DNA of 64,000 nucleotides from Lichenibacterium minor. Its GTDB lineage: Bacteria; Pseudomonadota; Alphaproteobacteria; Rhizobiales; Beijerinckiaceae. Numbering within the stretch: the stretch's first letter is position 1; every line of letters begins with the position of its first letter. The notes under the pieces were generated by a model that saw nothing but the letters and a program-made list of their open reading frames with translations, ran no database searches and was not told where the DNA came from. The translations under genes were made by a program, and so were the position numbers. The stretch covers positions 248,001 through 312,000 of the forward strand of contig NZ_QYBB01000002.1 in the NCBI RefSeq assembly GCF_004137685.1, in the 5' to 3' direction. This document shows positions 1 to 64,000 of the stretch, piece after piece.

Positions 1-894
1 CGACGGGCCCGATGCCGTGCCGGCGAGGCAGCCGTCCACCCAGTCCTGCAGCTCGACGTCGTAGGCGCGGCTGAAGCGCTCGCGCCAGTCCTCGGGGACG
101 CGGGCCGCGACCGTGCCGCCGCGCTTCACCAGCACGGTGGCGGATTCGGCCAAGGCCACGGTGCCGGTTTCGCCCACGATCTCGCCGCGGATGTCGTAGC
201 CGAAGTCGATGTTGACGCTGGTCTCGACGTCGACGATCGCCCCGCCCGCCATGCGGAGCAGGATCAGCAGCGGGTCCTGCAGGAGGCCCCCGCGCGCCGA
301 CTTCTTCGGCGTGACGACCATGACCTCCGACACCTCCTCGGCGAACAGCCAGCGCGCCACGTCGATGTCGTGGACCGCCGTGTCGACGATCGCCATGTCG
401 GCCGTGTAGTGCGACGGCACGGACGCGTTGCGGTGGCACGAATGGAACATCAGCGGCGCGCCGATCTCGCCCCCGTCGATCGACGCCTTCATGGCCCGGT
501 AGGCGGGGTCGTACCGGCGCATGAAGCCGACCTGCACGAGGCGCGAACCGTGGGCCACCTCGGCGTCGATGATGGCGAGGCCGTCCCGCTCGGTGGTGGC
601 GAGGGGCTTCTCGCAGAACACGAACTTGCCGGCCCGGATCGCGGCCGTGACGTACTGCCGGTGGCTCGGCCCCCAGGAACACACCAGCACGGCGTCGACG
701 GCGGGGGACGCGATCAGCTCTTCGCCGGTGGCGAAGGCTTCGACGCCGGCGAAGCGCGCCGCCACCTCGCGGGCACGGGCCGCGTCGGTGTCAGACACCG
801 CCGTGACGGTCGAGCCGGCCAGCACGGTGGTCAGCCGGCGGATGTGGTCCTGCCCGATCATGCCCACGCCGATCACGCCGATTCTGAGCGCCAT
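1..894 (-). CDS. iolG: Gfo/Idh/MocA oxidoreductase, inositol 2-dehydrogenase-like (3' end outside window)
   Basis: NAD-dependent sugar/polyol dehydrogenase. The 298 visible residues open with a Rossmann GxGxxG loop (residues 9-14), have the EKP motif at 95-97, and a D-T-A-V-H-D stretch at 171-176. These fit the catalytic Lys, Asp and His of IolG, which oxidises myo-inositol to 2-keto-myo-inositol in the cytoplasm. The start is ATG at 894 behind a GGAGG about six bases upstream. Typical family length is about 330 residues, so roughly 30 C-terminal residues lie beyond the left edge. No other iol gene is visible, so the substrate is inferred from motif likeness; another polyol or sugar acid is possible. 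Confidence 0.7.
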   Translation of the reverse strand, partial: MALRIGVIGVGMIGQDHIRRLTTVLAGSTVTAVSDTDAARAREVAARFAGVEAFATGEELIASPAVDAVLVCSWGPSHRQYVTAAIRAGKFVFCEKPLATTERDGLAIIDAEVAHGSRLVQVGFMRRYDPAYRAMKASIDGGEIGAPLMFHSCHRNASVPSHYTADMAIVDTAVHDIDVARWLFAEEVSEVMVVTPKKSARGGLLQDPLLILLRMAGGAIVDVETSVNIDFGYDIRGEIVGETGTVALAESATVLVKRGGTVAARVPEDWRERFSRAYDVELQDWVDGCLAGTASGPS

Positions 895-1019
895 TCCATC
901 CTCCCTCGAACGCGGCACCGGTGCCGCTTTGCGGTGGACGATAGCCGCGCGGGGGCCTGTCCCACAACGCCCGGGGCGCATTCGCCCGGCTCGGGCCGGG
1001 CACGGGCCGTGCCGCGACG

Positions 1020-1223
1020 TCACGCGTCGGGGGGCTCGGCCTCGTCGAACCTGCGGGCGAGACGGTCCATCCGGCGCAGCGCCACGCCGACGAAGATCAG
1101 CACGAGGCCGCCCACCAGGCAGGTGATCTCGGTGCCGAACTGAGCGTCCGTTGGGGCGTGGCGCGTGGTGAGGAGGCCGAAGAGCACGATCAGCGCCCCG
1201 CAGGCGATGGCGAGCGCCCCCAC
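1020..1223 (-). CDS. Small two-helix membrane protein
   Basis: A 67-residue protein starting at GTG. Two hydrophobic helices (about residues 3-18 and 30-49) are separated by a short polar loop. The tail is charged and Arg/Glu-rich, so both ends probably face the cytoplasm. It begins 10 bases after the stop of the upstream phosphatase gene on the same strand, which suggests co-transcription. I do not recognise a family. The composition and tight spacing make it a likely real gene, but the GTG start is not well anchored. Confidence 0.5.
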   Translation of the reverse strand: MGALAIACGALIVLFGLLTTRHAPTDAQFGTEITCLVGGLVLIFVGVALRRMDRLARRFDEAEPPDA

Positions 1224-1233
1224 CGGCGGCGCC

Positions 1234-1827
1234 TCAGGCCGCCGCCTGGGCGGCGCGGCCGAGCGCGACCTCGCGGGCGCGGTTCAGCCGCGTCATCACC
1301 TCGGCGAGGTCGGGCCTGCGGGCGAGGTTGCCGGCGTAGAGCGTCGCCACCGCGGCCGTGAGCCGCCCGCCGCGGCCCAGGATGGCGTCGGCCATCTCGG
1401 TCATGCGCAGGTTGGGCCAGGCGATCGGCCGGATGGCCCGCACCCGCGCGACGACGTCCCCCTCGCCCTCCTCGGGATGCGCCTGGGCCAGCAGCATCGT
1501 CATGGCGGCGGTGGAGCGCGAGATGCCCATGTGGCAGTGGACCAGCATGTGGCCCGCGCCGGCGCCGTCCGGCCGGGCGAAGGCGTCGCGGCCCCAGCGC
1601 AGGATCGCCTCGACGTCGCCCCGCTCCGGCAGGACGACGTTCGGCCCGGGCTCGATCTCGTCGTTGAACCGCAGCGTCAGGCGGGCCGGGTCGCCGTAGC
1701 GGGCGAAGGCCGGGTGGTCGTCGCGGCCGGGGTCGACGATCGACAGCACGTGGGTGACGCCGCGGTCGGCGTGGGACTCGAGCTCGTCGAGGCCGCAGAC
1801 GGTGAGGAGGGAGAAGGCTCGGCTCAT
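1234..1827 (-). CDS. Tyrosine/dual-specificity protein phosphatase family
   Basis: A 197-residue cytoplasmic protein with the cysteine-phosphatase loop HCHMGISRS (Cys98 nucleophile, Arg104). This is the HCx5R signature of protein tyrosine phosphatases, with a Ser after the Arg as in dual-specificity enzymes. An upstream Asp in the F-N-D segment (about residue 56) could be the general acid. Alphaproteobacterial relatives are usually annotated as tyrosine phosphatase-like proteins of unknown substrate. I chose the ATG at 1827 because the longer frame upstream is Arg/Gly-rich and looks non-coding. The downstream small membrane protein gene follows at once. Confidence 0.75.
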   Translation of the reverse strand: MSRAFSLLTVCGLDELESHADRGVTHVLSIVDPGRDDHPAFARYGDPARLTLRFNDEIEPGPNVVLPERGDVEAILRWGRDAFARPDGAGAGHMLVHCHMGISRSTAAMTMLLAQAHPEEGEGDVVARVRAIRPIAWPNLRMTEMADAILGRGGRLTAAVATLYAGNLARRPDLAEVMTRLNRAREVALGRAAQAAA

Positions 1828-2058
1828 GCCGCGATGGCTAGCACGGGACGCGGCCGCCCTCCACGGTTTCCCGCCCCGGCCGCCGCCCAGGCGCTTGCGC
1901 AAATCGGCGCGCCGGGCAAAAGTCTCCGCCCTTCACGGTTTTTCGGCGAAGGGTGCGCCATCCGGGTCCCGCCCGTCGCCTCGGGGTCCGGCACGTCTCG
2001 TCCAAGCAGGTCCGCGTCGGCAGGCCGACGCTCCGCCCGCTTGGCTTCTTGTCTCAGC

Positions 2059-2099
2059 GCAGGTCGCTGGAGCGCGCGGGGCGCTCTCCGGCGACCTGC
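2059..2099 (+). other. Strong hairpin in the dnaN leader
   Basis: GCAGGTCGC (2059-2067) pairs exactly with GCGACCTGC (2091-2099). An inner GGAGCGC/GCGCTCTCC arm has one extra base. The structure ends 18 bases before the dnaN start codon. The gene upstream is on the opposite strand, so this is not a terminator for a plus-strand neighbour, and no T-run follows. It could be a leader structure affecting dnaN translation. The rest of 1828-2117 shows nothing clear. Confidence 0.5.
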
Positions 2100-2117
2100 T
2101 TAGGATCGGGTCCCGCC

Positions 2118-3236
2118 ATGAAAGTCACCCTCGAACGCGCGGCCCTGCTCAAGGCGCTGGGGCACGTCCAGCGCGTCGTCGAGCGCCGCACCACCATCCC
2201 GATCCTGAGCAACGTGCTGGTGCGCGCCGGGGCCGGCACGCTGCGCCTCAAGGCCACCGACCTCGACCTCGAAGTGACGGAAGAGCTGCCCGCCGACGTC
2301 GCCCAGGAGGGCGCCACGACGCTGCCGGCCCACACGCTGCACGACATCGTGCGCAAGCTGCCGGACGGCTCGCAGGTGACGCTCGACATGTCGGGCGACA
2401 CGGGCCAGCTCGTACTGCGCTCCGGCCGGTCCCGCTTCCAGCTCCAGTGCCTCCCCGAAAGCGACTTCCCCGACCTCGCCGCCGGCGAGATGACCCACCG
2501 CTTCGCCCTGCCGGCCGGGCAGCTGAAGCACCTCATCGACAAGACCTCCTTCGCCATCTCGACGGAGGAAACGCGCTACTACCTCAACGGCGTGTACCTC
2601 CACACGATGGAGCGCGACGGCGAAACGGTGCTGCGCGTCGTGTCGACGGACGGCCACCGCCTCGCCCGGGTCGAGATGGCGGCGCCGCAGGGCTCCGCCG
2701 GCATCCCCGGCGTGATCGTGCCGCGCAAGGCCGTGGCGGAGATCCAGAAGCTCATCGAGGACCCGGCGAGCGACGTCGGCATCGAGATGTCGGCCACCAA
2801 GATCCGCCTGACGCTGGGCGCGGTGGTGCTGACCACCAAGCTCATCGACGGCACCTTCCCGGACTACGGCCGCGTCATACCGGCCGGCAACGACAAGATG
2901 CTGGTGGTGCCGAAGAGCGCCTTCGCGGCCGCGGTCGACCGCGTGTCGACCATCTCGGCCGAGCGCGGCCGGGCCGTGAAGCTGGCGTTGAGCGACGGCA
3001 AGCTGATCCTCAGCGTCAACAACCCCGACTCCGGCTCCGCCACGGAGGAGCTCGACGTCGAATACGACGCGAGCCCCTTGGACATCGGCTTCAACGCCCG
3101 GTACCTGCTCGACATCACGGCCCAGCTCGACAGCGACACCGCTTTCCTGAAGCTCGCCGATCCCGGCTCGCCGACCCTGGTCCAGGACCGCGAAGGCGCC
3201 CCCGCCCTGTACGTGCTGATGCCCATGCGGGTCTGA
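2118..3236 (+). CDS. dnaN: DNA polymerase III beta subunit (sliding clamp)
   Basis: A 372-residue clamp, the normal length for the family. It forms the ring that tethers DNA polymerase III and other partners to DNA. The sequence is recognisable throughout: an N-terminal M-K-V-T-L-E-R, the segment RRTTIPILSN in domain I, the TDLDLEV strand, and the canonical C-terminal YVLMPMRV, where the hydrophobic partner-binding pocket is completed. The start is the ATG at 2118; longer upstream readings would translate the leader hairpin. dnaA is not next to it, which is common in this order. The gene is followed by a GC-rich hairpin and then a cyclic-di-GMP gene. Confidence 0.97.
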   Translation: MKVTLERAALLKALGHVQRVVERRTTIPILSNVLVRAGAGTLRLKATDLDLEVTEELPADVAQEGATTLPAHTLHDIVRKLPDGSQVTLDMSGDTGQLVLRSGRSRFQLQCLPESDFPDLAAGEMTHRFALPAGQLKHLIDKTSFAISTEETRYYLNGVYLHTMERDGETVLRVVSTDGHRLARVEMAAPQGSAGIPGVIVPRKAVAEIQKLIEDPASDVGIEMSATKIRLTLGAVVLTTKLIDGTFPDYGRVIPAGNDKMLVVPKSAFAAAVDRVSTISAERGRAVKLALSDGKLILSVNNPDSGSATEELDVEYDASPLDIGFNARYLLDITAQLDSDTAFLKLADPGSPTLVQDREGAPALYVLMPMRV

Positions 3237-3255
3237 CATCCGGGGTTGAGGGAAG

Positions 3256-3297
3256 GGCCGATCGCGCGCCGAGATGCGCGCGCGGCGCGGGTCGGCC
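3256..3297 (+). terminator. GC-rich hairpin after dnaN (possible terminator)
   Basis: GGCCGA (3256-3261) pairs with TCGGCC (3292-3297), and GC-rich inner arms continue the pairing imperfectly. It lies 20 bases after the dnaN stop and before the preferred start of the next gene. No T-run follows, so it is at best a Rho-assisted or pausing structure. Confidence 0.35.
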
Positions 3298-3462
3298 GTC
3301 GGACGAGGTTTATCGTCCATGACGGGTGCCGTGCCGCAGCTTCCCGTGCGATGGGAACGGGGCGCGGTTCCGGAAGGGCCGCCCGGCCCGGCCCTCACGG
3401 TTGAAGGACAGTCAGATGGATCGAGGTCGGATCGGGGTCCTCGCTTCGTGCCCGGAGATGGC

Positions 3463-4701
3463 ATGATCGACGTCGAGCAGATCGGCGCTCCGGCCTTCTC
3501 GGTCGCGGTGGCGGGCGACGTCTTCACCTACGCGGGCATCAACCGGCGCCTCGCGGACGTGATCGGCGTCGCACCGGCCGATTTCGTCGGCCAGACCCCC
3601 CGGAGCCTGCTGTCGCCCGGGTATGCCGAGGAGCTGCTCGGCCATTACCGGCGCTGCGTCGGCGGCCGCGCGTCGGTGGACTTCGAAAGCTTCTATGACG
3701 CGCCCGGCGGCGGGCGGTGGTGGCACACCACCGTGTCGCCGGTGTTCGACGCCGAGGACGGGCCCGTCGTGCTGCTGGTGGGGCTCAGCGTCGACATCAC
3801 GTCGCGCAAGGACATCGAGCGCCGGGCCGGCGAGGTCGACGCCCGCATCGCGCTCGCCATGGACCTGCTGGAAGGGGGGTTCTGGCATTATTCCATCGCG
3901 GACCGCCGCTTCGGGATCTCGCCGCAGTTGAGCCGCCTCGTGGCCGGCCCCGACGCGGGCCTGCTGGACGGGCCCGCCTATGCCGGGTTCGTCCTGCCGG
4001 AGGACCGGGCCGCGCTCGACATCGGCGCGCTGGTGCAGGGGGACGCGGAAGCGTCGGCGGCCGAATACCGCCTGCGCACGAGCGTCGGCGACCTGCGCTG
4101 GATGTCGTGCCGGCGGCGCTTGACGCGCGACGAGGCCGGCCGGCCGGAGAACGTCGTCGGCGTGGTGGTGGACATCACCGACCAGAAGCTGCGCCAGGAG
4201 GTCGTGGCGGCCGAGGCCGCCACCGACAGCCTGACGGCGCTCACCAACCGGCGCGGCTTCGATGCCCTGGGCCAGCGCCTCGCCGCCGGGGCGCGGGACG
4301 GCGGTGCCTTCGGCCTGCTCCTGATCGACCTCGACCGGTTCAAGCCCGTCAACGACACCCACGGCCATGCCGTGGGGGACGCGGTTCTGCGCGAGGTGGC
4401 GGCGCGGCTGCGGCGGCACGTGCGGCCCGGGGACGTGGCGGCCCGGCTCGGCGGCGACGAGTTCGCCGTGCTGGTGCCCGGCGCCACCGAGGACGTCCTG
4501 GCCGGGCTGGCGCGCCGCATCGTCGGGGCCGTGGGCCGACCCGTCGCGACCTCCGCGGGGCGGGTCGAGATCGGCGCCAGCGTCGGGGCCGCGCTGTGGC
4601 GCGACGCCGACCGCACCCTGGCGGCGCTGGCGGAGCGGGCCGATGCGGCCCTGTTCGCCGTCAAGCGCGACGGGCGCGGAGCCTGGCGCATCTCCGCCTG
4701 A
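3463..4701 (+). CDS. PAS-PAS-GGDEF diguanylate cyclase
   Basis: A 412-residue predicted c-di-GMP synthase. Two PAS-type sensory domains (roughly residues 5-110 and 120-240; both end in an ...VDIT.. segment) precede a GGDEF domain. The catalytic GGDEF is intact at about 330-334. An RPGD inhibitory-site motif lies exactly five residues upstream, so product feedback inhibition is expected. No membrane segment or EAL domain is seen, so it is probably a soluble sensor. I prefer the ATG at 3463, which follows GGAG; an open frame extends back to 3274 but crosses a hairpin and is Gly/Pro/Arg-rich. It converges on cmk. Confidence 0.85.
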   Translation: MIDVEQIGAPAFSVAVAGDVFTYAGINRRLADVIGVAPADFVGQTPRSLLSPGYAEELLGHYRRCVGGRASVDFESFYDAPGGGRWWHTTVSPVFDAEDGPVVLLVGLSVDITSRKDIERRAGEVDARIALAMDLLEGGFWHYSIADRRFGISPQLSRLVAGPDAGLLDGPAYAGFVLPEDRAALDIGALVQGDAEASAAEYRLRTSVGDLRWMSCRRRLTRDEAGRPENVVGVVVDITDQKLRQEVVAAEAATDSLTALTNRRGFDALGQRLAAGARDGGAFGLLLIDLDRFKPVNDTHGHAVGDAVLREVAARLRRHVRPGDVAARLGGDEFAVLVPGATEDVLAGLARRIVGAVGRPVATSAGRVEIGASVGAALWRDADRTLAALAERADAALFAVKRDGRGAWRISA

Positions 4702-4792
4702 AATCCCGTCCCGTCCCGCCCTCGACCCGCGCAGGTGTTCGGGGGCCCTCCCCCCGGCGCCACGGCGCTCCGGGGCCGTTCAGGACGAGAGC

Positions 4793-4808
4793 GACGCCCG
4801 CGGGCGTC
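4793..4808. repeat. 16-bp perfect palindrome between convergent genes
   Basis: GACGCCCG|CGGGCGTC reads identically on both strands. It sits between the stops of the diguanylate cyclase (plus) and cmk (minus). It has no loop and no T-run, so a classical terminator is unlikely. Its role is unknown. Confidence 0.4.
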
Positions 4809-4823
4809 GACCGGGCCGGCGGA

Positions 4824-5447
4824 TCAACGCCGGCCGGCGGGCACGAAGCGCAGCGCCGCCGCGAAGGCGCCCTCGACGTCGAGCGCCGTGGTGTCGAGCG
4901 CGTGGGCGTCGGGCGCGGCGCGCAGGGGGGCGATGGCGCGGGTGCTGTCGCGCTCGTCGCGGATGCGGATGTCCTCGAGGATGGCGGCGTAGTCGGCGGG
5001 CTCGTCGCGGCCGGCGAGTTCGAGCGCGCGGCGCTGCGCCCGCGTCTGCGGGCTCGCCGTGACGAAGATCTTCACGTCCGCCTCGGGGCAGATCACGGTG
5101 CCGATGTCGCGCCCGTCGAGGACGGCACCTTCCGGCCGCAGCGCGAAGCCGCGCTGCGCCGCCGCCAGCGTCGCCCGCACGGCGGGGATGGCGGCCACCA
5201 CCGACGCCGCTTCGCCCATGGCGCGGCCGCGCAGCCGCGCCTCGTCGAACTCCGTCAGCGCCAGGCCCCGTGCGGCCGCCACGGCGGAAGCGGCGTCGTC
5301 GAGCCGCTCGCCGGCGTCGATCAGGGCGCGGGCCGTGGCGCGGTACAGCAGGCCGGTGTCGAGGTGGGGCAGGCCGAAATGGTCGGCGAGCTTGCGCGCC
5401 AGCGTGCCCTTCCCGGACGCGGCCGGGCCGTCGATGGCGATGATCAC
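4824..5447 (-). CDS. cmk: Cytidylate kinase
   Basis: A 207-residue (d)CMP kinase, which phosphorylates CMP and dCMP with ATP for nucleotide synthesis. The start is GTG at 5447, giving the family N-terminus [15 protein letters not shown] with the P-loop GPAASGKGT. The LDTGLLYRA nucleotide-binding segment and [15 protein letters not shown] are also typical. The open frame extends 40 codons upstream but is Pro/Arg-rich and not family-like. The length fits alphaproteobacterial Cmk. rpsA, a frequent neighbour of cmk, is not present here. Confidence 0.93.
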
Positions 5448-5707
5448 GGCGCGCACCCGCAGGCTGCGGCGCGGCCGCGAAGGGCGGAGCGGGCGCCCGG
5501 ACGGCGCGTCGGCATGGGCAAGAGCGGGCTCCGGGCAGGGGAACGGCAAACGCCGCGCTCGTACCATGCCGGCCGATGGCTGTCATTACGGGGCCGCCGC
5601 CCCGGCACTTTCCGATTGACGCCGCCGCCTTGCCCGCCCTAACCCCTTGCTTCCGATCGTTGAAGAAGGGCAGCGGCGCCGCGCGCGCGGTGCCGTGAGG
5701 ATGGACT

Positions 5708-6088
5708 GTGGCAAAACCCGAACTTGGCGCGAAGCATCAGTGCCAGAATTGCGCGACGAAATTCTTCGACCTCAATCGCGACCCGATCCTGTGCCCGAAA
5801 TGCGGCGCCGTGTTCGTGCCTCTGCCGGTCGCCCGTGCCCCGGCCCGCGCGTCCGCGGCCGTGGCGGCGCGCGACGAGGGTGAGGTCGAGCAGGAGACCG
5901 CAGGCGTCGAGATCGTGTCGCTCGACGAGGCCGAGGCCGGCGAGAAGCCCGAGCCCGCCACCGACGACGACATCGAGGTCGACGACACGCCCGCGGACGA
6001 CAACACCTTCCTCGAAGAGGAGGAGGAGGGCGACGACGACGTGGCCGACCTGATCGACGGCGAGATCGAGGACGACGAGGAGGCGTGA
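5708..6088 (+). CDS. TIGR02300-type zinc-ribbon protein with acidic tail
   Basis: A 126-residue protein of a family widespread in Alphaproteobacteria and without known function. The N-terminus (about 1-37) carries two Cys pairs, CQNC and CPKC, around the K-F-F-D-L-N-R-D-P segment that marks the family. This suggests a zinc ribbon. The remaining two thirds is Asp/Glu-rich and disordered, ending in a run of acidic residues. The start is GTG at 5708, giving M-A-K-P-E-L-G. It stands alone upstream of the tRNA pair. DNA, RNA or protein binding is possible but not shown. Confidence 0.85.
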   Translation: MAKPELGAKHQCQNCATKFFDLNRDPILCPKCGAVFVPLPVARAPARASAAVAARDEGEVEQETAGVEIVSLDEAEAGEKPEPATDDDIEVDDTPADDNTFLEEEEEGDDDVADLIDGEIEDDEEA

Positions 6089-6154
6089 GCCTTCTCCCCG
6101 CCGGTCGCCTCCGGGGGGCCGGCGGAAAAACCCGGCGCCCCGAGAAAATCGGGC

Positions 6155-6183
6155 TTGTGCGGCCGGAATGACGAAGTTATAGA
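6155..6183 (+). promoter_or_regulatory. Sigma-70-type promoter for the tRNA-Ala pair
   Basis: TTGTGC at 6155-6160, a 17-base spacer, and TATAGA at 6178-6183. Transcription would begin near 6190, about 105 bases before the first tRNA. The same -35/-10 hexamers with the same spacing occur upstream of rlmN, which supports both calls. Confidence 0.6.
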
Positions 6184-6294
6184 ACCGACCTCGCCGCCGC
6201 TCATCGAGCGGCGCCAGATCAGGTGGCCCCGCTTCGACGCGGTCACAAGATCAGGGTGGAGCCCGACATCAATCGGACTTGCGCGGACTAAAGT

Positions 6295-6370
<76 letters not shown>

Positions 6371-6454
6371 CGACACCGATCCGGCTGAGCCGATCCGGAT
6401 CACAGGTGACGAACAAGGTTCCCTCCCCGTCTCCAAGCGGTGGTTGTAAAGGAT

Positions 6455-6530
6455 GGGGTCATAGCTCAGTTGGTAGAGCGCTTCAATGGCATTGAAGAGG
6501 TCGTCGGTTCGATTCCGTCTGACTCCACCA
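6455..6530 (+). tRNA. tRNA-Ala(GGC), copy 2
   Basis: Identical to copy 1 except for a compensated acceptor pair: the stem is GGGGTCA/TGACTCC, so C-G has become T-A at the fifth acceptor pair. The anticodon is GGC and CCA is encoded. It lies 84 bases after copy 1 with no promoter seen between them, so the two are probably co-transcribed. Confidence 0.97.
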
Positions 6531-6835
6531 CTCCCCTGACATCATCATCGATCGACCCGACGCGCTGACGGCCCGGGGACGGTCGCCGCCCGACCGTTCC
6601 GTCCGACATCACCCGCGCCAGTGCACCAGCCGCCCGGCGATGCCGGGTCCGTCGACCGGCGCCGGCCCACGGCGTCGAAACGTCACCCTGCCAGTGGCGT
6701 CCCGGGCGGCTCGGGGCGGCGTGCCGGGACCCGGCCCGGCGATCATGGGTCCGACCCGGGACGGCGCCGTCGCGGGGCGCGAGCGGGGCCGTGCGGCACG
6801 GTCCCGGCGCCACCGGCAGGATGGACGTCGGCGGA
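6531..6835. other. Intergenic spacer, no gene seen
   Basis: About 305 bases between the second tRNA and the stop of the DUF2188 gene. Apart from the hairpin at 6577-6600 it holds only frames that mirror neighbouring genes. I see no RNA gene or promoter in it. Confidence 0.5.
6577..6600 (+). terminator. Hairpin downstream of the tRNA pair
   Basis: CGGTCG (6580-6585) pairs with CGACCG (6591-6596) around a CCGCC loop, and flanking GGA/TCC lengthens the stem with one bulge. No T-run follows, so terminator function is uncertain. Confidence 0.35.
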
Positions 6836-7078
6836 TCACACGTCCGTGACGTCGGCGCTGGGCCGGTCCTCGCCCCGGGCGATCTCGTCGTGCCACTCGC
6901 CTTTCGGGTCCTGGTAGGAGATGGCCTCGCTGTCGCCCGGCGTCCCCTGCTCGGCCGCCGCGGCCTCGGCGGCCTTGTGGGCGCCTTCGCGGGTCCGGAA
7001 CGTTTCCGAATAGGCGCCGTCGAGCCGGTAGGCCCAGCCCCCGTCGTGTTCCACGATCTCGTAATGGATGTCGGCCAT
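6836..7078 (-). CDS. DUF2188-like small protein
   Basis: An 80-residue cytoplasmic protein. The core (residues 1-45) is a beta-strand-rich stretch containing GGWAYRLDGAYSETFRTREGA followed by an Ala-rich helix. It resembles DUF2188, small proteins in which a conserved W and a T-K/R-x-E-A segment recur. The C-terminal half is acidic and probably disordered. ATG at 7078 is preceded by GGGAG eight bases upstream, which decides the start over the longer frame to 7174. The family's function is unknown. It diverges from the ABC exporter. Confidence 0.7.
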   Translation of the reverse strand: MADIHYEIVEHDGGWAYRLDGAYSETFRTREGAHKAAEAAAAEQGTPGDSEAISYQDPKGEWHDEIARGEDRPSADVTDV

Positions 7079-7188
7079 CTCGGGGCTCCCTTTTGGCTCG
7101 GATATGTCGAAGGCCTTGGCAAACTTGCCACGCCCCGCGAGGTTCCGACGGCCGCACCCTCGCCGCGGTTGCACGTTAACGCCCCGCG

Positions 7189-9036
<1,848 letters not shown>

Positions 9037-9111
9037 GGATCGGGGTTCGGGCGGGATCGGCCACGGGCGGCGCTCCCTGCCGATCGCTCTCCGCGACGGT
9101 GCGATTTGCAT

Positions 9112-9203
9112 GGTTCGTTTTGAAAAATAGATTTGGGTAGGGGGTTTCCAGACCCAAAACGAACCGGTGCTGCGGTTCGCTCGGGGCATACCCAAAACGA
9201 ACC
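9112..9203. repeat. Left repeat module of the AT-rich insertion
   Basis: ACCCAAAACGAACC occurs twice in direct orientation (9152-9165 and 9190-9203). An inverted partial copy, GGTTCGTTTTG, is at 9112-9122 and could pair with 9155-9165. The second copy is led by GGTTCGCTCGGGGCATACCC. A related module recurs beyond the low-GC gene. Confidence 0.7.
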
Positions 9204-9225
9204 AAGAAAGCGCACGCTCTAGACT

Positions 9226-9876
9226 ATGTTATGGGTGCCCCTCAGCCAACCGAGCTATCGCATGCCCTACATAATGACCGTCTTAGCGCTCCTACGATCT
9301 CTCTCACAAATAGCCGACCATGGCGGACAGGTTCCATTATTGTATATGGATACGAGAAAGATCTATGGTGGATCTATCCGGATGGATGTTCCTAAAGAAT
9401 TCGTTGCACCAAATTCTTCTCGTTTGGATCCGCATTCTTGTTTGATCGTATGTGTCTGGCCAGGACTAAATTCCACGAGTGAAGTTAGGCTAGGGATCCC
9501 TAGCCGATTGATGCACGGCGAGTTCTACATGGACATCTTGATCCGAGAGAAGAACAATATATCAGATCCAGAAAAGCAGTTTGAGAGATACGTCAAATTC
9601 AATAAGGAACTGGTGCGATCCGACAGCATGTTTGGATTGGAATACATGAAGTCCTCATCTCCTGTAGTAAGGGACATATTCGTCTCTGAAAACACTAATA
9701 ATTTCAGCTTTGCTCGTTGTGAAGGAGAGAATACGCTTTCAAATTCAAGTTGTCTTCTTGTTATGTCTCAAGATAGATTCGTAATAGAAATAGGAATGCC
9801 CCGTAGTGAGTTGAAGAACTGGAAACAGATAGAATTCAAAGTGGGACGCTTAATAAGAGGTTGGATAAAAGATTGA
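9226..9876 (+). CDS. Unrecognised protein in AT-rich inserted DNA
   Basis: A 216-codon open frame in DNA that is clearly AT-richer than everything around it, with codon use unlike its neighbours (many ATA, AGA, TTA and AAT codons). The product is hydrophilic with mixed charge. Visible segments include M-D-V-P-K-E-F near the middle-left, a DPEKQFERYVKFNKELV helix, and a basic C-terminus ending RLIRGWIKD. I recognise no domain, signal peptide or membrane helix. Start choice is open: ATG at 9226, or at 9262 (M-P-Y-I-M). A second frame from ATG at 9231 stays open for 54 codons, so the 5' end may be frameshifted. Acquisition by transfer is inferred. Confidence 0.55.
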   Translation: MLWVPLSQPSYRMPYIMTVLALLRSLSQIADHGGQVPLLYMDTRKIYGGSIRMDVPKEFVAPNSSRLDPHSCLIVCVWPGLNSTSEVRLGIPSRLMHGEFYMDILIREKNNISDPEKQFERYVKFNKELVRSDSMFGLEYMKSSSPVVRDIFVSENTNNFSFARCEGENTLSNSSCLLVMSQDRFVIEIGMPRSELKNWKQIEFKVGRLIRGWIKD

Positions 9877-10207
9877 TACTGATTGCCTTTCCGATGATAA
9901 TCAATAAAATATTAATAGTTATTTGATCTGTAATGTGCATCGAACATCCGAGCGCTGGTTAAAGCCTGCGAGTTCAATGAGGGTGTACCCAAAGCGAACC
10001 GGTCCAGGTAGGCCTTCGAAGCCCAGCCGCGTCGGTTCACCTGAGCCATACCCGTATCGAACAAAACCCCTCTGGCTCTGCTCGCCTCGGCCGAGCCTCC
10101 TGCGGAAGGGCTAAAATGTTAGATACCGCCTTGGCGTGGCTGAGTTGACGATGTCACAACGTGATGGTCATCGCCGATCGGGCGGGCGGTCAGAGGACAG
10201 TCAAGGC
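9877..10207. other. Boundary of the AT-rich insertion, no gene seen
   Basis: AT-rich for about 60 bases after the stop, then returning to the local base composition. It contains the right repeat module and the leader of the acetyltransferase. No promoter hexamers are convincing. Confidence 0.5.
9987..10063. repeat. Right repeat module of the AT-rich insertion
   Basis: ACCCAAAGCGAACC at 9987-10000 matches the left copies in 13 of 14 bases and, like the first left copy, is followed by GGT. GGTTCACCTGAGCCATACCC at 10034-10053 then parallels the left GGTTCGCTCGGGGCATACCC, and a degenerate CGAAC follows. The pair order matches the left side. Confidence 0.6.
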
Positions 10208-10780
10208 ATGCAGCACAGTCAGGAGCCAATCCGTACGCCTCGGCTTATTCTGCGCCAGTGGCAACCCTCGGATCTTCCCGTGTACGCGGCCCTTAACGCC
10301 GACCCTGAGGTCAGGCGGTTCTGGCCAACCCTACTCACGCGCGCGCAGAGTGACGAACAGGCTGAAGGCTTTCAGCGTCACATAGAGGAGCATGGTTTCG
10401 GGTTCTGGGCTCTTGAGGTGCCCGGCGTAGCGCCCTTTGTCGGCTTCACTGGATTGATGCGCGTAGATTCGAGCATGCCATTTGCCCCAGGCGTCGAAAT
10501 TGGCTGGCGGCTGGCCCGTGAGCATTGGGGCAAGGGCTATGTCACGGAGGCTGCCCGAGCAGCCCTCGCCGACGGCTTCGGACGGCTCGGCCTTTCTGAG
10601 ATCGTCTCCTACGCTGTAGTAGGGAACGAAGCGTCATTCAGCGTGATGAAGCGGATTGGGATGAATCGGGATCAAGCTGGTGACCTCGATATACCAGGGC
10701 GAGAAGCACTTCACCGGCGAGCTGAGCTTTACCGCGTCCATAGAAATCAGGTGAACGCGGCCAACGGCAACAGTCGTTAG
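10208..10780 (+). CDS. GNAT N-acetyltransferase (RimJ/RimL type)
   Basis: A 190-residue acetyltransferase from ATG at 10208. It opens TPRLILRQW, the standard beta-1 strand of the RimJ/RimL subgroup. The acetyl-CoA pyrophosphate loop is EHWGKGYVTEA (the Q/RxxGxG/A motif area), and the V-G-N-E-A-S-F-S-V-M-K-R-I-G-M segment closes the fold. It would transfer acetyl from acetyl-CoA to an amine; the acceptor is unknown. A longer frame to GTG 10136 exists but lacks family likeness. Codon use is less GC-extreme than core genes here, and it adjoins the repeat-flanked insertion, so it may have arrived with it. Confidence 0.8.
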   Translation: MQHSQEPIRTPRLILRQWQPSDLPVYAALNADPEVRRFWPTLLTRAQSDEQAEGFQRHIEEHGFGFWALEVPGVAPFVGFTGLMRVDSSMPFAPGVEIGWRLAREHWGKGYVTEAARAALADGFGRLGLSEIVSYAVVGNEASFSVMKRIGMNRDQAGDLDIPGREALHRRAELYRVHRNQVNAANGNSR

Positions 10781-10906
10781 ATCGTTATGGGTGTGCCCAT
10801 GCCGGACCGTCCAAGCCGCGCCACCCTGCCGGTTCGCCACGGCCTCTCCGCCGGCCCGTGGCACCGACGACCGGACGGCTCCACAGACGGAAGCCGCGCG
10901 AGGCGT

Positions 10907-11308
10907 TCACCCCTCCGGCGGGATCTCGCGCGGGCGCCGGTCGTCGCCGATCGCCACGAAGGTGAAGGTGGCGCCGGTGACGCGGCCGACCTCGTCGGCG
11001 TCGCGCGAGCGGCGCCAGGCCTCGACGCGGATCACCATCGAGGTCCGCCCCACCCGCTCGATGGCGGCGTAGAAGCTCACCTCGTCGCCCACCAGCACGG
11101 GCTGGTGAAACGTCATCTTGTCGACCGCCACGGTGGCGCAGCGACCCCGCGCCCGGCGCGCCGCGGCGTTGCCGGCCGCGAGGTCCATCTGCGCCATCAG
11201 CCAACCGCCGAAGATGTCGCCCGCCGGGTTGGTGTCGGCCGGCATGGCGATGACGCGGACGTGGGGGGCGGCCTCGGGCAGGCCGGGGATGTCGGAATCT
11301 GAGGTCAT
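10907..11308 (-). CDS. Acyl-CoA thioesterase, YciA-like hotdog protein
   Basis: A 133-residue single-domain hotdog thioesterase that hydrolyses acyl-CoA to free acid and CoA in the cytoplasm. The YciA/BFIT signature N-P-A-G-D-I-F-G-G-W-L-M-A-Q-M-D, with its catalytic Asp, is at about residues 27-42. The T-V-A-V-D-K-M-T-F-H-Q-P segment follows, as in the family. The start is ATG at 11308. It precedes a conserved short C-terminus containing FVAIGDDRRPR. The HAD gene lies 34 bases upstream on the same strand, and the two are probably co-transcribed. Confidence 0.88.
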   Translation of the reverse strand: MTSDSDIPGLPEAAPHVRVIAMPADTNPAGDIFGGWLMAQMDLAAGNAAARRARGRCATVAVDKMTFHQPVLVGDEVSFYAAIERVGRTSMVIRVEAWRRSRDADEVGRVTGATFTFVAIGDDRRPREIPPEG

Positions 11309-11342
11309 CGCCGGTGTCCCGTGAGGATCGGATCCCGCGACC

Positions 11343-12044
11343 TTAGGGCGCCCGGCCGATGGCGTCGATCCAGCCCGGCAGGTCGGCCAGCGCGGCGAGG
11401 CGCCGGTAGCGCGGGTGGTCCGGCTCCTCGGCCCGCTCGTGCGACCAGGCGATGCCGTGCGGCACGTGGGCGGCCCAGGCGCCCGCCGCCAGCGCCGGCA
11501 GCACGTCCGAGCGCAGCGAGTCGCCCGCCATCGCGGCGCGCTCCGGCGCCGCGCCATGGGCGTGGAAGACCCGGGCATAGGTGGCGGCGGTCTTGTCGGA
11601 CACGATCTCGACGCCGGCGAAGCGGCCGCCCAGCCCCGAAGCGGCGAGCTTGGTTTCCTGATGGAGCAGGTCGCCCTTGGTGACGAGCACGAGCCGGGCC
11701 CGGCCCGACAGGGCGTCGAGCGCCGCGTCCACCCCCGGCAGCAGCTCGACCGGGTGGGCCAGCAGGTCGCGGCCGATGCGCAGGATGCCGCCGACGGTGT
11801 CGGCCGTCAGCGCCGGCCCGACGAGCTCCACCGCGGCCTCGATCATCGACAGCGTGAAGCCCTTCGCCCCGTAGCCGTAGAGGCGGAGGTTGCGGCTCTC
11901 GGCGGCGTCGAGCGCGGCGCGCGACACGCCGGCCTCGGCGAAGGGGGCGAGCAGGTCGAAGAGGGCGCGCTCGGCCGACTCGAAGTGGCGCATGTTGTGC
12001 CACAGCGTGTCGTCGGCATCCAGGCAAACGAGCTCAATCGGCAT
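11343..12044 (-). CDS. HAD-family hydrolase (phosphatase)
   Basis: A 233-residue haloacid dehalogenase-type phosphatase. Motif I is D-A-D-D-T-L-W (nucleophile Asp near residue 8), motif II is the LVTKGD segment, motif III a conserved Lys in VSDKT, and motif IV the MAGDSLRSDV acidic pair. A helical cap lies between motifs I and II. This fits the YjjG/phosphoglycolate phosphatase-like group; the substrate is unknown. ATG at 12044 gives M-P-I-E-L-V-C-L-D-A-D-D; upstream codons are Arg-rich and not family-like. Confidence 0.85.
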   Translation of the reverse strand: MPIELVCLDADDTLWHNMRHFESAERALFDLLAPFAEAGVSRAALDAAESRNLRLYGYGAKGFTLSMIEAAVELVGPALTADTVGGILRIGRDLLAHPVELLPGVDAALDALSGRARLVLVTKGDLLHQETKLAASGLGGRFAGVEIVSDKTAATYARVFHAHGAAPERAAMAGDSLRSDVLPALAAGAWAAHVPHGIAWSHERAEEPDHPRYRRLAALADLPGWIDAIGRAP

Positions 12045-12227
12045 GGCTGCGGCGCCCCTGCGGCGAAAGAAGGGCCGCCCCGCAGCCTCCCGCGGGGAAC
12101 GGAACCGCATTTCCGGGATTTGTCCAGTCTTCCGCGGGCGACACCGGCGAGATCCCGTCGACGCCGCGCCGTGCCGTACGGACGGCGTGCCTTCGCCGGG
12201 CAGCGGTCGAACGAAGGGGACGACATC

Positions 12228-12308
12228 ATGGCCCGCACGCTTTGGACCGCCGCCCTCGTCCTGGGCTTCGTCCTCGCCATGTCGATGACGCGCCGCCGCC
12301 CGCAGTGA
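12228..12308 (+). CDS. 26-residue single-helix membrane microprotein
   Basis: ATG at 12228 with AAGGGGA upstream opens a 26-codon frame ending TGA at 12308. It encodes a short basic start, a 14-residue hydrophobic helix and a basic RRRPQ end, as expected of a small membrane protein with a cytoplasmic tail. It lies in an otherwise empty gap and its stop is 9 bases from the convergent cyclase. No family is recognised; the ribosome-binding site is the main support. Confidence 0.4.
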   Translation: MARTLWTAALVLGFVLAMSMTRRRPQ

Positions 12309-12317
12309 CGCGCCGCG

Positions 12318-13523
12318 TCAGGCTTCCGGCACCGTCCACAGCCGCTGCCGCGCCGCGACGCCGCGCAGCGGAAACGTGCCGAGGTCGATCAGCCCGGCCC
12401 CGCAGCGGCGGGCGAAACTGTCCGACATGAGGATGTGGCGCCCCGTGGCGTCGCACAGCGTCTCGATCCGGCTCGCCTCGTTGACAGCGCGGCCGATGGC
12501 GGTGAAGTCCAGCCGGTTCGCCGTGCCGACGTTGCCGTAGACGACGTCGCCGTAGTGGAGCGCGAGGTCGGCCGCCAGCGCGGGTTCCCCGGCGACGCGG
12601 CGGCGCTCCGCCAGCAGGCGGTTGTGGGCGAGGCCGGTCCGGGCCGCTTCCAGCGCCCGCCCGCAGACCCCGCAGGGCAGCGCCGACCCGTCCCGCACGG
12701 GGAACACCGCGATGAAGCCGTCGCCGGTGAACTTCAGGATCTCGCCGCCGCAGGGCTCGACGCCGAGCCCCAGGGCGTCGAGGTGCTCGTCGAGCCAGCC
12801 GACGAGGCGGTGCGGGTCTTCCCGGTCGGCGGCCGCCGTGAAGCCCTTCAGGTCGACGAGCAGGATCGCGGCCGACATCAGCTCCCCCTGCCCCCGCCGG
12901 ATCTGCCCCGACATGACGCGCCCGGCCGCGCGGGGCCCGAGGTAGGCGCCGAGCAGGCCGTTCAGCGTCTTGGACAGGCACAGGCGCAGCACCGCCAAGC
13001 CGAACGCGGGCAGGTGCCGCTCGATGCGCGCCACGTCGGCCTCGGCGAAGCCGCCCGGGCGATCCGTCACGTGGGACAGGCCGGCCCCCGCGATGGCGAG
13101 CCCGGGCGGAAAGCGGATCAGGTGCATGAGGTAGTCGGTGCCGCCTTCCGCCCGCGCCTCGGCCATCGACCGGAAGCGGTTGCAGCCTTCGCCCGCTTCG
13201 AGGTTCCAGCGCCCGCGGGCGTGGCCCTCCGCCTTCAGGGCCGCGATGGGGCTGCGGTCGAACTCCGCCTGACCCTCGGGGCCGTGGGCCGTCGCGGTGA
13301 GCGCCACGCCGCGCCCGCGGCGCCACACGGCCGTGATGCCGCGATGGGCGGGATCGATCGACGGCGCACCGATGCTGAGCCGCGACACCGGGAGGCCGGC
13401 GGCGTTGAGGGCGAGGCCGAGGGCTTCGAGCAGCGCTCCCCCGTCGGCCACCTCCGTGGCGTGGCGCGCGATCCAGCCCGGCAGGTCGTCGAGGTCGGCG
13501 GGCGGGGCGAGGGGGGTCGGCAT
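12318..13523 (-). CDS. Class III adenylate/guanylate cyclase
   Basis: A 401-residue protein with a C-terminal class III cyclase domain (about 215-400). The first metal-binding Asp is in A-I-L-L-V-D-L-K-G-F-T, and the second in K-F-T-G-D-G-F-I-A-V-F. The purine/ribose side is G-N-V-G-T-A-N-R-L-D-F-T-A-I-G-R-A-V-N-E-A-S-R. The N-terminal ~200 residues have no membrane helices and resemble the soluble sensory region found in many rhizobial cyclases. The product is expected to be cAMP, but base specificity is not certain. It stands alone, convergent with the microprotein and divergent from the helical membrane protein. Confidence 0.85.
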   Translation of the reverse strand: MPTPLAPPADLDDLPGWIARHATEVADGGALLEALGLALNAAGLPVSRLSIGAPSIDPAHRGITAVWRRGRGVALTATAHGPEGQAEFDRSPIAALKAEGHARGRWNLEAGEGCNRFRSMAEARAEGGTDYLMHLIRFPPGLAIAGAGLSHVTDRPGGFAEADVARIERHLPAFGLAVLRLCLSKTLNGLLGAYLGPRAAGRVMSGQIRRGQGELMSAAILLVDLKGFTAAADREDPHRLVGWLDEHLDALGLGVEPCGGEILKFTGDGFIAVFPVRDGSALPCGVCGRALEAARTGLAHNRLLAERRRVAGEPALAADLALHYGDVVYGNVGTANRLDFTAIGRAVNEASRIETLCDATGRHILMSDSFARRCGAGLIDLGTFPLRGVAARQRLWTVPEA

Positions 13524-13650
13524 GGGGCGGGGTCCGGTTGCGGCGCGAGGTTACCGCCTCCCGCGCGGAGGTCGCGCGCCTTCGGGACCCGATCGGCGGT
13601 TTCGGTCGTTGGCGGTGCTGTGAAGCCACAGCTTGCTTCGGGAGGGACAC

Positions 13651-14055
13651 ATGAGCCGCGACACCGCGATCGACAGGATCCGCAACGCCAAGCCGGGCAG
13701 CGCCGGCGCCAAGGCCATGGGCAAGCTCGGCCGGGACCTGGGCGGCGCCTACGATCAGGCCGCCGCGGCCGCCGAGCAGGCCTATGCCGAAGCGCAGGAC
13801 GCCTACCACGACGCGCTCCATGCCGCCGAGCAGGCCTATGCCGACGCCCGCACTGCCGCCGAGGACGCCTACGAGGAGGGCCAGCACAGGGCCGATGCCC
13901 TGAAGGAGCAGAGCGTCCGCGTCTACGAGGATGCGGTGAAGCGCGGCCGGGCCTATCGCAACCGCGCGGCGCGCTTCACCGGCGACAACAAGGCCCTGGC
14001 GCTGCTGCTCGCCGCGGGCGTCGGCTTCCTGCTCGCCAAGGCCACGCGCCGCTGA
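13651..14055 (+). CDS. Helical protein with C-terminal membrane anchor (YqjD/ElaB-like layout)
   Basis: A 134-residue protein from ATG at 13651 behind GGAGGGA. The middle (about 30-90) is an Ala/Glu-rich helix with repeated A-E-Q-A-Y-A and A-E-D-A-Y-E units, which suggests an amphipathic coiled coil. The end is a hydrophobic helix, ALALLLAAGVGFLLAK, followed by a basic ATRR. A long helix plus a Gly-containing C-terminal anchor is the layout of DUF883/YqjD/ElaB proteins, which associate with the inner membrane and, in E. coli, ribosomes. Homology is not certain. A GC-rich hairpin follows the stop. Confidence 0.6.
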   Translation: MSRDTAIDRIRNAKPGSAGAKAMGKLGRDLGGAYDQAAAAAEQAYAEAQDAYHDALHAAEQAYADARTAAEDAYEEGQHRADALKEQSVRVYEDAVKRGRAYRNRAARFTGDNKALALLLAAGVGFLLAKATRR

Positions 14056-14066
14056 TCCCGCCCGGG

Positions 14067-14086
14067 CCGGGGCGCCTCCGCCCCGG
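14067..14086 (+). repeat. GC-rich hairpin repeat after the helical protein gene
   Basis: CCGGGGCG (14067-14074) pairs with CGCCCCGG (14079-14086), and GCACCCCG follows. The same core, GGGG..CTCCGCCCC..GCACCCCG, appears at 39758. It may stop transcription, but no T-run follows. Confidence 0.5.
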
Positions 14087-14104
14087 CACCCCGGAGGGCG
14101 TCGC

Positions 14105-14132
14105 CTTGCAACCGCCCCCTCGCTGCTATAGG
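14105..14132 (+). promoter_or_regulatory. Possible sigma-70 promoter
   Basis: CTTGCA (14105-14110), a 16-base gap and TATAGG (14127-14132), about 34 bases before the TTG start of the next gene. The -35 is weak and the spacing slightly short. Confidence 0.35.
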
Positions 14133-14165
14133 TCCGCCGCAGGCCGCTGACCTCCGGAGACAGTT

Positions 14166-14402
14166 TTGGCGCAAGCGCGGATCATCAACTGGGGCAACCT
14201 CACCACCATCGTGTCGGTGTGCATCCTGGTGGGCACGGAGCTCGTCGGCATGTCCTGGGCGGCCGGCTGGGCGCTCGGCGGCATCTTCGGCCTCGCCCCC
14301 ACGGTGGCCCGCGGCGTCGAGATCGCCTTCGGCCTGTCCGGCTTCGTCGGCCTCTACTATTTCATGCGCGCCGCCATCAAGGTCGAGCCGCTGAGCCACT
14401 GA
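14166..14402 (+). CDS. Small two-helix membrane protein
   Basis: A 78-residue protein starting at TTG, with CGGAGA about five bases upstream. Two hydrophobic segments (about 13-45, containing several Gly, and 52-68) span most of the chain. A short polar tail carries K-V-E-P-L-S-H. The TTG is preferred because no ATG lies close enough and the ribosome-binding site sits at the right distance. It is probably an inner-membrane protein of unknown role. The opgD-like gene starts 39 bases later on the same strand, so they may form one transcript. Confidence 0.6.
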   Translation: MAQARIINWGNLTTIVSVCILVGTELVGMSWAAGWALGGIFGLAPTVARGVEIAFGLSGFVGLYYFMRAAIKVEPLSH

Positions 14403-14441
14403 CGGCTCGCCCCCTCTCCCCTGCCCCACAGAGCCCCGCCC

Positions 14442-16043
14442 ATGACCGACTACGACCGCCGCTCGCTGCTGACGGCCATGGCGGCCGCGTCGGCCTTCGG
14501 GCTGCTGCCCGCGGCCGTGACGCCGGCCGACGCGCAGGACGCCGCCGGCACCGGCGCGCTGAAGCTCGCGGACCCGAAGCCTTTCTCCTTCGACGCGCTC
14601 AAGGCCGAGGCCAAGGCGATGGCGGGCCAGCCCTACAAGCCCCCGATGCTGCCCGCGCACGACATCGTGCAGCAGCTGAACTACGAGCAATGGGGCAGGA
14701 TCACCTTCAACACCGACGAGGCGCTCTTCGCGGCCGGCCCGGGCGCCTTCCCGGTGACGTTCTTCCACCTCGGCATGTTCTTCGCCAAGTCGGTCGACAT
14801 GCTGGTGGTGAAGGACGGCCTGTCGCGCGAGATCGTCTACGACCAGGCGATGTTCAACATCCCCGCCGACAGCCCGGCGCGCCAGCTGCCGAAGGGCATC
14901 GGCTTCGCGGGGTTCCGCGTGCAGGAGCCGCGCGGGGGCAAGCTCGATTGGCGCCACAACGATTGGGCGGCCTTCCTCGGGGCGTCCTACTTCCGCGCCA
15001 TCGGCGAGCTCTACCAGTACGGCCAATCGGCCCGCGGCATCGCGATCGACACCGCGGTGGCGGACCGGCCCGAGGAATTCCCGGACTTCACGAAGTTCTA
15101 CATCGAGACCCCGGCGGGCGACGGCGACACCATCACGGTCTACGCCCTGCTCGACGGGCCTTCCGTGACGGGCGCCTACCGGTTCCTGATGACGCGCGGC
15201 AAGGGCGTCACCATCGAGGTCGAGCACACGCTGCACCTGCGCAAGGACGTGGAGCGGCTCGGCATCGCGCCGCTGACCACCATGTACTGGTATTCCGAGA
15301 CCGCGAAGCCGACCGCGATCGACTGGCGTCCCGAGGTCCACGATTCCGACGGCCTAGCGCTGTGGACCGGCACGGGTGAGCGCCTGTGGCGCGCGCTGAA
15401 CAACCCGCCCCGCACCACGGCCTCGGCCTTCTCGGACGTGTCGCCGCGGGGCTACGGCACCCTGCAGCGCGACCGCATCTTCGACCACTACGTCGACGGC
15501 GTGTACTACGACAAGCGCCCGAGCGTGTGGGTGGAGCCGCTGGCCGACTGGGGCCACGGCGCCGTCCAGCTGATCGAGATCCCCACCGACGACGAGATCC
15601 ACGACAACATCGTCGCCATGTGGGTGCCGCAGGAGGCCGCCAAGGCCGGAAACGCCTACGCGTTCCACTACAGGCAGCATTGGCTCGCCTACGAGCCCTT
15701 CCCGGCGCCGCTCGCCAAGGTGACGGCGACGCGGCTGGGCCGCGGCGGCCAGCCCGGCCTGCCCCGCCCGCAGGGCTCCCGCAAGTTCATGGTCGAGTTC
15801 CTCGGCGGCCCGCTCGAAACCCTGCCCTTCGGCACGGTGCCCGAGCACGTCGTGACGGCGTCGCGCGGCACGATCGGCCCCTACCAGATCACCGAAGCCG
15901 TGGCCGACGGCGTGCCGGGCCACTGGCTGACCTCCTTCGACCTGACGGTGGACGGCCAGGATCCCGTCGAGCTGCGGATGTACCTGAAGAGCGGCGACAA
16001 GACGCTGAGCGAGACCTGGCTGTTCCAGTACCACCCCTTCTGA
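14442..16043 (+). CDS. Periplasmic glucan biosynthesis protein, OpgD/MdoG family
   Basis: A 533-residue periplasmic protein for osmoregulated glucan assembly. The N-terminus has the twin-arginine pattern D-R-R-S-L-L-T-A-M and a hydrophobic stretch ending near PADAQ, so Tat export is predicted. That favours OpgD over the Sec-exported OpgG. The body carries family segments such as PFSFDALKAEAKAMA, RITFNTDEALF, FQVxxxRG-like ...GASYFRAIG, and the conserved W-x-Y-x-E around TMYWYSETAKP. The length fits (about 510-550). These proteins adjust branching or backbone length of cyclic or linear glucans. No opgH glucosyltransferase is visible beside it. Confidence 0.88.
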   Translation: MTDYDRRSLLTAMAAASAFGLLPAAVTPADAQDAAGTGALKLADPKPFSFDALKAEAKAMAGQPYKPPMLPAHDIVQQLNYEQWGRITFNTDEALFAAGPGAFPVTFFHLGMFFAKSVDMLVVKDGLSREIVYDQAMFNIPADSPARQLPKGIGFAGFRVQEPRGGKLDWRHNDWAAFLGASYFRAIGELYQYGQSARGIAIDTAVADRPEEFPDFTKFYIETPAGDGDTITVYALLDGPSVTGAYRFLMTRGKGVTIEVEHTLHLRKDVERLGIAPLTTMYWYSETAKPTAIDWRPEVHDSDGLALWTGTGERLWRALNNPPRTTASAFSDVSPRGYGTLQRDRIFDHYVDGVYYDKRPSVWVEPLADWGHGAVQLIEIPTDDEIHDNIVAMWVPQEAAKAGNAYAFHYRQHWLAYEPFPAPLAKVTATRLGRGGQPGLPRPQGSRKFMVEFLGGPLETLPFGTVPEHVVTASRGTIGPYQITEAVADGVPGHWLTSFDLTVDGQDPVELRMYLKSGDKTLSETWLFQYHPF

Positions 16044-16575
16044 AGGGCGGTTTCGGGCGCGGGGCCCCGGATCGATGAAGGGGGAGGAGGCTCCCATGCC
16101 GGCCTCCACCGTCGATCGAGCCGGGACCCCGGCTGCCCGAGTTGCTCGCGCGGGATAGACGCGGCGACGACGTCGTCATCGTCGACGACGAGGGAGCCGT
16201 CGTGCGCCTCGTCGCATGCGGAGCGGTCGGGCCGAGGCGTCCCGGCGCCCCGAAGGGCAGGATCGCGCCCGCACCGGCGTCCCTCGGCCCGCTGCCGGGG
16301 GACGAGGTGGAGGCCTGGGGCGGCGAGCGAGGCTCCCCCGACACCCCCTGCGCTGATCTGGTGGCCGACGGACGATCCCGCCCCGCCGCGCGGTGCTGGC
16401 CGGCGGATCGCGGATCGGCCAGCCCGCCTGGGCGCCTGAAATTCGACGGCCGCAACAGCCCGCTACCACCATCGGCCCACCGATCCACCCTAGCCTGTGC
16501 CCGAGATCGCCGCCCGCCGCTGGCCCTTCGAGGCTTGCTGCGGCGCAGGAGCGGTCCGGCGGGAGGGGACGACGC
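16044..16575. other. Long intergenic region, no gene seen
   Basis: About 530 bases without a convincing frame. It contains a perfect 12-base palindrome GACGACGTCGTC at 16166-16177 followed by a near-mirror GTCGACGACG. The open frames here are Arg/Pro/Ala-rich and have no ribosome-binding site. It may hold the promoter of the cytochrome operon, but no hexamers stand out. Confidence 0.5.
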
Positions 16576-16971
16576 ATGCGGGCGACGATGGGCGCGATCG
16601 CGATCGGTTTGATGGCCGCCACGGCCCTGGCGGGCACCGCCTCGGCCCAGATGGCCCTGCCGGAGGCGTCCGCCCCGGACGGCGCCAAGCTGTTCAAGAA
16701 CCAGTGCGCCACCTGCCACACGATCCACGCCTCCGACCCCAAGCGCCAGGGACCGACGTTGGACGGCGTGTACGGGCGCAAGGCCGGCTCCGTCGCGGAT
16801 TTCCATTACTCGCCGGGCTTCGCCCAGGCCGATTGGAACTGGGACGAGGCGCATCTCGACCCCTGGCTGGCGAACCCCCAGGCCGTGATCCCCGGCGCCA
16901 TCATGCCTTACCACCAGGGGAAAGCCGAGGTAAGGACCGCCATCATCGGATACCTGAAGGACCTGCACTGA
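16576..16971 (+). CDS. Class I cytochrome c (cytochrome c2-like)
   Basis: A 131-residue periplasmic haem protein. A Sec signal peptide (1-24, cut after A-S-A-Q) is followed by C-A-T-C-H covalent haem attachment at about 43-47. The distal Met ligand is probably in G-A-I-M-P-Y near the C-terminus. The K-R-Q-G-P-T-L-D-G-V-Y-G-R-K-A-G segment is typical of cytochrome c2. ATG at 16576 has GGGAGGGG upstream. Its stop overlaps the next start (TGATG). In this cluster it is the natural electron acceptor for the periplasmic GMC dehydrogenase; that pairing is inferred. Confidence 0.9.
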   Translation: MRATMGAIAIGLMAATALAGTASAQMALPEASAPDGAKLFKNQCATCHTIHASDPKRQGPTLDGVYGRKAGSVADFHYSPGFAQADWNWDEAHLDPWLANPQAVIPGAIMPYHQGKAEVRTAIIGYLKDLH

Positions 16972-17366
16972 TGGCCAAACCCGTCCATTCCATGATCCGC
17001 GTGCGCGACGAGAAGCGCAGCACCGATTATTACGCCCGCGCCTTCGGGCTGGAGCAGGCGGAGAAGTTCGACTTCGACGGCTTCGCGCTGATCTACCTGC
17101 GCCACCCCTCGTCGCCCTTCGAGCTGGAGCTGACGGTCAACAAGGACCAGGCGAAGCCCTACGACCTGGGCGACGGCTACGGCCACCTCGCCGTCGTGGT
17201 CGACGACGTGGACGCCGAGCACGCCCGCTTCGAGCGCGAGGGCTTCCCCGCCACCGCGCCGAAGGACTTCAAGCACGAGGGCCGGACCCTCGCCCGCTTC
17301 TTCTTCGCCACCGACCCCGACGGCTACAAGATCGAGGTCATCCAGAAGGGCGGCCGCTTCGGCTGA
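16971..17366 (+). CDS. VOC-family protein, lactoylglutathione-lyase-like
   Basis: A 131-residue vicinal-oxygen-chelate protein made of two beta-alpha-beta-beta-beta modules. It has His6 in V-H-S-M-I-R-V, E112-type metal ligands in the K-I-E-V-I-Q end, and E in F-E-L-E-L-T. G-Y-G-H-L-A-V-V-V-D-D-V starts the second module. This layout fits glyoxalase I, which isomerises the methylglyoxal-glutathione adduct, but other VOC activities cannot be excluded. Its ATG overlaps the cytochrome stop by one base, so translation is probably coupled. Being a cytoplasmic protein in a cluster of exported oxidases is unusual. Confidence 0.85.
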   Translation: MAKPVHSMIRVRDEKRSTDYYARAFGLEQAEKFDFDGFALIYLRHPSSPFELELTVNKDQAKPYDLGDGYGHLAVVVDDVDAEHARFEREGFPATAPKDFKHEGRTLARFFFATDPDGYKIEVIQKGGRFG

Positions 17367-17442
17367 AGCCTTCCCGCCGACCCGGAGCGAGGCGGCATCA
17401 GACCGCCCCTCCGGCGAAGCCCAGCAACCCGGAGGAACACCC

Positions 17443-17991
17443 ATGAGAGTGATCGACCCGCGCAGCCGGTACAGCCGCCGCACCTTCCTGAAGGGGGCGG
17501 CTTCGGCGGCCCCCGCCGCCGCCATCGCGGCCGGCACGGGCCTCAGCATCACGGATGCCTGGGCCGAGGACGGCCAGGCCCTCACCGCGCCGCAGCTCAA
17601 GACCCTGGTGAAGATGGCGCGGGACGTGTACCCGCACGACTTCATCGGCGACGTCTATTACATCACCGCCATCAAGCCCTGGGACAAGAAGGCCGCCGGC
17701 GACGCCGCCGTGAAGGCCATGCTGGTCGACGGCGTCAAGCGCCTCGACAGCGACGCCCACGACCGCTTCAAGACCACCTACGTGGACGTGCCCTGGGAGG
17801 TCGACCGCGTGACTCTGCTCCAGGGCATCGAGCACACCGACTTCTTCGGCAAGATCCGCGCCGACCTCGTCGTCTCGCTGTACAACCAGCACGAGCTCTG
17901 GCCCAAGTTCGGCTACGAGGGCTCCTCCGCCGAATACGGCGGCTACATCAACCGCGGCTTCAACGACATCGACTGGCTTCCGAAGGTCTAG
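17443..17991 (+). CDS. Tat-exported small subunit of a GMC dehydrogenase (gluconate 2-DH subunit 3-like)
   Basis: A 182-residue protein with a textbook twin-arginine signal, S-R-R-T-F-L-K-G-A-A at about 10-19, then an Ala-rich core ending near D-A-W-A-E. The mature part is mostly helical and contains the M-A-R-D-V-Y-P-H-D segment seen in subunit 3 of gluconate 2-dehydrogenase-type complexes. Such small subunits carry the cofactor-loaded large subunit, which lacks its own signal, across the membrane. That fits the next gene. An AGGAGG-like site precedes the ATG. No cofactor motif is seen in it. Confidence 0.8.
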   Translation: MRVIDPRSRYSRRTFLKGAASAAPAAAIAAGTGLSITDAWAEDGQALTAPQLKTLVKMARDVYPHDFIGDVYYITAIKPWDKKAAGDAAVKAMLVDGVKRLDSDAHDRFKTTYVDVPWEVDRVTLLQGIEHTDFFGKIRADLVVSLYNQHELWPKFGYEGSSAEYGGYINRGFNDIDWLPKV

Positions 17992-18051
17992 GCCGCTCCC
18001 CGAACGGGCGGACAACTGCACCACGAAGGCGAAACAGTCGGAGGAAACACT

Positions 18052-19620
18052 ATGGCACAGTTCGATCTCAACGATGACAGCTTGGTCGTCATCGTCGGCT
18101 CGGGGGCGGGCGGCGGCACGCTCGGCAACGAGCTCGCCCAGAAGGGCATCAAGACCGTCATCCTGGAAGCCGGCTCGCGCAACGAGACGTCGGACTTCGT
18201 CAACGACGAGTGGGAAAGCTTCGCCCAGCTCGCCTGGACCGACATGCGCACCACTTCGGGCTCGTGGCGGGTCGCGCGCGACTTCGCCAACCTGCCGGCG
18301 TGGATCGTGAAGTCGGTGGGCGGCTCCACCGTCCACTGGGCCGGCGCTTCCCTGCGCTTCGAGCCGCACGAGTTCCAGATCAAGTCGACCTACGGCGGCC
18401 TCGACGGCGCCAACCTGCTCGACTGGCCCATCACCCGCGCCGAACTCGACCCCTGGTACGAGAAGGCCGAGCACAAGATGGGCGTCACCCGGACCAACGG
18501 CATCCCCGGGCTGCCCGGCAACAACAACTTCAAGGTGATGGAAGCCGGCGCCCGCAAGCTCGGCTACAAGGAGGTCCACACCGGCCGCATGGCCATCAAC
18601 TCGCAGCCGCGCGACGGCCGCGGCTCCTGCCAGCAGATCGGCTTCTGCTTCCAGGGCTGCAAGTCCGGCGCCAAATGGTCCACCCTCGTGTCGGAGATCC
18701 CCAAGGGCGAGGCCACCGGCAACCTCGAAGTCCGGCCCGATTCCCACGTGCTGAAGATCGAGCACGACCAGACCGGCAAGGTGACGGGCGTGGTCTACGT
18801 CGACGGCGAGGGCAAGACGCAGCGCCAGAAGGCCCGCGTCGTCGCCGTGGCGGGCAATTCCATCGAAAGCCCGCGGCTGCTGCTCAACAGCGCCTCCTCC
18901 ATGTACCCGGACGGGCTCGCCAACTCCTCCGGCCAGGTGGGCCGCAACTACCTCCGCCACATGACGGGCTCGGTCTACGGCATCTTCGAGAAGCCGGTCC
19001 ACATGTACCGTGGCACCACCATGGCGGGCATCATCCGCGACGAGGCGGTCCACGACCCGAAGCGCGGCTTCATGGGCGGCTACGAGATGGAAACCATCTC
19101 GCTCGGCATCCCCTTCATGGCCGCCTTCCTCAATCCCGGCGCCTGGGGCCGCACCTTCACGGCCTCCATGGAGGCCTATCCCCGGATGGCCGGCATGTGG
19201 CTCATCGGCGAGGACATGCCGCAGGAAACGAACCGCATCACGCTCGACCCCGTCGCCAAGGACAAGCATGGCATGCCCGTGGCCTCCGTCCACTACGACG
19301 ACCACCCGAACGACGTGGCGATGCGGGACCACGCCTACCGGCAGGGCGCCGCCATCTACCAGGCGGTCGGCGCCACCGTGACGCTGCCCACCACGCCCTA
19401 TCCCTCGACCCACAACATGGGCACGAACCGGATGAGCGAGAAGCCGCGCGACGGCGTGCTGAACAAGTTCGGCCAGACGCACGACATCAAGAACCTGTTC
19501 GTGTCCGACGGCTCGCAGTTCACCTCCGGCGCGGCCTGCAATCCGACGCTCACCATCGTGTCCCTGGCGATCCGGCAGGCCGACCACATCGCGACCCGCA
19601 TGCAGAGCCGCGACATCTGA
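18052..19620 (+). CDS. GMC-family oxidoreductase, large subunit
   Basis: A 522-residue FAD enzyme. The nucleotide fold is V-V-I-V-G-S-G-A-G-G-G near residue 12-22. The middle has V-G-G-S-T-V-H-W-A-G, and the C-terminal active-site region holds T-H-N-M-G-T-N-R-M and C-N-P-T-L-T-I-V. These match the gluconate/sorbitol/fructose dehydrogenase branch of GMC enzymes, which oxidise an alcohol or sugar in the periplasm and pass electrons to cytochrome c or quinone. It lacks a signal peptide, so export with the preceding Tat subunit is expected. C-x6-C-x3-C in RGSCQQIGFCFQGC may bind metal; the substrate is unknown. Confidence 0.88.
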   Translation: MAQFDLNDDSLVVIVGSGAGGGTLGNELAQKGIKTVILEAGSRNETSDFVNDEWESFAQLAWTDMRTTSGSWRVARDFANLPAWIVKSVGGSTVHWAGASLRFEPHEFQIKSTYGGLDGANLLDWPITRAELDPWYEKAEHKMGVTRTNGIPGLPGNNNFKVMEAGARKLGYKEVHTGRMAINSQPRDGRGSCQQIGFCFQGCKSGAKWSTLVSEIPKGEATGNLEVRPDSHVLKIEHDQTGKVTGVVYVDGEGKTQRQKARVVAVAGNSIESPRLLLNSASSMYPDGLANSSGQVGRNYLRHMTGSVYGIFEKPVHMYRGTTMAGIIRDEAVHDPKRGFMGGYEMETISLGIPFMAAFLNPGAWGRTFTASMEAYPRMAGMWLIGEDMPQETNRITLDPVAKDKHGMPVASVHYDDHPNDVAMRDHAYRQGAAIYQAVGATVTLPTTPYPSTHNMGTNRMSEKPRDGVLNKFGQTHDIKNLFVSDGSQFTSGAACNPTLTIVSLAIRQADHIATRMQSRDI

Positions 19621-19632
19621 GGGAGACGGACC

Positions 19633-20004
19633 ATGCCGAAGCTCGCCACCCTCGCGGCTCTGCCGCTGATCCTCGCCGGGGCCGCCCTGGCCTGCCCGCT
19701 CCACGCCGCGACCCTCCGGGGCCCGGTGGTGATGGCCGACAATGCCGCGACCTCGACGCCGACGCCGCCGGCGGGAGACCCCACCAAGAAGACCGACTCG
19801 GTGGCCTTTCCCAACAGCCCCAACGGGTCCCCGGCGGCCTCCGACAAGGGCGCGCCGGTGGTCACCGACCGCGCGGCCTGCACGGGCGGGACCGGGGCCA
19901 CGGCCACCTGTGCCGACAGCCCCCGGCCGTCGGGCAAAGCCGACACCAGCGACGTCAGGATCGCCACGCCGACGACCGTGGACGGCACCGCGCCGAAGAA
20001 CTGA
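19633..20004 (+). CDS. Secreted low-complexity protein, third gene of the GMC cluster
   Basis: A 123-residue protein with a Sec-type signal (about 1-25, ending L-H-A-A). A Pro/Thr/Ser/Ala-rich mature region follows, containing D-P-T-K-K-T-D-S-V-A-F-P-N-S-P-N-G-S-P. Two Cys in ACTGGTGATATC may form a disulfide. No haem motif is present, so it is not the cytochrome subunit. The start lies 12 bases after the GMC stop, so it is almost certainly in the same transcript. I do not recognise a family; an extracytoplasmic accessory role is an inference from position. Confidence 0.65.
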   Translation: MPKLATLAALPLILAGAALACPLHAATLRGPVVMADNAATSTPTPPAGDPTKKTDSVAFPNSPNGSPAASDKGAPVVTDRAACTGGTGATATCADSPRPSGKADTSDVRIATPTTVDGTAPKN

Positions 20005-20011
20005 CGCCGTT

Positions 20012-20039
20012 CGGCACCGGTGGCTCACCGTCGGTGCCG
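20012..20039 (+). terminator. Hairpin ending the GMC operon
   Basis: CGGCACCG (20012-20019) and CGGTGCCG (20032-20039) form an 8-bp stem with a 12-base loop that can pair further (GTG/CAC). It starts 8 bases after the stop. No T-run follows. Confidence 0.45.
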
Positions 20040-20407
20040 GGCGGCATGGCACCGGCGGTCGAAGGCCTCGACCGCCGGGGATCGCGGACGCACGCCGCTC
20101 CCTCGTGGCGCCACGCGTCCGACGGCGGCCTGGACTGACCCTGTCTCCCCTCCCCTACCCTGGGGGAGGCCTGCCGAGCGGCGTCGTCCTTCGGCAGGCT
20201 CAGGGTGCGGGGATGCGGGTGCTCCGACGCAGGGGCGTTTCGCACGGTGCGTCCCTCGACGCGGCCTCGCGGGCCTGCTCGGGATGAGAAACAGCCGGCC
20301 CTGGTGTGGGATGCGTCAGCGTGCCCGTAGCACCTCAGGAGCGGCGCCCAGCGCGGGCCCCCCGCGCCGCAGGCGGGGAAGGCGGACCCGCACCGCCGGG
20401 AGCGAGG
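20040..20407. other. Intergenic spacer, no gene seen
   Basis: GC-rich, about 370 bases. It has a CTCCCCTACCCTGGGGGAG inverted repeat near 20150-20170 that resembles the intergenic repeats at 23466 and 27113. No ribosome-binding site or promoter is convincing. Confidence 0.45.
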
Positions 20408-20935
20408 TCACACCCGCGAGACTGCGGCGGTGGGCAGGGTGCGCGCCGGGCGAGCCCTGCGGACCACGTCGGCGAAGCTCGCGCAGGGGGCGCCCGCGAG
20501 CCGATCGCGCGGCAGGATGACGCCCGCCACGGGCGCGAGGGCGGGGAACCAGCGCGTCAGCAGGCTCGCGGGCTGCTCGCGCAGCAGCAGCGCGCGCCCG
20601 GCTTCCAGCCCGCCCTCGAGCGCGCGGGCAGCCTCCTCGCCGAACAGGCGCGACGGCACGGTGCCGGCCTTGACGACGAAGATCCAAGGCGAGCGGGCGC
20701 CCGCGACGCCCCGGGCCAGGGCGGCCGGGAAATCGCGTTCCTCGACGAACTGGCAGCCGGCCTCGTCGGCGATGTCGGCCAGGGACGCGGCCTCGCCCAC
20801 CTGAAGCAGCGTCACGTCCCGCACCACGCCCTCCACCGTCGCGGGCACGAGGGCCGCCAAGGTCCGCAGGAGGGCGCCCGGCCGGCCGTTCGCATCCGCG
20901 GCGGCGGGAAGTGGGACGACGATGGTGGACAACAT
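20408..20935 (-). CDS. Glycosyltransferase family 2-like protein (short)
   Basis: A 175-residue cytoplasmic protein that opens M-L-S-T-I-V-V-P-L-P, as GT-A glycosyltransferases do. It has an acidic turn in G-V-V-R-D-V-T-L and the middle segment SPWIFVVKAGTVPSR in the position of a DxD or acceptor loop. The DxD motif itself is not seen and the chain is shorter than a normal GT2 (about 230 or more), so the enzyme may be degenerate. Rhizobial genomes carry such proteins near housekeeping genes, but I cannot assign a substrate. It follows parB on the same strand, 165 bases away. Confidence 0.5.
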   Translation of the reverse strand: MLSTIVVPLPAAADANGRPGALLRTLAALVPATVEGVVRDVTLLQVGEAASLADIADEAGCQFVEERDFPAALARGVAGARSPWIFVVKAGTVPSRLFGEEAARALEGGLEAGRALLLREQPASLLTRWFPALAPVAGVILPRDRLAGAPCASFADVVRRARPARTLPTAAVSRV

Positions 20936-21100
20936 GGGGGACGATTACCACGGCGGTTTCCGGCCGCAAAAGGCATCGTCGGCCCGGCGCTGCATCAATT
21001 ATCGGCAACGCTCCGGCCCTGACCGCGCCGACGGGCCGCCATCGCGGCCCCTCGGGACGTCGCCGTCACTCCGGCCGAAGGGCCCTACGCGAAGGCTCGA

Positions 21101-21988
21101 TCAGCGCGTCAACTGCCGGCACAGGCTTTCCAGCTCGTCGTGCGTCTCGTAGCGGATGCGGATCTCGCCCCCGGCCCCGCGGGTGTCGATCTCGACGCCG
21201 AGACCGAGCGCCGCCGCGATGCGCTTCGACAGCGCCCTGGTCTCCTCGCCGTGCGGGGCCCTCTTGGGCTTCGCCACGTCGGCGGGAAGCGGTACCGGCC
21301 GTTGATGCGCCTGCGCGAGTTTCTCGACTTCCCGCACGTTGAGGCCGCGGGCCACGACCCGCTTCGCCACAGGCTCCGGATCGTCGAACACCAGCAGCGC
21401 CCGTGCGTGGCCGGCCGACAGCGACCCGTCGACCACCATGGCTTCGACACTGCCCGGCAGCTTCAACAGCCGGATCATGTTGGCGACGTGGCTGCGGCTC
21501 TTGCCGATGATGCGCGCGAGGTCGGTCTGCGAATAGCCGAACTCGCGCGCCAGCCTCTCGTAGCCGCGCGCCTCCTCGATCGGGTTGAGATCGGCGCGCT
21601 GGACGTTCTCGATGATGGCGAGCTCGAGGGCGCCCTTGTCGTCGACCTCGACGATGACGACCGGGACCTCGTCGAGCCCCGCGGCGCCCGCGGCGCGCCA
21701 CCGGCGTTCGCCCGCGATGATCTCGTAGGCACCGGCGCGCCCCGGCGCCGGCCGCACCACGATAGGCTGGATGATGCCCTTCTCGCGGATGGAGTTCGAC
21801 AGGTCCGTCAGGTCCTCGTCGACAAAGGTGCGGCGCGGGTTGTTGGGGTTGGGGCGGACGTCGGCGTGGCGCACCCGGCGCCGGTCGCGCGCCTCGGGGG
21901 CGGGGGACGTCGGCATCTGCGCCGACGAATCCGCGATCAGCGCCGCGAGTCCCCGCCCGAGGCGCGAGCGCCCCCCCTCCTCCGCCAT
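21101..21988 (-). CDS. parB: Chromosome-partitioning protein ParB
   Basis: A 295-residue CTP-dependent DNA clamp that loads at parS and spreads to organise the origin for segregation and SMC loading. Visible parts are an N-terminal R-L-G-R-G-L-A-A-L-I (the ParA-stimulating Arg region) and the ParB/Srx core with I-I-A-G-E-R-R-W-R-A-A (the GERRxRA CTP-binding box). Next come the E-N-V-Q-R-A-D-L-N-P segment and the helix-turn-helix with K-S-R-S-H-V-A-N, then a C-terminal dimer domain. ATG at 21988 has AAGGGA upstream; a GTG at 22006 overlapping the parA stop is the alternative. It is coupled to parA. Confidence 0.95.
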   Translation of the reverse strand: MAEEGGRSRLGRGLAALIADSSAQMPTSPAPEARDRRRVRHADVRPNPNNPRRTFVDEDLTDLSNSIREKGIIQPIVVRPAPGRAGAYEIIAGERRWRAAGAAGLDEVPVVIVEVDDKGALELAIIENVQRADLNPIEEARGYERLAREFGYSQTDLARIIGKSRSHVANMIRLLKLPGSVEAMVVDGSLSAGHARALLVFDDPEPVAKRVVARGLNVREVEKLAQAHQRPVPLPADVAKPKRAPHGEETRALSKRIAAALGLGVEIDTRGAGGEIRIRYETHDELESLCRQLTR

Positions 21989-22002
21989 CGAAGCGATTCC
22001 CT

Positions 22003-22806
22003 TCACGCCGCCAGCCTCCGTTCGCGCTGGATGACCTCGGAGGCGAGCCGCAGGTAGGCCTGGGAGCCCGCGCATTTGAGGTCGTAGAGCAGCACCGGCT
22101 TGCCGTGCGAGGGCGCCTCCGACACGCGCACGTTGCGCGGGATGACGGTCTCGTAGACCTTGTCGCCCATGATCTCGCGGACGTCCGCCACCACCTGGGT
22201 GGCGAGGTTGTTGCGGGGGTCGAACATGGTCAGCAGGATGCCGTGGATCGACAGGCCGGGGTTGAGGTTGGCCCGCACCTGCTCGACCGTGGCGAGGAGC
22301 TGGGACAGGCCCTCCAGCGCGAAGAACTCGCATTGCAGCGGCACCAGCACGCTGGACGCCGCCGCCATGGCGTTGATGGTGAGCAGGTTCAGCGACGGCG
22401 GGCAGTCCACCAGCACGTAGGTGAAGCGCTGCCCGTCCTCGGTGTCGGCGAGGCGACGCAGGGCGTCGCGCAGCTTGAAGGCGCGGTCCTTGTGGTCGGC
22501 GATCTCGAGGTCGAGGCCGAGCAGGTCCATGGTGGAGGGCGCGATCCACAGGTTCGGCACGTTGGTGGCGCGGCAGGCCTCGGCCAGGGAATGGTCTCCC
22601 GTCAGCGCGCCGTAGGTCGAGACGGCGCGGTCGCGGCGCTCGACGCCGAGGCCCGTCGAGGCATTGCCCTGCGGGTCGAGGTCGATCAGCAGGACGCGTT
22701 CGCCGACGGCCGCCAGCGCGGTGCCGAGGTTGATGGCCGTCGTTGTCTTGCCGACGCCGCCCTTCTGGTTGGCCAGGACCAGGACGCGCGCGGGAAGATC
22801 ACTCAT
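22003..22806 (-). CDS. parA: Chromosome-partitioning ATPase ParA
   Basis: A 267-residue deviant-Walker ATPase that forms a nucleoid-bound gradient and pulls ParB-parS complexes apart. The P-loop K-G-G-V-G-K-T-T is at about 15-22 with the signature Lys. Switch I is in D-L-D-P-Q-G-N-A-S-T-G, and Walker B in Y-V-L-V-D-C-P-P. The start at 22806 lies inside the end of rsmG (8-base overlap) and the stop touches parB. The order rsmG-parA-parB after mnmG is the usual one near bacterial origins. Confidence 0.96.
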   Translation of the reverse strand: MSDLPARVLVLANQKGGVGKTTTAINLGTALAAVGERVLLIDLDPQGNASTGLGVERRDRAVSTYGALTGDHSLAEACRATNVPNLWIAPSTMDLLGLDLEIADHKDRAFKLRDALRRLADTEDGQRFTYVLVDCPPSLNLLTINAMAAASSVLVPLQCEFFALEGLSQLLATVEQVRANLNPGLSIHGILLTMFDPRNNLATQVVADVREIMGDKVYETVIPRNVRVSEAPSHGKPVLLYDLKCAGSQAYLRLASEVIQRERRLAA

Positions 22807-23446
22807 GGCTCGGGCCTTTCGGGGGGGCGGCGCGCCGCACCACGAGGATGCGGCCGTCGGGCGAGGTGACGCTCGGCAGCAGGCGGGCCTCGTAGCCCGG
22901 CGCGAGACCGGGCTCGTCGCCGATCTCGGCCCGGCTCTTGAGGAACACGGCCGTGGTCCCACCGTCGATGAGGACCTTGCCCATTTCGAGCAGGTCGGGC
23001 AAGGGCGCCAGCGCCCGCGCGGTGAGGACTTCGACGGATTCCAGCCCCGGCAGCACGTCGGCGATGCGTGCGTTGTGGACCGTGGCGGGCGCGCCACAGG
23101 CGCGCGCGACCTCACGCAGGAAGGCGCATTTGCGCGCGTTGGCCTCGACGAGGTCGACGTGGGCTCCCGGCCGGCCGGCCAGCAGGATGGCGACGACGAG
23201 GCCCGGGAAGCCCGCGCCCGAGCCGATGTCGGCCCAGCGCAGGGCGTCCGGCATCAGCGGCAGGATCTGCGCCGAGTCGGCGAGGTGGCGGGTCCACACC
23301 TCCGGCAGCGTCGTCGGCGACACGAGGTTCTTGATGCGCTGCCACCGCTCGAGGAGCTCGGCGTAGACGGCGAAGCGCTCCTCCGTTTCACGTGGAACGG
23401 GGACGAGGGCGAGGGCGCGGCGGCGATCGTCGGTGATGGCGGGCAA
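22799..23446 (-). CDS. rsmG: 16S rRNA (guanine-527 N7) methyltransferase
   Basis: A 215-residue SAM-dependent enzyme that methylates G527 of 16S rRNA; loss gives low-level streptomycin resistance. The SAM site is A-D-I-G-S-G-A-G-F-P-G, the family version of the GxGxG motif. R-H-L-A-D-S precedes it, and L-V-E-A-N-A-R-K-C-A-F-L-R-E follows in the ribose-binding strand. Length fits. A parS-like palindrome lies inside the 5' part of the gene. It sits 163 bases after mnmG on the same strand, the standard gidA-gidB pair. Confidence 0.95.
   Translation of the reverse strand: MPAITDDRRRALALVPVPRETEERFAVYAELLERWQRIKNLVSPTTLPEVWTRHLADSAQILPLMPDALRWADIGSGAGFPGLVVAILLAGRPGAHVDLVEANARKCAFLREVARACGAPATVHNARIADVLPGLESVEVLTARALAPLPDLLEMGKVLIDGGTTAVFLKSRAEIGDEPGLAPGYEARLLPSVTSPDGRILVVRRAAPPKGPSHE
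23384..23399. other. parS-like site inside rsmG
   Basis: CGTTTCACGTGGAACG. The inner GTTTCACGTGGAAC equals the core of the widely conserved parS palindrome read on one strand (canonical TGTTTCACGTGAAACA or TGTTTCACGTGGAACA). The two outermost bases differ from the consensus. It lies about 0.6 kb upstream of parA. Confidence 0.75.
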
Positions 23447-23465
23447 GGGGAACCGATGGTGAGCC

Positions 23466-23486
23466 CTTCTCCCCTCCGGGGAGAAG
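23466..23486. repeat. Intergenic palindromic repeat, family A
   Basis: CTTCTCCCC-TCC-GGGGAGAAG is a perfect 9-bp stem with a 3-base loop, followed by GTGGCGCTGGGCGCCGGAGGAGGGG. Related structures lie at 27113-27156 and 42449-42575. It sits between mnmG and rsmG without a T-run. Confidence 0.65.
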
Positions 23487-23609
23487 GTGGCGCTGGGCGC
23501 CGGAGGAGGGGCACGGGGCGGCGCCCGTCGAACGTCCCGCCGGCCGGCCCGAAAGGCCGCCTCGTCCGACGGGAGGGTGAAGCGGCGGACGGCGGCGGGC
23601 CGGCTGAAG

Positions 23610-25499
<1,890 letters not shown>

Positions 25500-25528
25500 G
25501 GGACGGGCCAGGTTGGACGGGAACCCGA

Positions 25529-25557
25529 CCTATAGGCGTGCCGGCGCTCCGGGTCGA
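25529..25557 (-). promoter_or_regulatory. Candidate promoter of mnmG
   Basis: Read on the minus strand: TCGACC (25557-25552), 17 bases, TATAGG (25534-25529). The start would be near 25522, about 23 bases before the mnmG ATG. A parS-like site abuts the -35 side, so ParB could influence it. The remainder of 25576-25799 shows nothing clear. Confidence 0.45.
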
Positions 25558-25559
25558 TG

Positions 25560-25575
25560 TGTTTCACGTGGAACG
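25560..25575. other. parS-like site upstream of mnmG
   Basis: TGTTTCACGTGGAACG matches the reverse complement of the Bacillus-type parS (TGTTTCACGTGGAACA) in 15 of 16 bases. It lies between mnmE and mnmG, 2.8 kb from parA. This is the best match to the classic form in the window. Confidence 0.85.
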
Positions 25576-25799
25576 GGCCGGCCTCGCGACGGCGTGGCAC
25601 GTCCGGGTGCGTCGCCTCGGGGGCGCGGCGGGATCCGGCCCGCGACAGGGAGGGCGCGACGTCGGGCGGCTCCCCCAACGGACCGGCCGGATCCCGCACC
25701 TCCGCTTCGCCCCGCCCGGCACCACGCCGTCGAGGACGCGGCGCCCTGCCCCGCGCCCGCCGGGCTCCCTGCCGATCCCGAACCCGATCCCGAGCCCGG

Positions 25800-27104
25800 T
25801 CATTTGCCGATGCAGAACCGCGCGAAGATGGCGCCCAGCACGTCCTCGGTGCCGATCTGCCCGACGAGCCCGGCGAGGGCCGCGACGGCGCCGCGAAGGT
25901 CCTCCGCCACGAGCTCGAAGTCGCGGGCGCCTCGCTCCGCCCCGATCCGCACGAGGCTGGCCTGTGCGGCATTGAGGGCCGTCCGGTGCCGCAGCCGCGT
26001 CACGACGGCGCCTTCCCCGTCGACCAGCGCGTCGGCGGCGAAGCGTTCGAGGGCCGCCACGAGCCCGTCGAGTCCGGAGCCGGTCAGCGCCGAGACGGTG
26101 TGGTCGCCACCCTGCCCCGCGCCCAGGTCGGACTTGGTCGCCACGGTCCAGACCGTGCCGGCGGTTGCGACGTCGGGCGCCGCCGGCCGGTCGGCGGGGT
26201 GGAGCCAGAGCACGAGGTCCGCCGAGGCCGCGCGCGCCCGGGCCCTCGCGATGCCCTCGCGCTCCACCGCATCGTCGGTGTCGCGCAGCCCGGCCGTGTC
26301 GATGAGCTGCACCGGATAGCCGCCGAGTTCGAGATCGACCGTCAGGGGGTCGCGCGTGGTGCCGGCCTGGGCCGACACGATCGCGACCTCCCGGCCGGCG
26401 AGCGCGTTGAGCAGCGTCGACTTCCCGGCGTTGGGCGGCCCCGCGATGGCGACCGCAAGGCCGTCGCGCAGCCGCAGGCCCCGGCCCTCGCGGTCGAGCT
26501 CGGCCGCGATGCGTCGGGAGACGCCCGCGACCAGCGCCTCCAGCTCGGCCTCGAAGGCGGCCACCAGCGCATCCTCGTCGGCGAAGTCGATGGCGCCTTC
26601 GGCCAGGGCCAGGGCGGCAAGCAGGTCCTCGCGCAGGATTTCGACCCAGCGCCCGAGCGCGCCGTCGAGCTGGCGCAGGGCCTGGCGGCGCTGCGCCTCG
26701 GTCTGCGCGTCGATGAGGTCGGCCAGGCCCTCGACGGCGCCGAGGTCGAGCTTGCCGTTGAGGAAGGCGCGGCGGGTGAACTCGCCGGGCTCGGCGGGGC
26801 GGCAACCGGGGACGGCGGCGAGGGCCCTCAGCACGGCCGCCACCACGGCGCGGCCGCCATGGAGCTGGAACTCGGCCGAGTCCTCTCCGGTGAACGACGC
26901 CGGGCCGGGAAACCACAGGACGAGCGCGCGGTCGAGCACGGTGTCGTCGTGGCGCAGCGCGGCCAGGGTGGCCTGGCGCGGCGCGGGGACGCGGCCGGCG
27001 ATGCGGGCCACGGCGTCGCGGGTCACCGGGCCGGAGATGCGGACCACCGCGACGGCGGAGCGCCCTGCCCCGCTGGCGGGCGCGAAGATGGTGTCGAGCT
27101 GCAC
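25800..27104 (-). CDS. mnmE: tRNA modification GTPase MnmE
   Basis: A 434-residue G protein, partner of MnmG. The N-terminal folate-binding domain opens D-T-I-F-A-P-A-S-G. The helical domain is interrupted by a G domain with G1 G-P-P-N-A-G-K-S-T, G3 D-T-A-G-L-R-D, and T-K-S-D in the NKxD position. The C-terminus is F-C-I-G-K, holding the conserved CxGK motif with the Cys needed for modification. Length is close to the usual 440-455. It lies between rho and mnmG on the same strand, with its own leader. Confidence 0.96.
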   Translation of the reverse strand: MQLDTIFAPASGAGRSAVAVVRISGPVTRDAVARIAGRVPAPRQATLAALRHDDTVLDRALVLWFPGPASFTGEDSAEFQLHGGRAVVAAVLRALAAVPGCRPAEPGEFTRRAFLNGKLDLGAVEGLADLIDAQTEAQRRQALRQLDGALGRWVEILREDLLAALALAEGAIDFADEDALVAAFEAELEALVAGVSRRIAAELDREGRGLRLRDGLAVAIAGPPNAGKSTLLNALAGREVAIVSAQAGTTRDPLTVDLELGGYPVQLIDTAGLRDTDDAVEREGIARARARAASADLVLWLHPADRPAAPDVATAGTVWTVATKSDLGAGQGGDHTVSALTGSGLDGLVAALERFAADALVDGEGAVVTRLRHRTALNAAQASLVRIGAERGARDFELVAEDLRGAVAALAGLVGQIGTEDVLGAIFARFCIGK

Positions 27105-27112
27105 GTCGCCGG

Positions 27113-27156
27113 CCTTCTCCCGGCGCGTTCCCGTCCCTCGCCGGGGCGGGAGAAGG
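27113..27156. repeat. Intergenic palindromic repeat, family A
   Basis: CCTTCTCCCG (27113-27122) pairs with CGGGAGAAGG (27147-27156) across 24 bases. Like the copy at 23466, GAGAAGG is followed by CG.C...GGCGCCGGGTCGGATGGGGGG, a degenerate common tail. It lies between rho and mnmE. Confidence 0.6.
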
Positions 27157-27224
27157 CGACCCGATGGCGCCGGGTCGGATGGGGGGACGTCCGAGAGGCG
27201 CCGGGATCCCCTCGTCCGCGCGGC

Positions 27225-27259
27225 CGGTCGCCCTTCCCCGTCGTGGGAAAGGGCGACCG
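27225..27259 (-). terminator. Strong hairpin just after rho
   Basis: On the minus strand an arm of 14-15 bases (CGGTCGCCC.TT.CCC against its complement, one bulged base) encloses a short loop, starting 5 bases after the rho stop codon. No T-run follows. It probably protects or ends the rho transcript. Confidence 0.5.
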
Positions 27260-27264
27260 CCCGA

Positions 27265-28533
27265 TCAGGTGTTCATCGAATCGAAGAAGGCCTGGTTGCC
27301 CTTCGGCGTTTCGCGCAGCTTGCCCATGAGGAACTCGATGCCGTCGACCGTGCCCATCGGGTTGAGGATGCGGCGCAGCACGTACATCTTCTTGAGCGTG
27401 TCGTTCGGGACCAGCAGCTCCTCCTTGCGGGTGCCGGAGCGCGTGATGTCGAGCGCCGGGTAGACCCGCTTGTCGGCGACCTTGCGGTCCAGGATGATCT
27501 CGGAATTGCCGGTGCCCTTGAACTCCTCGAAGATCACCTCGTCCATGCGCGAGCCGGTGTCGATCAGCGCCGTGGCGATGATGGTCAGCGAGCCGCCGCC
27601 CTCGATGTTGCGGGCCGCGCCGAAGAAGCGCTTCGGGCGCTGCAGCGCATTGGCATCGACGCCGCCCGTCAGCACCTTGCCGGAGGACGGCACGGTGGTG
27701 TTGTAGGCGCGGCCGAGGCGGGTGATCGAGTCGAGCAGGATCACCACGTCGCGGCCGTGCTCGACGAGGCGCTTGGCCTTCTCGATGACCATCTCGGCCA
27801 CCTGCACGTGGCGCGTCGCCGGCTCGTCGAAGGTCGAGGACACGACCTCGCCCTTCACCGAGCGCTTCATGTCGGTGACCTCCTCCGGACGCTCGTCGAT
27901 GAGCAGCACGATGAGGTAGCATTCCGGGTGGTTGGCGGTGACCGACTGGGCGATGTTCTGCAGCAGCACGGTCTTGCCGGTGCGCGGCGGCGCCACGATG
28001 AGGGCGCGCTGGCCCTTGCCGATCGGCGCCACGACGTCGATCACGCGGCTCGACATGTCCTTCCGGGCGCCGTCCTCGATCTCGAGCTTCAAGCGCTCCT
28101 CGGGGTAGAGGGGCGTCAGGTTGTCGAAGTTGACCTTGTGGCGCACCTTCTCGGGATCGTCGAAGTTGATCGTCGACACCTTCACGAGGCCAAAGTAGCG
28201 CTCGCCGTCCTTGGGCGCGCGGATCTGGCCTTCGACCGTGTCGCCGGTGCGCAGGCCGAAGCGGCGGATCTGCGAGGGCGAGATGTAGATGTCGTCCGGC
28301 CCGGCCAGGTAGTTGGCGTCGGGCGAGCGCAGGTAGCCGAAGCCGTCCTGCAGCACCTCCACGACGCCCTGGCCGATGATGTCGATCTCCTTGGCGGCGA
28401 GCTCCTTCAAGATGGCGAAGAGGAGCTCCTGCTTGCGCAGCAGCGAAGCGTTCTCGACCTCGTGCTCGTCGGCGAAGGCGAGGAGATCGGGGGGCGATTT
28501 GGACTTGAGGTCCTGGAGTTTGATCTCCGGCAT
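27265..28533 (-). CDS. rho: Transcription termination factor Rho
   Basis: A 422-residue hexameric RNA helicase that ends transcripts at Rho-dependent sites. The N-terminal helical domain begins [10 protein letters not shown], and the RNA-binding cold-shock-like domain has G-F-G-Y-L-R-S. The ATPase has Walker A A-P-P-R-T-G-K-T, Walker [12 protein letters not shown], and the R-P-E-E-V-T-D-M segment. The secondary RNA-binding Q-loop/R-loop region is intact. Length is typical for the class. It is followed by a hairpin and mnmE. The scarcity of T-runs after hairpins in this window fits heavy reliance on Rho. Confidence 0.97.
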
Positions 28534-28674
28534 GGGGGGAGTGCGTCCTCGGAGGCGTGCCGCGCGGGCGGCCCTGCGGGGCAGCGGTCGCGGTCGGCGG
28601 GAATGATGGGGGGAAAGTGCGGGGCGCGAGGCGAGCGCCGGGCCGGCGGGCGGGGTGCCCGGCGGCCCGGTCGA

Positions 28675-30006
28675 TCAGTCGTCGGAAGCGGGCTGGTCGG
28701 CCCCGGGGGCGGGCGCCTCGCCGTCGGCCGTCGCCCGGGTGGTGCGGCGGCGGCGGCGGGGGAATTTCGGCGCCCCGTCGGCGTCGTCGCCGGGGAAGGC
28801 CGTGGTGGTCGCGAGGCTGGGCTCGGGCGAGGCCGCATCGGCGGCCGGCGCCACCCGGGTCGGCGTGGTGATGAAGGAGGGGAGGCCGGGCGCATCGTCG
28901 ACGGGTGCCGGGGCGGGCCGCTCGGCTCGCTCGCGGCGGCGCGGCGCCTCGCTGCGCCGGGGTGCCGGTTCCGGCTGGGCGTCGGAGGCGGGCGTCGGGT
29001 CGGGCTGGCGGGCTGCCTCCTGCGCCGGCTCCTGCCGGATCTCGGGCTGCCGTTCCGGGGCCGCTTCGGCGCGGGGCTGTTCGCCCGAGGTGCCGCCGTT
29101 CGGCTGGTCGTCGGCCTGGCCGTCGCGGAAACGCTCGCCATCCCGGGGCTGCTCGTAACTCCGATCCCCGTAGGATCGCTCCTGGCCGTTCTGCTGCTGG
29201 CCGTTCTGGCTTTGGCCGTTGCGGTCCTGCCCCTGACGCTCCTGGCGTTCCTGGGCGAAGCGCTCGCGGCGGCTCTGGCGATCCCCGTAGGGGCGATCCC
29301 CGAAGGACCGCTCCTGGTTTTGATTCTGGTTCTGGTTCTGGCGATCCTGCCCCTGCGGGCGGTCGTCGGCGCGGATCTCGCCGCCGTTGTTGTCGCGATA
29401 GGGGCGGCGGTTCAGGCCGTTGCGGTCCTGCCTGTCCTGGCGCTGGTAGTTGTTGCGGTCGCCGTACGGGGCGCGCTCGCCGTTCTGCCGGTCGTTGTAG
29501 GGCTGGCGCTCGCCGCCCTGCCCCTGGGCGTTCTGGCCTTGGCCGTTCTGCCGATCCGCGTAGGGCTGCCGGTTGTCGCCGTTGTAGGGCTGCCGCTCCG
29601 CCCCATAGGGCTGGGCCGCGACGGGCTGCGGCACGAAGGGGGCCGGGGCCTGGGGAGACGCGAAGCGGTCCGGGATGCCGCTGTCGTCCTCGTCCTCGCC
29701 TTCCGTGTCGACGGCGTCGGGCTGGCGGGCGTAGCCGGCCTGCGCCGCCTGGGCGCTGGCGATCAGGCGGAAATAGTGCTCCGCATGCTGGAGATAGCTT
29801 TCCGCGGCGACGGGGTCGCCGGAGGACTGCGCATCCCGCGCCAGCTGCAGGTATTTCTCGGCGACGTGGTGGGCGTTGCCCCGGATCTTCACGTCGGGGC
29901 CGTTCGATTCATAGGAACGGGTGAGAGGATTGGGGCCCTTGCGATTGCCGCCGCCGTTGTTGGTGTTGGGGCGGCCGCGCATGCGCTTGTTCTGACCTGG
30001 TCTCAT
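28675..30006 (-). CDS. DUF4167-domain protein with long Q/N/R-rich disordered tail
   Basis: A 443-residue protein of a family confined, as far as I recall, to Alphaproteobacteria and mostly Hyphomicrobiales. The N-terminal DUF4167 (about 1-80) starts M-R-P-G-Q-N-K-R-M-R-G-R and contains V-A-E-K-Y-L-Q-L-A-R-D-A and A-E-H-Y-F-R-L-I helices. After an acidic linker comes about 190 residues dominated by Q, N, R, D, G and Y, with recurring P-Y-G-D-R and Q-N-G-Q units, then a Pro/Ala-rich basic end. Such a tail could bind RNA or phase-separate. Function is unknown. ATG at 30006 gives the family start. Confidence 0.85.
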   Translation of the reverse strand: MRPGQNKRMRGRPNTNNGGGNRKGPNPLTRSYESNGPDVKIRGNAHHVAEKYLQLARDAQSSGDPVAAESYLQHAEHYFRLIASAQAAQAGYARQPDAVDTEGEDEDDSGIPDRFASPQAPAPFVPQPVAAQPYGAERQPYNGDNRQPYADRQNGQGQNAQGQGGERQPYNDRQNGERAPYGDRNNYQRQDRQDRNGLNRRPYRDNNGGEIRADDRPQGQDRQNQNQNQNQERSFGDRPYGDRQSRRERFAQERQERQGQDRNGQSQNGQQQNGQERSYGDRSYEQPRDGERFRDGQADDQPNGGTSGEQPRAEAAPERQPEIRQEPAQEAARQPDPTPASDAQPEPAPRRSEAPRRRERAERPAPAPVDDAPGLPSFITTPTRVAPAADAASPEPSLATTTAFPGDDADGAPKFPRRRRRTTRATADGEAPAPGADQPASDD

Positions 30007-30430
30007 CGATCGTCCTTGGGGTGACATCAGGCCCGTGACCGCGCGCAGGGATGGTTCTGCGGGGCTCTCGCCAGCGGCGCCGTCGTTCTGGTGCTGTGCA
30101 GCTCGTTCATTCCGTCTCCGGCTCCGGCCCGGAGCGGGCGGCGAAGGCCGAGGTGGAAAATGCGAGAATCCGTTGCGGGGTCTGCCGAAGGCGACCCGTG
30201 CCACCGAGGCCCGAGGGCGTCTGGCCGATCACGAGGGGATCAAAGCCGAAACGCAGGAGGGCGAAAGAGCACGGACAGGTGCTGAGCAGCATCCGCGCGG
30301 GGGTCGTGTCCCGATTTCTGGCTGAAACCCTAGAGGATCGCCGGTCCCCCGCCAAGCCCTTTTGTCGCCCCGGAGCGCAGAAAACCGGGCGAAAACCGCA
30401 TTTTCCCCGCTCCGGCCGCAGTCCTCCCTG
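30007..30430. other. Intergenic region, no gene seen
   Basis: About 424 bases between the DUF4167 start and the rlmN stop, both on the minus strand. No frame has a ribosome-binding site and family likeness. No clear promoter or DnaA box was found by eye. prfA/prmC, which often precede DUF4167 genes, are absent. Confidence 0.45.
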
Positions 30431-31663
30431 TCACGCCCCCGCGGAAACCGCTTCCGGGGCGCCGTCGGGCGCCAGCATCAGACGGGCGCGGGCGCGCAGC
30501 TTCTCGGTCTCGCTCTTCAGCTGCCCGCAGGCGGCCAGGATGTCCCGCCCGCGCGGCGTCCGCACCGGGCTGGCATAGCCGGCCTTGAACACGATGTCCG
30601 AGAACGTCTCGATCGTCGCCCAGTCCGAACAATCGTAGCGGGTGCCGGGCCAGGGGTTGAAGGGGATCAGGTTGATCTTGGCCGGGATGCCCTTCAGCAA
30701 CCGCACCAGGTCGCGGGCGTCCTGGGGTGAATCGTTGACGCCCTTCAGCATCACGTATTCGAAGGTGATGCGCCGCGCGTTGGACGCGCCCGGGTAGGAC
30801 CGGCAGGCCTCCAGCAGCTCGCGGATCGGGTATTTCCGGTTCAACGGCACGAGCTCGTCCCGCAGCTCGTCGCGCACGGCGTGGAGCGAGATCGCCAGCA
30901 TGGTGCCGACGTCGCGGCCGAGCGCCTCGATCTGCGGCACGACGCCGGAGGTCGACACCGTGATGCGCCGCCGCGACAGCGACAGGCCGTCGCCGTCCGA
31001 CAGCACGCCGATGGCGTCGCGCACGTTGTCGAGATTGTAGAGGGGTTCGCCCATGCCCATGAACACGATGTTGGACACGGCGCGCACGCCTTCGCCCGAC
31101 GGGACCAGCCCGTCCGTCGGGGGCGTCAGGCCGGGGAAGTCGCCGAGCCGGTCGCGGGCGACGAGGAGCTGCTGGACGATCTCGCGCGACCCGAGGTTCC
31201 GCACCAGCTTCTGCGTGCCGGTGTGGCAGAACGTGCAGGTCAGCGTGCAGCCCACCTGGCTCGACACGCAGAGCGTCCCGCGGTCGGATTCCGGGATGTA
31301 CACGCATTCGATCTCGGCGCCGCGGTCGTGCGGGCCGGTGGAGGGCATGCGGATGAGCCACTTGCGGGTGCCGTCGATCGACACCTGTTCGGCCACCACG
31401 GCCGGGCGGTCGAGCGTGTAGCGCTCGGCCAGGGCGGCGCGCAGGGACTTGCCGATGTTCAGCATGGCGTCGAAGCGCGTCGCGCCCTGGAAATAGATCC
31501 AATGCCACAGCTGCGCCACGCGCATCTTGATCTCGCGCTCGGGCAGGTCGAGCCCGCGGAGCGCTTCGGCGAGCTCGGCGCGCGTCATGCCGGCGAGCGA
31601 CGCCTTGGCGGAACTCGGGAAGGGCGCCGCGACGGGCGGGGGCAGGGTGGCGGCGACGTCCAA
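30431..31663 (-). CDS. rlmN: Dual-specificity 23S rRNA/tRNA adenine-2 methyltransferase
   Basis: A 410-residue radical-SAM enzyme that methylates C2 of A2503 in 23S rRNA and A37 of some tRNAs. The iron-sulfur triad is C-T-L-T-C-T-F-C. The preceding S-S-Q-V-G-C segment, [15 protein letters not shown] and S-L-H-A are standard, and the C-terminal conserved Cys lies in I-L-A-A-C-G-Q-L. The N-terminus is about 20 residues longer than the E. coli protein, as in related alphaproteobacteria. A well-formed promoter stands 88 bases upstream. Confidence 0.95.
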
Positions 31664-31716
31664 GGGCTGAGGCTCTTCTCGATAGGGCGAGGGCTCAGCC
31701 GATGGGGCGGGTGTCG

Positions 31717-31731
31717 CGAGGCGAAGCCTCG
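31717..31731. repeat. Small hairpin in the rlmN leader
   Basis: CGAGGC-GAA-GCCTCG, a 6-bp stem with a GNA-type loop (minus strand loop TTC). It lies between the predicted start of transcription and the rlmN ATG. Its role is unknown. Confidence 0.35.
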
Positions 31732-31758
31732 ACCGGCGCAGCTGAGTGATGGCGACGG

Positions 31759-31787
31759 TCTATAGTGTCATGTGCCGCCGGGCACAA
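31759..31787 (-). promoter_or_regulatory. Sigma-70-type promoter of rlmN
   Basis: Read on the minus strand: TTGTGC (31787-31782), exactly 17 bases, TATAGA (31764-31759). The hexamers and spacing are identical to those before the tRNA-Ala pair. It sits directly after the peroxiredoxin stop, so rlmN is transcribed on its own. Confidence 0.6.
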
Positions 31788-31788
31788 C

Positions 31789-32304
31789 TCAAGGGGTGGG
31801 GACGCGCGGGGCAGGGGCGCCGAGCGCGGCCAGCACGGCTTCGGCGCCGGACACGCCGACCGCGCCCCGGACCTCCTCCAGCGACAGCGACGTCACGACG
31901 CCGTCCTCCACGATCATCGCGTAGCGCTGCGACCGGGTCCCGAAGCCGCGCGCCGAGCCGTCGGCTTCGAGGCCGATCGCGCGCGCGAACGTGCCGTTGC
32001 CGTCGCCCAGGAAGCTGATGCGGCCGTCGGGATCGGCCTTGGCGGCCCAGGCCTTGAGCACGAAGGCGTCGTTGACGGCCGTGACCGCGATGGCGTCGAC
32101 GCCCGTGGCCAGGATGGCGTCGGCGTGCTCGACGAAGCCGGGCAGGTGGTTGCGGTCGCAGGTCGGCGTGAAGGCGCCGGGCACGCCGACGAGGACCACG
32201 CGCCGGCCGCCGAACACGTCGGCGGTGGACCGCGTGTCGAGGCCGTCGGGCGTGGTGACGAAGAAGTCGACCTGAGGCAGGCGGTCGCCGGGCTGGATCG
32301 CCAT
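31789..32304 (-). CDS. Peroxiredoxin, Prx5/hybrid type
   Basis: A 171-residue thiol peroxidase that reduces hydrogen peroxide and organic peroxides. The catalytic motif P-G-A-F-T-P-T-C-D (peroxidatic Cys near residue 48) is the Prx5/AhpE-like form and is followed by R-N-H-L-P-G-F. F-G-T-R-S-Q-R-Y-A-M occupies the place of the conserved RYxxxV strand. There is no second clear resolving Cys, which suggests one-Cys chemistry with an external thiol donor. ATG at 32304 gives M-A-I-Q-P-G-D-R-L-P. The upstream frame is not family-like. Confidence 0.9.
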   Translation of the reverse strand: MAIQPGDRLPQVDFFVTTPDGLDTRSTADVFGGRRVVLVGVPGAFTPTCDRNHLPGFVEHADAILATGVDAIAVTAVNDAFVLKAWAAKADPDGRISFLGDGNGTFARAIGLEADGSARGFGTRSQRYAMIVEDGVVTSLSLEEVRGAVGVSGAEAVLAALGAPAPRVPTP

Positions 32305-32443
32305 GGGAAGGTTCCAAACGGTGAAGGGGGGAAGCGGGCGCCCGCCCGGCGCATGCCGTGCCGTCGCCGACGGGAGCCCGCACGAGAAGCCGAGCCCGTC
32401 GGGCTCTCGGCGGACGGTCGTGGGCGGGCCCACGCCGCCCTGT

Positions 32444-33331
32444 CTAAGGCTTCGGCGCCGCCCCGTCGAGCGTCACAGGCACCTCGACGGAGCCGGCCGG
32501 GGCCGTCAGCGTCAGGACGAGGGGTGCGGGCGGAACCTCGGCGCCCTTGGGGCGGTCGAGGCGTTTCACGGGAAACACCGCGTCCCCCCCGGCGACCACG
32601 GGCGTTCCCGCCGCATAGGCCCAACCCTCGGGCGCTTCCACGAAGAGCGCGGCGCCCCGCCCCGCCCCGGACGCCGTCACCCTGAAGCCGCCGTCGGGGG
32701 CGGGTTCGACGCCGCGCACCGCCGGCGTGCCCCCGCCGCCCACGGTGCCGGGCCTCGGCACGGCCGATAGGGCATCGCCCACCCAGGCCGCCTCGGGCGC
32801 GGCCCCGCGGCCGAGGGCCAGGCGCAGGTCGGCGTGGGCCGGCAGGCAGATGTCGTGGCAGGCCGCGTAGTCCAGCGTCACGGCGAGCCCGACGGGCTTC
32901 GACGGATCGGCCGGCTCGACCAGCACCGGGAACACCACGTCGTCCCGGTAGCCGAAGGCTTCGGCGCCGGCCTCGTCGAACTTCGACGGCGCGGGATAGC
33001 GCACCGTCGCGGTCTTCAGGTTGGTCGAACCCGCGAAGGAGAAGGAGGGGGGCACGCCGGCGTCGCCGGGGTCGCGCCAATAGGTGATGAAGCGCGGCTC
33101 GAGCCTGATCTCGACGCCCGCCAGCAGCCCGTGGCCGCCCGGCCCGGGCCCTGCGTCGATCAGCCTGGCGCGCGACTGCGCGCCCTCGGACCAGGGCGAG
33201 CGTCCGGCGGCTTCCGCCGCCTTGGACGTCACCGGCGCGGCATCCACCGCCTGGGGCAGGGCGGTGGCGAGGAGGGCCGCGCCGGCGCCGAGCAGGGCCG
33301 GCCGGAGCGGGATGGGGAGGAGACGCAGCAT
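32444..33331 (-). CDS. DsbD N-terminal-domain-like periplasmic protein
   Basis: A 295-residue exported protein with a signal peptide (about 1-31, ending A-V-D-A-A). The mature part resembles the immunoglobulin-like N-terminal domain of DsbD, which relays electrons to periplasmic thiol partners. It has W-R-D-P-G-D-A-G near the start, and C-H-D-I-C-L-P, which is spaced like the active-site Cys pair region. No membrane domain (ScsB/DsbD beta) is fused, so it would depend on a partner encoded elsewhere. It diverges from yqgE. A parS-like site lies inside the coding region. Confidence 0.75.
32562..32577. other. parS-like site inside the DsbD-like gene
   Basis: CGTTTCACGGGAAACA matches TGTTTCACGTGAAACA in 14 of 16 bases (first base, and G for T at position 10). 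It shares the GGGAAAC form with the site at 37339. Confidence 0.55.
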
Positions 33332-33404
33332 GGCGCTGCAGGTAGCGCGCCGGAGCGCGTTCGGCCAGCTTGCGGGCGCGGCGGGCGCCGGCCTAGGATC
33401 GCGC

Positions 33405-34016
33405 ATGACGACCGCGTCCCCGTTCGACTCCCCCGAAGCCACCTTCCTCGACGGCCAGCTCCTCGTCGCCATGCCGGGCATGGGCGACAAGCGGTTCGAG
33501 CGTGCGGTCATCTATCTCTGCGCGCATTCCGCCGACGGCGCGATGGGCATCATCATCAACCATCCCGCCAAGAGGGTCAGCTTCACGGACCTCCTCGTGC
33601 AGCTCGACGTCATCGAGCCCGACGAGGCCATCCGCCTCCCGACCAGCGCCGGAAACGTGCCGGTGGTGAAGGGCGGGCCGGTCGACACGGGCCGGGGCTT
33701 CGTGCTGCACTCGACCGACTACCACGTCGACAGCTCCACCATGGAGATCGACGGCGGCGTGTCGCTCACCGCCACCGTGGACGTGCTGCGCGCCATCGCC
33801 AAGGGCCTCGGGCCCCACCGCGCCATGCTGGCCCTGGGCTACGCGGGCTGGGAACCGGGGCAGCTCGAGCAGGAGATCCGCCAGATGGGCTGGCTGCACT
33901 GCCCGGCCGACGAGGCGCTCATCTTCGATCCCGCCCTCGACACCAAATACGACCGCGCGCTGCGCAAGATCGGCATCGACCCCGGCAGCCTGTCGAGCCA
34001 GACCGGACACGCATAG
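33405..34016 (+). CDS. yqgE: YqgE/AlgH family protein
   Basis: A 203-residue cytoplasmic protein of the conserved UPF0301 family, of unknown biochemical role. Family segments are [36 protein letters not shown], and the C-terminal [16 protein letters not shown]. It is intact and of typical length. ATG at 33405 starts 73 bases from the divergent DsbD-like gene, so the two share a promoter region. As I recall, a gene-order link of yqgE with DsbD-like and peroxiredoxin genes is common in Hyphomicrobiales. Confidence 0.9.
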
Positions 34017-34052
34017 GGGCCGGCGGCGGCGCGGGGGTCGCGCCCCGCGGCA

Positions 34053-34077
34053 GGAACACCCGACCGTCGGATCGGTT
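34053..34077 (+). promoter_or_regulatory. EcfG-like general-stress promoter candidate
   Basis: GGAAC (34053-34057), 16 bases, GGTT (34074-34077). The alphaproteobacterial EcfG consensus is GGAAC-N16/17-CGTT, so one base differs. It lies 25 bases before the SDR start, a family often in the general stress regulon. Confidence 0.45.
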
Positions 34078-34102
34078 GAAGCGGCATATCAGGAGCCGCA
34101 TC

Positions 34103-34978
34103 ATGACCGACGATCCGCTGAAGAAATACCCGCGCCCGCCCTTCAAGGCGCAGCCGCAGAGCTTCCCCGGCCTCACCAGCAAGATGTCGCCGGAGCCGGA
34201 CCACGGCGAAGGCAGCTACAAGGGCTCCGGCCGCCTGGACGGCAAGGTCGCCATCGTGACGGGCGGGGACAGCGGCATCGGCCGCGCGGTCGCCATCGCC
34301 TTCGCCCGGGAAGGCGCCGACATCGCGCTCTCCTACCTCGACGAGGAAGGAAAGGACGCCGAGGAGGTCAAGGTCTGGATCGAGAAGGCCGGCCGCCGCT
34401 GCCTGCTGCTGCCGGGCGACATGTCGGCGGCGAGCCACTGCCGCGCCATGGCCGAGAAGACCGTGGAAGCCTTCGGCAAGATCGACGTCCTGATCAACAA
34501 CGAGGCCTTCCAGCACCCGAACGAGGGGCTCGACGACATCGACGACGAGGTGTTCGAGAAGCACTTCCGGGTCAACGTCTTCGCGCCCTTCTACCTCACC
34601 AAGGCGGCCGTGAAGCACATGAAGCCGGGCGGCTCCATCGTGGTCACGTCGTCGGTGAACTCGAAGCACCCCATGCCGTCGCTGTTCGCCTATTCGGCCA
34701 CCAAGGGCGCCCTGAGCAACATGGTCATCAGCCTGTCCGGGATGCTGGCCGAGAAGGGCATCCGGGTGAACGGCGTGCTCCCCGGCCCGATCTGGACGCC
34801 CTTCATCCCCGCCGGCATGGACGACGCATCCGTGCAAAGCTTCGGATCGCAGACGCCCTTCGGACGGCCGGGGCAGCCGGCGGAGCTCGCGCCCTCCTAT
34901 GTCATGCTGGCCTCGGACGAGAGCAGCTACACGTCGGGCGCGCTCATCACCGTCGCGGGCGCGATGCCGATCTTCTGA
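34103..34978 (+). CDS. Short-chain dehydrogenase, YghA-like stress-associated type
   Basis: A 291-residue SDR. The N-terminal extension of about 45 residues, with Y-P-R-P-P-F and P-E-P-D-H-G-E, is characteristic of the YghA/general-stress SDR group. The NAD(P) motif is T-G-G-D-S-G-I-G-R-A, and the catalytic Ser is in V-T-S-S-V-N, with Y-S-A-T-K. The usual N-N-A-G/A reads N-N-E-A here. Substrates are poorly known; aldehydes are suggested. An EcfG-like promoter fits a stress role. It converges on rsmE, 20 bases away. Confidence 0.88.
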   Translation: MTDDPLKKYPRPPFKAQPQSFPGLTSKMSPEPDHGEGSYKGSGRLDGKVAIVTGGDSGIGRAVAIAFAREGADIALSYLDEEGKDAEEVKVWIEKAGRRCLLLPGDMSAASHCRAMAEKTVEAFGKIDVLINNEAFQHPNEGLDDIDDEVFEKHFRVNVFAPFYLTKAAVKHMKPGGSIVVTSSVNSKHPMPSLFAYSATKGALSNMVISLSGMLAEKGIRVNGVLPGPIWTPFIPAGMDDASVQSFGSQTPFGRPGQPAELAPSYVMLASDESSYTSGALITVAGAMPIF

Positions 34979-34998
34979 CGCCGGCCGGCCGGGCGTCC

Positions 34999-35757
34999 TC
35001 ACCCCCCGGCCAGGTCGCCCAACACGGCGCCGACCAGCGCCAGCGCCGCCACCGCGGCCGTGTCGGCCCGCAGGATGCGCGGGCCGAGCGACAGCCGCAG
35101 GTGCCGGGGCAGGGCGAGCAGCGCCGCCCGCTCGGCCTCGTCGAAGCCTCCTTCCGGCCCGATGACGACGGCGGCCGGCCCGCGCGGCGCCGCGCGCAGG
35201 GCCGCCAGCGGGTCGGCCACCTCGGCATCCTCGTCGCAGAACACCATCAGCCGTGCCGGGTCCCAGCCGGCCAGGAGGGCGTCGAGGCGCGCGGCCGGGC
35301 GTACCTCCGGCACCGCGAGGATGCCGCATTGCTCGGCGGCTTCCACGGCGTTGGCGCGCATGCGGTCCTCGTTGACCCGCGCCGCCTGGGTGCGCCGCGT
35401 GATCACCGGCTGCAGCACGCCCGCCCCCATCTCGACCGCCTTCTGCACCATGTAGTCCAGCCGCGCGTGCTTCAGCGGCGCGAACAGCAGCTGCAGTGCC
35501 GCCGGGGCGGGCTGGGGGCGGGTCGTCTCGGCCGGGTGCAGGGTGGCGGACGCCTTGCGGCCTTCGAGCGTGCAGCGCCACTCGCCGTCCCGCCCGTTGA
35601 AGGCCAGCACCAGGTCGCCGTTGCCCAGGCGCAACACGTTGGTCAAATAATGCGCCTGATCCTTCGACAGCGGAACCGGTGCCCCGGCGGCGAGATCGCC
35701 CTCGAGATACAGGCGCGGGGCGGAAAAATCGTAGCGGGCCAAGGCGTTCGGCTCCAT
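34999..35757 (-). CDS. rsmE: 16S rRNA (uracil-1498 N3) methyltransferase
   Basis: A 252-residue SPOUT enzyme that methylates U1498 of 16S rRNA. The N-terminal PUA-like domain has D-Q-A-H-Y-L-T-N-V-L-R. The C-terminal knot has the family triad V-Q-K-A-V-E-M-G, then E-A-A-E-Q-C-G, I-G-P-E-G-G-F, and L-G-P-R-I-L-R-A-D-T-A. Length is normal. ATG at 35757 gives M-E-P-N-A-L-A-R-Y-D-F-S-A-P-R; the longer frame reads antisense to a neighbour. It diverges from the exported protein gene that leads into ubiA. Confidence 0.93.
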   Translation of the reverse strand: MEPNALARYDFSAPRLYLEGDLAAGAPVPLSKDQAHYLTNVLRLGNGDLVLAFNGRDGEWRCTLEGRKASATLHPAETTRPQPAPAALQLLFAPLKHARLDYMVQKAVEMGAGVLQPVITRRTQAARVNEDRMRANAVEAAEQCGILAVPEVRPAARLDALLAGWDPARLMVFCDEDAEVADPLAALRAAPRGPAAVVIGPEGGFDEAERAALLALPRHLRLSLGPRILRADTAAVAALALVGAVLGDLAGG

Positions 35758-35911
35758 CGGCTGCGGGCGGGACGCGTCGCCGTGCGCCGACTGGGGCGAC
35801 ACTGTCAAGCCGGTGTGCCATGAAGCTGCCGCTTTTGGGAGGCCTCCATCGGGCCTACCGACGCTTGCTCCCGCGGCCGCCTCCTCGTGCCGCACACGAT
35901 GAGATGCCCGC

Positions 35912-36385
35912 ATGACCGTTCGCCAGTCCCCTTCGCGTCGCACGACGGCCCTCCTGGTCGACGTGGTCCGGGCTGGCGCGGTCGCGGCGTCGCTGCTCGC
36001 GCCGGCGGCGGCCTGGGCCGACTGCAACGTCGACATGGGCGCCCTGGCGGCGAAGCGGGCTTCGGCCAGCGCCATGCTCGACCAGAACAAGAAGGCGCAC
36101 GGCGGCAAGCTCGACCCCGTGTCGGCCTGCCCGCAGCTGAAGGCGCTGGCCGCCGCGCAGGGCGCCATGGTGTCCTACATGAAGACCAACAAGGACTGGT
36201 GCGGCCTGCCCGACCAGATCGTGTCGCAGGGCGCCGCCGCGCAGGCGCAGATCAGCGGCTTCGCCGTGAAGGCTTGCGGCATGATCGCCAAGATGAAGCA
36301 GATGCAGGCCGCGCAGGCCACCGCGGCCGCCCAGCAGCAGCAGGCTCAGATCCCCGCGCTGAAGCTTCCCGCCGGCCCGCTGTGA
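35912..36385 (+). CDS. Exported cysteine-containing protein of unknown function
   Basis: A 157-residue protein with a long basic N-terminus and a hydrophobic stretch (about 19-36, ending A-A-A-W-A), so it is probably exported. The mature part has four Cys (D-C-N-V, S-A-C-P, D-W-C-G, K-A-C-G) that could form two disulfides. It ends in a Gln/Ala-rich helix. I think similar proteins occur widely in Hyphomicrobiales without known role. Its stop overlaps the GTG start of ubiA, which implies translational coupling. Confidence 0.7.
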   Translation: MTVRQSPSRRTTALLVDVVRAGAVAASLLAPAAAWADCNVDMGALAAKRASASAMLDQNKKAHGGKLDPVSACPQLKALAAAQGAMVSYMKTNKDWCGLPDQIVSQGAAAQAQISGFAVKACGMIAKMKQMQAAQATAAAQQQQAQIPALKLPAGPL

Positions 36386-37329
36386 GCGAGGGCGCCGGCC
36401 GCCCCGCCCCGCCCCGCCGCATCGCCGACGACCTCCCCGACGCGGCGCTGCGGCGCTGGCCCGCCGCCGTCCGCCCCTATGCCCAGCTGGCCCGCTGGGA
36501 CCGGCCCATCGGCTGGCAGCTGCTGCTCGCCCCCTGCTGGTGGGGGACGGCGCTGGTGGCCGACGCCGTGCATTCTTCCCCCGACGTCACGCATCTGGCA
36601 CTGTTCGCCGTCGGCGCCGTCGCGATGCGCGGCGCGGGGTCGACGGGCAACGACATCGTCGACCGCGACATCGACCGCGCGGTCGAGCGCACCCGCGGCC
36701 GGCCCCTGGCGAGCCGCCGCGTGTCGACGCGGCAGGCCGCGGCCTTCCTGGTGGCGCAGTCGCTGGTGGGGCTGGCGGTGCTGCTCTGCTTCGACCGCTA
36801 CACGGTCGCGCTGGGCATCGCGGCGCTGCTGCCCGTGGCCGTCTACCCGTTCATGAAGCGGATCACCAACTGGCCGCAGTTCGTGCTCGGCCTGGCCTTC
36901 GCCTGGGGGGCGCTGGTGGGCTGGTCCGCCACCGCGGGGTCGCTCGCCTGGCCGGCGCTGGCGCTCTACGCCGGCGCGATCCTGTGGACCATGGGCTACG
37001 ACACGATCTACGCGCTGCAGGACATCGCCGACGACGTCGGCGCCGGGATCGGCTCGACGGCGATCCGGTTCGGCCGGCATGTGCGGGGCGGGGTGGCGGC
37101 GCTCTACGCCCTGGCGCTCGTGCTGATCGCCGCCGCGATGGCCGGGGTCGGGGTGGGGGCCTGGGCCTGGGCGGGCTTCGCGTGTTTCGCCGCGCATCTC
37201 GGCTGGCAGGTGGCCCGCATCCGCCGTGACGACACGGCGCGCGCCCTGACGCTGTTCCGCTCCAACCGCGACGCGGGGCTCGTGCTCTTCGCCGGGCTTG
37301 CGATCCAGGCCTGGGCGTCGATGGGCTGA
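36382..37329 (+). CDS. ubiA: 4-hydroxybenzoate polyprenyltransferase
   Basis: A 315-residue inner-membrane prenyltransferase that attaches the polyprenyl chain to 4-hydroxybenzoate in ubiquinone synthesis. The first Asp-rich motif is N-D-I-V-D-R-D-I-D and the second Y-A-L-Q-D-I-A-D-D, both needed for Mg-diphosphate binding. Eight or nine hydrophobic helices are visible. The GTG start at 36382 is chosen because it overlaps the preceding stop (GTGA) and gives the family length. The substrate, 4-hydroxybenzoate, is also what pobA nearby consumes. Confidence 0.92.
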   Translation: MSEGAGRPAPPRRIADDLPDAALRRWPAAVRPYAQLARWDRPIGWQLLLAPCWWGTALVADAVHSSPDVTHLALFAVGAVAMRGAGSTGNDIVDRDIDRAVERTRGRPLASRRVSTRQAAAFLVAQSLVGLAVLLCFDRYTVALGIAALLPVAVYPFMKRITNWPQFVLGLAFAWGALVGWSATAGSLAWPALALYAGAILWTMGYDTIYALQDIADDVGAGIGSTAIRFGRHVRGGVAALYALALVLIAAAMAGVGVGAWAWAGFACFAAHLGWQVARIRRDDTARALTLFRSNRDAGLVLFAGLAIQAWASMG

Positions 37330-37338
37330 CGCGCCGGC

Positions 37339-37354
37339 TGTTTCACGGGAAACA
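37339..37354. other. parS-like site between ubiA and pcaQ
   Basis: TGTTTCACGGGAAACA matches TGTTTCACGTGAAACA in 15 of 16 bases (G for T at position 10). It lies in the short gap between convergent stops, a neutral place for a centromere site. Confidence 0.7.
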
Positions 37355-37374
37355 GCGCCGCCCGTCGAAACCCG

Positions 37375-38298
37375 TCAGCTCGAGTCCCGATGCCCCGCCG
37401 CCACGGCGCGGATGGCGTCGGCCAACGCTTCGGCGGCCGGCGACAGGGCCGCGCCGACGCGCGTCGTCAGCCCCACGGGCCCCAGCGTGTCCCGCGTGTC
37501 GACCGGGAGCAGCGCGAGGGCGCCGATCTCGACGTCGTGCGCCACCACGCCTTCGGAGATGATCCACACGGCGTCGGTGGTCGAAACGGTGCCGCGGCCG
37601 AAGGCCGTCGACACGGTCTCGACAGCGTCGTCGGGAGCCGCGACGCCGAGCGACAGCAGGAGCCGGTCGACGGCGGGGCGGATGATGGAGCCGGGCGGCG
37701 GGAGCAGCATGGGGAAGCCGGCGAGGCGGTCGGGCAGGGCCCGGCCGCCGCACAAGGGGTGCCCCGGCCTCACCGCCAGCACCACCCGCTCCGAATACAG
37801 GTGCTCGAAGCCGAGGCCCGCCATGCGGTCGGGCTCGCCCATGCGGCCCACCACCATGTCGACCTCGCCGTGGCGGAGCTGGGCCTGCAGCACGTCGTTC
37901 GGCCCCGTGACGACGCGGGCGCGGGCGGCGAGGCCGAGGCGCCGGAAGTCCTCCACGGCGCGGGGCAGGATGCGCGCCGACACGGTCGGCAGCGCGCCGA
38001 CGACCACCACGGCGACCGCCGGGCCGCGCGCCTGGCGCGCCGCCGCGACGCCCTGGGCGAGCGCGCCGACCGCCGCGGCGGCATGGCGCTGGAACACCGC
38101 GCCGAACGCCGTGAGGCGGAAGGGGCCGGCGCCGCGCTCGACCAGCGGCGGCCCGAGCAGGTCCTCGAGCTCGCGGATGGTCTTGGAGATGGCGGGCTGG
38201 CTCACGTGGAGCTCGGCCGCGGCCCGCGCGAAGCCCCGGAGGCGCGCCACCGCCAGGAAGGTGGCGAGGTGGCGCAGCTTGATGGCGGGATCGAGCAT
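37375..38298 (-). CDS. pcaQ: LysR-type regulator of protocatechuate catabolism
   Basis: A 307-residue LysR-type activator. The N-terminal helix-turn-helix is L-R-H-L-A-T-F-L-A-V-A...V-S-Q-P-A-I-S-K-T-I-R-E-L-E (about 8-45), and the C-terminal two-lobed effector domain follows. The N-terminus M-L-D-P-A-I-K-L-R-H-L and the divergent position next to a pob/pca cluster are those of PcaQ, which activates pca genes in response to beta-carboxymuconate or its lactone. ATG at 38298 is chosen over the longer frame because it gives the LysR start. A matching operator lies in the divergent gap. Confidence 0.9.
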   Translation of the reverse strand: MLDPAIKLRHLATFLAVARLRGFARAAAELHVSQPAISKTIRELEDLLGPPLVERGAGPFRLTAFGAVFQRHAAAAVGALAQGVAAARQARGPAVAVVVVGALPTVSARILPRAVEDFRRLGLAARARVVTGPNDVLQAQLRHGEVDMVVGRMGEPDRMAGLGFEHLYSERVVLAVRPGHPLCGGRALPDRLAGFPMLLPPPGSIIRPAVDRLLLSLGVAAPDDAVETVSTAFGRGTVSTTDAVWIISEGVVAHDVEIGALALLPVDTRDTLGPVGLTTRVGAALSPAAEALADAIRAVAAGHRDSS

Positions 38299-38404
38299 GG
38301 GGGTCCGCGGGCTTCCGGTGACGCCACGACGAAGGCACGCCTTCCTCGTCCCGTGCCGGAGCACGATGGACGGGGAGGCGAAGCCGCGGCGAGGCACGGC
38401 GGGT

Positions 38405-38420
38405 ATAACCCGGCGGTTAT
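38405..38420. promoter_or_regulatory. PcaQ-type operator
   Basis: ATAACC-CGGC-GGTTAT, a perfect palindrome of two 6-base arms around 4 bases. The known PcaQ motif in rhizobia is ATAACC-N4-GGTTAA. It lies between pcaQ (start 38298) and pobA (start 38518), about 100 bases from each, as expected for a shared LysR site. Confidence 0.85.
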
Positions 38421-38517
38421 CGGCCCGCGTCCAAATCTCATTTTACAGCCGCTCCGCCGCGGGTCTAACCTCCCCGCCATGGCGCCGCGGCGCGCCGGGC
38501 AGGGGGGGCGACACCGA

Positions 38518-39720
38518 ATGGCCGAGGGGCGGGGCAGGACGCGGCGGCAGGTCGCCGTCATCGGGGCGGGGCCGGCCGGCATGCTGCTCGGCCACATGCT
38601 GCGCCAGCACGGCATCGACGTCGTCGTCCTGGAGCGGCGCGACCGCGCCTACGTCGAGGGTCGGGTGCGCGCCGGCGTGCTGGAACAGGGCACCGCGGCG
38701 CTGATGGCGCGGCTCGGGCTCGACGGCCGCCTCAAGCGCGAAGGCCTCGTCCATTCCGGCACGAAGCTGTCGGTCGATGGCGACACGTTCCGCATCGACT
38801 TCGCCGAACTCACCGCGGGCGCCACCGTCACGGTCTACGGCCAGCAGGAGGTGATGAAGGACCTGTTCGACGCCGCCGAGGCCCGCGGGCTCGACATGGT
38901 GTTCGACGCCGAGGATCTCCGGATCGAGGACATCGACACCGACACGCCGTGCGTGCGCTACCGCCGCGCCGGCGCCGACCATGCGGTCGAATGCGACGTG
39001 GTGGCGGGCTGCGACGGGTTCCACGGCGTCAGCCGGGCGGCCATCCCGGCGGGCGTGCTCAAGACCTACGAGCGCGTCTATGGCTTCGGCTGGCTCGGCA
39101 TCCTGGCCGACGTGCCCCCGGCCGACCACGAGCTGATCTACTGCAGCCATGAGCGCGGCTTCGCCCTGGCGTCCATGCGCTCGGAAACGCGCAGCCGCTA
39201 CTACCTGCAATGCGCCGTCGACGAGCGGATCGAGGACTGGCCCGACGAGCGCTTCTGGGACGAGCTGTGCCTGCGCCTCGGCCCGGAGGTCGCCGCGCGG
39301 GTCACGCGCGGGCCGTCCTTCGAGAAGACGGTGGCGCCGCTGCGGAGCTTCGTGGGCGAGCCGATGCGCCACGGCCGCCTGTTCCTGGCCGGGGACGCCG
39401 CCCATATCGTGCCGCCCACCGGCGCCAAGGGCATGAACCTCGCCGTGTCGGACGTGACGATGCTGGGCGAAGCGCTGGTCGCGTTCTTCGCGGAAGGGTC
39501 GACGGCGGGCATCGACGGCTATTCGGCCCGCGCCCTGGCCCGGGTGTGGAAGGCCGAGCGGTTCTCGTGGTGGTTCACCGGGCTGATGCACCGCTTCCCC
39601 GACACGGACCCCTTCGCCCGCAAGATGCAGGTGGCGGAGCTCGCCTACATCCGCGGCTCCCGCGCCGCCCAGACCACGCTGGCCGAAAACTACGTCGGCC
39701 TGCCGATGGGGCCGGCATGA
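38518..39720 (+). CDS. pobA: 4-hydroxybenzoate 3-monooxygenase
   Basis: A 400-residue FAD hydroxylase that converts 4-hydroxybenzoate to protocatechuate with NADPH and oxygen. The FAD fold is V-I-G-A-G-P-A-G-M-L-L. The P. fluorescens-type residues Y-G-Q-Q-E and the D-G motif in C-D-G-F-H-G are present, and the second FAD motif is G-D-A-A-H-I-V-P-P-T-G-A-K-G-M-N-L-A. Length is close to the usual 390-394, with an eight-residue basic extension. It is the first gene of the plus-strand cluster after the PcaQ operator. Confidence 0.95.
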   Translation: MAEGRGRTRRQVAVIGAGPAGMLLGHMLRQHGIDVVVLERRDRAYVEGRVRAGVLEQGTAALMARLGLDGRLKREGLVHSGTKLSVDGDTFRIDFAELTAGATVTVYGQQEVMKDLFDAAEARGLDMVFDAEDLRIEDIDTDTPCVRYRRAGADHAVECDVVAGCDGFHGVSRAAIPAGVLKTYERVYGFGWLGILADVPPADHELIYCSHERGFALASMRSETRSRYYLQCAVDERIEDWPDERFWDELCLRLGPEVAARVTRGPSFEKTVAPLRSFVGEPMRHGRLFLAGDAAHIVPPTGAKGMNLAVSDVTMLGEALVAFFAEGSTAGIDGYSARALARVWKAERFSWWFTGLMHRFPDTDPFARKMQVAELAYIRGSRAAQTTLAENYVGLPMGPA

Positions 39721-39757
39721 CTTCGGACACGAGGACGGCCCGTCGGCGTTCCGACCC

Positions 39758-39774
39758 GCGGGGCTCCGCCCCGC
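39758..39774. repeat. GC-rich hairpin repeat between pobA and pcaD
   Basis: GCGGGG-CTCCG-CCCCGC followed by ACCCCGC. It shares its core with the hairpin at 14067. The gap between pobA and pcaD is 109 bases and otherwise empty. The hairpin may lower read-through from pobA. Confidence 0.5.
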
Positions 39775-39829
39775 ACCCCGCCGAGGGCCGAAGGCCTGCG
39801 GAAAGCGACATGAGAAGGACACGCCGGCC

Positions 39830-40630
39830 ATGATCTTCGTCGAAAGCGGCGACGCCGTCATCCACGCCGAGCTGATCGGCGACCCCGAGGAACAGCCCGT
39901 CCTCTGCTTCGTGAACTCGCTCGGCACCGACTTCCGCATCTGGGACCAGGTGGCGGCGCATTTCGCCGAGGATTACTGCCTGCTGCTCTACGACAAGCGC
40001 GGCCACGGCCTGTCCGACCTCGGGCAGGGGCCCGTCACGATCGACCGGCACGTCGACGACCTCCTGGCGCTGGTCGACCATTTCGGCATCGACCGCTTCG
40101 GCGTCGTCGGCCTGTCGATCGGCGGCATGATCGCCCAGCGCCTCGCCGTCCGCGCCCCGGACCGCCTCGCCGCCCTGGTGCTCTGCGACACGGCCGCCAG
40201 GATCGGCGACGCCGAGGGCTGGAACAGCCGCATCGCCGCCATCGAGGCGGACGGCATCGACGCCATCGGCGACGCCGTGATGGAGCGCTGGTTCACCCCC
40301 GCCTACCGGGCCGAGGAGGACATGCCGCTGCGCGTGTGGCGCAACATGCTGACCCGCCAGTCCGCCAAGGGCTATGTCGCGTCCTGCGCCGCCATCCGCG
40401 ACGCCGACCTCACGGCCGACGCCGGCCAGATCGACGTGCCGACCCTCGTGGTGGTGGGCGACGGCGACCTGTCCACCCCGCCCGACCTCGTCCGCGCCAC
40501 GGCGGAGCTGATCCCCGGCGCGCGCTTCGCCGTGATCGAGGGCGCCGGCCACCTGCCCTGCATCGAGCGACCGGACGAGCTCGCCGCCCTCATCGGCGAC
40601 CTCCTCGACCAGGTGACCGACGATGACTGA
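39830..40630 (+). CDS. pcaD: 3-oxoadipate enol-lactonase
   Basis: A 266-residue alpha/beta hydrolase that opens 3-oxoadipate enol-lactone to beta-ketoadipate. The oxyanion region N-S-L-G-T-D is at about residue 25, and the nucleophile elbow G-L-S-I-G-G carries the catalytic Ser. The acid Asp is in G-D-G-D-L-S-T-P and the His in G-A-G-H-L-P-C. Length is normal. Its 3' end overlaps pcaC by 8 bases, so the genes are tightly coupled. Confidence 0.94.
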   Translation: MIFVESGDAVIHAELIGDPEEQPVLCFVNSLGTDFRIWDQVAAHFAEDYCLLLYDKRGHGLSDLGQGPVTIDRHVDDLLALVDHFGIDRFGVVGLSIGGMIAQRLAVRAPDRLAALVLCDTAARIGDAEGWNSRIAAIEADGIDAIGDAVMERWFTPAYRAEEDMPLRVWRNMLTRQSAKGYVASCAAIRDADLTADAGQIDVPTLVVVGDGDLSTPPDLVRATAELIPGARFAVIEGAGHLPCIERPDELAALIGDLLDQVTDDD

Positions 40631-41081
40631 CGACGCGCTCTACCGGCAGGGCCTCGCCGTCCGGCGCTCCGTGCTGGGCGAAGCCCACGTGGCGCGGGCG
40701 TCGGCGAGCGTCACGCCCTTCGACGCCGATTTCCAGCGCTTCATCACCGAAGGCGCCTGGGGCTCGGTGTGGTCGCGGCCGGGCTTCACCCGGCGCGAGC
40801 GGTCGGTGGTGACGTTGGCGCTGCTGGCGGCGCTCGGCCACCACGAGGAGGTGGCGCTGCACGTCCGCGCCACCGCCAACACCGGCGCCACGCCCGAGGA
40901 CGTCGCGGAAGCGATGCTGCATGTCGCCGTCTACGCCGGCGTGCCGGCCGCCAACAGCGCCATCAAGGTCGTGAAGCAGACCTACGCCGCCATGGCGGCG
41001 GAGGCCGCGGGGACCACGGATCCGGCCGGGGAGGCCGGCGCCGCGGCGCCGGCAGAAGACGAGGGAGGACGCCATGTCTGA
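40623..41081 (+). CDS. pcaC: 4-carboxymuconolactone decarboxylase
   Basis: A 152-residue AhpD-like-fold enzyme that decarboxylates gamma-carboxymuconolactone to the enol-lactone. Family segments are W-G-S-V-W-S-R-P-G-F-T-R-R-E-R-S, L-A-A-L-G-H-H-E-E (metal- and substrate-site His), and E-D-V-A-E-A-M-L-H-V-A-V-Y-A-G-V-P-A-A-N. The C-terminal 20 residues are an Ala/Glu-rich extension. The gene overlaps its neighbours on both sides by 8 bases, and no pcaDC fusion is present. Confidence 0.95.
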   Translation: MTDDALYRQGLAVRRSVLGEAHVARASASVTPFDADFQRFITEGAWGSVWSRPGFTRRERSVVTLALLAALGHHEEVALHVRATANTGATPEDVAEAMLHVAVYAGVPAANSAIKVVKQTYAAMAAEAAGTTDPAGEAGAAAPAEDEGGRHV

Positions 41082-41802
41082 CCACAGGGGCAGCTTCTAC
41101 GCGCGCGACCGGGACTGGCACCCGCCCGCCTACACGCCCGACTACAAGACCTCCGTGCTGCGCGCGCCCAAGCAGGCGCTGTTGTCGCTCGACAACACGA
41201 TCTCGGAGATGACGGGGCCGGTGTTCGGCCACGACATGCTGGGGCCGCGCGACGACGACCTCATCACCAACTGGTCGAAGACGGGCGACGCCATCGGGCA
41301 GCGCATCGTGGTGCACGGCCGCGTCCTCGACGAGAACGGCCGCGGCCTCCCGGGCGTTCTGCTGGAAGTCTGGCAGGCCAATGCCGGGGGGCGCTACCGC
41401 CACCACAAGGAAACCTACCACGCCGCGCTCGACCCGAACTTCGGCGGCTGCGGGCGCTGCATCACGGCCGCCGACGGCTCCTACCGGTTCCGCACCGTGA
41501 AGCCCGGCGCCTACCCCTGGCCGAACCGCGTCAACGATTGGCGCCCGGCGCACATCCACTTCTCGGTGTTCGGCCACGCCTTCGCGCAGCGGCTGGTGAC
41601 GCAGATGTATTTCGAGGGCGATCCGATGATCTGGCAGTGCCCGATCGTCGGCACCATCCCCGACAAGCGCGGCGTCGAGCAGCTCATCGCGGCGCTCGAC
41701 CGGCGGAACACCACCCACATGGACGCTCTGGCCTACGAGTTCGACATCGTGCTCCGCGGCCGGCGCGCGACCCTGTTCGAGAACCGGATGGAGGGGACCT
41801 GA
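41074..41802 (+). CDS. pcaH: Protocatechuate 3,4-dioxygenase beta subunit
   Basis: A 242-residue catalytic subunit of the intradiol dioxygenase that opens protocatechuate to beta-carboxymuconate. The Fe(III) site is expected from Tyr and His in R-Y-R-H-H-K, P-W-P-N-R-V-N-D-W-R-P-A-H-I-H-F-S (His-x-His) and the Tyr that precedes it. The start overlaps pcaC. The stop overlaps the pcaG start (TGATG), giving strict stoichiometric coupling of the two subunits. Confidence 0.96.
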   Translation: MSDHRGSFYARDRDWHPPAYTPDYKTSVLRAPKQALLSLDNTISEMTGPVFGHDMLGPRDDDLITNWSKTGDAIGQRIVVHGRVLDENGRGLPGVLLEVWQANAGGRYRHHKETYHAALDPNFGGCGRCITAADGSYRFRTVKPGAYPWPNRVNDWRPAHIHFSVFGHAFAQRLVTQMYFEGDPMIWQCPIVGTIPDKRGVEQLIAALDRRNTTHMDALAYEFDIVLRGRRATLFENRMEGT

Positions 41803-42428
41803 TGGTTCAGCGCCGCGACGACCTGAAGGAATCGCCGTCGCAGACGGCGGGCCCCTACGTCCACATCGGCACCAACCCCAACTGGGTCGAGATCACCGGC
41901 GTGTGGCAGGGCGACCTCGGCCTCGTGCTGGTCGGGCCCGACACGAAGGGCGAGCGCGTGCTGATCAAGGGCCGCATCTTCGACGGGCTCGGCAAACCCC
42001 TCAACGACGCCCTGGTGGAGATCTGGCAGGCCGACGCCGACGGGCTCTACAACAGCCCGGAGGAACGGCGGGGCAGGGCGGACCCCAACTTCGTCGGATG
42101 GGGCCGCCAGCCCACGGATCGCGACACGGGCGAGTTCCGCTTCGAAACCATCAAGCCCGGCCGCGTCCCCTACGGGGACGGACGCCCGATGGCGCCGCAC
42201 ATCACGGTCTACATCGTGGCGCGGGGCATCAACATCGGGCTGCACACGCGGCTCTACTTCGGCGACGAGGCGGCCGCCAACGCCGAATGCCCGGTGCTGA
42301 ACCGCATCGAGCACCCGGGCCGGCGGCAAACCCTGGTTGCGCCGCGGGGCGAGGAAGCCGGCCTGCCGGCCTACACCTTCGATGTCCACCTGCAGGGGCA
42401 CCACGAGACGGTGTTCTTCGATGTGTGA
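41802..42428 (+). CDS. pcaG: Protocatechuate 3,4-dioxygenase alpha subunit
   Basis: A 208-residue partner of PcaH. The N-terminus K-E-S-P-S-Q-T-A-G-P-Y-V-H-I-G is the family opening. The fold is the same beta sandwich as PcaH, with M-A-P-H-I-T-V-Y-I-V in the place of the iron-site His pair. As in other alpha subunits the full ligand set is missing, so iron is held by PcaH only. It follows pcaH by a one-base overlap. A 150-base gap with repeats separates it from pcaB. Confidence 0.95.
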   Translation: MVQRRDDLKESPSQTAGPYVHIGTNPNWVEITGVWQGDLGLVLVGPDTKGERVLIKGRIFDGLGKPLNDALVEIWQADADGLYNSPEERRGRADPNFVGWGRQPTDRDTGEFRFETIKPGRVPYGDGRPMAPHITVYIVARGINIGLHTRLYFGDEAAANAECPVLNRIEHPGRRQTLVAPRGEEAGLPAYTFDVHLQGHHETVFFDV

Positions 42429-42448
42429 GGGCGGTGCGGTGCCCGCCT

Positions 42449-42575
42449 CCTCCCGCGGGAGGGGAGGGGGCGGCCCGGCGAAGCCGGATCGGACGAGGGG
42501 GGCCGCCACGCGCCGGGGCTTCCCCGCCCGTCGCCCCTTCGCATCTGCACCTTCTCCCGCGGGCGGGACGAGAAG
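42449..42575. repeat. Intergenic palindromic repeats, family A, between pcaG and pcaB
   Basis: A 14-base palindrome CCTCCCGCGGGAGG (42449-42462) is followed by GGCGAAGCCGGATCGGACGAGGGG, the tail seen with family A. A second arm, CTTCTCCCGCGGGCGGGACGAGAAG, lies at the far end (42551-42575), just before pcaB. Two partial copies seem to face each other. Confidence 0.5.
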
Positions 42576-42578
42576 CTC

Positions 42579-43619
42579 ATGACCCTCCTGTCCGCCCTCG
42601 CCGGCGATCCCGAACTCGAAGCGCTCTTCACCGACGCGGCCGACCTCGCCGCCATGCTGCGCTTCGAATCCGCCCTGGCCGAGGCCCAGGCGGCGGCCGG
42701 CCTGATCCCGGCGGAGGCCGCCGCCGGCATCGCGGACGTCTGCGCCGGTTTCACGCCGGACTGGGCCGCGCTCCGCGCCGGCCTCGCCCGTGACGGCGTC
42801 GTCGTGCCGGAGCTCGTCCGCCAACTCCGCGCGACTTCGAATGCGATATATGCGAAATACATTCACGTCGCGGCGACCAGCCAGGACGTGATCGACACGG
42901 GCCTCGCGCTCCGCCTCGCCCCGGCGCTGGACGTCCTCGACCTCCGCCTCGACGCGCTCGATGCCGCGCTGGCCGCCCTGTCGGCCCGCGACGGCGCGGC
43001 CCCCCTCATGGCCCAGACCCGCATGCAGCGCGCGCTGCCCTTCACCGCCGCCGACAAGGTGGACACGTGGCGGGGGCCGCTGCCGCGCCACCGCGCGCGG
43101 CTCGCCGAGCTCCGCCCGCGCCTGATCCGCCTGCAGCTCGGCGGACCCGTCGGCACACGGGCGGAACTCGGCCCGCAGGCCGGCGCGGTCGCCGAACGCA
43201 TGGCGGGGCGCCTCGGCCTCGCCGACGCCCCGGCCTGGCATTCGCAGCGCGACGGGGTGGTCGAGTTCGGCGGGTGGCTGGCGCTCGTCTGCGGCAGCCT
43301 CGGCAAGATGGGGCAGGACGTCGCCCTCATGGTGCAGAACGAGGTGGGCGCGGCGAAGCTGGCCGGCGGCGGCACCTCATCGGCCATGGCCCACAAGTCC
43401 AACCCCGTGCCGGCGGAGCTCCTGGTCGCGCTCGCACGCTACGCCGCCGGCCTGTCGGGCACGCTGACGGGAGCCATGGTCCACGAGAACGAGCGCTCCG
43501 GCGCCGCCTGGACGCTGGAATGGCTCGTGCTGCCCGGGCTCGTCGTGGCGGCCGGCGCCGCGCTCGCCACGGCGCTGTCGCTGATCGAGAACCTGTCCTT
43601 CCCGTCCCGTCCCGCCTGA
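42579..43619 (+). CDS. pcaB: 3-carboxy-cis,cis-muconate cycloisomerase
   Basis: A 346-residue member of the fumarase/aspartase superfamily that lactonises beta-carboxymuconate to gamma-carboxymuconolactone. The superfamily loop G-G-T-S-S-A-M-A-H-K-S-N-P-V carries the catalytic Ser. Conserved A-A-T-S-Q-D-V-I-D-T (the C1 region) and T-R-M-Q-R-A-L-P are present. It is about 100 residues shorter than Pseudomonas PcaB but like the short rhizobial enzymes. It ends 9 bases before the BKACE gene. Confidence 0.93.
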   Translation: MTLLSALAGDPELEALFTDAADLAAMLRFESALAEAQAAAGLIPAEAAAGIADVCAGFTPDWAALRAGLARDGVVVPELVRQLRATSNAIYAKYIHVAATSQDVIDTGLALRLAPALDVLDLRLDALDAALAALSARDGAAPLMAQTRMQRALPFTAADKVDTWRGPLPRHRARLAELRPRLIRLQLGGPVGTRAELGPQAGAVAERMAGRLGLADAPAWHSQRDGVVEFGGWLALVCGSLGKMGQDVALMVQNEVGAAKLAGGGTSSAMAHKSNPVPAELLVALARYAAGLSGTLTGAMVHENERSGAAWTLEWLVLPGLVVAAGAALATALSLIENLSFPSRPA

Positions 43620-43628
43620 GAGTTCGCC

Positions 43629-44459
43629 ATGCCGTCCCCCGTCGTCATCGCCGTCGCCATCACGGGCTCGGTGCCCCGCAAGAAGGACAACCCCGCCCTG
43701 CCGGTGACGCCGGCCGAGCAGGTCGAGTCGACCCACGCCGCCTTCGAGGCCGGCGCCACGCTGGTGCACGTCCACGTGCGCGAGCCCGACGAATCGCCCT
43801 CGTCGGACCCCGAGCTGTTCCGGCAGGTGCAGGAGGGCGTGCGGAAGCACTGCCCCGGCATGATCGTGCAGTTCTCGACCGGCGGCCGCGGCCGCACCCC
43901 GGCGCAGCGTTCCGCCGCTCTGGAGTTCCGGCCCGACATGGCGTCGCTGTCGACGGGCTCGGTCAACTTCCCCTCGGCCGTCTACGAGAACCAGCCGCCG
44001 CTCGTCGACGAGCTGGCGGGCAAGATGAAGCTCCACGGCATCAAGCCGGAGATCGAAGTCTTCGACCTGTCCCACATCCACGGCGCCAAGCGCCTCGTCG
44101 ACGCCGGCCTGATGGACCGCCACGCCCACCTGCAGTTCGTGCTGGGCGTGAAGAACGCCATGCCGGCGATGGAGCGCCTGCTCAAGGCGCTGGTCGAGGA
44201 AGGCTACGCGGCGCTGCCCGACATGACCTGGACGGCGGCGGGCATCGGCCGCCACCAGAGCGAGGTGGCCGATTGGGCGCTGGGGCTCGGCGGCCACGTC
44301 CGCACCGGGCTGGAGGACAACATCCGCATAGCCAAGGACCGCCTCGCGTCCGGCAACGCCGAGCTCGTGCGGGTCGCCGCCGACCTCGTGGCCAAGCACG
44401 GCCGCACCGTCGCGACCCCCGCGGAAGCCAGGGCCCTGCTGCGCCTTCCGGGCGCCTGA
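43629..44459 (+). CDS. Beta-keto acid cleavage enzyme (BKACE, DUF849)
   Basis: A 276-residue TIM-barrel zinc enzyme. The metal His pair is in V-H-V-H-V-R-E, with the typical opening V-I-A-V-A-I-T-G-S-V and the later F-D-L-S-H-I-H segment. BKACEs condense a beta-keto acid with acetyl-CoA to give acetoacetate and a new acyl-CoA. The cluster lacks pcaI, pcaJ and pcaF, and this gene follows pcaB by 9 bases, so I infer it acts on beta-ketoadipate, forming succinyl-CoA and acetoacetate. The sequence alone does not fix the substrate. Confidence 0.88.
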   Translation: MPSPVVIAVAITGSVPRKKDNPALPVTPAEQVESTHAAFEAGATLVHVHVREPDESPSSDPELFRQVQEGVRKHCPGMIVQFSTGGRGRTPAQRSAALEFRPDMASLSTGSVNFPSAVYENQPPLVDELAGKMKLHGIKPEIEVFDLSHIHGAKRLVDAGLMDRHAHLQFVLGVKNAMPAMERLLKALVEEGYAALPDMTWTAAGIGRHQSEVADWALGLGGHVRTGLEDNIRIAKDRLASGNAELVRVAADLVAKHGRTVATPAEARALLRLPGA

Positions 44460-44813
44460 CCCGCGATCGTCGCGCCGAAGGTGCGTCGGCGTGCCCGGCG
44501 CCGCGCGGGGGCATCCTCCTCCACCGGTTCTCGCGGCACCCGCGTGCACGGGCCCGGCGCCGTGGTGAGGCGACGTTAACGATGCCGCGTCTAGGCTCAG
44601 GGCGACGGCGGATTGCCGCGTGGGCGCGCTTTCCCCCAGCTTCATCGGGAGTTGTGGGAACGCCGCGCCGCTCGCGCGCATTCGAAAATCCGGAAGGCTC
44701 GTTCCATCGGCGATTGCCGCCGCGGGCTTCCCCGGACTACGCTCGAGGATTAGGCCTGTTCCGGTTCGACGGCGCGGGTCCGAGGACGGCATCGGGACAG
44801 CAGGAGACCTGAG
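44460..44813. other. Intergenic region with a possible EcfG-like promoter
   Basis: About 354 bases with no gene. GGAAC at 44657-44661 and CATT at 44679-44682, 17 bases apart, weakly resemble an EcfG promoter (consensus GGAAC-N16/17-CGTT) for the SWIB gene. An AGGAGA ribosome-binding site stands just before that gene. Confidence 0.35.
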
Positions 44814-45233
44814 ATGGCGACGAAGAAGGCGACCACCGAGGCGGCCGAAAAGCCCGCCCCCAAGGACAAGACCGAGAAGGTCACCGAGGAGGAGCGGGTG
44901 CCGAAGGGCGCCGCCGCCAAGAAGAGCACCGGCAAGGCCCCCAAGGAGGAGAAGGTGTCGGAAGCCGACGCCAAGACGTCGACCAAGGGCCCCGCCAAGG
45001 CGCTGGGCAAGCCCGTGACCCCGTCCAAGGACCTCGCCGAGATCGTCGGCGCCGAGCCGCTGCCGCGCACCGCCGTGGTCAGCAAGATGTGGGACTACAT
45101 CCGCAAGCACGAGCTGCAGAACCCCGCGGACAAGCGCGAAATCCTCGCCGACGACAAGCTGAAGGTCATCTTCGGCAAGGACAAGGCGACGATGTTCGAG
45201 CTCAACAAGCTGCTGTCCTCGCACCTCGCCTGA
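44814..45233 (+). CDS. SWIB/MDM2-domain protein
   Basis: A 139-residue protein. The first 65 residues are Lys/Ala/Glu-rich and disordered, resembling a histone-H1-like tail. The rest is a SWIB domain: L-A-E-I-V-G, P-R-T-A-V-V-S-K-M-W-D-Y-I-R-K-H-E-L-Q-N-P, and D-D-K-L-K-V-I-F-G-K-D. In eukaryotes SWIB belongs to chromatin remodelling complexes. Bacterial copies occur in chlamydiae, Methylobacterium and relatives; the role is not settled and DNA compaction is a guess. It is a single-gene unit. Confidence 0.9.
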   Translation: MATKKATTEAAEKPAPKDKTEKVTEEERVPKGAAAKKSTGKAPKEEKVSEADAKTSTKGPAKALGKPVTPSKDLAEIVGAEPLPRTAVVSKMWDYIRKHELQNPADKREILADDKLKVIFGKDKATMFELNKLLSSHLA

Positions 45234-45317
45234 CGGGCGGCCGGGCGCGCGGGGCGGGATGCGGTTGATCCGCCCCGCCCTTGGGCCTAGACCCGGGCGA
45301 CAGCCTCGGGCCTCCCC

Positions 45318-46544
45318 ATGTCGCCACCCCTCCACGGTATCCGCGTCCTCGAACTGGCCCGCATCCTGGCGGGCCCGTGGTGCGGCCAGCTGCTGGCCGA
45401 CCTCGGCGCCGACGTCGTCAAGGTCGAGCGGGCCGGCGTCGGCGACGACACGCGGCAATGGGGGCCGCCCTTCATCCCCGCCGTCGACGGCACGGACCTC
45501 GGCGCCGCCTATTTCCACAGCTGCAACCGCGGCAAGCGCTGCATTTCGGCCGACTTCGATGCGCCCGAGGGCCGGGCGCTGGTCCACAGGCTCGCTCGGC
45601 ACGCCGACGTGGTGGTGGAGAACTTCAAGGTCGGCGGCCTCGCGCGTTACGGCCTCGACGCCGCCACCCTGCGCGCCTCGAACCCCCGCCTCGTCGTCTG
45701 CTCCATCTCGGGCTTCGGCCAGGACGGGCCCTACGCGGCCCGCGCCGGATACGATTTCCTGATCCAGGGCATGGGCGGCGCCATGTCGATCACCGGCGAG
45801 CCCGACGGCGCGCCGATCAAGTCCGGCATGGCCATCGCCGACCTGTTCACCGGCCTCTACGCCGCCAATGCCGTGCAGGCGGCGCTGCTCCGCCGGGCCG
45901 CCACGGGGGAGGGGGCCACGATCGACTGCGCCCTGCTCGACAGCCAGGTGGCGATGTTGAGCTCCCAGGGGCTGAACCACCTCGTTTCGGGCCGCGATGC
46001 GCCCCGCTTCGGCAACGCCCACCCGTCCATCGTGCCCTACGACGTGTTCCCCGTCGCCGACGGCCATATCGTGATCGCCACCGGCAACGACGGGCAGTTC
46101 CGGCGCTTGTGCGAGATCCTGGGCGACCCGGCGCTCGGCACCCATCCCGACTACCTCGCCAACCGCGGCCGCGTCGCCAACCGGGCGCCGCTGACCGCCG
46201 CGCTCCACGCGCTGACGTCGCGGCGCGAAGCTTCCGAGCTGTTGGCGAAGCTCGACGCCGCCCACGTCCCCGCCGGGCCCATCAACACCGTCGCCCAGGT
46301 CTTCGCCGACCCACAGGTCGTGGCCCGCGGCATGGCGCTCGAGCTCGACAACCCCCTCGCCGAGGGCGGCACCACGCCGGGCATCCGCTCCCCCATCGTG
46401 ATGGACGGGGTGCGCCTGGCGAGCCCGCGCCCCGCGCCGAACCTCGGCCAGCACGCCGACGAGATCCTGGCCGACCCGGCCTGGGGCGGCGCGGGGCCGG
46501 GGGCCGCAGCATCGGGAGCCGAGACTTGGGATCCAACGCCATGA
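45318..46544 (+). CDS. CaiB/BaiF-type (family III) CoA transferase
   Basis: A 408-residue CoA transferase. The opening P-L-H-G-I-R-V-L-E-L-A-R-I-L-A-G-P-W, the E-N-F-K segment and G-M-A-I-A-D-L-F-T-G with the catalytic Asp are family standard. It moves CoA between two carboxylic acids by way of an aspartyl-CoA intermediate. Its stop overlaps the ATG of the next gene (ATGA), so a functional link with the ThDP enzyme is strong. Donor and acceptor are unknown. A formyl-CoA/oxalate pair was considered but the partner does not look like oxalyl-CoA decarboxylase. Confidence 0.9.
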   Translation: MSPPLHGIRVLELARILAGPWCGQLLADLGADVVKVERAGVGDDTRQWGPPFIPAVDGTDLGAAYFHSCNRGKRCISADFDAPEGRALVHRLARHADVVVENFKVGGLARYGLDAATLRASNPRLVVCSISGFGQDGPYAARAGYDFLIQGMGGAMSITGEPDGAPIKSGMAIADLFTGLYAANAVQAALLRRAATGEGATIDCALLDSQVAMLSSQGLNHLVSGRDAPRFGNAHPSIVPYDVFPVADGHIVIATGNDGQFRRLCEILGDPALGTHPDYLANRGRVANRAPLTAALHALTSRREASELLAKLDAAHVPAGPINTVAQVFADPQVVARGMALELDNPLAEGGTTPGIRSPIVMDGVRLASPRPAPNLGQHADEILADPAWGGAGPGAAASGAETWDPTP

Positions 46545-48211
46545 CCGACATCGCGCCCCGCACCGGCGGCCGCATCCTGGTCGAAGGGCTCGCCGCCCAG
46601 GGCGTCGGGCACGTGTTCTGCGTGCCGGGCGAAAGCTACCTCGCGGCGCTCGACGCCCTGCACGATTCCCCCATCGCCCTGACGGTGTGCCGCCACGAGG
46701 CCGGGGCCGCCATGATGGCCGACGCCGTGGCGCGGCTCACCGGCCGCCCCGGCATCTGCATGGTGACCCGGGGCCCCGGGGCCTCCAACGCCATGGCGGG
46801 CCTCCACGTGGCCGAGCACGATTCCGTGCCGCTGATCGTCTTCGTCGGCCAGGTCGCGCGGGGCATGCGGGGCAGGGGGGCGTTCCAGGAGCTGGACTAT
46901 CCCGCCGTGTTCGGCACGGTCGCCAAATGGGCCGTCGAGGTCGACGACCCGGCCCGCATCCCGGAAGTGCTGTCGCGTGCCTTCCACGTGGCGCTGCAGG
47001 GCCGCCCCGGGCCGGTGGTGGTCGCGCTGCCCGAGGACGTGCTGGCCGAGGCGGCCAGCGTCGCCGACGCGCCGCGCGTCGAGCCGGCGCTGCCCTGGCC
47101 GGGCCTGCCGCAGATGGCGGAGCTGCAGAAGATGCTGTGGGGGGCCGAGCGCCCCTTGATGGTGCTGGGCGGCGGCGGCTGGAGCGAGCCCGCCCGCGCC
47201 GCCGTGGCGCGTTTCGCGGAGCGCTTCGACCTGCCGGTCGCGACGTCGTTCCGCCGCGCCGGGCTGTTCGACGGATCCCACGCCAACTACGCCGGGGAGA
47301 TCGGCATCGGGCCGAACCCGCGGCTGCGCGACCGGATCGCCGGGGCCGACCTCGTGCTGCTGCTCGGCGCGCGGATGGGCGAGATGCCGTCCCAGGGCTA
47401 CACGCTGCTCGACGTGCCGGTGCCGCGCCAAAGGCTCGTCCACGTCCACCCGGATGCGGCCGAGCTCGGCCGCGTCTACGCGCCCGCCCTCGGCATCCAC
47501 GCCGCGCCGCGCACCTTCGCGGCATCGCTCGAGGCCGTGCAGCCGCCGGGGACGATCCGCTGGGCGGGGGCGGCCGCGGCGGCGCGCGCCGACTACCTCG
47601 CCTGGACCGAGCACCCGCCCGCGGTGCCCGGCCCGGTGGACCTGGGGCGGATCGTGTGCTGGCTGCGCGACCGGCTGCCGGCGGACGCCATCGTGGCCAA
47701 CGGGGCCGGCAACTACGCGATCTGGCCGGGGCGCTTCCACCGCTTCCGCGGTTTCGGCAGCCAGCTGGCGCCCACCTCGGGCTCGATGGGCTACGGCGTT
47801 CCGGCGGCGATCGGCGCCAAGCGGCTCGACCCGTCGCGCGTGGTCGTGGCCTTCGCGGGCGACGGCTGCTTCCTGATGACGGGCCAGGATTTCGCCACTG
47901 CGGTGCAATACGGGCTCGCCGTGATCGTGATCGTGGTCGACAACGCCATGTACGGCACGATCCGCATGCACCAGGAGCGCGAGTTTCCCGGTCGGGTCAC
48001 CGGGACGGCGCTGCGCAACCCCGATTTCGCCGCCTATGCGAGGGCCTTCGGCGGCCACGGCGAGACGGTGGAGCGCACGGCGGATTTCGCGGCCGCCTTC
48101 GAGCGGGCGCAGGCGTCGGGCCTCCCGGCGATCCTCCACGTGAAGGTCGACCCCGAGGCGATCACGCCCGCCACGACGCTGAGCGCGATCCGGGACCGGG
48201 CGACCCGCTAG
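46541..48211 (+). CDS. Thiamine-diphosphate enzyme, acetolactate-synthase-like
   Basis: A 556-residue ThDP enzyme of the acetolactate synthase/benzoylformate decarboxylase superfamily. The N-terminal PYR domain has the cofactor-activating Glu in C-R-H-E-A-G-A-A. The middle domain is V-L-G-G-G-G-W. The C-terminal PP domain has G-D-G-C-F-L-M-T and D-N-A-M-Y-G-T-I as the GDG-x-N metal motif. It would join or split a 2-keto acid or 2-hydroxyacyl substrate. It lacks the regulatory partner and branched-chain neighbours of a biosynthetic IlvB. Coupling to the CoA transferase suggests an acyl-CoA route. Confidence 0.85.
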   Translation: MTDIAPRTGGRILVEGLAAQGVGHVFCVPGESYLAALDALHDSPIALTVCRHEAGAAMMADAVARLTGRPGICMVTRGPGASNAMAGLHVAEHDSVPLIVFVGQVARGMRGRGAFQELDYPAVFGTVAKWAVEVDDPARIPEVLSRAFHVALQGRPGPVVVALPEDVLAEAASVADAPRVEPALPWPGLPQMAELQKMLWGAERPLMVLGGGGWSEPARAAVARFAERFDLPVATSFRRAGLFDGSHANYAGEIGIGPNPRLRDRIAGADLVLLLGARMGEMPSQGYTLLDVPVPRQRLVHVHPDAAELGRVYAPALGIHAAPRTFAASLEAVQPPGTIRWAGAAAAARADYLAWTEHPPAVPGPVDLGRIVCWLRDRLPADAIVANGAGNYAIWPGRFHRFRGFGSQLAPTSGSMGYGVPAAIGAKRLDPSRVVVAFAGDGCFLMTGQDFATAVQYGLAVIVIVVDNAMYGTIRMHQEREFPGRVTGTALRNPDFAAYARAFGGHGETVERTADFAAAFERAQASGLPAILHVKVDPEAITPATTLSAIRDRATR

Positions 48212-48338
48212 TGCGCCGCGTCCAAGCGAGTGGGCCGGCTCGACCAGACCGATCAATCATCCGTTCGGGTCGGACCATTCGGACGGATCGCGGGCGGGCG
48301 GCATCGCCCGACCGCGTGACGGGGTCCGCCGGACGGGA

Positions 48339-48992
48339 TCAGTAGCCGCTCAGCACCGCGCCGAAGGGGTTCTCCATCCAGTCGCCGTAGCTCGGGGCGC
48401 GCCGCGCCGGGGCATAGCCGAGGGCGGGCTCGCCGTAACGGGTCTGGCGGGCGTAGTCGCGGTCGCGGTGCCGGGTGTGGCGCGCCGCGACGGGCCGGTC
48501 GTCGTCGGCATAGGCGACGGTTTCGGGCTCGACGCTCCGGCGGCGGGCGACCTGCACGTCGCCGCGGCCGGGGCGGCTCCCGACGATGTTGATGCTGGCA
48601 CCCTCGGCCTTCACCATGCCGTACAGCTGCGCGGCATGTCCGGGCGACAGCCGCACGCAGCCGTGCGACGCGGCGGCGCCCAGCGACGCGGTCGCGTAGG
48701 TGCCGTGGATCGCGTAGCCGCCCTTGAAGAAGATGGAGTGAGGCATCGGCGAATTGTGGTACTTGCGGGAATAATGCATGGCCTGCAGGCTCTGCACGCC
48801 GTAATGGCCGTTCGGCGTCACGTATCCCATGCGGGCCGTCGACACGGGCCAGTCGTAGGCCTCACCGGTGCCGGAGCGGACATGCATGGTCTGCGTCGAC
48901 AGGTCCACCTGGATATTGACGGCGGCCTCGGCCGGCGCAGCCCACACGCCCAAGCCCACCAGAACGGCGGCCACGAACCCCATCACCCGCAT
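48339..48992 (-). CDS. L,D-transpeptidase (YkuD family)
   Basis: A 217-residue exported cell-wall enzyme. A signal peptide (about 1-24, ending A-E-A-A) is followed by the YkuD domain. The substrate His is in Y-A-I-H-G-T-Y, and the catalytic S-H-G-C-V-R-L gives the nucleophile Cys. It makes 3-3 crosslinks or anchors proteins to peptidoglycan. The C-terminal 70 residues are Arg/Tyr-rich and probably disordered. I chose ATG 48992 with GGAG seven bases upstream; a second ATG at 49025 would place charged residues before the signal. Confidence 0.88.
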   Translation of the reverse strand: MRVMGFVAAVLVGLGVWAAPAEAAVNIQVDLSTQTMHVRSGTGEAYDWPVSTARMGYVTPNGHYGVQSLQAMHYSRKYHNSPMPHSIFFKGGYAIHGTYATASLGAAASHGCVRLSPGHAAQLYGMVKAEGASINIVGSRPGRGDVQVARRRSVEPETVAYADDDRPVAARHTRHRDRDYARQTRYGEPALGYAPARRAPSYGDWMENPFGAVLSGY

Positions 48993-49126
48993 CGCATCGC
49001 TCCGTGGTCGAAAATCCCGCCTCATTCACGCCATGCTGGCGCCGGCATGCCGCCCTGTAAAGGCGCGACCGCGAACACGGTTTATGGGTTCGGCCGCGGC
49101 GCGTTCTGGGACGAGAAGAGAGGCGT

Positions 49127-49626
49127 GTCTCGCTCCTGGTCGGTGAGCCCGGGATCGGCAAGAGCTGGTATCTGTCGCGCCTCGCCCGCCGCCTCGGCGT
49201 GCCGTTCCGGTCCCACCCGATGGACACCTTCACCCTTGAGGGATGGCCTGTCGGGATCGCATCCGTCCCGGCGGAACGCACGGCCGGGCCTCGTCAGGCG
49301 GACCTTCCTCTCGGAGACCACGGCCAACCCGCTCTTTCTGGTCGACAAGGCGGACAAGCCGTCGGACGCCTGGCGCGAAGACCCATACAGGCCCTTCTAC
49401 TCGCTGCTCGAGCCGGAGAACGCCCGGGCATTCGTCGAGGATTTCCTCGGTTTCCCGATCGACGCGTCGAGAATTTCCTGGGTCCGCGCCGGCAACGAGG
49501 TCGAACTCCTGCCCGCGCCGGTCCTGGACCGCCTCTCCATCCTGCGGGTCTCATCCATGGATCAGGCGCAGGCGCGGTCCGTCGCCGCCAGCAACTACGA
49601 AACAGCCAACGCCGAGCGGGACGGGT
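49127..49626 (+). pseudogene. Decayed AAA+ ATPase gene
   Basis: Two pieces of one AAA+ ATPase lie in different frames. The first (frame of 49127) reads S-L-L-V-G-E-P-G-I-G-K-S-W with Walker A and L-G-V-P-F-R. After about 49280 the family likeness shifts to the frame one base later, with L-F-L-V-D-K-A-D-K (Walker B, D-E changed to D-K), D-P-Y-R-P-F-Y-S-L-L-E-P-E-N and P-V-L-D-R-L-S-I-L-R-V. The parts resemble Lon/ClpX-like single-domain ATPases. No start is intact and the distance between motifs is short, so a deletion and a frameshift are inferred. Confidence 0.7.
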
Positions 49627-50068
49627 TCACCGACAAGCGCGAAGCGATGGAGGGTGCCAGACCCGGCGACGAGGCGCGGACGGTTATCCGATCCGCATCT
49701 TGGAGGTCGGTCGACCGGACCGTGGTGTCTCACCCCGACATGCCCCATCACCCGATCGAGGACCTCGGACCCGACCGAGCCGCTGTGCGTGGATCCGGTC
49801 ATGTTTCGAGACCGGCGTTGGAAGCGGCACTGGATGCATCCTCGGTCGGTCTGGATCGGGTTGGGCCGCCTGCCGGTGCATCGATCCATTCAGAAGGCAC
49901 GATGAACATTCATCCTGGCACCAGCCCTCGAAGCGGCGCACATTCCGTCCGCATCAGAGCAAGGGATGGGCCGCATTGTCCCGTGCAGGGTGGATCCCCG
50001 CATGATTGATGGACGTGACGCCCACGACGAGCGTCATCATATCGAGACCTGCGCATCTCGTCGCTCGG
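49627..50068. other. Degenerate DNA after the AAA+ remnant, no gene seen
   Basis: About 440 bases. The frame of the ATPase stays open but the translation no longer looks like protein. No promoter or RNA gene is evident. It ends at the stop of the TetR gene on the minus strand. Confidence 0.45.
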
Positions 50069-50686
50069 TCAGCCGATGATAGATCGTAGCACCATGTCGG
50101 AGAACATTGCGGCCACCTCCTCCTTGGACAGTCTCCCAGCCGATTTGAACCACGTACCCACACTTGAAAGCATGGCCAGGATACCGAATGTCGCAACCCT
50201 GGCATCCATGATCTTGAACTTACCCACCCGCTCCCCGTCACGCAGTATGGTGGACAGCTTATCTTCGTATCGTGCCCTTAGCCCGAGTATGTAGGCGAGG
50301 TTCTCGGGATCCAGACTTCGAAGTTCTGAATTGATGACGAACATCTCCTCGCTTCGTTCCGCGTGGTACAGGACGTGAAAGTGGACGAACGCCTCCAGCC
50401 TCTCGGATGGCGACGAATCCTCGGTGGGAAGATCACGATCCGCGGCGTGCAGGAGGTCATCCATGTGACCCTTGACGATCTGGAACAGGAGATCCTGCTT
50501 GCTCTCGATATGATTGTAGATCGAGCTTTTCTGGATCCCGACTTCGGCCGCCAAGTGCTGCAGGCTCGCGGCAGCGAACCCGTGCCGGTAGATGAGGCGG
50601 AGCCCAGCTTTATGAATCGCGGCCTCGGTCTGGGGCCCCGACGATCCGATTTTCCGCGCCATCTCCCGTCGGTCCGATCCGAACAT
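50069..50686 (-). CDS. TetR-family regulator at the end of the leucine cluster
   Basis: A 205-residue repressor. The N-terminal helix-turn-helix has H-G-F-A-A-A-S-L-Q-H-L-A-A-E-V-G-I-Q-K-S-S-I-Y-N-H (about 35-60), and the C-terminal ligand domain is helical. The placement downstream of acyl-CoA metabolism genes suggests a CoA-thioester ligand and control of that cluster. Start could be 50686 or ATG 50662 (M-A-R-K). Its own upstream region carries a dyad that may be an autoregulatory operator. Confidence 0.85.
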   Translation of the reverse strand: MFGSDRREMARKIGSSGPQTEAAIHKAGLRLIYRHGFAAASLQHLAAEVGIQKSSIYNHIESKQDLLFQIVKGHMDDLLHAADRDLPTEDSSPSERLEAFVHFHVLYHAERSEEMFVINSELRSLDPENLAYILGLRARYEDKLSTILRDGERVGKFKIMDARVATFGILAMLSSVGTWFKSAGRLSKEEVAAMFSDMVLRSIIG

Positions 50687-50699
50687 TCACGCAACCCGT

Positions 50700-50718
50700 C
50701 GATGGGTCGATACCATCG
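50700..50718. promoter_or_regulatory. Dyad upstream of the TetR gene
   Basis: CGATGG-N7-CCATCG (50700-50705 and 50713-50718), 14 bases before the TetR start. The size and symmetry suit a TetR dimer, but it does not resemble the palindrome before ivd. Confidence 0.45.
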
Positions 50719-50806
50719 CGGCGGCTCATGACCAAAGGCCTGGACGCCAGAACCGTCGGCAGCCTGGCCGAATCCTGAGGGTAACCAGCCATGGATGTCG
50801 ACGCGG

Positions 50807-51475
50807 TCAGGATGAGACCCGGTCGCCGAAGTCCGTGGGTGTCACGTGCTGGGTCATCAGGGCTGCGTCCTGCGCAGCCTGGGATCTCGCGTAGCCCGGA
50901 CGATCCGAGAGTCTGGCCCAATAGTCCCTGATATCCGGTGTGAACTGAGCGTCGAGGCCCAGCTTGGTGGCGAGAAGGAGAGCATAGCCGATGGACACGT
51001 CGGCCGCGGTGAACCGGCCCGCCGCATAGAACCCACCCTCGAGCCCGCTCAGGCCCTTGCGCAGGCGCGACAGGAACCATCGCGCGTAGTCGTCCGCCAC
51101 CTCGGGCAGCCGGCGCTCGGGCGGTTCCAGCCGCCGGTAGCGTAAAACGAGCGTCTGCGGGAACGTGAGAGTCGCTTCCCCGAAATGTAGCCCGTTCAGG
51201 AATGCCGCGTAGCCGGGCTCTTCCGGGGCCACGTCGAGAGGGGAAGGTCCGTGGCGGCTGACGAGGTATTGGCAGATCGCGGCCGACTCGGTCATCCGCA
51301 CGTCGCCGTCCTCGAGCAGCGGGATCGTGCCGAGCGGGTTCGTCGACAGGTAGGTGGATGCGGCGACGCGCGGCGGGAAGGGCAGCATGCGCAGCTCATA
51401 AGGCAGGCCCATCTCCTCCATCACCCAGAGCGGGCGGAAGGAGCGGGCGTCCGAGCAGTGATGCAGCACGAGCAT
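50807..51475 (-). CDS. Glutathione S-transferase family protein
   Basis: A 222-residue GST. The thioredoxin-like N-domain has the G-site segment L-H-H-C-S-D-A-R-S-F-R-P and N-P-L-G-T-I-P-L-L-E-D-G-D, with the T-E-S-A-A-I-C-Q-Y-L glutathione contact. The helical C-domain follows. The likely catalytic residue is Cys8 or Ser in C-S-D-A-R-S. The substrate is unknown. It lies between the acyl-CoA synthetase (32 bases) and the TetR gene in the leucine-degradation run, where GSTs are occasionally found, so detoxification of a reactive enoyl intermediate is possible. Confidence 0.85.
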   Translation of the reverse strand: MLVLHHCSDARSFRPLWVMEEMGLPYELRMLPFPPRVAASTYLSTNPLGTIPLLEDGDVRMTESAAICQYLVSRHGPSPLDVAPEEPGYAAFLNGLHFGEATLTFPQTLVLRYRRLEPPERRLPEVADDYARWFLSRLRKGLSGLEGGFYAAGRFTAADVSIGYALLLATKLGLDAQFTPDIRDYWARLSDRPGYARSQAAQDAALMTQHVTPTDFGDRVSS

Positions 51476-51507
51476 GTCGCTTTCCTCGCTGTCGGCCCTG
51501 TCGATCC

Positions 51508-53202
51508 TCAGGCGGTTTCGGCGCTCTTCAACCCGAGGCGCTCCTCCATGGTCCGGCGCATGACGAACTTCTGGATCTTGCCCGTGACGGTCATGGGGAA
51601 CGCGTCCACGAACTCGACGTAGCGGGGAACCTTCTGGTGGGCGATCTGCCCCTCACAGAACGCGCGAACCTTCTCCCGCGACAGGGCCGCGCCCTCGCGC
51701 ACCCGGATCCAGGCGCAGAGTTCCTCCCCGTACTTCGCGTCGGCGACGCCGAAGACCTGGACGTCCAGGATGTCCGGGTGGCGGAACAGGAACTCTTCGA
51801 TCTCGCGGGGATACAGGTTCTCGCCGCCGCGGATGACCATGTCCTTCATGCGCCCGACGACGTTGCAGTAACCCTCGCCATCCAGGGTGGCGAGATCGCC
51901 GGTGTGCATCCAGCGCTCGGCATCGACGGCGTCAGCCGTCGTGTCGGCGTCGTTCCAGTAGCCGAGCATCACGGAATAGCCGCGCGTGCAGAGCTCGCCG
52001 GTCTGGCCGCGCGGGACCACGAGGCCGTCCGTGCCCACGATCTTCACCTCGACGTGGGGATGGACCCGCCCCACCGTGGAGACACGCCGCTCGAGGGGAT
52101 CGTCCACGGCGCTCTGGAAGCTCACCGGGCTGGTTTCGGTCATGCCGTAGGCGATCGTGACCTCGCGCATGTTCATCCGTTCGGCGACCTGCCGCATCAC
52201 CTCGATCGGGCATGGAGCGCCCGCCATGATCCCCGTGCGGAGCGAGCGCAGGTCGAAGCGGCCGAACTCCGCGTGGTCCAGCTCGGCGATGAACATCGTC
52301 GGCACCCCGTAGAGCGCGGTGCATCGCTCGGCCTGCACCGTTTCGAGGGTGGCCAGGGGGTCGAAGCCCTCGCCGGGGTAGACCATGGCGGCGCCGTGCG
52401 TCACCGCCGCGAGATTGCCCATGACCATGCCGAAGCAGTGGTAGAGCGGCACCGGGATGCAGATTCGGTCCGCCGACGTCAACCGCTGTGCCCTGCCGAC
52501 GAAGTGACCGTTGTTGAGGATGTTGCGGTGCGTCAGCGTCACGCCCTTGGGCGATCCGGTGGTGCCGCTCGTGAACTGGACGTTGATCGGGTCGTCGCAC
52601 CGGAGTTGGCCGGCGATCTCGCGCAGGGCGGAGCGCTCCGCCTCGCCGCCGAGGGCAGGCACATCGTCGAACGCGATGGTGCCCGGGGCCGGCGGTCCAC
52701 CGATCTGGATCACGATCCGCAGGTGCGGCAACCGCGCCGCGACGAGCCGACCGGGCGCCGACGTGGCCAGCTCGGGCGCCAGGACCCCGATCATCCCGAC
52801 GTAGTCGCTCATCTTGAACGCCGTCGCGGTCACCAGGGCCGCGCAGCCGACCTTGTTGAGCGCGAATTCCAGCTCGGTGAGCCGGTAGGCGGGATTGATC
52901 GTCACCAGGATCAGCCCCGCCCGCGCGGCGGCGAACTGGGTCAGCGTCCACTCGACGCGGTTGAGCGACCAGACGCCGATCCGGTCCCCTCGCCGCAGTC
53001 CGAGCGCGAGCAGGCCGGCCGCGAGGGCCTTGGCGCGCTCCCCCAGTTCGAGCCACGTCCAGTCGATCCCTTGGCGGCGCGAGATCAGGGCGGCGCCGCC
53101 GGGCCAGGTGGCGGCGGCCCGGTCCAGCGCCTCGCCTATAGTCCATGCGAGGAGCGGCTCGGACGCCGCACCTTGGACGTAACTGGCCGACGGCTCCGTC
53201 AT
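51508..53202 (-). CDS. AMP-forming acyl-CoA synthetase
   Basis: A 564-residue ANL-family ligase. The P-loop [10 protein letters not shown], the aromatic motif Y-G-M-T-E-T-S-P, the hinge [17 protein letters not shown] and the catalytic Lys in T-V-T-G-K-I-Q-K are intact. It activates a carboxylic acid as acyl-AMP and then acyl-CoA. Its position in a leucine/isovalerate cluster suggests isovalerate, methylcrotonate or acetoacetate as substrate. The start at 53202 follows GGAGGA. It is 64 bases from the HMG-CoA lyase stop. Confidence 0.9.
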
Positions 53203-53266
53203 CCTGTCCTCCCTCGATGTCTTCGGTCTGCAGCGGGACGACCGGCGGTGTCGGCCCTTGTTCAGG

Positions 53267-54171
53267 TCACGGGTCTGCGGTCGCCGCCATCGCCCGCGCC
53301 ACCTTCGACGCCGGCTCTCGGTCGAGGTGACGCGAGATCGACTGTCCGGCCCGCGCGAGGGCATGGAGGTCGATCCCGGTCTCGATGCCCATCCCGTCCA
53401 GCATGTAGACGAGATCCTCGGTCGCGACGTTGCCCGTGGCTCCCCGGGCGTAGGGGCAGCCGCCGAGGCCCACCACCGCGGCGTCCACGACCGAGACCCC
53501 GAGGTCGAGGCAGGCGAGAATGTTGGCCAGGGCCTGGCCATAGGTATCGTGGAAGTGGAGCGCGAGCCGATCGATCGGCACGTCGGCCGCCACACGCTCG
53601 ATCAACTGGCGGGCTTCGCGCGGCGTCCCCGTCCCGATCGTGTCGCCAAGCGAGATCTCGTAGCAGCCCATGGCCAGGAGCGCAGCGGCGACCTTCGCCA
53701 CCGCGTCGGCGGACACGTCGCCCTCGTAGGGGCAGCCCAGCACGCAGGACACGTAGCCGCGAACGCGCAGGCCGGCCGCCCGCGCCGCCCCGGCGACGGG
53801 CGCGAAGCGGTCGAAGCTTTCGGCGATCGAACAGTTGATGTTCCTGCGGGAGAAGCTTTCGGATGCGGCGCCGAACACCGCGATCTCGCGAACCCCGGCG
53901 GCGAGGGCCCGGTCGAGGCCCTGCAGGTTGGGGACCAGCACCGGCAGGCTCACGCCGGGCATCGAACGCAGCCGTGCCAGCACATCGGCCGTGTCGGCCA
54001 TCTGCGGCACCCATCGCGGCGACACGAAGCTGCCGGCCTCTATGGTGGTGACCCCGGCCCCGGCTAGGGCCTCGATCAGCGCGACCTTGACGTCGGCGGG
54101 GACGATTACGGGCTCGTTCTGCAACCCGTCGCGAGGGCCGACTTCGACCACGCGCACGCGAGAGGGACAGG

Positions 54172-54175
<4 letters not shown>
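53267..54175 (-). CDS. Hydroxymethylglutaryl-CoA lyase
   Basis: A 302-residue TIM-barrel enzyme that splits HMG-CoA into acetyl-CoA and acetoacetate, the last step of leucine breakdown. It opens [12 protein letters not shown] (substrate/metal Asp), contains S-C-V-L-G-C-P, the metal His pair in L-H-F-H-D-T-Y-G, and the signature [14 protein letters not shown] with the catalytic Cys. Its ATG overlaps the carboxylase stop by 4 bases. The acetoacetate formed matches that expected from the BKACE step. Confidence 0.95.
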
Positions 54176-56190
<2,015 letters not shown>

Positions 56191-56201
56191 CGTGATCCCT
56201 C

Positions 56202-56990
56202 TCAATCCAGCCGCCAGGTCGGTGGACGTTTGTCGAGGAAGGCCGCGATGCCCTCCCGGCCTTCGATCGAGGCGCGGCGCTGGGCGATGCGCCGCCCCGT
56301 CTCCTCCCCGAGCGCATCGTCCACGGGCCGTCCTTCGCACAGGAACACCAGCGCCTTGGCGTCGGCCTGGGCCCCGGGGGCGCCCTGCAAGATCGCGCGG
56401 AGCACCTCCTCCCCGGCTGCGGTCAGCTCGTCGGCAGGCACCACGTCGTGCACGAGCCCGATCTTCCGGGCTCGGACGGCGTCGAAGACTTCGCCGGTCT
56501 GGAACAGGCGACGCGCCCAGCGGGCGCCCACGGCGTTGACCACGTAGGGGCTGATGGTCGCCGGGGAGAGCCCGAGCCTCACCTCGCTCAGGCAGAAGCT
56601 CGCCCGCTCCGAGGCGATCGCGACGTCGCAGCACGCGGCCAGCCCGACGCCTCCGCCATAGGCCGCGCCCTGCACCAGAGCCAGGGTCGGCTTGGGCAGT
56701 CGGTCCAGGACGCGCAGCAGACCGGCGAGTGCCGCGGCGTCGGCGACATTGTCGTCGAACGAGTGCCCCGCCATCCGCCGCATCCACGCGAGGTCGGCCC
56801 CGGCCGAGAAGCTGCGGCCGTTGCCCGCCAGCACCACGGCCCGGACCTTGGGGTCCCCTCCCAGGCGGCGCAGGGCCTCGGTCAGGCCCACGATGAGGGC
56901 GTCGTCGAAGGCGTTGTGACGGTCAGGGCGGTCCAGGGTCAGGGTGGCGACGCCGCGAGCGTCGGTCGCCTCGATGAAGGCCGTGCTCAT
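56202..56990 (-). CDS. liuC: Enoyl-CoA hydratase, probably methylglutaconyl-CoA hydratase
   Basis: A 262-residue crotonase. The oxyanion segments are F-S-A-G-A-D-L-A-W-M and A-A-Y-G-G-G-V-G-L-A-A-C-C-D, and the catalytic Glu lies in F-C-L-S-E-V-R-L-G-L. It hydrates 3-methylglutaconyl-CoA to HMG-CoA, between the carboxylase and the lyase in leucine degradation. The substrate is inferred from place in the cluster: 11 bases after the beta subunit and 11 before the alpha subunit. Other enoyl-CoA substrates are possible. Confidence 0.9.
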   Translation of the reverse strand: MSTAFIEATDARGVATLTLDRPDRHNAFDDALIVGLTEALRRLGGDPKVRAVVLAGNGRSFSAGADLAWMRRMAGHSFDDNVADAAALAGLLRVLDRLPKPTLALVQGAAYGGGVGLAACCDVAIASERASFCLSEVRLGLSPATISPYVVNAVGARWARRLFQTGEVFDAVRARKIGLVHDVVPADELTAAGEEVLRAILQGAPGAQADAKALVFLCEGRPVDDALGEETGRRIAQRRASIEGREGIAAFLDKRPPTWRLD

Positions 56991-57001
56991 GGTCCCGCTC
57001 C

Positions 57002-58609
57002 TCACATCCTGAACAGGCCGAAGCGGGTCGGCGGAATGGGGGCGTTCAGGCTCGCCGACAGGCCTAGGGCGAGCACGCGCCGCGTGTCGGCCGGGTCGAT
57101 CACCCCGTCGTCCCAGAGGCGGGCGCTGGAATAATACGGATGGCCCTGGGCCTCGTACTGCTCGCGGATCGGCGCCTTGAACGCTTCCTCCTCCTCGGCG
57201 GGCCAAGTGCCGCCCCGGGCTTCGACGCCGTCGCGCCTGATGGTGGCGAGCACGCTCGCGGCCTGCTCGCCGCCCATGACGGAAATGCGGGCATTCGGCC
57301 ACATCCAAAGGAAACGCGGCGAGTAGGCACGGCCGCACATGCCGTAGTTGCCGGCGCCGAAACTCCCGCCGATGACGACCGTGAATTTCGGCACGGCCGC
57401 GGTCGCGACGGCGGTGACGAGCTTCGCGCCGTCCTTGGCGATGCCGCCGGCCTCGTATCGCTTGCCGACCATGAAGCCCGTGATGTTCTGCAGGAACACG
57501 AGCGGCACGCCCCGCTGGCAGCACAGCTCGATGAAATGCGCGCCCTTCTGGGAGCTTTCCGAGAACAGGATGCCGTTGTTGGCGATGATGCCGACCGGGT
57601 AGCCCCAGATGTGCGCGAAGCCACAGACCAGGGTGGGGCCGTAGAGCCGCTTGAACTCGTCGAACTCGCTGTCGTCGACGATGCGGGCGATGACCTCGCG
57701 GACGTCGTAGGGCGTGCGGAGGCTGTCGGGCACGACGGCGTAGATCTCCTCCGGCGCGTGGCGCGGCGGCAGGGGCCGGCGGAGTTCCACGGAGGGACGT
57801 TTCACGCCGTTCAAGCTTCCCACGATACGGCGGGCGATGCCGAGCGCGTGGGCATCGTTTTCGGCGATGTGATCGGTGACGCCGGACATCCGGCTGTGCA
57901 CGTCGGCACCGCCGAGTTCCTCGGCGGAGACGATCTCGCCGGTCGCGGCCTTCACGAGGGGTGGGCCGGCGAGAAAGATCGTGCCCTGGTTGCGCACGAT
58001 GATGCTCTCGTCCGACATCGCCGGGATGTAGGCCCCGCCCGCCGTGCATGAGCCCATCACGACGGCGATCTGGGCGATGCCCTCGGCCGACATGTTAGCC
58101 TGATTGAAGAAGATGCGCCCGAAGTGATCCCGGCCGGGGAACACCTCGTCCTGGTTCGGCAGGTTGGCCCCGCCCGAGTCGACCAGGTAGATGCAGGGAA
58201 GGCGGTTCTGCTGGGCGATCTCCTGGGCGCGGAGGTGCTTCTGCACGGTGATGGGGAAGTAGGTCCCGCCCTTCACTGTCGCCTCGTTGGCGACGATGAC
58301 GCATTCGCGCCCGGCGACGCGGCCGATGCCGGCGACGACGCCGGCCGAAGGGACTTCGCCGCCGTACATCCCGTGCGCGGCGAGCTGTCCGATCTCGAGG
58401 AACGGCGAGAAGGGATCGATCAGGGCCCGGACGCGGTCGCGGGGCAGCATCTTGCCACGAGCCAGATGCCGCTCACGAGCCGGCGCTCCCCCGCCGACGC
58501 GCACGCGCTCAGCCGTGTCCCGGAGGTCCGCGACCAGGGCGCGCATCGCCCTGTCGTTGGTGCGAGCTTCCGGGGAGCGAAGGTCGATGTCGGACTCAAT
58601 CGTCGGCAT
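57002..58609 (-). CDS. liuB: Methylcrotonyl-CoA carboxylase, carboxyltransferase subunit
   Basis: A 535-residue beta subunit. It transfers CO2 from biotin to C4 of 3-methylcrotonyl-CoA. Markers include the crotonase-like N half with [31 protein letters not shown], and [11 protein letters not shown]-terminal [13 protein letters not shown] and [10 protein letters not shown] follow. G-G-A-N and G-A-G-N hold the CoA oxyanion sites. The 5' end overlaps bioY by 14 bases. Confidence 0.95.
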
Positions 58610-59198
58610 GCGAGTCCCCTGGGTGATGGTGCGCCTTGGTGGTCCTTTGAAGCAGGCGGAGGACGACGGCTGCGAGCAGCAGCTTCAGGGCGTCGCCGGG
58701 CAGGAACGGCAGGAGGCCCGCGGCGAGCGTCGCCGGAAGGTCGTGGAGCCAGACCGCGTCCAGCCAGACGAGTCCAGGGACATAGATCGAGGCTTGCCCG
58801 AGCAGGAGCGCGCCGAGCAGCCTCGGCCAGTCCCGGCGCGTCCCGCCGCTCCGAACGGCCCAACTGACGACGACGACGGCCAGCAGGAAGCCGGCCAAGT
58901 AACCCGAGGTCGCTCCGCCGAAGGGCCGTCCTCCGGCCAGCACCGGAAGGCCCAGCGCAGCTTCCATGAGATAGGCGACGACGGTCGCAGCCCCGAGCCA
59001 GGGACGGTAACGCGCGCCGATGACCAGCACGGCGAAGGTCTGCATCGTCGTGGGAACGGGCCACATCGGAACCTGCACCCAAGCGGACGCCGCGAGCAGC
59101 GCCGAGCCGGCAAACACCGCGAGGATGCCGCCGACCGGACCACCCTCGGCCAGCGTCCATCCGTGGATCGGCATCGCGAGCGATGGCCTTCCTCCCAT
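58596..59198 (-). CDS. bioY: Biotin transporter BioY (ECF S component)
   Basis: A 200-residue membrane protein with about six hydrophobic helices. BioY markers are [18 protein letters not shown] and [11 protein letters not shown], and the late P-G-D-A-L-K-L motif is intact. It binds biotin and works alone or with an energising ATPase. It sits between ivd and the carboxylase subunit, overlapping the latter by 14 bases. I infer that biotin uptake is induced with a biotin-dependent enzyme. The start follows GGAGGGGA. No bioM/bioN is present. Confidence 0.93.
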
Positions 59199-59305
59199 TG
59201 TCCCCTCCCCCTCCGACCGGCGCTCGGATCGAGCCGACGCGCGCCATGTCCCATGTGCGAGGTCGTCCAGATCGCAGCGTGGACCCGGCGACGATCCGGC
59301 GACCC

Positions 59306-60478
59306 TCAAGCACCCTTGTCGAACAGTTCCCGTCCAATGAGCATGCGGCGGATCTCCGAGGTGCCGGCGCCGATCTCGTAGAGCTTCGCGTCCCGTAGAA
59401 GGCGGCCCGTGGAATAGTCGTTGATGTAGCCGTTGCCCCCGAGCAGCTGGATCGCGTCCAGGGCGCACTGCGTCGCCTTCTCGGCGGCGTAAAGGATAGC
59501 CCCGGCGGCGTCCTCGCGGGTGGTCTCGCCGCGGTCGCAGGCCTTCGCCACGGCGTAGACGTAGGCCTTGCAGGCGTTGGTCGTCACGTACATGTCCGCG
59601 ATCTTGCCCTGGACGAGCTGAAACTCGCCGATCGCCCTGCCGAACTGCTTGCGCTCCCGGACGTAGGGGAGGGCCACGTCGAGGCAGGCCTGCATGAGGC
59701 CGAGCGGACCGGCGGCGAGCACGGCACGCTCGTAGTCGAGGCCCGACATCAGCACGTTGACCCCGCGCCCGACGCTCGCGAGCACGTTCTCCTCGGGCAC
59801 CTCGCAGTCCTCGAACACGAGTTCACAGGTGTCGGATCCGCGCATGCCGAGCTTGTCGAGCTTTTGATGGGCGGAGAAGCCCTTCATGCCCTTCTCGACG
59901 ATGAAGGCGGTGATGCCCCGTGAGCCCGCCTCGGGGTCCGTTTTGGCGTAGACCACGAGCGTTTCGGCGACCGGGCCATTGGTGATCCACATCTTGGTGC
60001 CGTTGAGCACGTAGCGGTCGCCGCGTTTGTCGGCCCGGGTTCGCATCGAGACCACGTCCGACCCGGCGCCGGGCTCCGACATCGCGAGCGCGCCGACGTG
60101 CTCGCCGGAGATGAGCTTGGGTAGGTACCTGCGTTTCTGGGCGTCGCTCCCATTGCGGCGGAGCTGGTTCACGCAGAGGTTCGAGTGGGCGCCGTAGGAC
60201 AGGCCCACCGAGGCAGAGGCGCGCGAGATCTCCTCCATCACCACGACGTGTTCGAGATACCCCAGCCCGGAACCGCCGTACTCCTCCTCGACCGTGATTC
60301 CGTGGAGGCCGAGCGCGCCCATCTCCGGCCAAAGGTCGCGGGGGAACTCGTTGTCGCGATCTATGGCGTCGGCCCGCGGTGCGATGCGCTCCCGCGCGAA
60401 GTCCCGTACCGTGCCCCGGACGGCATCCGCCGTTTCACCCAGGTCGAAGTTGAAGTCTCGCGCGGCATTCGGGATCAT
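59306..60478 (-). CDS. ivd: Isovaleryl-CoA dehydrogenase
   Basis: A 390-residue acyl-CoA dehydrogenase, first committed step of leucine degradation (isovaleryl-CoA to 3-methylcrotonyl-CoA, FAD-dependent, electrons to ETF). Markers are [17 protein letters not shown], and R-K-Q-F-G. The catalytic Glu is in [12 protein letters not shown], the position found in isovaleryl-CoA rather than most other dehydrogenases. The Q-L-L-G-G-N-G-Y-I end is intact. ATG at 60478 follows GGAGGA. It heads the minus-strand cluster behind an operator. Confidence 0.95.
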
Positions 60479-60518
60479 TCGGGCGGTCCTCCATCGTCCA
60501 CGGTGATGGCCGATGGTT

Positions 60519-60547
60519 AAACTAACGATCGTTCGTATGTTGATCAA
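60519..60547 (-). promoter_or_regulatory. Promoter and overlapping palindromic operator of the leucine cluster
   Basis: On the minus strand: TTGATC (60547-60542), 17 bases, TAGTTT (60524-60519). Within it, AACGATCGTT (60524-60533) is a perfect palindrome, and ACTAACGATCGTTCGT keeps 7 of 8 pairs. Such a dyad between -35 and -10 suits a TetR-type repressor; the TetR gene at the far end of the cluster is the candidate. Confidence 0.65.
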
Positions 60548-60674
60548 GGCCTTTGTTGGGCATCCGCGCCCACCGCCGGAGATTCCTCACGTGCCATCAG
60601 GCGTCCAACTTCGACCGCCTCGGGTTCGATCCGAGCAGGCTGCACGTCCTTGTCGCGGGACGGGTGGCGGGGGG

Positions 60675-61520
60675 ATGAAAGGCGCGGACACGATCGCGCG
60701 CATCGGGCGCGAGTTCTTCATTCGAAGCCGGTCCATCGAGAAGATCGTGCGGGACCTGCACGTGTCCCGGAACACCGTCCGCAAGGTGGTGCGCACCGGG
60801 CGCACCGCGTTCGCATACGAGCGTGAGGTCCAGCCGATGCTCAAGCTCGGGCCGTGGCGGGCCGATCTCGACGAGCTGCTGGCCGCCAAAGACAGCAAGG
60901 CGGCCCGCGAGCGGCTCACCACGATCCGTATGTTCGAGGATCTGCGCGGCCGCGGCTACGCGGGCGGCTACGACGCCGTCCGGCGCTACGCCCGGGGCTG
61001 GAAGCGCGAGCGGGTCGCCGTGACGGCCGCCCACGGGCCGCTGAGCTTCGATTTGGGCGAGGCCTGGCAGTTCGATTGGAGCCACGAGATCGTGCTGATC
61101 GGCGGCACCACCGTCACCATCAAGGTGGCCCACGTCCGGCTCTGCCACAGCCGGATGCTGTTCGCGCGGGCTTATCCGCGTGAAAGCCGGGAGATGGTGT
61201 TCGACGCCCACGACAAGAACTTCGCCTTCTTCGAGGGTGCGTGCCGCCGCTGTACCTACGACAACATGAAGACGGCAATCGAGGCGATTCTCGTCGGCAA
61301 GGAACGTCAGTATGACCGCCCCTTCCACCAGATATGCGATCACGATCTCGTCGGCTTGGTCGCCTGCACGCCGGCGTCGGGCCGGGACAAGGGTCAGGTC
61401 GAAAACCAAGTCGGCTTGGTGCGGGAGCGTTTCTTCACGCCCCGCCTGCGCGTGAAGAGCATCGCGGAGCCGAAGCCGACCACGGCCAAAGCAGACCTTC
61501 GCTCGTGCCGGCACCCGTAA
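60675..61520 (+). pseudogene. istA: Truncated IS21-type transposase IstA
   Basis: 281 codons of an IS21 IstA, against about 500 in full copies. The N-terminal helix-turn-helix (K-I-V-R-D-L-H-V-S-R-N-T-V-R-K-V) and the integrase core are kept, with D in Q-F-D-W-S-H-E, D in C-T-Y-D-N-M-K-T and E in K-G-Q-V-E-N-Q-V. The IstA likeness ends near 61470 and the last residues are unrelated, so the C-terminus is lost. No istB follows and no terminal inverted repeats were found. It is probably inactive and a relic of an insertion between the leucine cluster and the next regulator. Confidence 0.8.
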
Positions 61521-61861
61521 ACATGAAACTGCTGTGCCCGAGATGTCCCTTCCGCCGACCTCGCCGCCGCCGACACTTGCCACGCGTGGCAGTTCCGCCT
61601 TGCCGAAGTGCAACGCGCGTTCCCAATGCTGATGAAGGCGAAGTCGTCAATTCCAATCGCGCCCGACGGCGATGATCACGGAACGCGACACAGGGTTTTC
61701 GGCGGCACCTATCGCTGTCTGGCCGGCCAGGTGCGCGCGGGCGGGACGGCGGAACAACATCAAGACGGCAGCTGGCGGGGACCACGGACCGAAAGGCTCC
61801 GCATCGTCCTGTCGAGCCCATCGATGCGATGGGCGAAAAGTGGCAGGAATGATATGGACCG
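61521..61861. other. Intergenic region with a 14-base palindrome
   Basis: About 340 bases after the istA remnant. TGCCACGCGTGGCA (61578-61591) is a perfect 14-base palindrome that could be a regulator site. No gene has a ribosome-binding site here. Some of this DNA may be leftover IS or host sequence from the insertion event. Confidence 0.45.
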
Positions 61862-62626
61862 ATGCTCGGAGCGCCCGGCATTGTGACGGTGGCGCCTCGG
61901 CCCTGGAGCCTGCCGTTGCTGTCTGCATCCGAACCGATCCCCCGACGGAAGCTGTCCGACGAGGTTTTCGACCGGCTCAAGCGCATGATCATGTCGGGCG
62001 AGGTGAAGCCGGGCCAGACCTTGCCGTCGGAACGCGACTTGATGGACCGGTTCGGCGTCGGCCGGCCGGCGATCCGCGAGGCCATGCAGGCGCTGGCCAA
62101 TATGGGGCTGATCAGCATCTCCCACGGCGAACGGGCCCGCGTCTGCCAGCTCACGGCCCGCTCGATCACACAGCAGGTCGATCTCACGGCCCAGATCATG
62201 CTGGCGACGTCGCCGCAATCGCTCGATCATCTCAAAGGGGCCCGCGCGTTCTTCGAGCGGGGCATGGTGCGCGAAGCCGCGCTGAGAGCCGACAGGACGG
62301 ATGTCGATCGGCTGAAAGACACGATCGACAGACAGCGCGGGGCGCTCGGCGATGCGGATCGTTTCATCGCCGAGGACATGCGCTTTCATACCGAGATCGC
62401 CACGATTTCGGGCAATCCCATTTTCGAAGCGGTGAGCGAGGCCCTGCTCGGCTGGCTTCGGAGCTACCATACCGAGTTGCTGATCTGGAGCGGCAAGGAG
62501 ACCCTGACGCTGGCGGAGCACGCGGCGATCCTCCAGGCCATCGAGACCCGTGATCCCGAGGCCGCGGAGCGGGCCATGGCCCAGCATCTCGACAGGTCGG
62601 CCGCTCTCTACGTCCACCCCGCGTGA
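61862..62626 (+). CDS. GntR/FadR-family regulator (FCD domain, NanR-like)
   Basis: A 254-residue transcription factor. The winged helix has K-L-S-D-E-V-F-D-R-L-K-R-M-I...L-P-S-E-R-D-L-M-D-R-F-G-V-G-R-P-A-I-R-E-A (about 30-75). The FCD ligand domain has the metal His region E-D-M-R-F-H-T-E-I-A and a later E-H-A-A-I-L. NanR-like members respond to sugar acids. It faces the adjacent sugar-acid gene tail to tail (10 bases apart), so control of that pathway is an inference. Start 61862 is the first ATG; an internal start is possible. Confidence 0.85.
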   Translation: MLGAPGIVTVAPRPWSLPLLSASEPIPRRKLSDEVFDRLKRMIMSGEVKPGQTLPSERDLMDRFGVGRPAIREAMQALANMGLISISHGERARVCQLTARSITQQVDLTAQIMLATSPQSLDHLKGARAFFERGMVREAALRADRTDVDRLKDTIDRQRGALGDADRFIAEDMRFHTEIATISGNPIFEAVSEALLGWLRSYHTELLIWSGKETLTLAEHAAILQAIETRDPEAAERAMAQHLDRSAALYVHPA

Positions 62627-62636
62627 GAGCGCTCGT

Positions 62637-64000
62637 TCAGGCGCTCCGGAAGCGCACGACCGCGTAGGGCGGCAGGTCCACGCGACCGTCGAGGCACGGA
62701 GATCCGTCCGGAAAGTCGCCCGCACGAGCCTCAACCAAAGCGCTCGCGTCGAGCACGGCGCGGTCCCACGAGGAGCCGGCCGGTGCCGCGATCCGCAGCG
62801 CCTGTGTCCCGTCCGTCAGATTCGCGCCCCACAGCGTCACGCGGCCCTCGCGATCCCGCGACGCCACGCCCAGGACACGGGCCTCATGGCTCGAGCCCAA
62901 GGCGACTCGGGCCTGCCCGGCGAGGGCGGCCAAGCCGCGCGCCACGTGAAAGACCGGTCGAACGCGACCCGAGACGTCCTCGTCGAGAAGCCCGAAGTCG
63001 CCCGTCAAGGCCCCGACCGTGAGGGTGTCCAGGGCGCCTTCGCCGGTCTGGCTCGCGTAGCCGACCAGCCAGGCCGCGGCGAACAGGCCGCGCTGGCGCG
63101 GATCCCACCGCGCCATGCACACCCTGTCGTCGTCGGGATTGTCCATCGTGCGCGAGCCGTAGGGGTTCTGGCGCATGCCGATCGTCGAGGGGCCGATGCG
63201 ATAGAGCTTGTCGCCGATGATGGCCCGGCAGGAGCGCGTGATGTGAGGCAGGGCTTCGAGCGTCTGCATCACGCTGCGATCGTCGGCCGCGTGAACGATC
63301 GGACTGGTGGTGTGGGTCACGAAATCGAGCATCGCCACGGGTGGCCGCTTTCTGTTCAGCTCCGTGAAGGTGCTGAACATGCCGCCGCCGAGGCGTAATC
63401 CGGGAAAGGCACGCCGCGCCGCGGCATAAACGTCGGGCAGCGGCGGGCAATCGGGCCAAGCGCTGCCCGGCGGCGTGGACTGCCGGTCGACCGCGGGGCT
63501 GACCGCGATCGCGTCGAGCTTCAAGCCGGCCTGTCGCACCAGGGCAGCGATGGCGGCCAGTTCGTCCTCCGGAGCCTCACGCCCCGGAACCACGCATTCG
63601 AGCACGGAGCCCGCGTCGACCAGAGCCTGGACGCGAGCGAAGCCATGCAGGGCCTCCGGGCCTTGGCCCACCGAAGGATCGAGGGCAAACAGCAGGCTCT
63701 GCGGCGCGACTTCGCGCAGACGGCCCGCCGCGCGCACCGTCGCCTCGACCTCCTCGGGGACGACGACGAGGCCGATGGCGGGCATCGCGCCGGAAACGTC
63801 GCCGAGCGTGAGCACGACGGCGTCGGTCGAGGCGGGCCGGGTCGCGGGCGCCATCGGCTTTCCCCAGATCGCGAGGCGCACCGCCTGCCGTTGCGGCGCG
63901 CCGTCCGGAAGCCGGTACGGCCACGGCAGCGCGAGAGGCCGGACATAGGTCTTGTAGGAGGTATCGGACCAGTTGCGCTGATCCTCCATCTCGAACGTGT
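62637..64000 (-). CDS. apnL: D-apionate lactonase-like enzyme (5' part outside window)
   Basis: 454 visible codons, open across the right edge. The segment T-F-E-M-E-D-Q-R-N-W-S-D-T-S-Y-K-T-Y is, as I remember it, the hallmark of ApnL-type proteins, which hydrolyse D-apionolactone in apiose degradation. The M at 63989 is therefore internal, not the start. Full ApnL is about 600 residues, so the N-terminal quarter is missing. T-M-D-N-P-D-D-D and the A-W-L-V-G-Y-A segments belong to the barrel. Confidence in the exact substrate is moderate. A NanR-like regulator lies next to it. Confidence 0.6.
   Translation of the reverse strand, partial: TFEMEDQRNWSDTSYKTYVRPLALPWPYRLPDGAPQRQAVRLAIWGKPMAPATRPASTDAVVLTLGDVSGAMPAIGLVVVPEEVEATVRAAGRLREVAPQSLLFALDPSVGQGPEALHGFARVQALVDAGSVLECVVPGREAPEDELAAIAALVRQAGLKLDAIAVSPAVDRQSTPPGSAWPDCPPLPDVYAAARRAFPGLRLGGGMFSTFTELNRKRPPVAMLDFVTHTTSPIVHAADDRSVMQTLEALPHITRSCRAIIGDKLYRIGPSTIGMRQNPYGSRTMDNPDDDRVCMARWDPRQRGLFAAAWLVGYASQTGEGALDTLTVGALTGDFGLLDEDVSGRVRPVFHVARGLAALAGQARVALGSSHEARVLGVASRDREGRVTLWGANLTDGTQALRIAAPAGSSWDRAVLDASALVEARAGDFPDGSPCLDGRVDLPPYAVVRFRSA

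Follow-up and report, generated by a model that had tools for sequence, protein, structure and literature searches.

How a low-GC gene of no recognized family came to lie between repeats in an otherwise very GC-rich chromosome is the question raised by a locus of Lichenibacterium minor, which we analyzed within a stretch of 64,000 nucleotides, hereafter the window (contig NZ_QYBB01000002.1, positions 248,001 to 312,000). A preliminary description had seen there a small mobile cassette, made of one gene between two copies of one repeat module (9112-10063). In our reading, the locus is probably a two-gene cassette array built on the sites of small serine recombinases of the resolvase/invertase family, and similar arrays elsewhere in the genome and in relatives suggest an integron-like gene-collecting system relying on a different recombinase class. 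A wider proposal, possible and put forward more tentatively, is that of a serine-recombinase integron, in which cassettes holding a single gene or a few, with a crossover-type palindrome of their own, would be captured by a platform made of a resolvase-type recombinase and its resolution site. The resulting polar arrays would have been disseminated to numerous chromosomal and plasmid locations in the genus and in Methylobacterium.

The array of the window

The repeat flanking the low-GC gene is real and above chance. The 14-mer ACCCAAAACGAACC occurs exactly at positions 9152 and 9190 and with one mismatch at 9987; at up to two mismatches, the window holds three matches against 0.14 expected, a number reached in none of 100 shuffles. 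The GGTTC...CATACCC part of the module first described corresponds to 9174-9193 and 10034-10053. The low GC of the gene was equally borne out, the 1-kb block 9001-10000 having a GC of 0.467 against 0.594-0.778 in all other 1-kb blocks of the window. A second, milder dip (0.594) lies at 50001-51000, and two tRNA genes matched by Rfam (6295-6367 and 6455-6527) are found about 2.6 kb ahead of the array.

The two flanks are of different types, not two copies of one module (Table 1). On the left lies a module of 107 nt (LE), whose layout, obtained from the alignment of seven places, comprises two directly repeated boxes, a long-gapped inverted box pair, a short spacer and a 30-bp palindrome. The right module (RE, 9971-10063) is a pair of palindromes, P1 and P2, that resemble the crossover subsite of LE. 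The array thus reads LE, orphan gene, RE, a GNAT acetyltransferase gene and a third, degenerate site overlapping the GNAT stop codon. The unit first proposed was too small, because the GNAT gene past 10063 also ends at a degenerate site. The window LE was matched by our LE model R1 (G000:C122:257097-257202, E 1.1e-23), this copy having belonged to the training set of R1. The idea of a small mobile cassette whose boundary repeats differ from known IS ends can be retained in part: the repeats recur beside other low-GC genes and one other array is missing from its place in a congener, but the gene is not free-standing between like repeats. It belongs to a one-sided array, in which one end is formed by a resolution-site-like module and the genes are followed by crossover-like palindromes.

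Table 1. Features of the cassette array, in positions of the window.
Feature	Position	Strand	Remarks
LE, resolution-site-like module	9097-9203	+	107 nt; alignment with six other LEs of the genome
LE box 1	9097-9111	+	
LE box 2	9112-9128	+	
LE interrupted inverted pair	9129-9165	+	
LE spacer	9166-9173	+	
LE subsite I	9174-9203	+	centre GGGC-AT-ACCC
First cassette gene, 216-aa orphan protein	9226-9876	+	ORF list
RE palindrome P1	9971-10000	+	score 38.4; centre GT; polarity as LE
RE palindrome P2, weak	10034-10063	+	score 21.4; centre AT, like subsite I of the window LE
Second cassette gene, GNAT-family N-acetyltransferase, 214 aa	10136-10780	+	Pfam PF13302, E 1.1e-33
Third site, degenerate	10779-10808	+	score 23.0; centre GT; polarity as LE

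The 216-codon product was rightly described as belonging to no familiar family, as it has no match in Pfam at E<=1, nor in NCBIfam and PADLOC at E<=0.01. A tblastn search of plasmids and phages returned no match at E<=0.01, and among 100 related genomes two matched at this threshold, namely its own and another one weakly (E 0.006, 24% identity). Structure prediction from the single sequence was uninformative (mean pLDDT 38). At the DNA level, a search of plasmids with the array of the window retrieved matches to the GNAT gene only.

Palindromes and their one-sided arrangement

The repeat unit is a 30-bp imperfect palindrome of consensus GGTTCGCTTTGGGT-AT-ACCCAAAGCGAACC. In the whole genome, the 14-mer is present at 13 places with up to one mismatch (none for the backward-read control) and the palindrome at 23 distinct places with up to three (none for the control), two of which, both at contig ends, are identical in sequence and may be one place. 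Several of the palindromes form clusters, spaced by about 0.5 to 4 kb, and the intervening genes are often of lower GC; many sites are degenerate. Since copies are found near assembly contig ends (G000, end of C149, start of C158 and both ends of C7), some arrays may be broken by assembly. A CATACCC-like core lies 46-47 nt past P1 at four loci, the window included. A general P1-spacer-P2 repeat was not supported as a rule: of 33 P1 sites, 6 have such a core on their downstream side and 1 on its upstream side (5 and 4 of 38 in a wider window).

Beyond this genome, an exact-pattern scan detected the repeat in at least two Methylobacterium contigs among genome contigs and in none of the viral contigs, counts to be read as lower bounds, given the strictness of the pattern and the possible omission of close relatives of the window. 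With model R1, matches were obtained in 3 of 6 genomes of the genus (E<=0.01); at the family level, 8 of 397 genomes matched at E<=1e-4. From 40 listed R1 matches in three congeneric genomes, we kept the 24 LEs covering at least 76 of the 109 model positions (12 in the genome of the window, 6 in G001 and 6 in G002), the 16 shorter ones, mostly a palindrome alone, being dropped.

The palindromes are strictly confined to one side of the LEs. We scanned 5 kb on either side of 30 LEs, namely these 24, L100 and five of other genera (L102-L106), for palindromes scoring at least 20 bits: the side of subsite I (144,944 bases) holds 36 and the side of the boxes (142,050 bases) none. The scoring matrix was trained on palindromes of the genome of the window, some of them inside these arrays, which could raise the count without creating the side bias. 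Some LEs are not independent, L039 and L046 having common flanks and L081 and L082 being near copies, and without L082 and L039 the count is 33 to 0. In a first count of 28 LEs, which omitted the weak ones in L044 and L087, nine had no further site on either side. Several arrays hold more than one palindrome per LE. The sites are also polar: among the 18 LEs having a GT/AC-centred site, the nearest one has the polarity of the LE in 15 and the farthest in 16, and both polarities coexist within some arrays (e.g., L034, L036, and L079).

The side that carries the palindromes is low in GC. Over the next 600 bases, GC is 0.566 on the array side against 0.688 outside, and it is lower inside at 25 of 30 LEs (Wilcoxon p 2.5e-5; 23 of 26 in a first count), so that the repeat is not the dispersed element unconnected with low-GC genes that the preliminary description had considered as a counter-case. 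This bears on another explanation, by which the palindromes would take no part in gene movement and would be either sites bound by a regulator or intergenic repeats of the REP kind. Their dyad symmetry and dispersal would suit it, but their strict one-sidedness relative to LE, the low GC of that side and the plasmid breakpoints at the palindrome centre described below make it very improbable.

Small serine recombinases and their upstream sites

A few LEs adjoin a small serine recombinase gene. In the three congeneric genomes, 5 of 44 PF00239 matches are located within 300 bp of an LE (20, 20, 22, 26, and 159 bp) and 8 within 5 kb. The first four of these genes point away from the box side of the LE; at the fifth (L089), the listed LE is reversed and comes in addition to a site belonging to the recombinase itself. 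There, the recombinase gene and its site face the reversed LE with no gene between (L089 5740-5986), which looks like an emptied array. Pfam matched the recombinases of L083, L084, L089, L105, and L106 to PF00239. That of L083 possesses Arg8 and Ser10 and shows sequence similarity to the solved Tn552 Bin3, Tn3, and gamma-delta recombinases, and the LE-adjacent recombinases that we compared form one subfamily. Judging from sequence, the LE presents a crossover-type subsite (two inverted half-sites around a 2-bp centre) and boxes on the recombinase side, these accessory boxes being presumably bound by the recombinase.

Such an organization resembles that of Tn3-type TnpR/res and of plasmid resolution recombinases, with a recombinase gene beside the outer boxes, a distal crossover-like palindrome, a 2-bp centre, and the Ser10 and Arg8 residues. 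In Tn3 transposons, toxin-antitoxin genes are reported to be located just downstream of res subsite I and tnpR beside subsite III, and exchanges between transposons were inferred at the subsite I dinucleotide (PMC7157771). Our loci differ in that no serine recombinase lies within 300 bp of 19 of the 24 LEs, and in that many LEs precede several genes among which polar palindromes recur, whereas the Tn3 case described there is a toxin-antitoxin pair beside the site inside a transposon (PMC7157771).

Tyrosine recombinases are associated with integrons, and the arrays share with attI and attC arrays a single anchor, a one-sided and mostly single-gene array, mostly polar sites between genes, and a cargo of orphans and acetyltransferases. 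P1 and RE might accordingly be taken for attC sites of a tyrosine integrase, left by a classical integron of which the layout, cargo, one-sidedness and polarity would be the traces. This is most improbable, as none of the 56 tyrosine recombinase matches (PF00589) of the three congeneric genomes lies within 5 kb of any of the 24 LEs. Moreover, the core boxes of attC sites are RYYYAAC/GTTRRRY, whereas a C follows GTT in 39 of 44 palindrome half-sites, and an Rfam search of six array loci at gathering scores returned only tRNAs (Rfam may hold no attC family). Unlike integrons, the arrays also show palindromes of the serine-recombinase type, and one genome holds 12 LEs. Tyrosine-integrase, Xer-like and transposon-end readings were also considered and not retained; the family search gave no tyrosine recombinase near LEs. 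A trio of recombinases suspected from ORF sizes in L104 and L100 was set aside, Pfam identifying hydrolases, TIM-barrel, TetR, metallo-beta-lactamase-fold, flavin reductase, and FAD-binding proteins.

The site was found again when loci were chosen by the recombinase. Homologues of the recombinase are present on at least 5000 plasmid records (among those counted, 27 at 60-80% identity and the rest below 60%), and the eight plasmid loci first examined all show an LE-like layout upstream of the recombinase gene. A GGYATRC core is present there in seven of the eight, the eighth, from Leclercia (L184), having a diverged form; in the other seven, the best palindrome above 10 bits is upstream of the gene in six, and L183 has none above 10 bits but a readable core. 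Among 397 genomes of the order, 27 match the recombinase at E<=1e-45. A palindrome of 7.9 to 38.7 bits starts 87-110 bp upstream of the start codon in 22 of 30 loci chosen by protein, of at least 15 bits in 15 of 30, when 11 of 6000 shuffled 170-bp windows reach 7.8 bits and none 15; the site thus goes with the recombinase. Eight of the 30 loci have no palindrome at that place. None of the 30 loci carries a second site of 15 bits in the sequence covered past that place (about 1.3 kb for the majority, but 62 and 0 bases for two loci), and an array is therefore missing from most relatives. We observed arrays solely in the genus of the window and a few genomes from other genera, among them Methylobacterium.

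No recombinase gene adjoins the window LE, and its genome has no match to the recombinase at E<=1e-45; of its 12 PF00239 matches, 11 were compared and none is close. The array of the window may have been built in trans by a plasmid-borne recombinase or by one since lost. A different account, in our view unlikely, would see in the arrays decayed plasmid resolution sites: the recombinase and its site would have entered the chromosome on plasmids or transposons, of which the arrays would be remnants, the sites serving to resolve multimers and the genes being adjacent by chance. The abundance of homologues on plasmids, the recombinase loci examined, which have one site or none and no array, and the many degenerate sites fit this account. 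It is difficult to reconcile with the 36 to 0 one-sidedness and the consistent polarity, with P1 copies repeated between single genes, which is unlike a lone resolution site, and with the sharp outer end of LE, the adjoining 45 nt holding no obvious recombinase remnant by eye.

Insertions, breakpoints, and a proposed gene capture

Comparison with congeners points to an insertion in one case. Array L040 sits between a conserved stretch, which we take to be the SRP RNA gene, and a gene, presumably an SDR, that adjoin each other in congener G001, with edges that are not base-exact. The left flank of L045 is homologous to two congeners up to a few bases from the LE, and its right side is disturbed. 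The best matches of the two flanks of L034 and L094 are far apart in congeners, so that these arrays may mark rearrangement points. No empty site of the kind first suggested was obtained for the window itself: the loci around the right-hand gene of four congeneric genomes (about 1.5 kb on each side) had no match to the left flank. In L102, L103, and L104, all of one other genus, the 45 nt outside the LE look alike by eye (a GC-rich dyad, then GCATTCCA) and are unlike the flanks in the genus of the window; this shared flank is perhaps a preferred target.

Chromosomal LEs end sharply at the outer box, are dispersed, and their outer edge forms a short inverted repeat with that of RE. One could thus regard LE and RE as the ends of a non-autonomous transposon (a MITE or a mobile insertion cassette) mobilized in trans by a DDE transposase. 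Mobile insertion cassettes and MITE-bounded genes are indeed non-autonomous genes between repeats, as here, but the two ends are unequal in our case and several arrays have more than one palindrome per LE. At L045 and L040, no target duplication was seen by eye, with boundaries that are not base-exact on both sides in congeners. As LE-like sites adjoin serine recombinases, we consider the intervention of a transposase to be quite unlikely.

Plasmids gave a view of the palindrome centre itself. Four Methylobacterium plasmids (pMOC3, CBMB27-p2, pNYY1_3, and H33R-06 unnamed3) share an arm of 98-100% identity that ends inside the palindrome at GGTTCGTTTTGGGTAT. H33R-06 diverges directly after the central AT, and the other three still agree over GCCT past AT (pMOC3 and pNYY1_3 over TC as well) before differing. 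In two of the four, the arm leads into a recombinase with its site, the recombinases being 99% identical and the sequence between subsites different; in a third, it leads into an LE-like module that lacks a recombinase gene and precedes LysR and transporter genes. The fourth plasmid has at this point a 1.6-kb segment (GC 0.48) encoding an M23 peptidase, after which come a full palindrome, a site, and a recombinase sharing about 74% identity with the pMOC3 enzyme.

Similarly, the replicons C4 and C5 of G001 (L081 and L082), which are presumably plasmids, align over two blocks (98.9% and 99.3%) that span the recombinase, LE, two genes, and P1, and the match stops at GGT-AT-ACC, 84 nt past P1. 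The two part three bases after this centre, with weak similarity for about 20 bases further. In C5, the blocks are separated by 1,054 extra bases located 46 nt past the LE (L082 4036-5089) and absent from C4; this segment, the ORFs of which recur in L044 and L080 at 54-86% amino acid identity, is probably an insertion sequence. Serine recombinases leave breakpoints at or next to the 2-bp centre, and the positions seen in these plasmids are as expected of such enzymes, homologous recombination at a short shared site being possible too. In three small Klebsiella plasmids, pairwise matches continue through the recombinase and its upstream site, with no exchange there.

In the capture model, the LE would be the anchor, a copy of the resolution site of the recombinase with its accessory boxes outward and the 30-bp crossover palindrome toward the cassettes. 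Foreign genes would be joined to the LE through strand exchange at the centre of subsite I and would be followed by a related palindrome (P1, with P2 as well in certain places), so that they would accumulate on one side of the LE as cassettes do beside the attI of an integron; single cassettes might be excised and inserted in the same manner. Several observations go against the model. Serine recombinases normally need matching centres, and those of the sites outside LEs are mostly GT (34 of 40) when LE subsites I are mostly AT (10 of 17). P2 is not general, judging from the wider count given above (5 and 4 of 38 P1 sites). Exchange at subsite I does not account for the sharp outer ends of chromosomal LEs. 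The model is further weakened by the absence of a close recombinase from the genome of the window, by the 19 LEs of 24 with no serine recombinase within 300 bp, by the eight recombinase loci devoid of the palindrome, by the lack of a further site at all 30 of these loci, and by the distant flank matches of L034 and L094.

Gene cassette capture is tied to tyrosine recombinases, in integrons and dif modules. In the pdif modules of Acinetobacter plasmids, accessory genes are reported to lie between short site-specific recombination sites and to be reshuffled module by module (PMC12907356, PMC13141974). By this description, our arrays are alike in having accessory genes between short recombination sites and unlike in their serine recombinase sites, the dif-like sites of these sources belonging to a XerCD system. 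A literature search, with most subscription journals and bioRxiv preprints outside its scope, found no serine-recombinase cassette array. If the capture model holds true, gene capture might be a further activity of a plasmid stability module with homologues as widespread as those counted above (mostly below 60% identity), and searches for LE and palindrome sites could show where some orphan low-GC genes come from. Whether resolvases, usually viewed as deletion machines, build gene arrays in nature is a question that can be tested in the laboratory.

The cargo of the arrays is varied. Pfam identified on the array side GNAT acetyltransferases, metallo-beta-lactamase-fold proteins, DUF4279, LysE, a Crp-like regulator, and an Asp/Glu racemase, whereas 6 of 10 proteins in one array-side set had no Pfam match at E<=0.1. 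PADLOC gave no defence match among ten proteins, eight of them array proteins without Pfam match. A metallo-beta-lactamase-fold gene is present in array L036 of the genome of the window, and a relative with 64% identity to it lies next to sites in Methylobacterium sp. J-048 (L100). On the M. radiotolerans plasmid pNYY1_4 (L177, NZ_CP090583.1, 5617-6987), genes for a MerT-family protein, a GDCCVxC protein, and an HTH protein are located between a palindrome and the site of the recombinase, a segment that is possibly a mercury-transport cassette.
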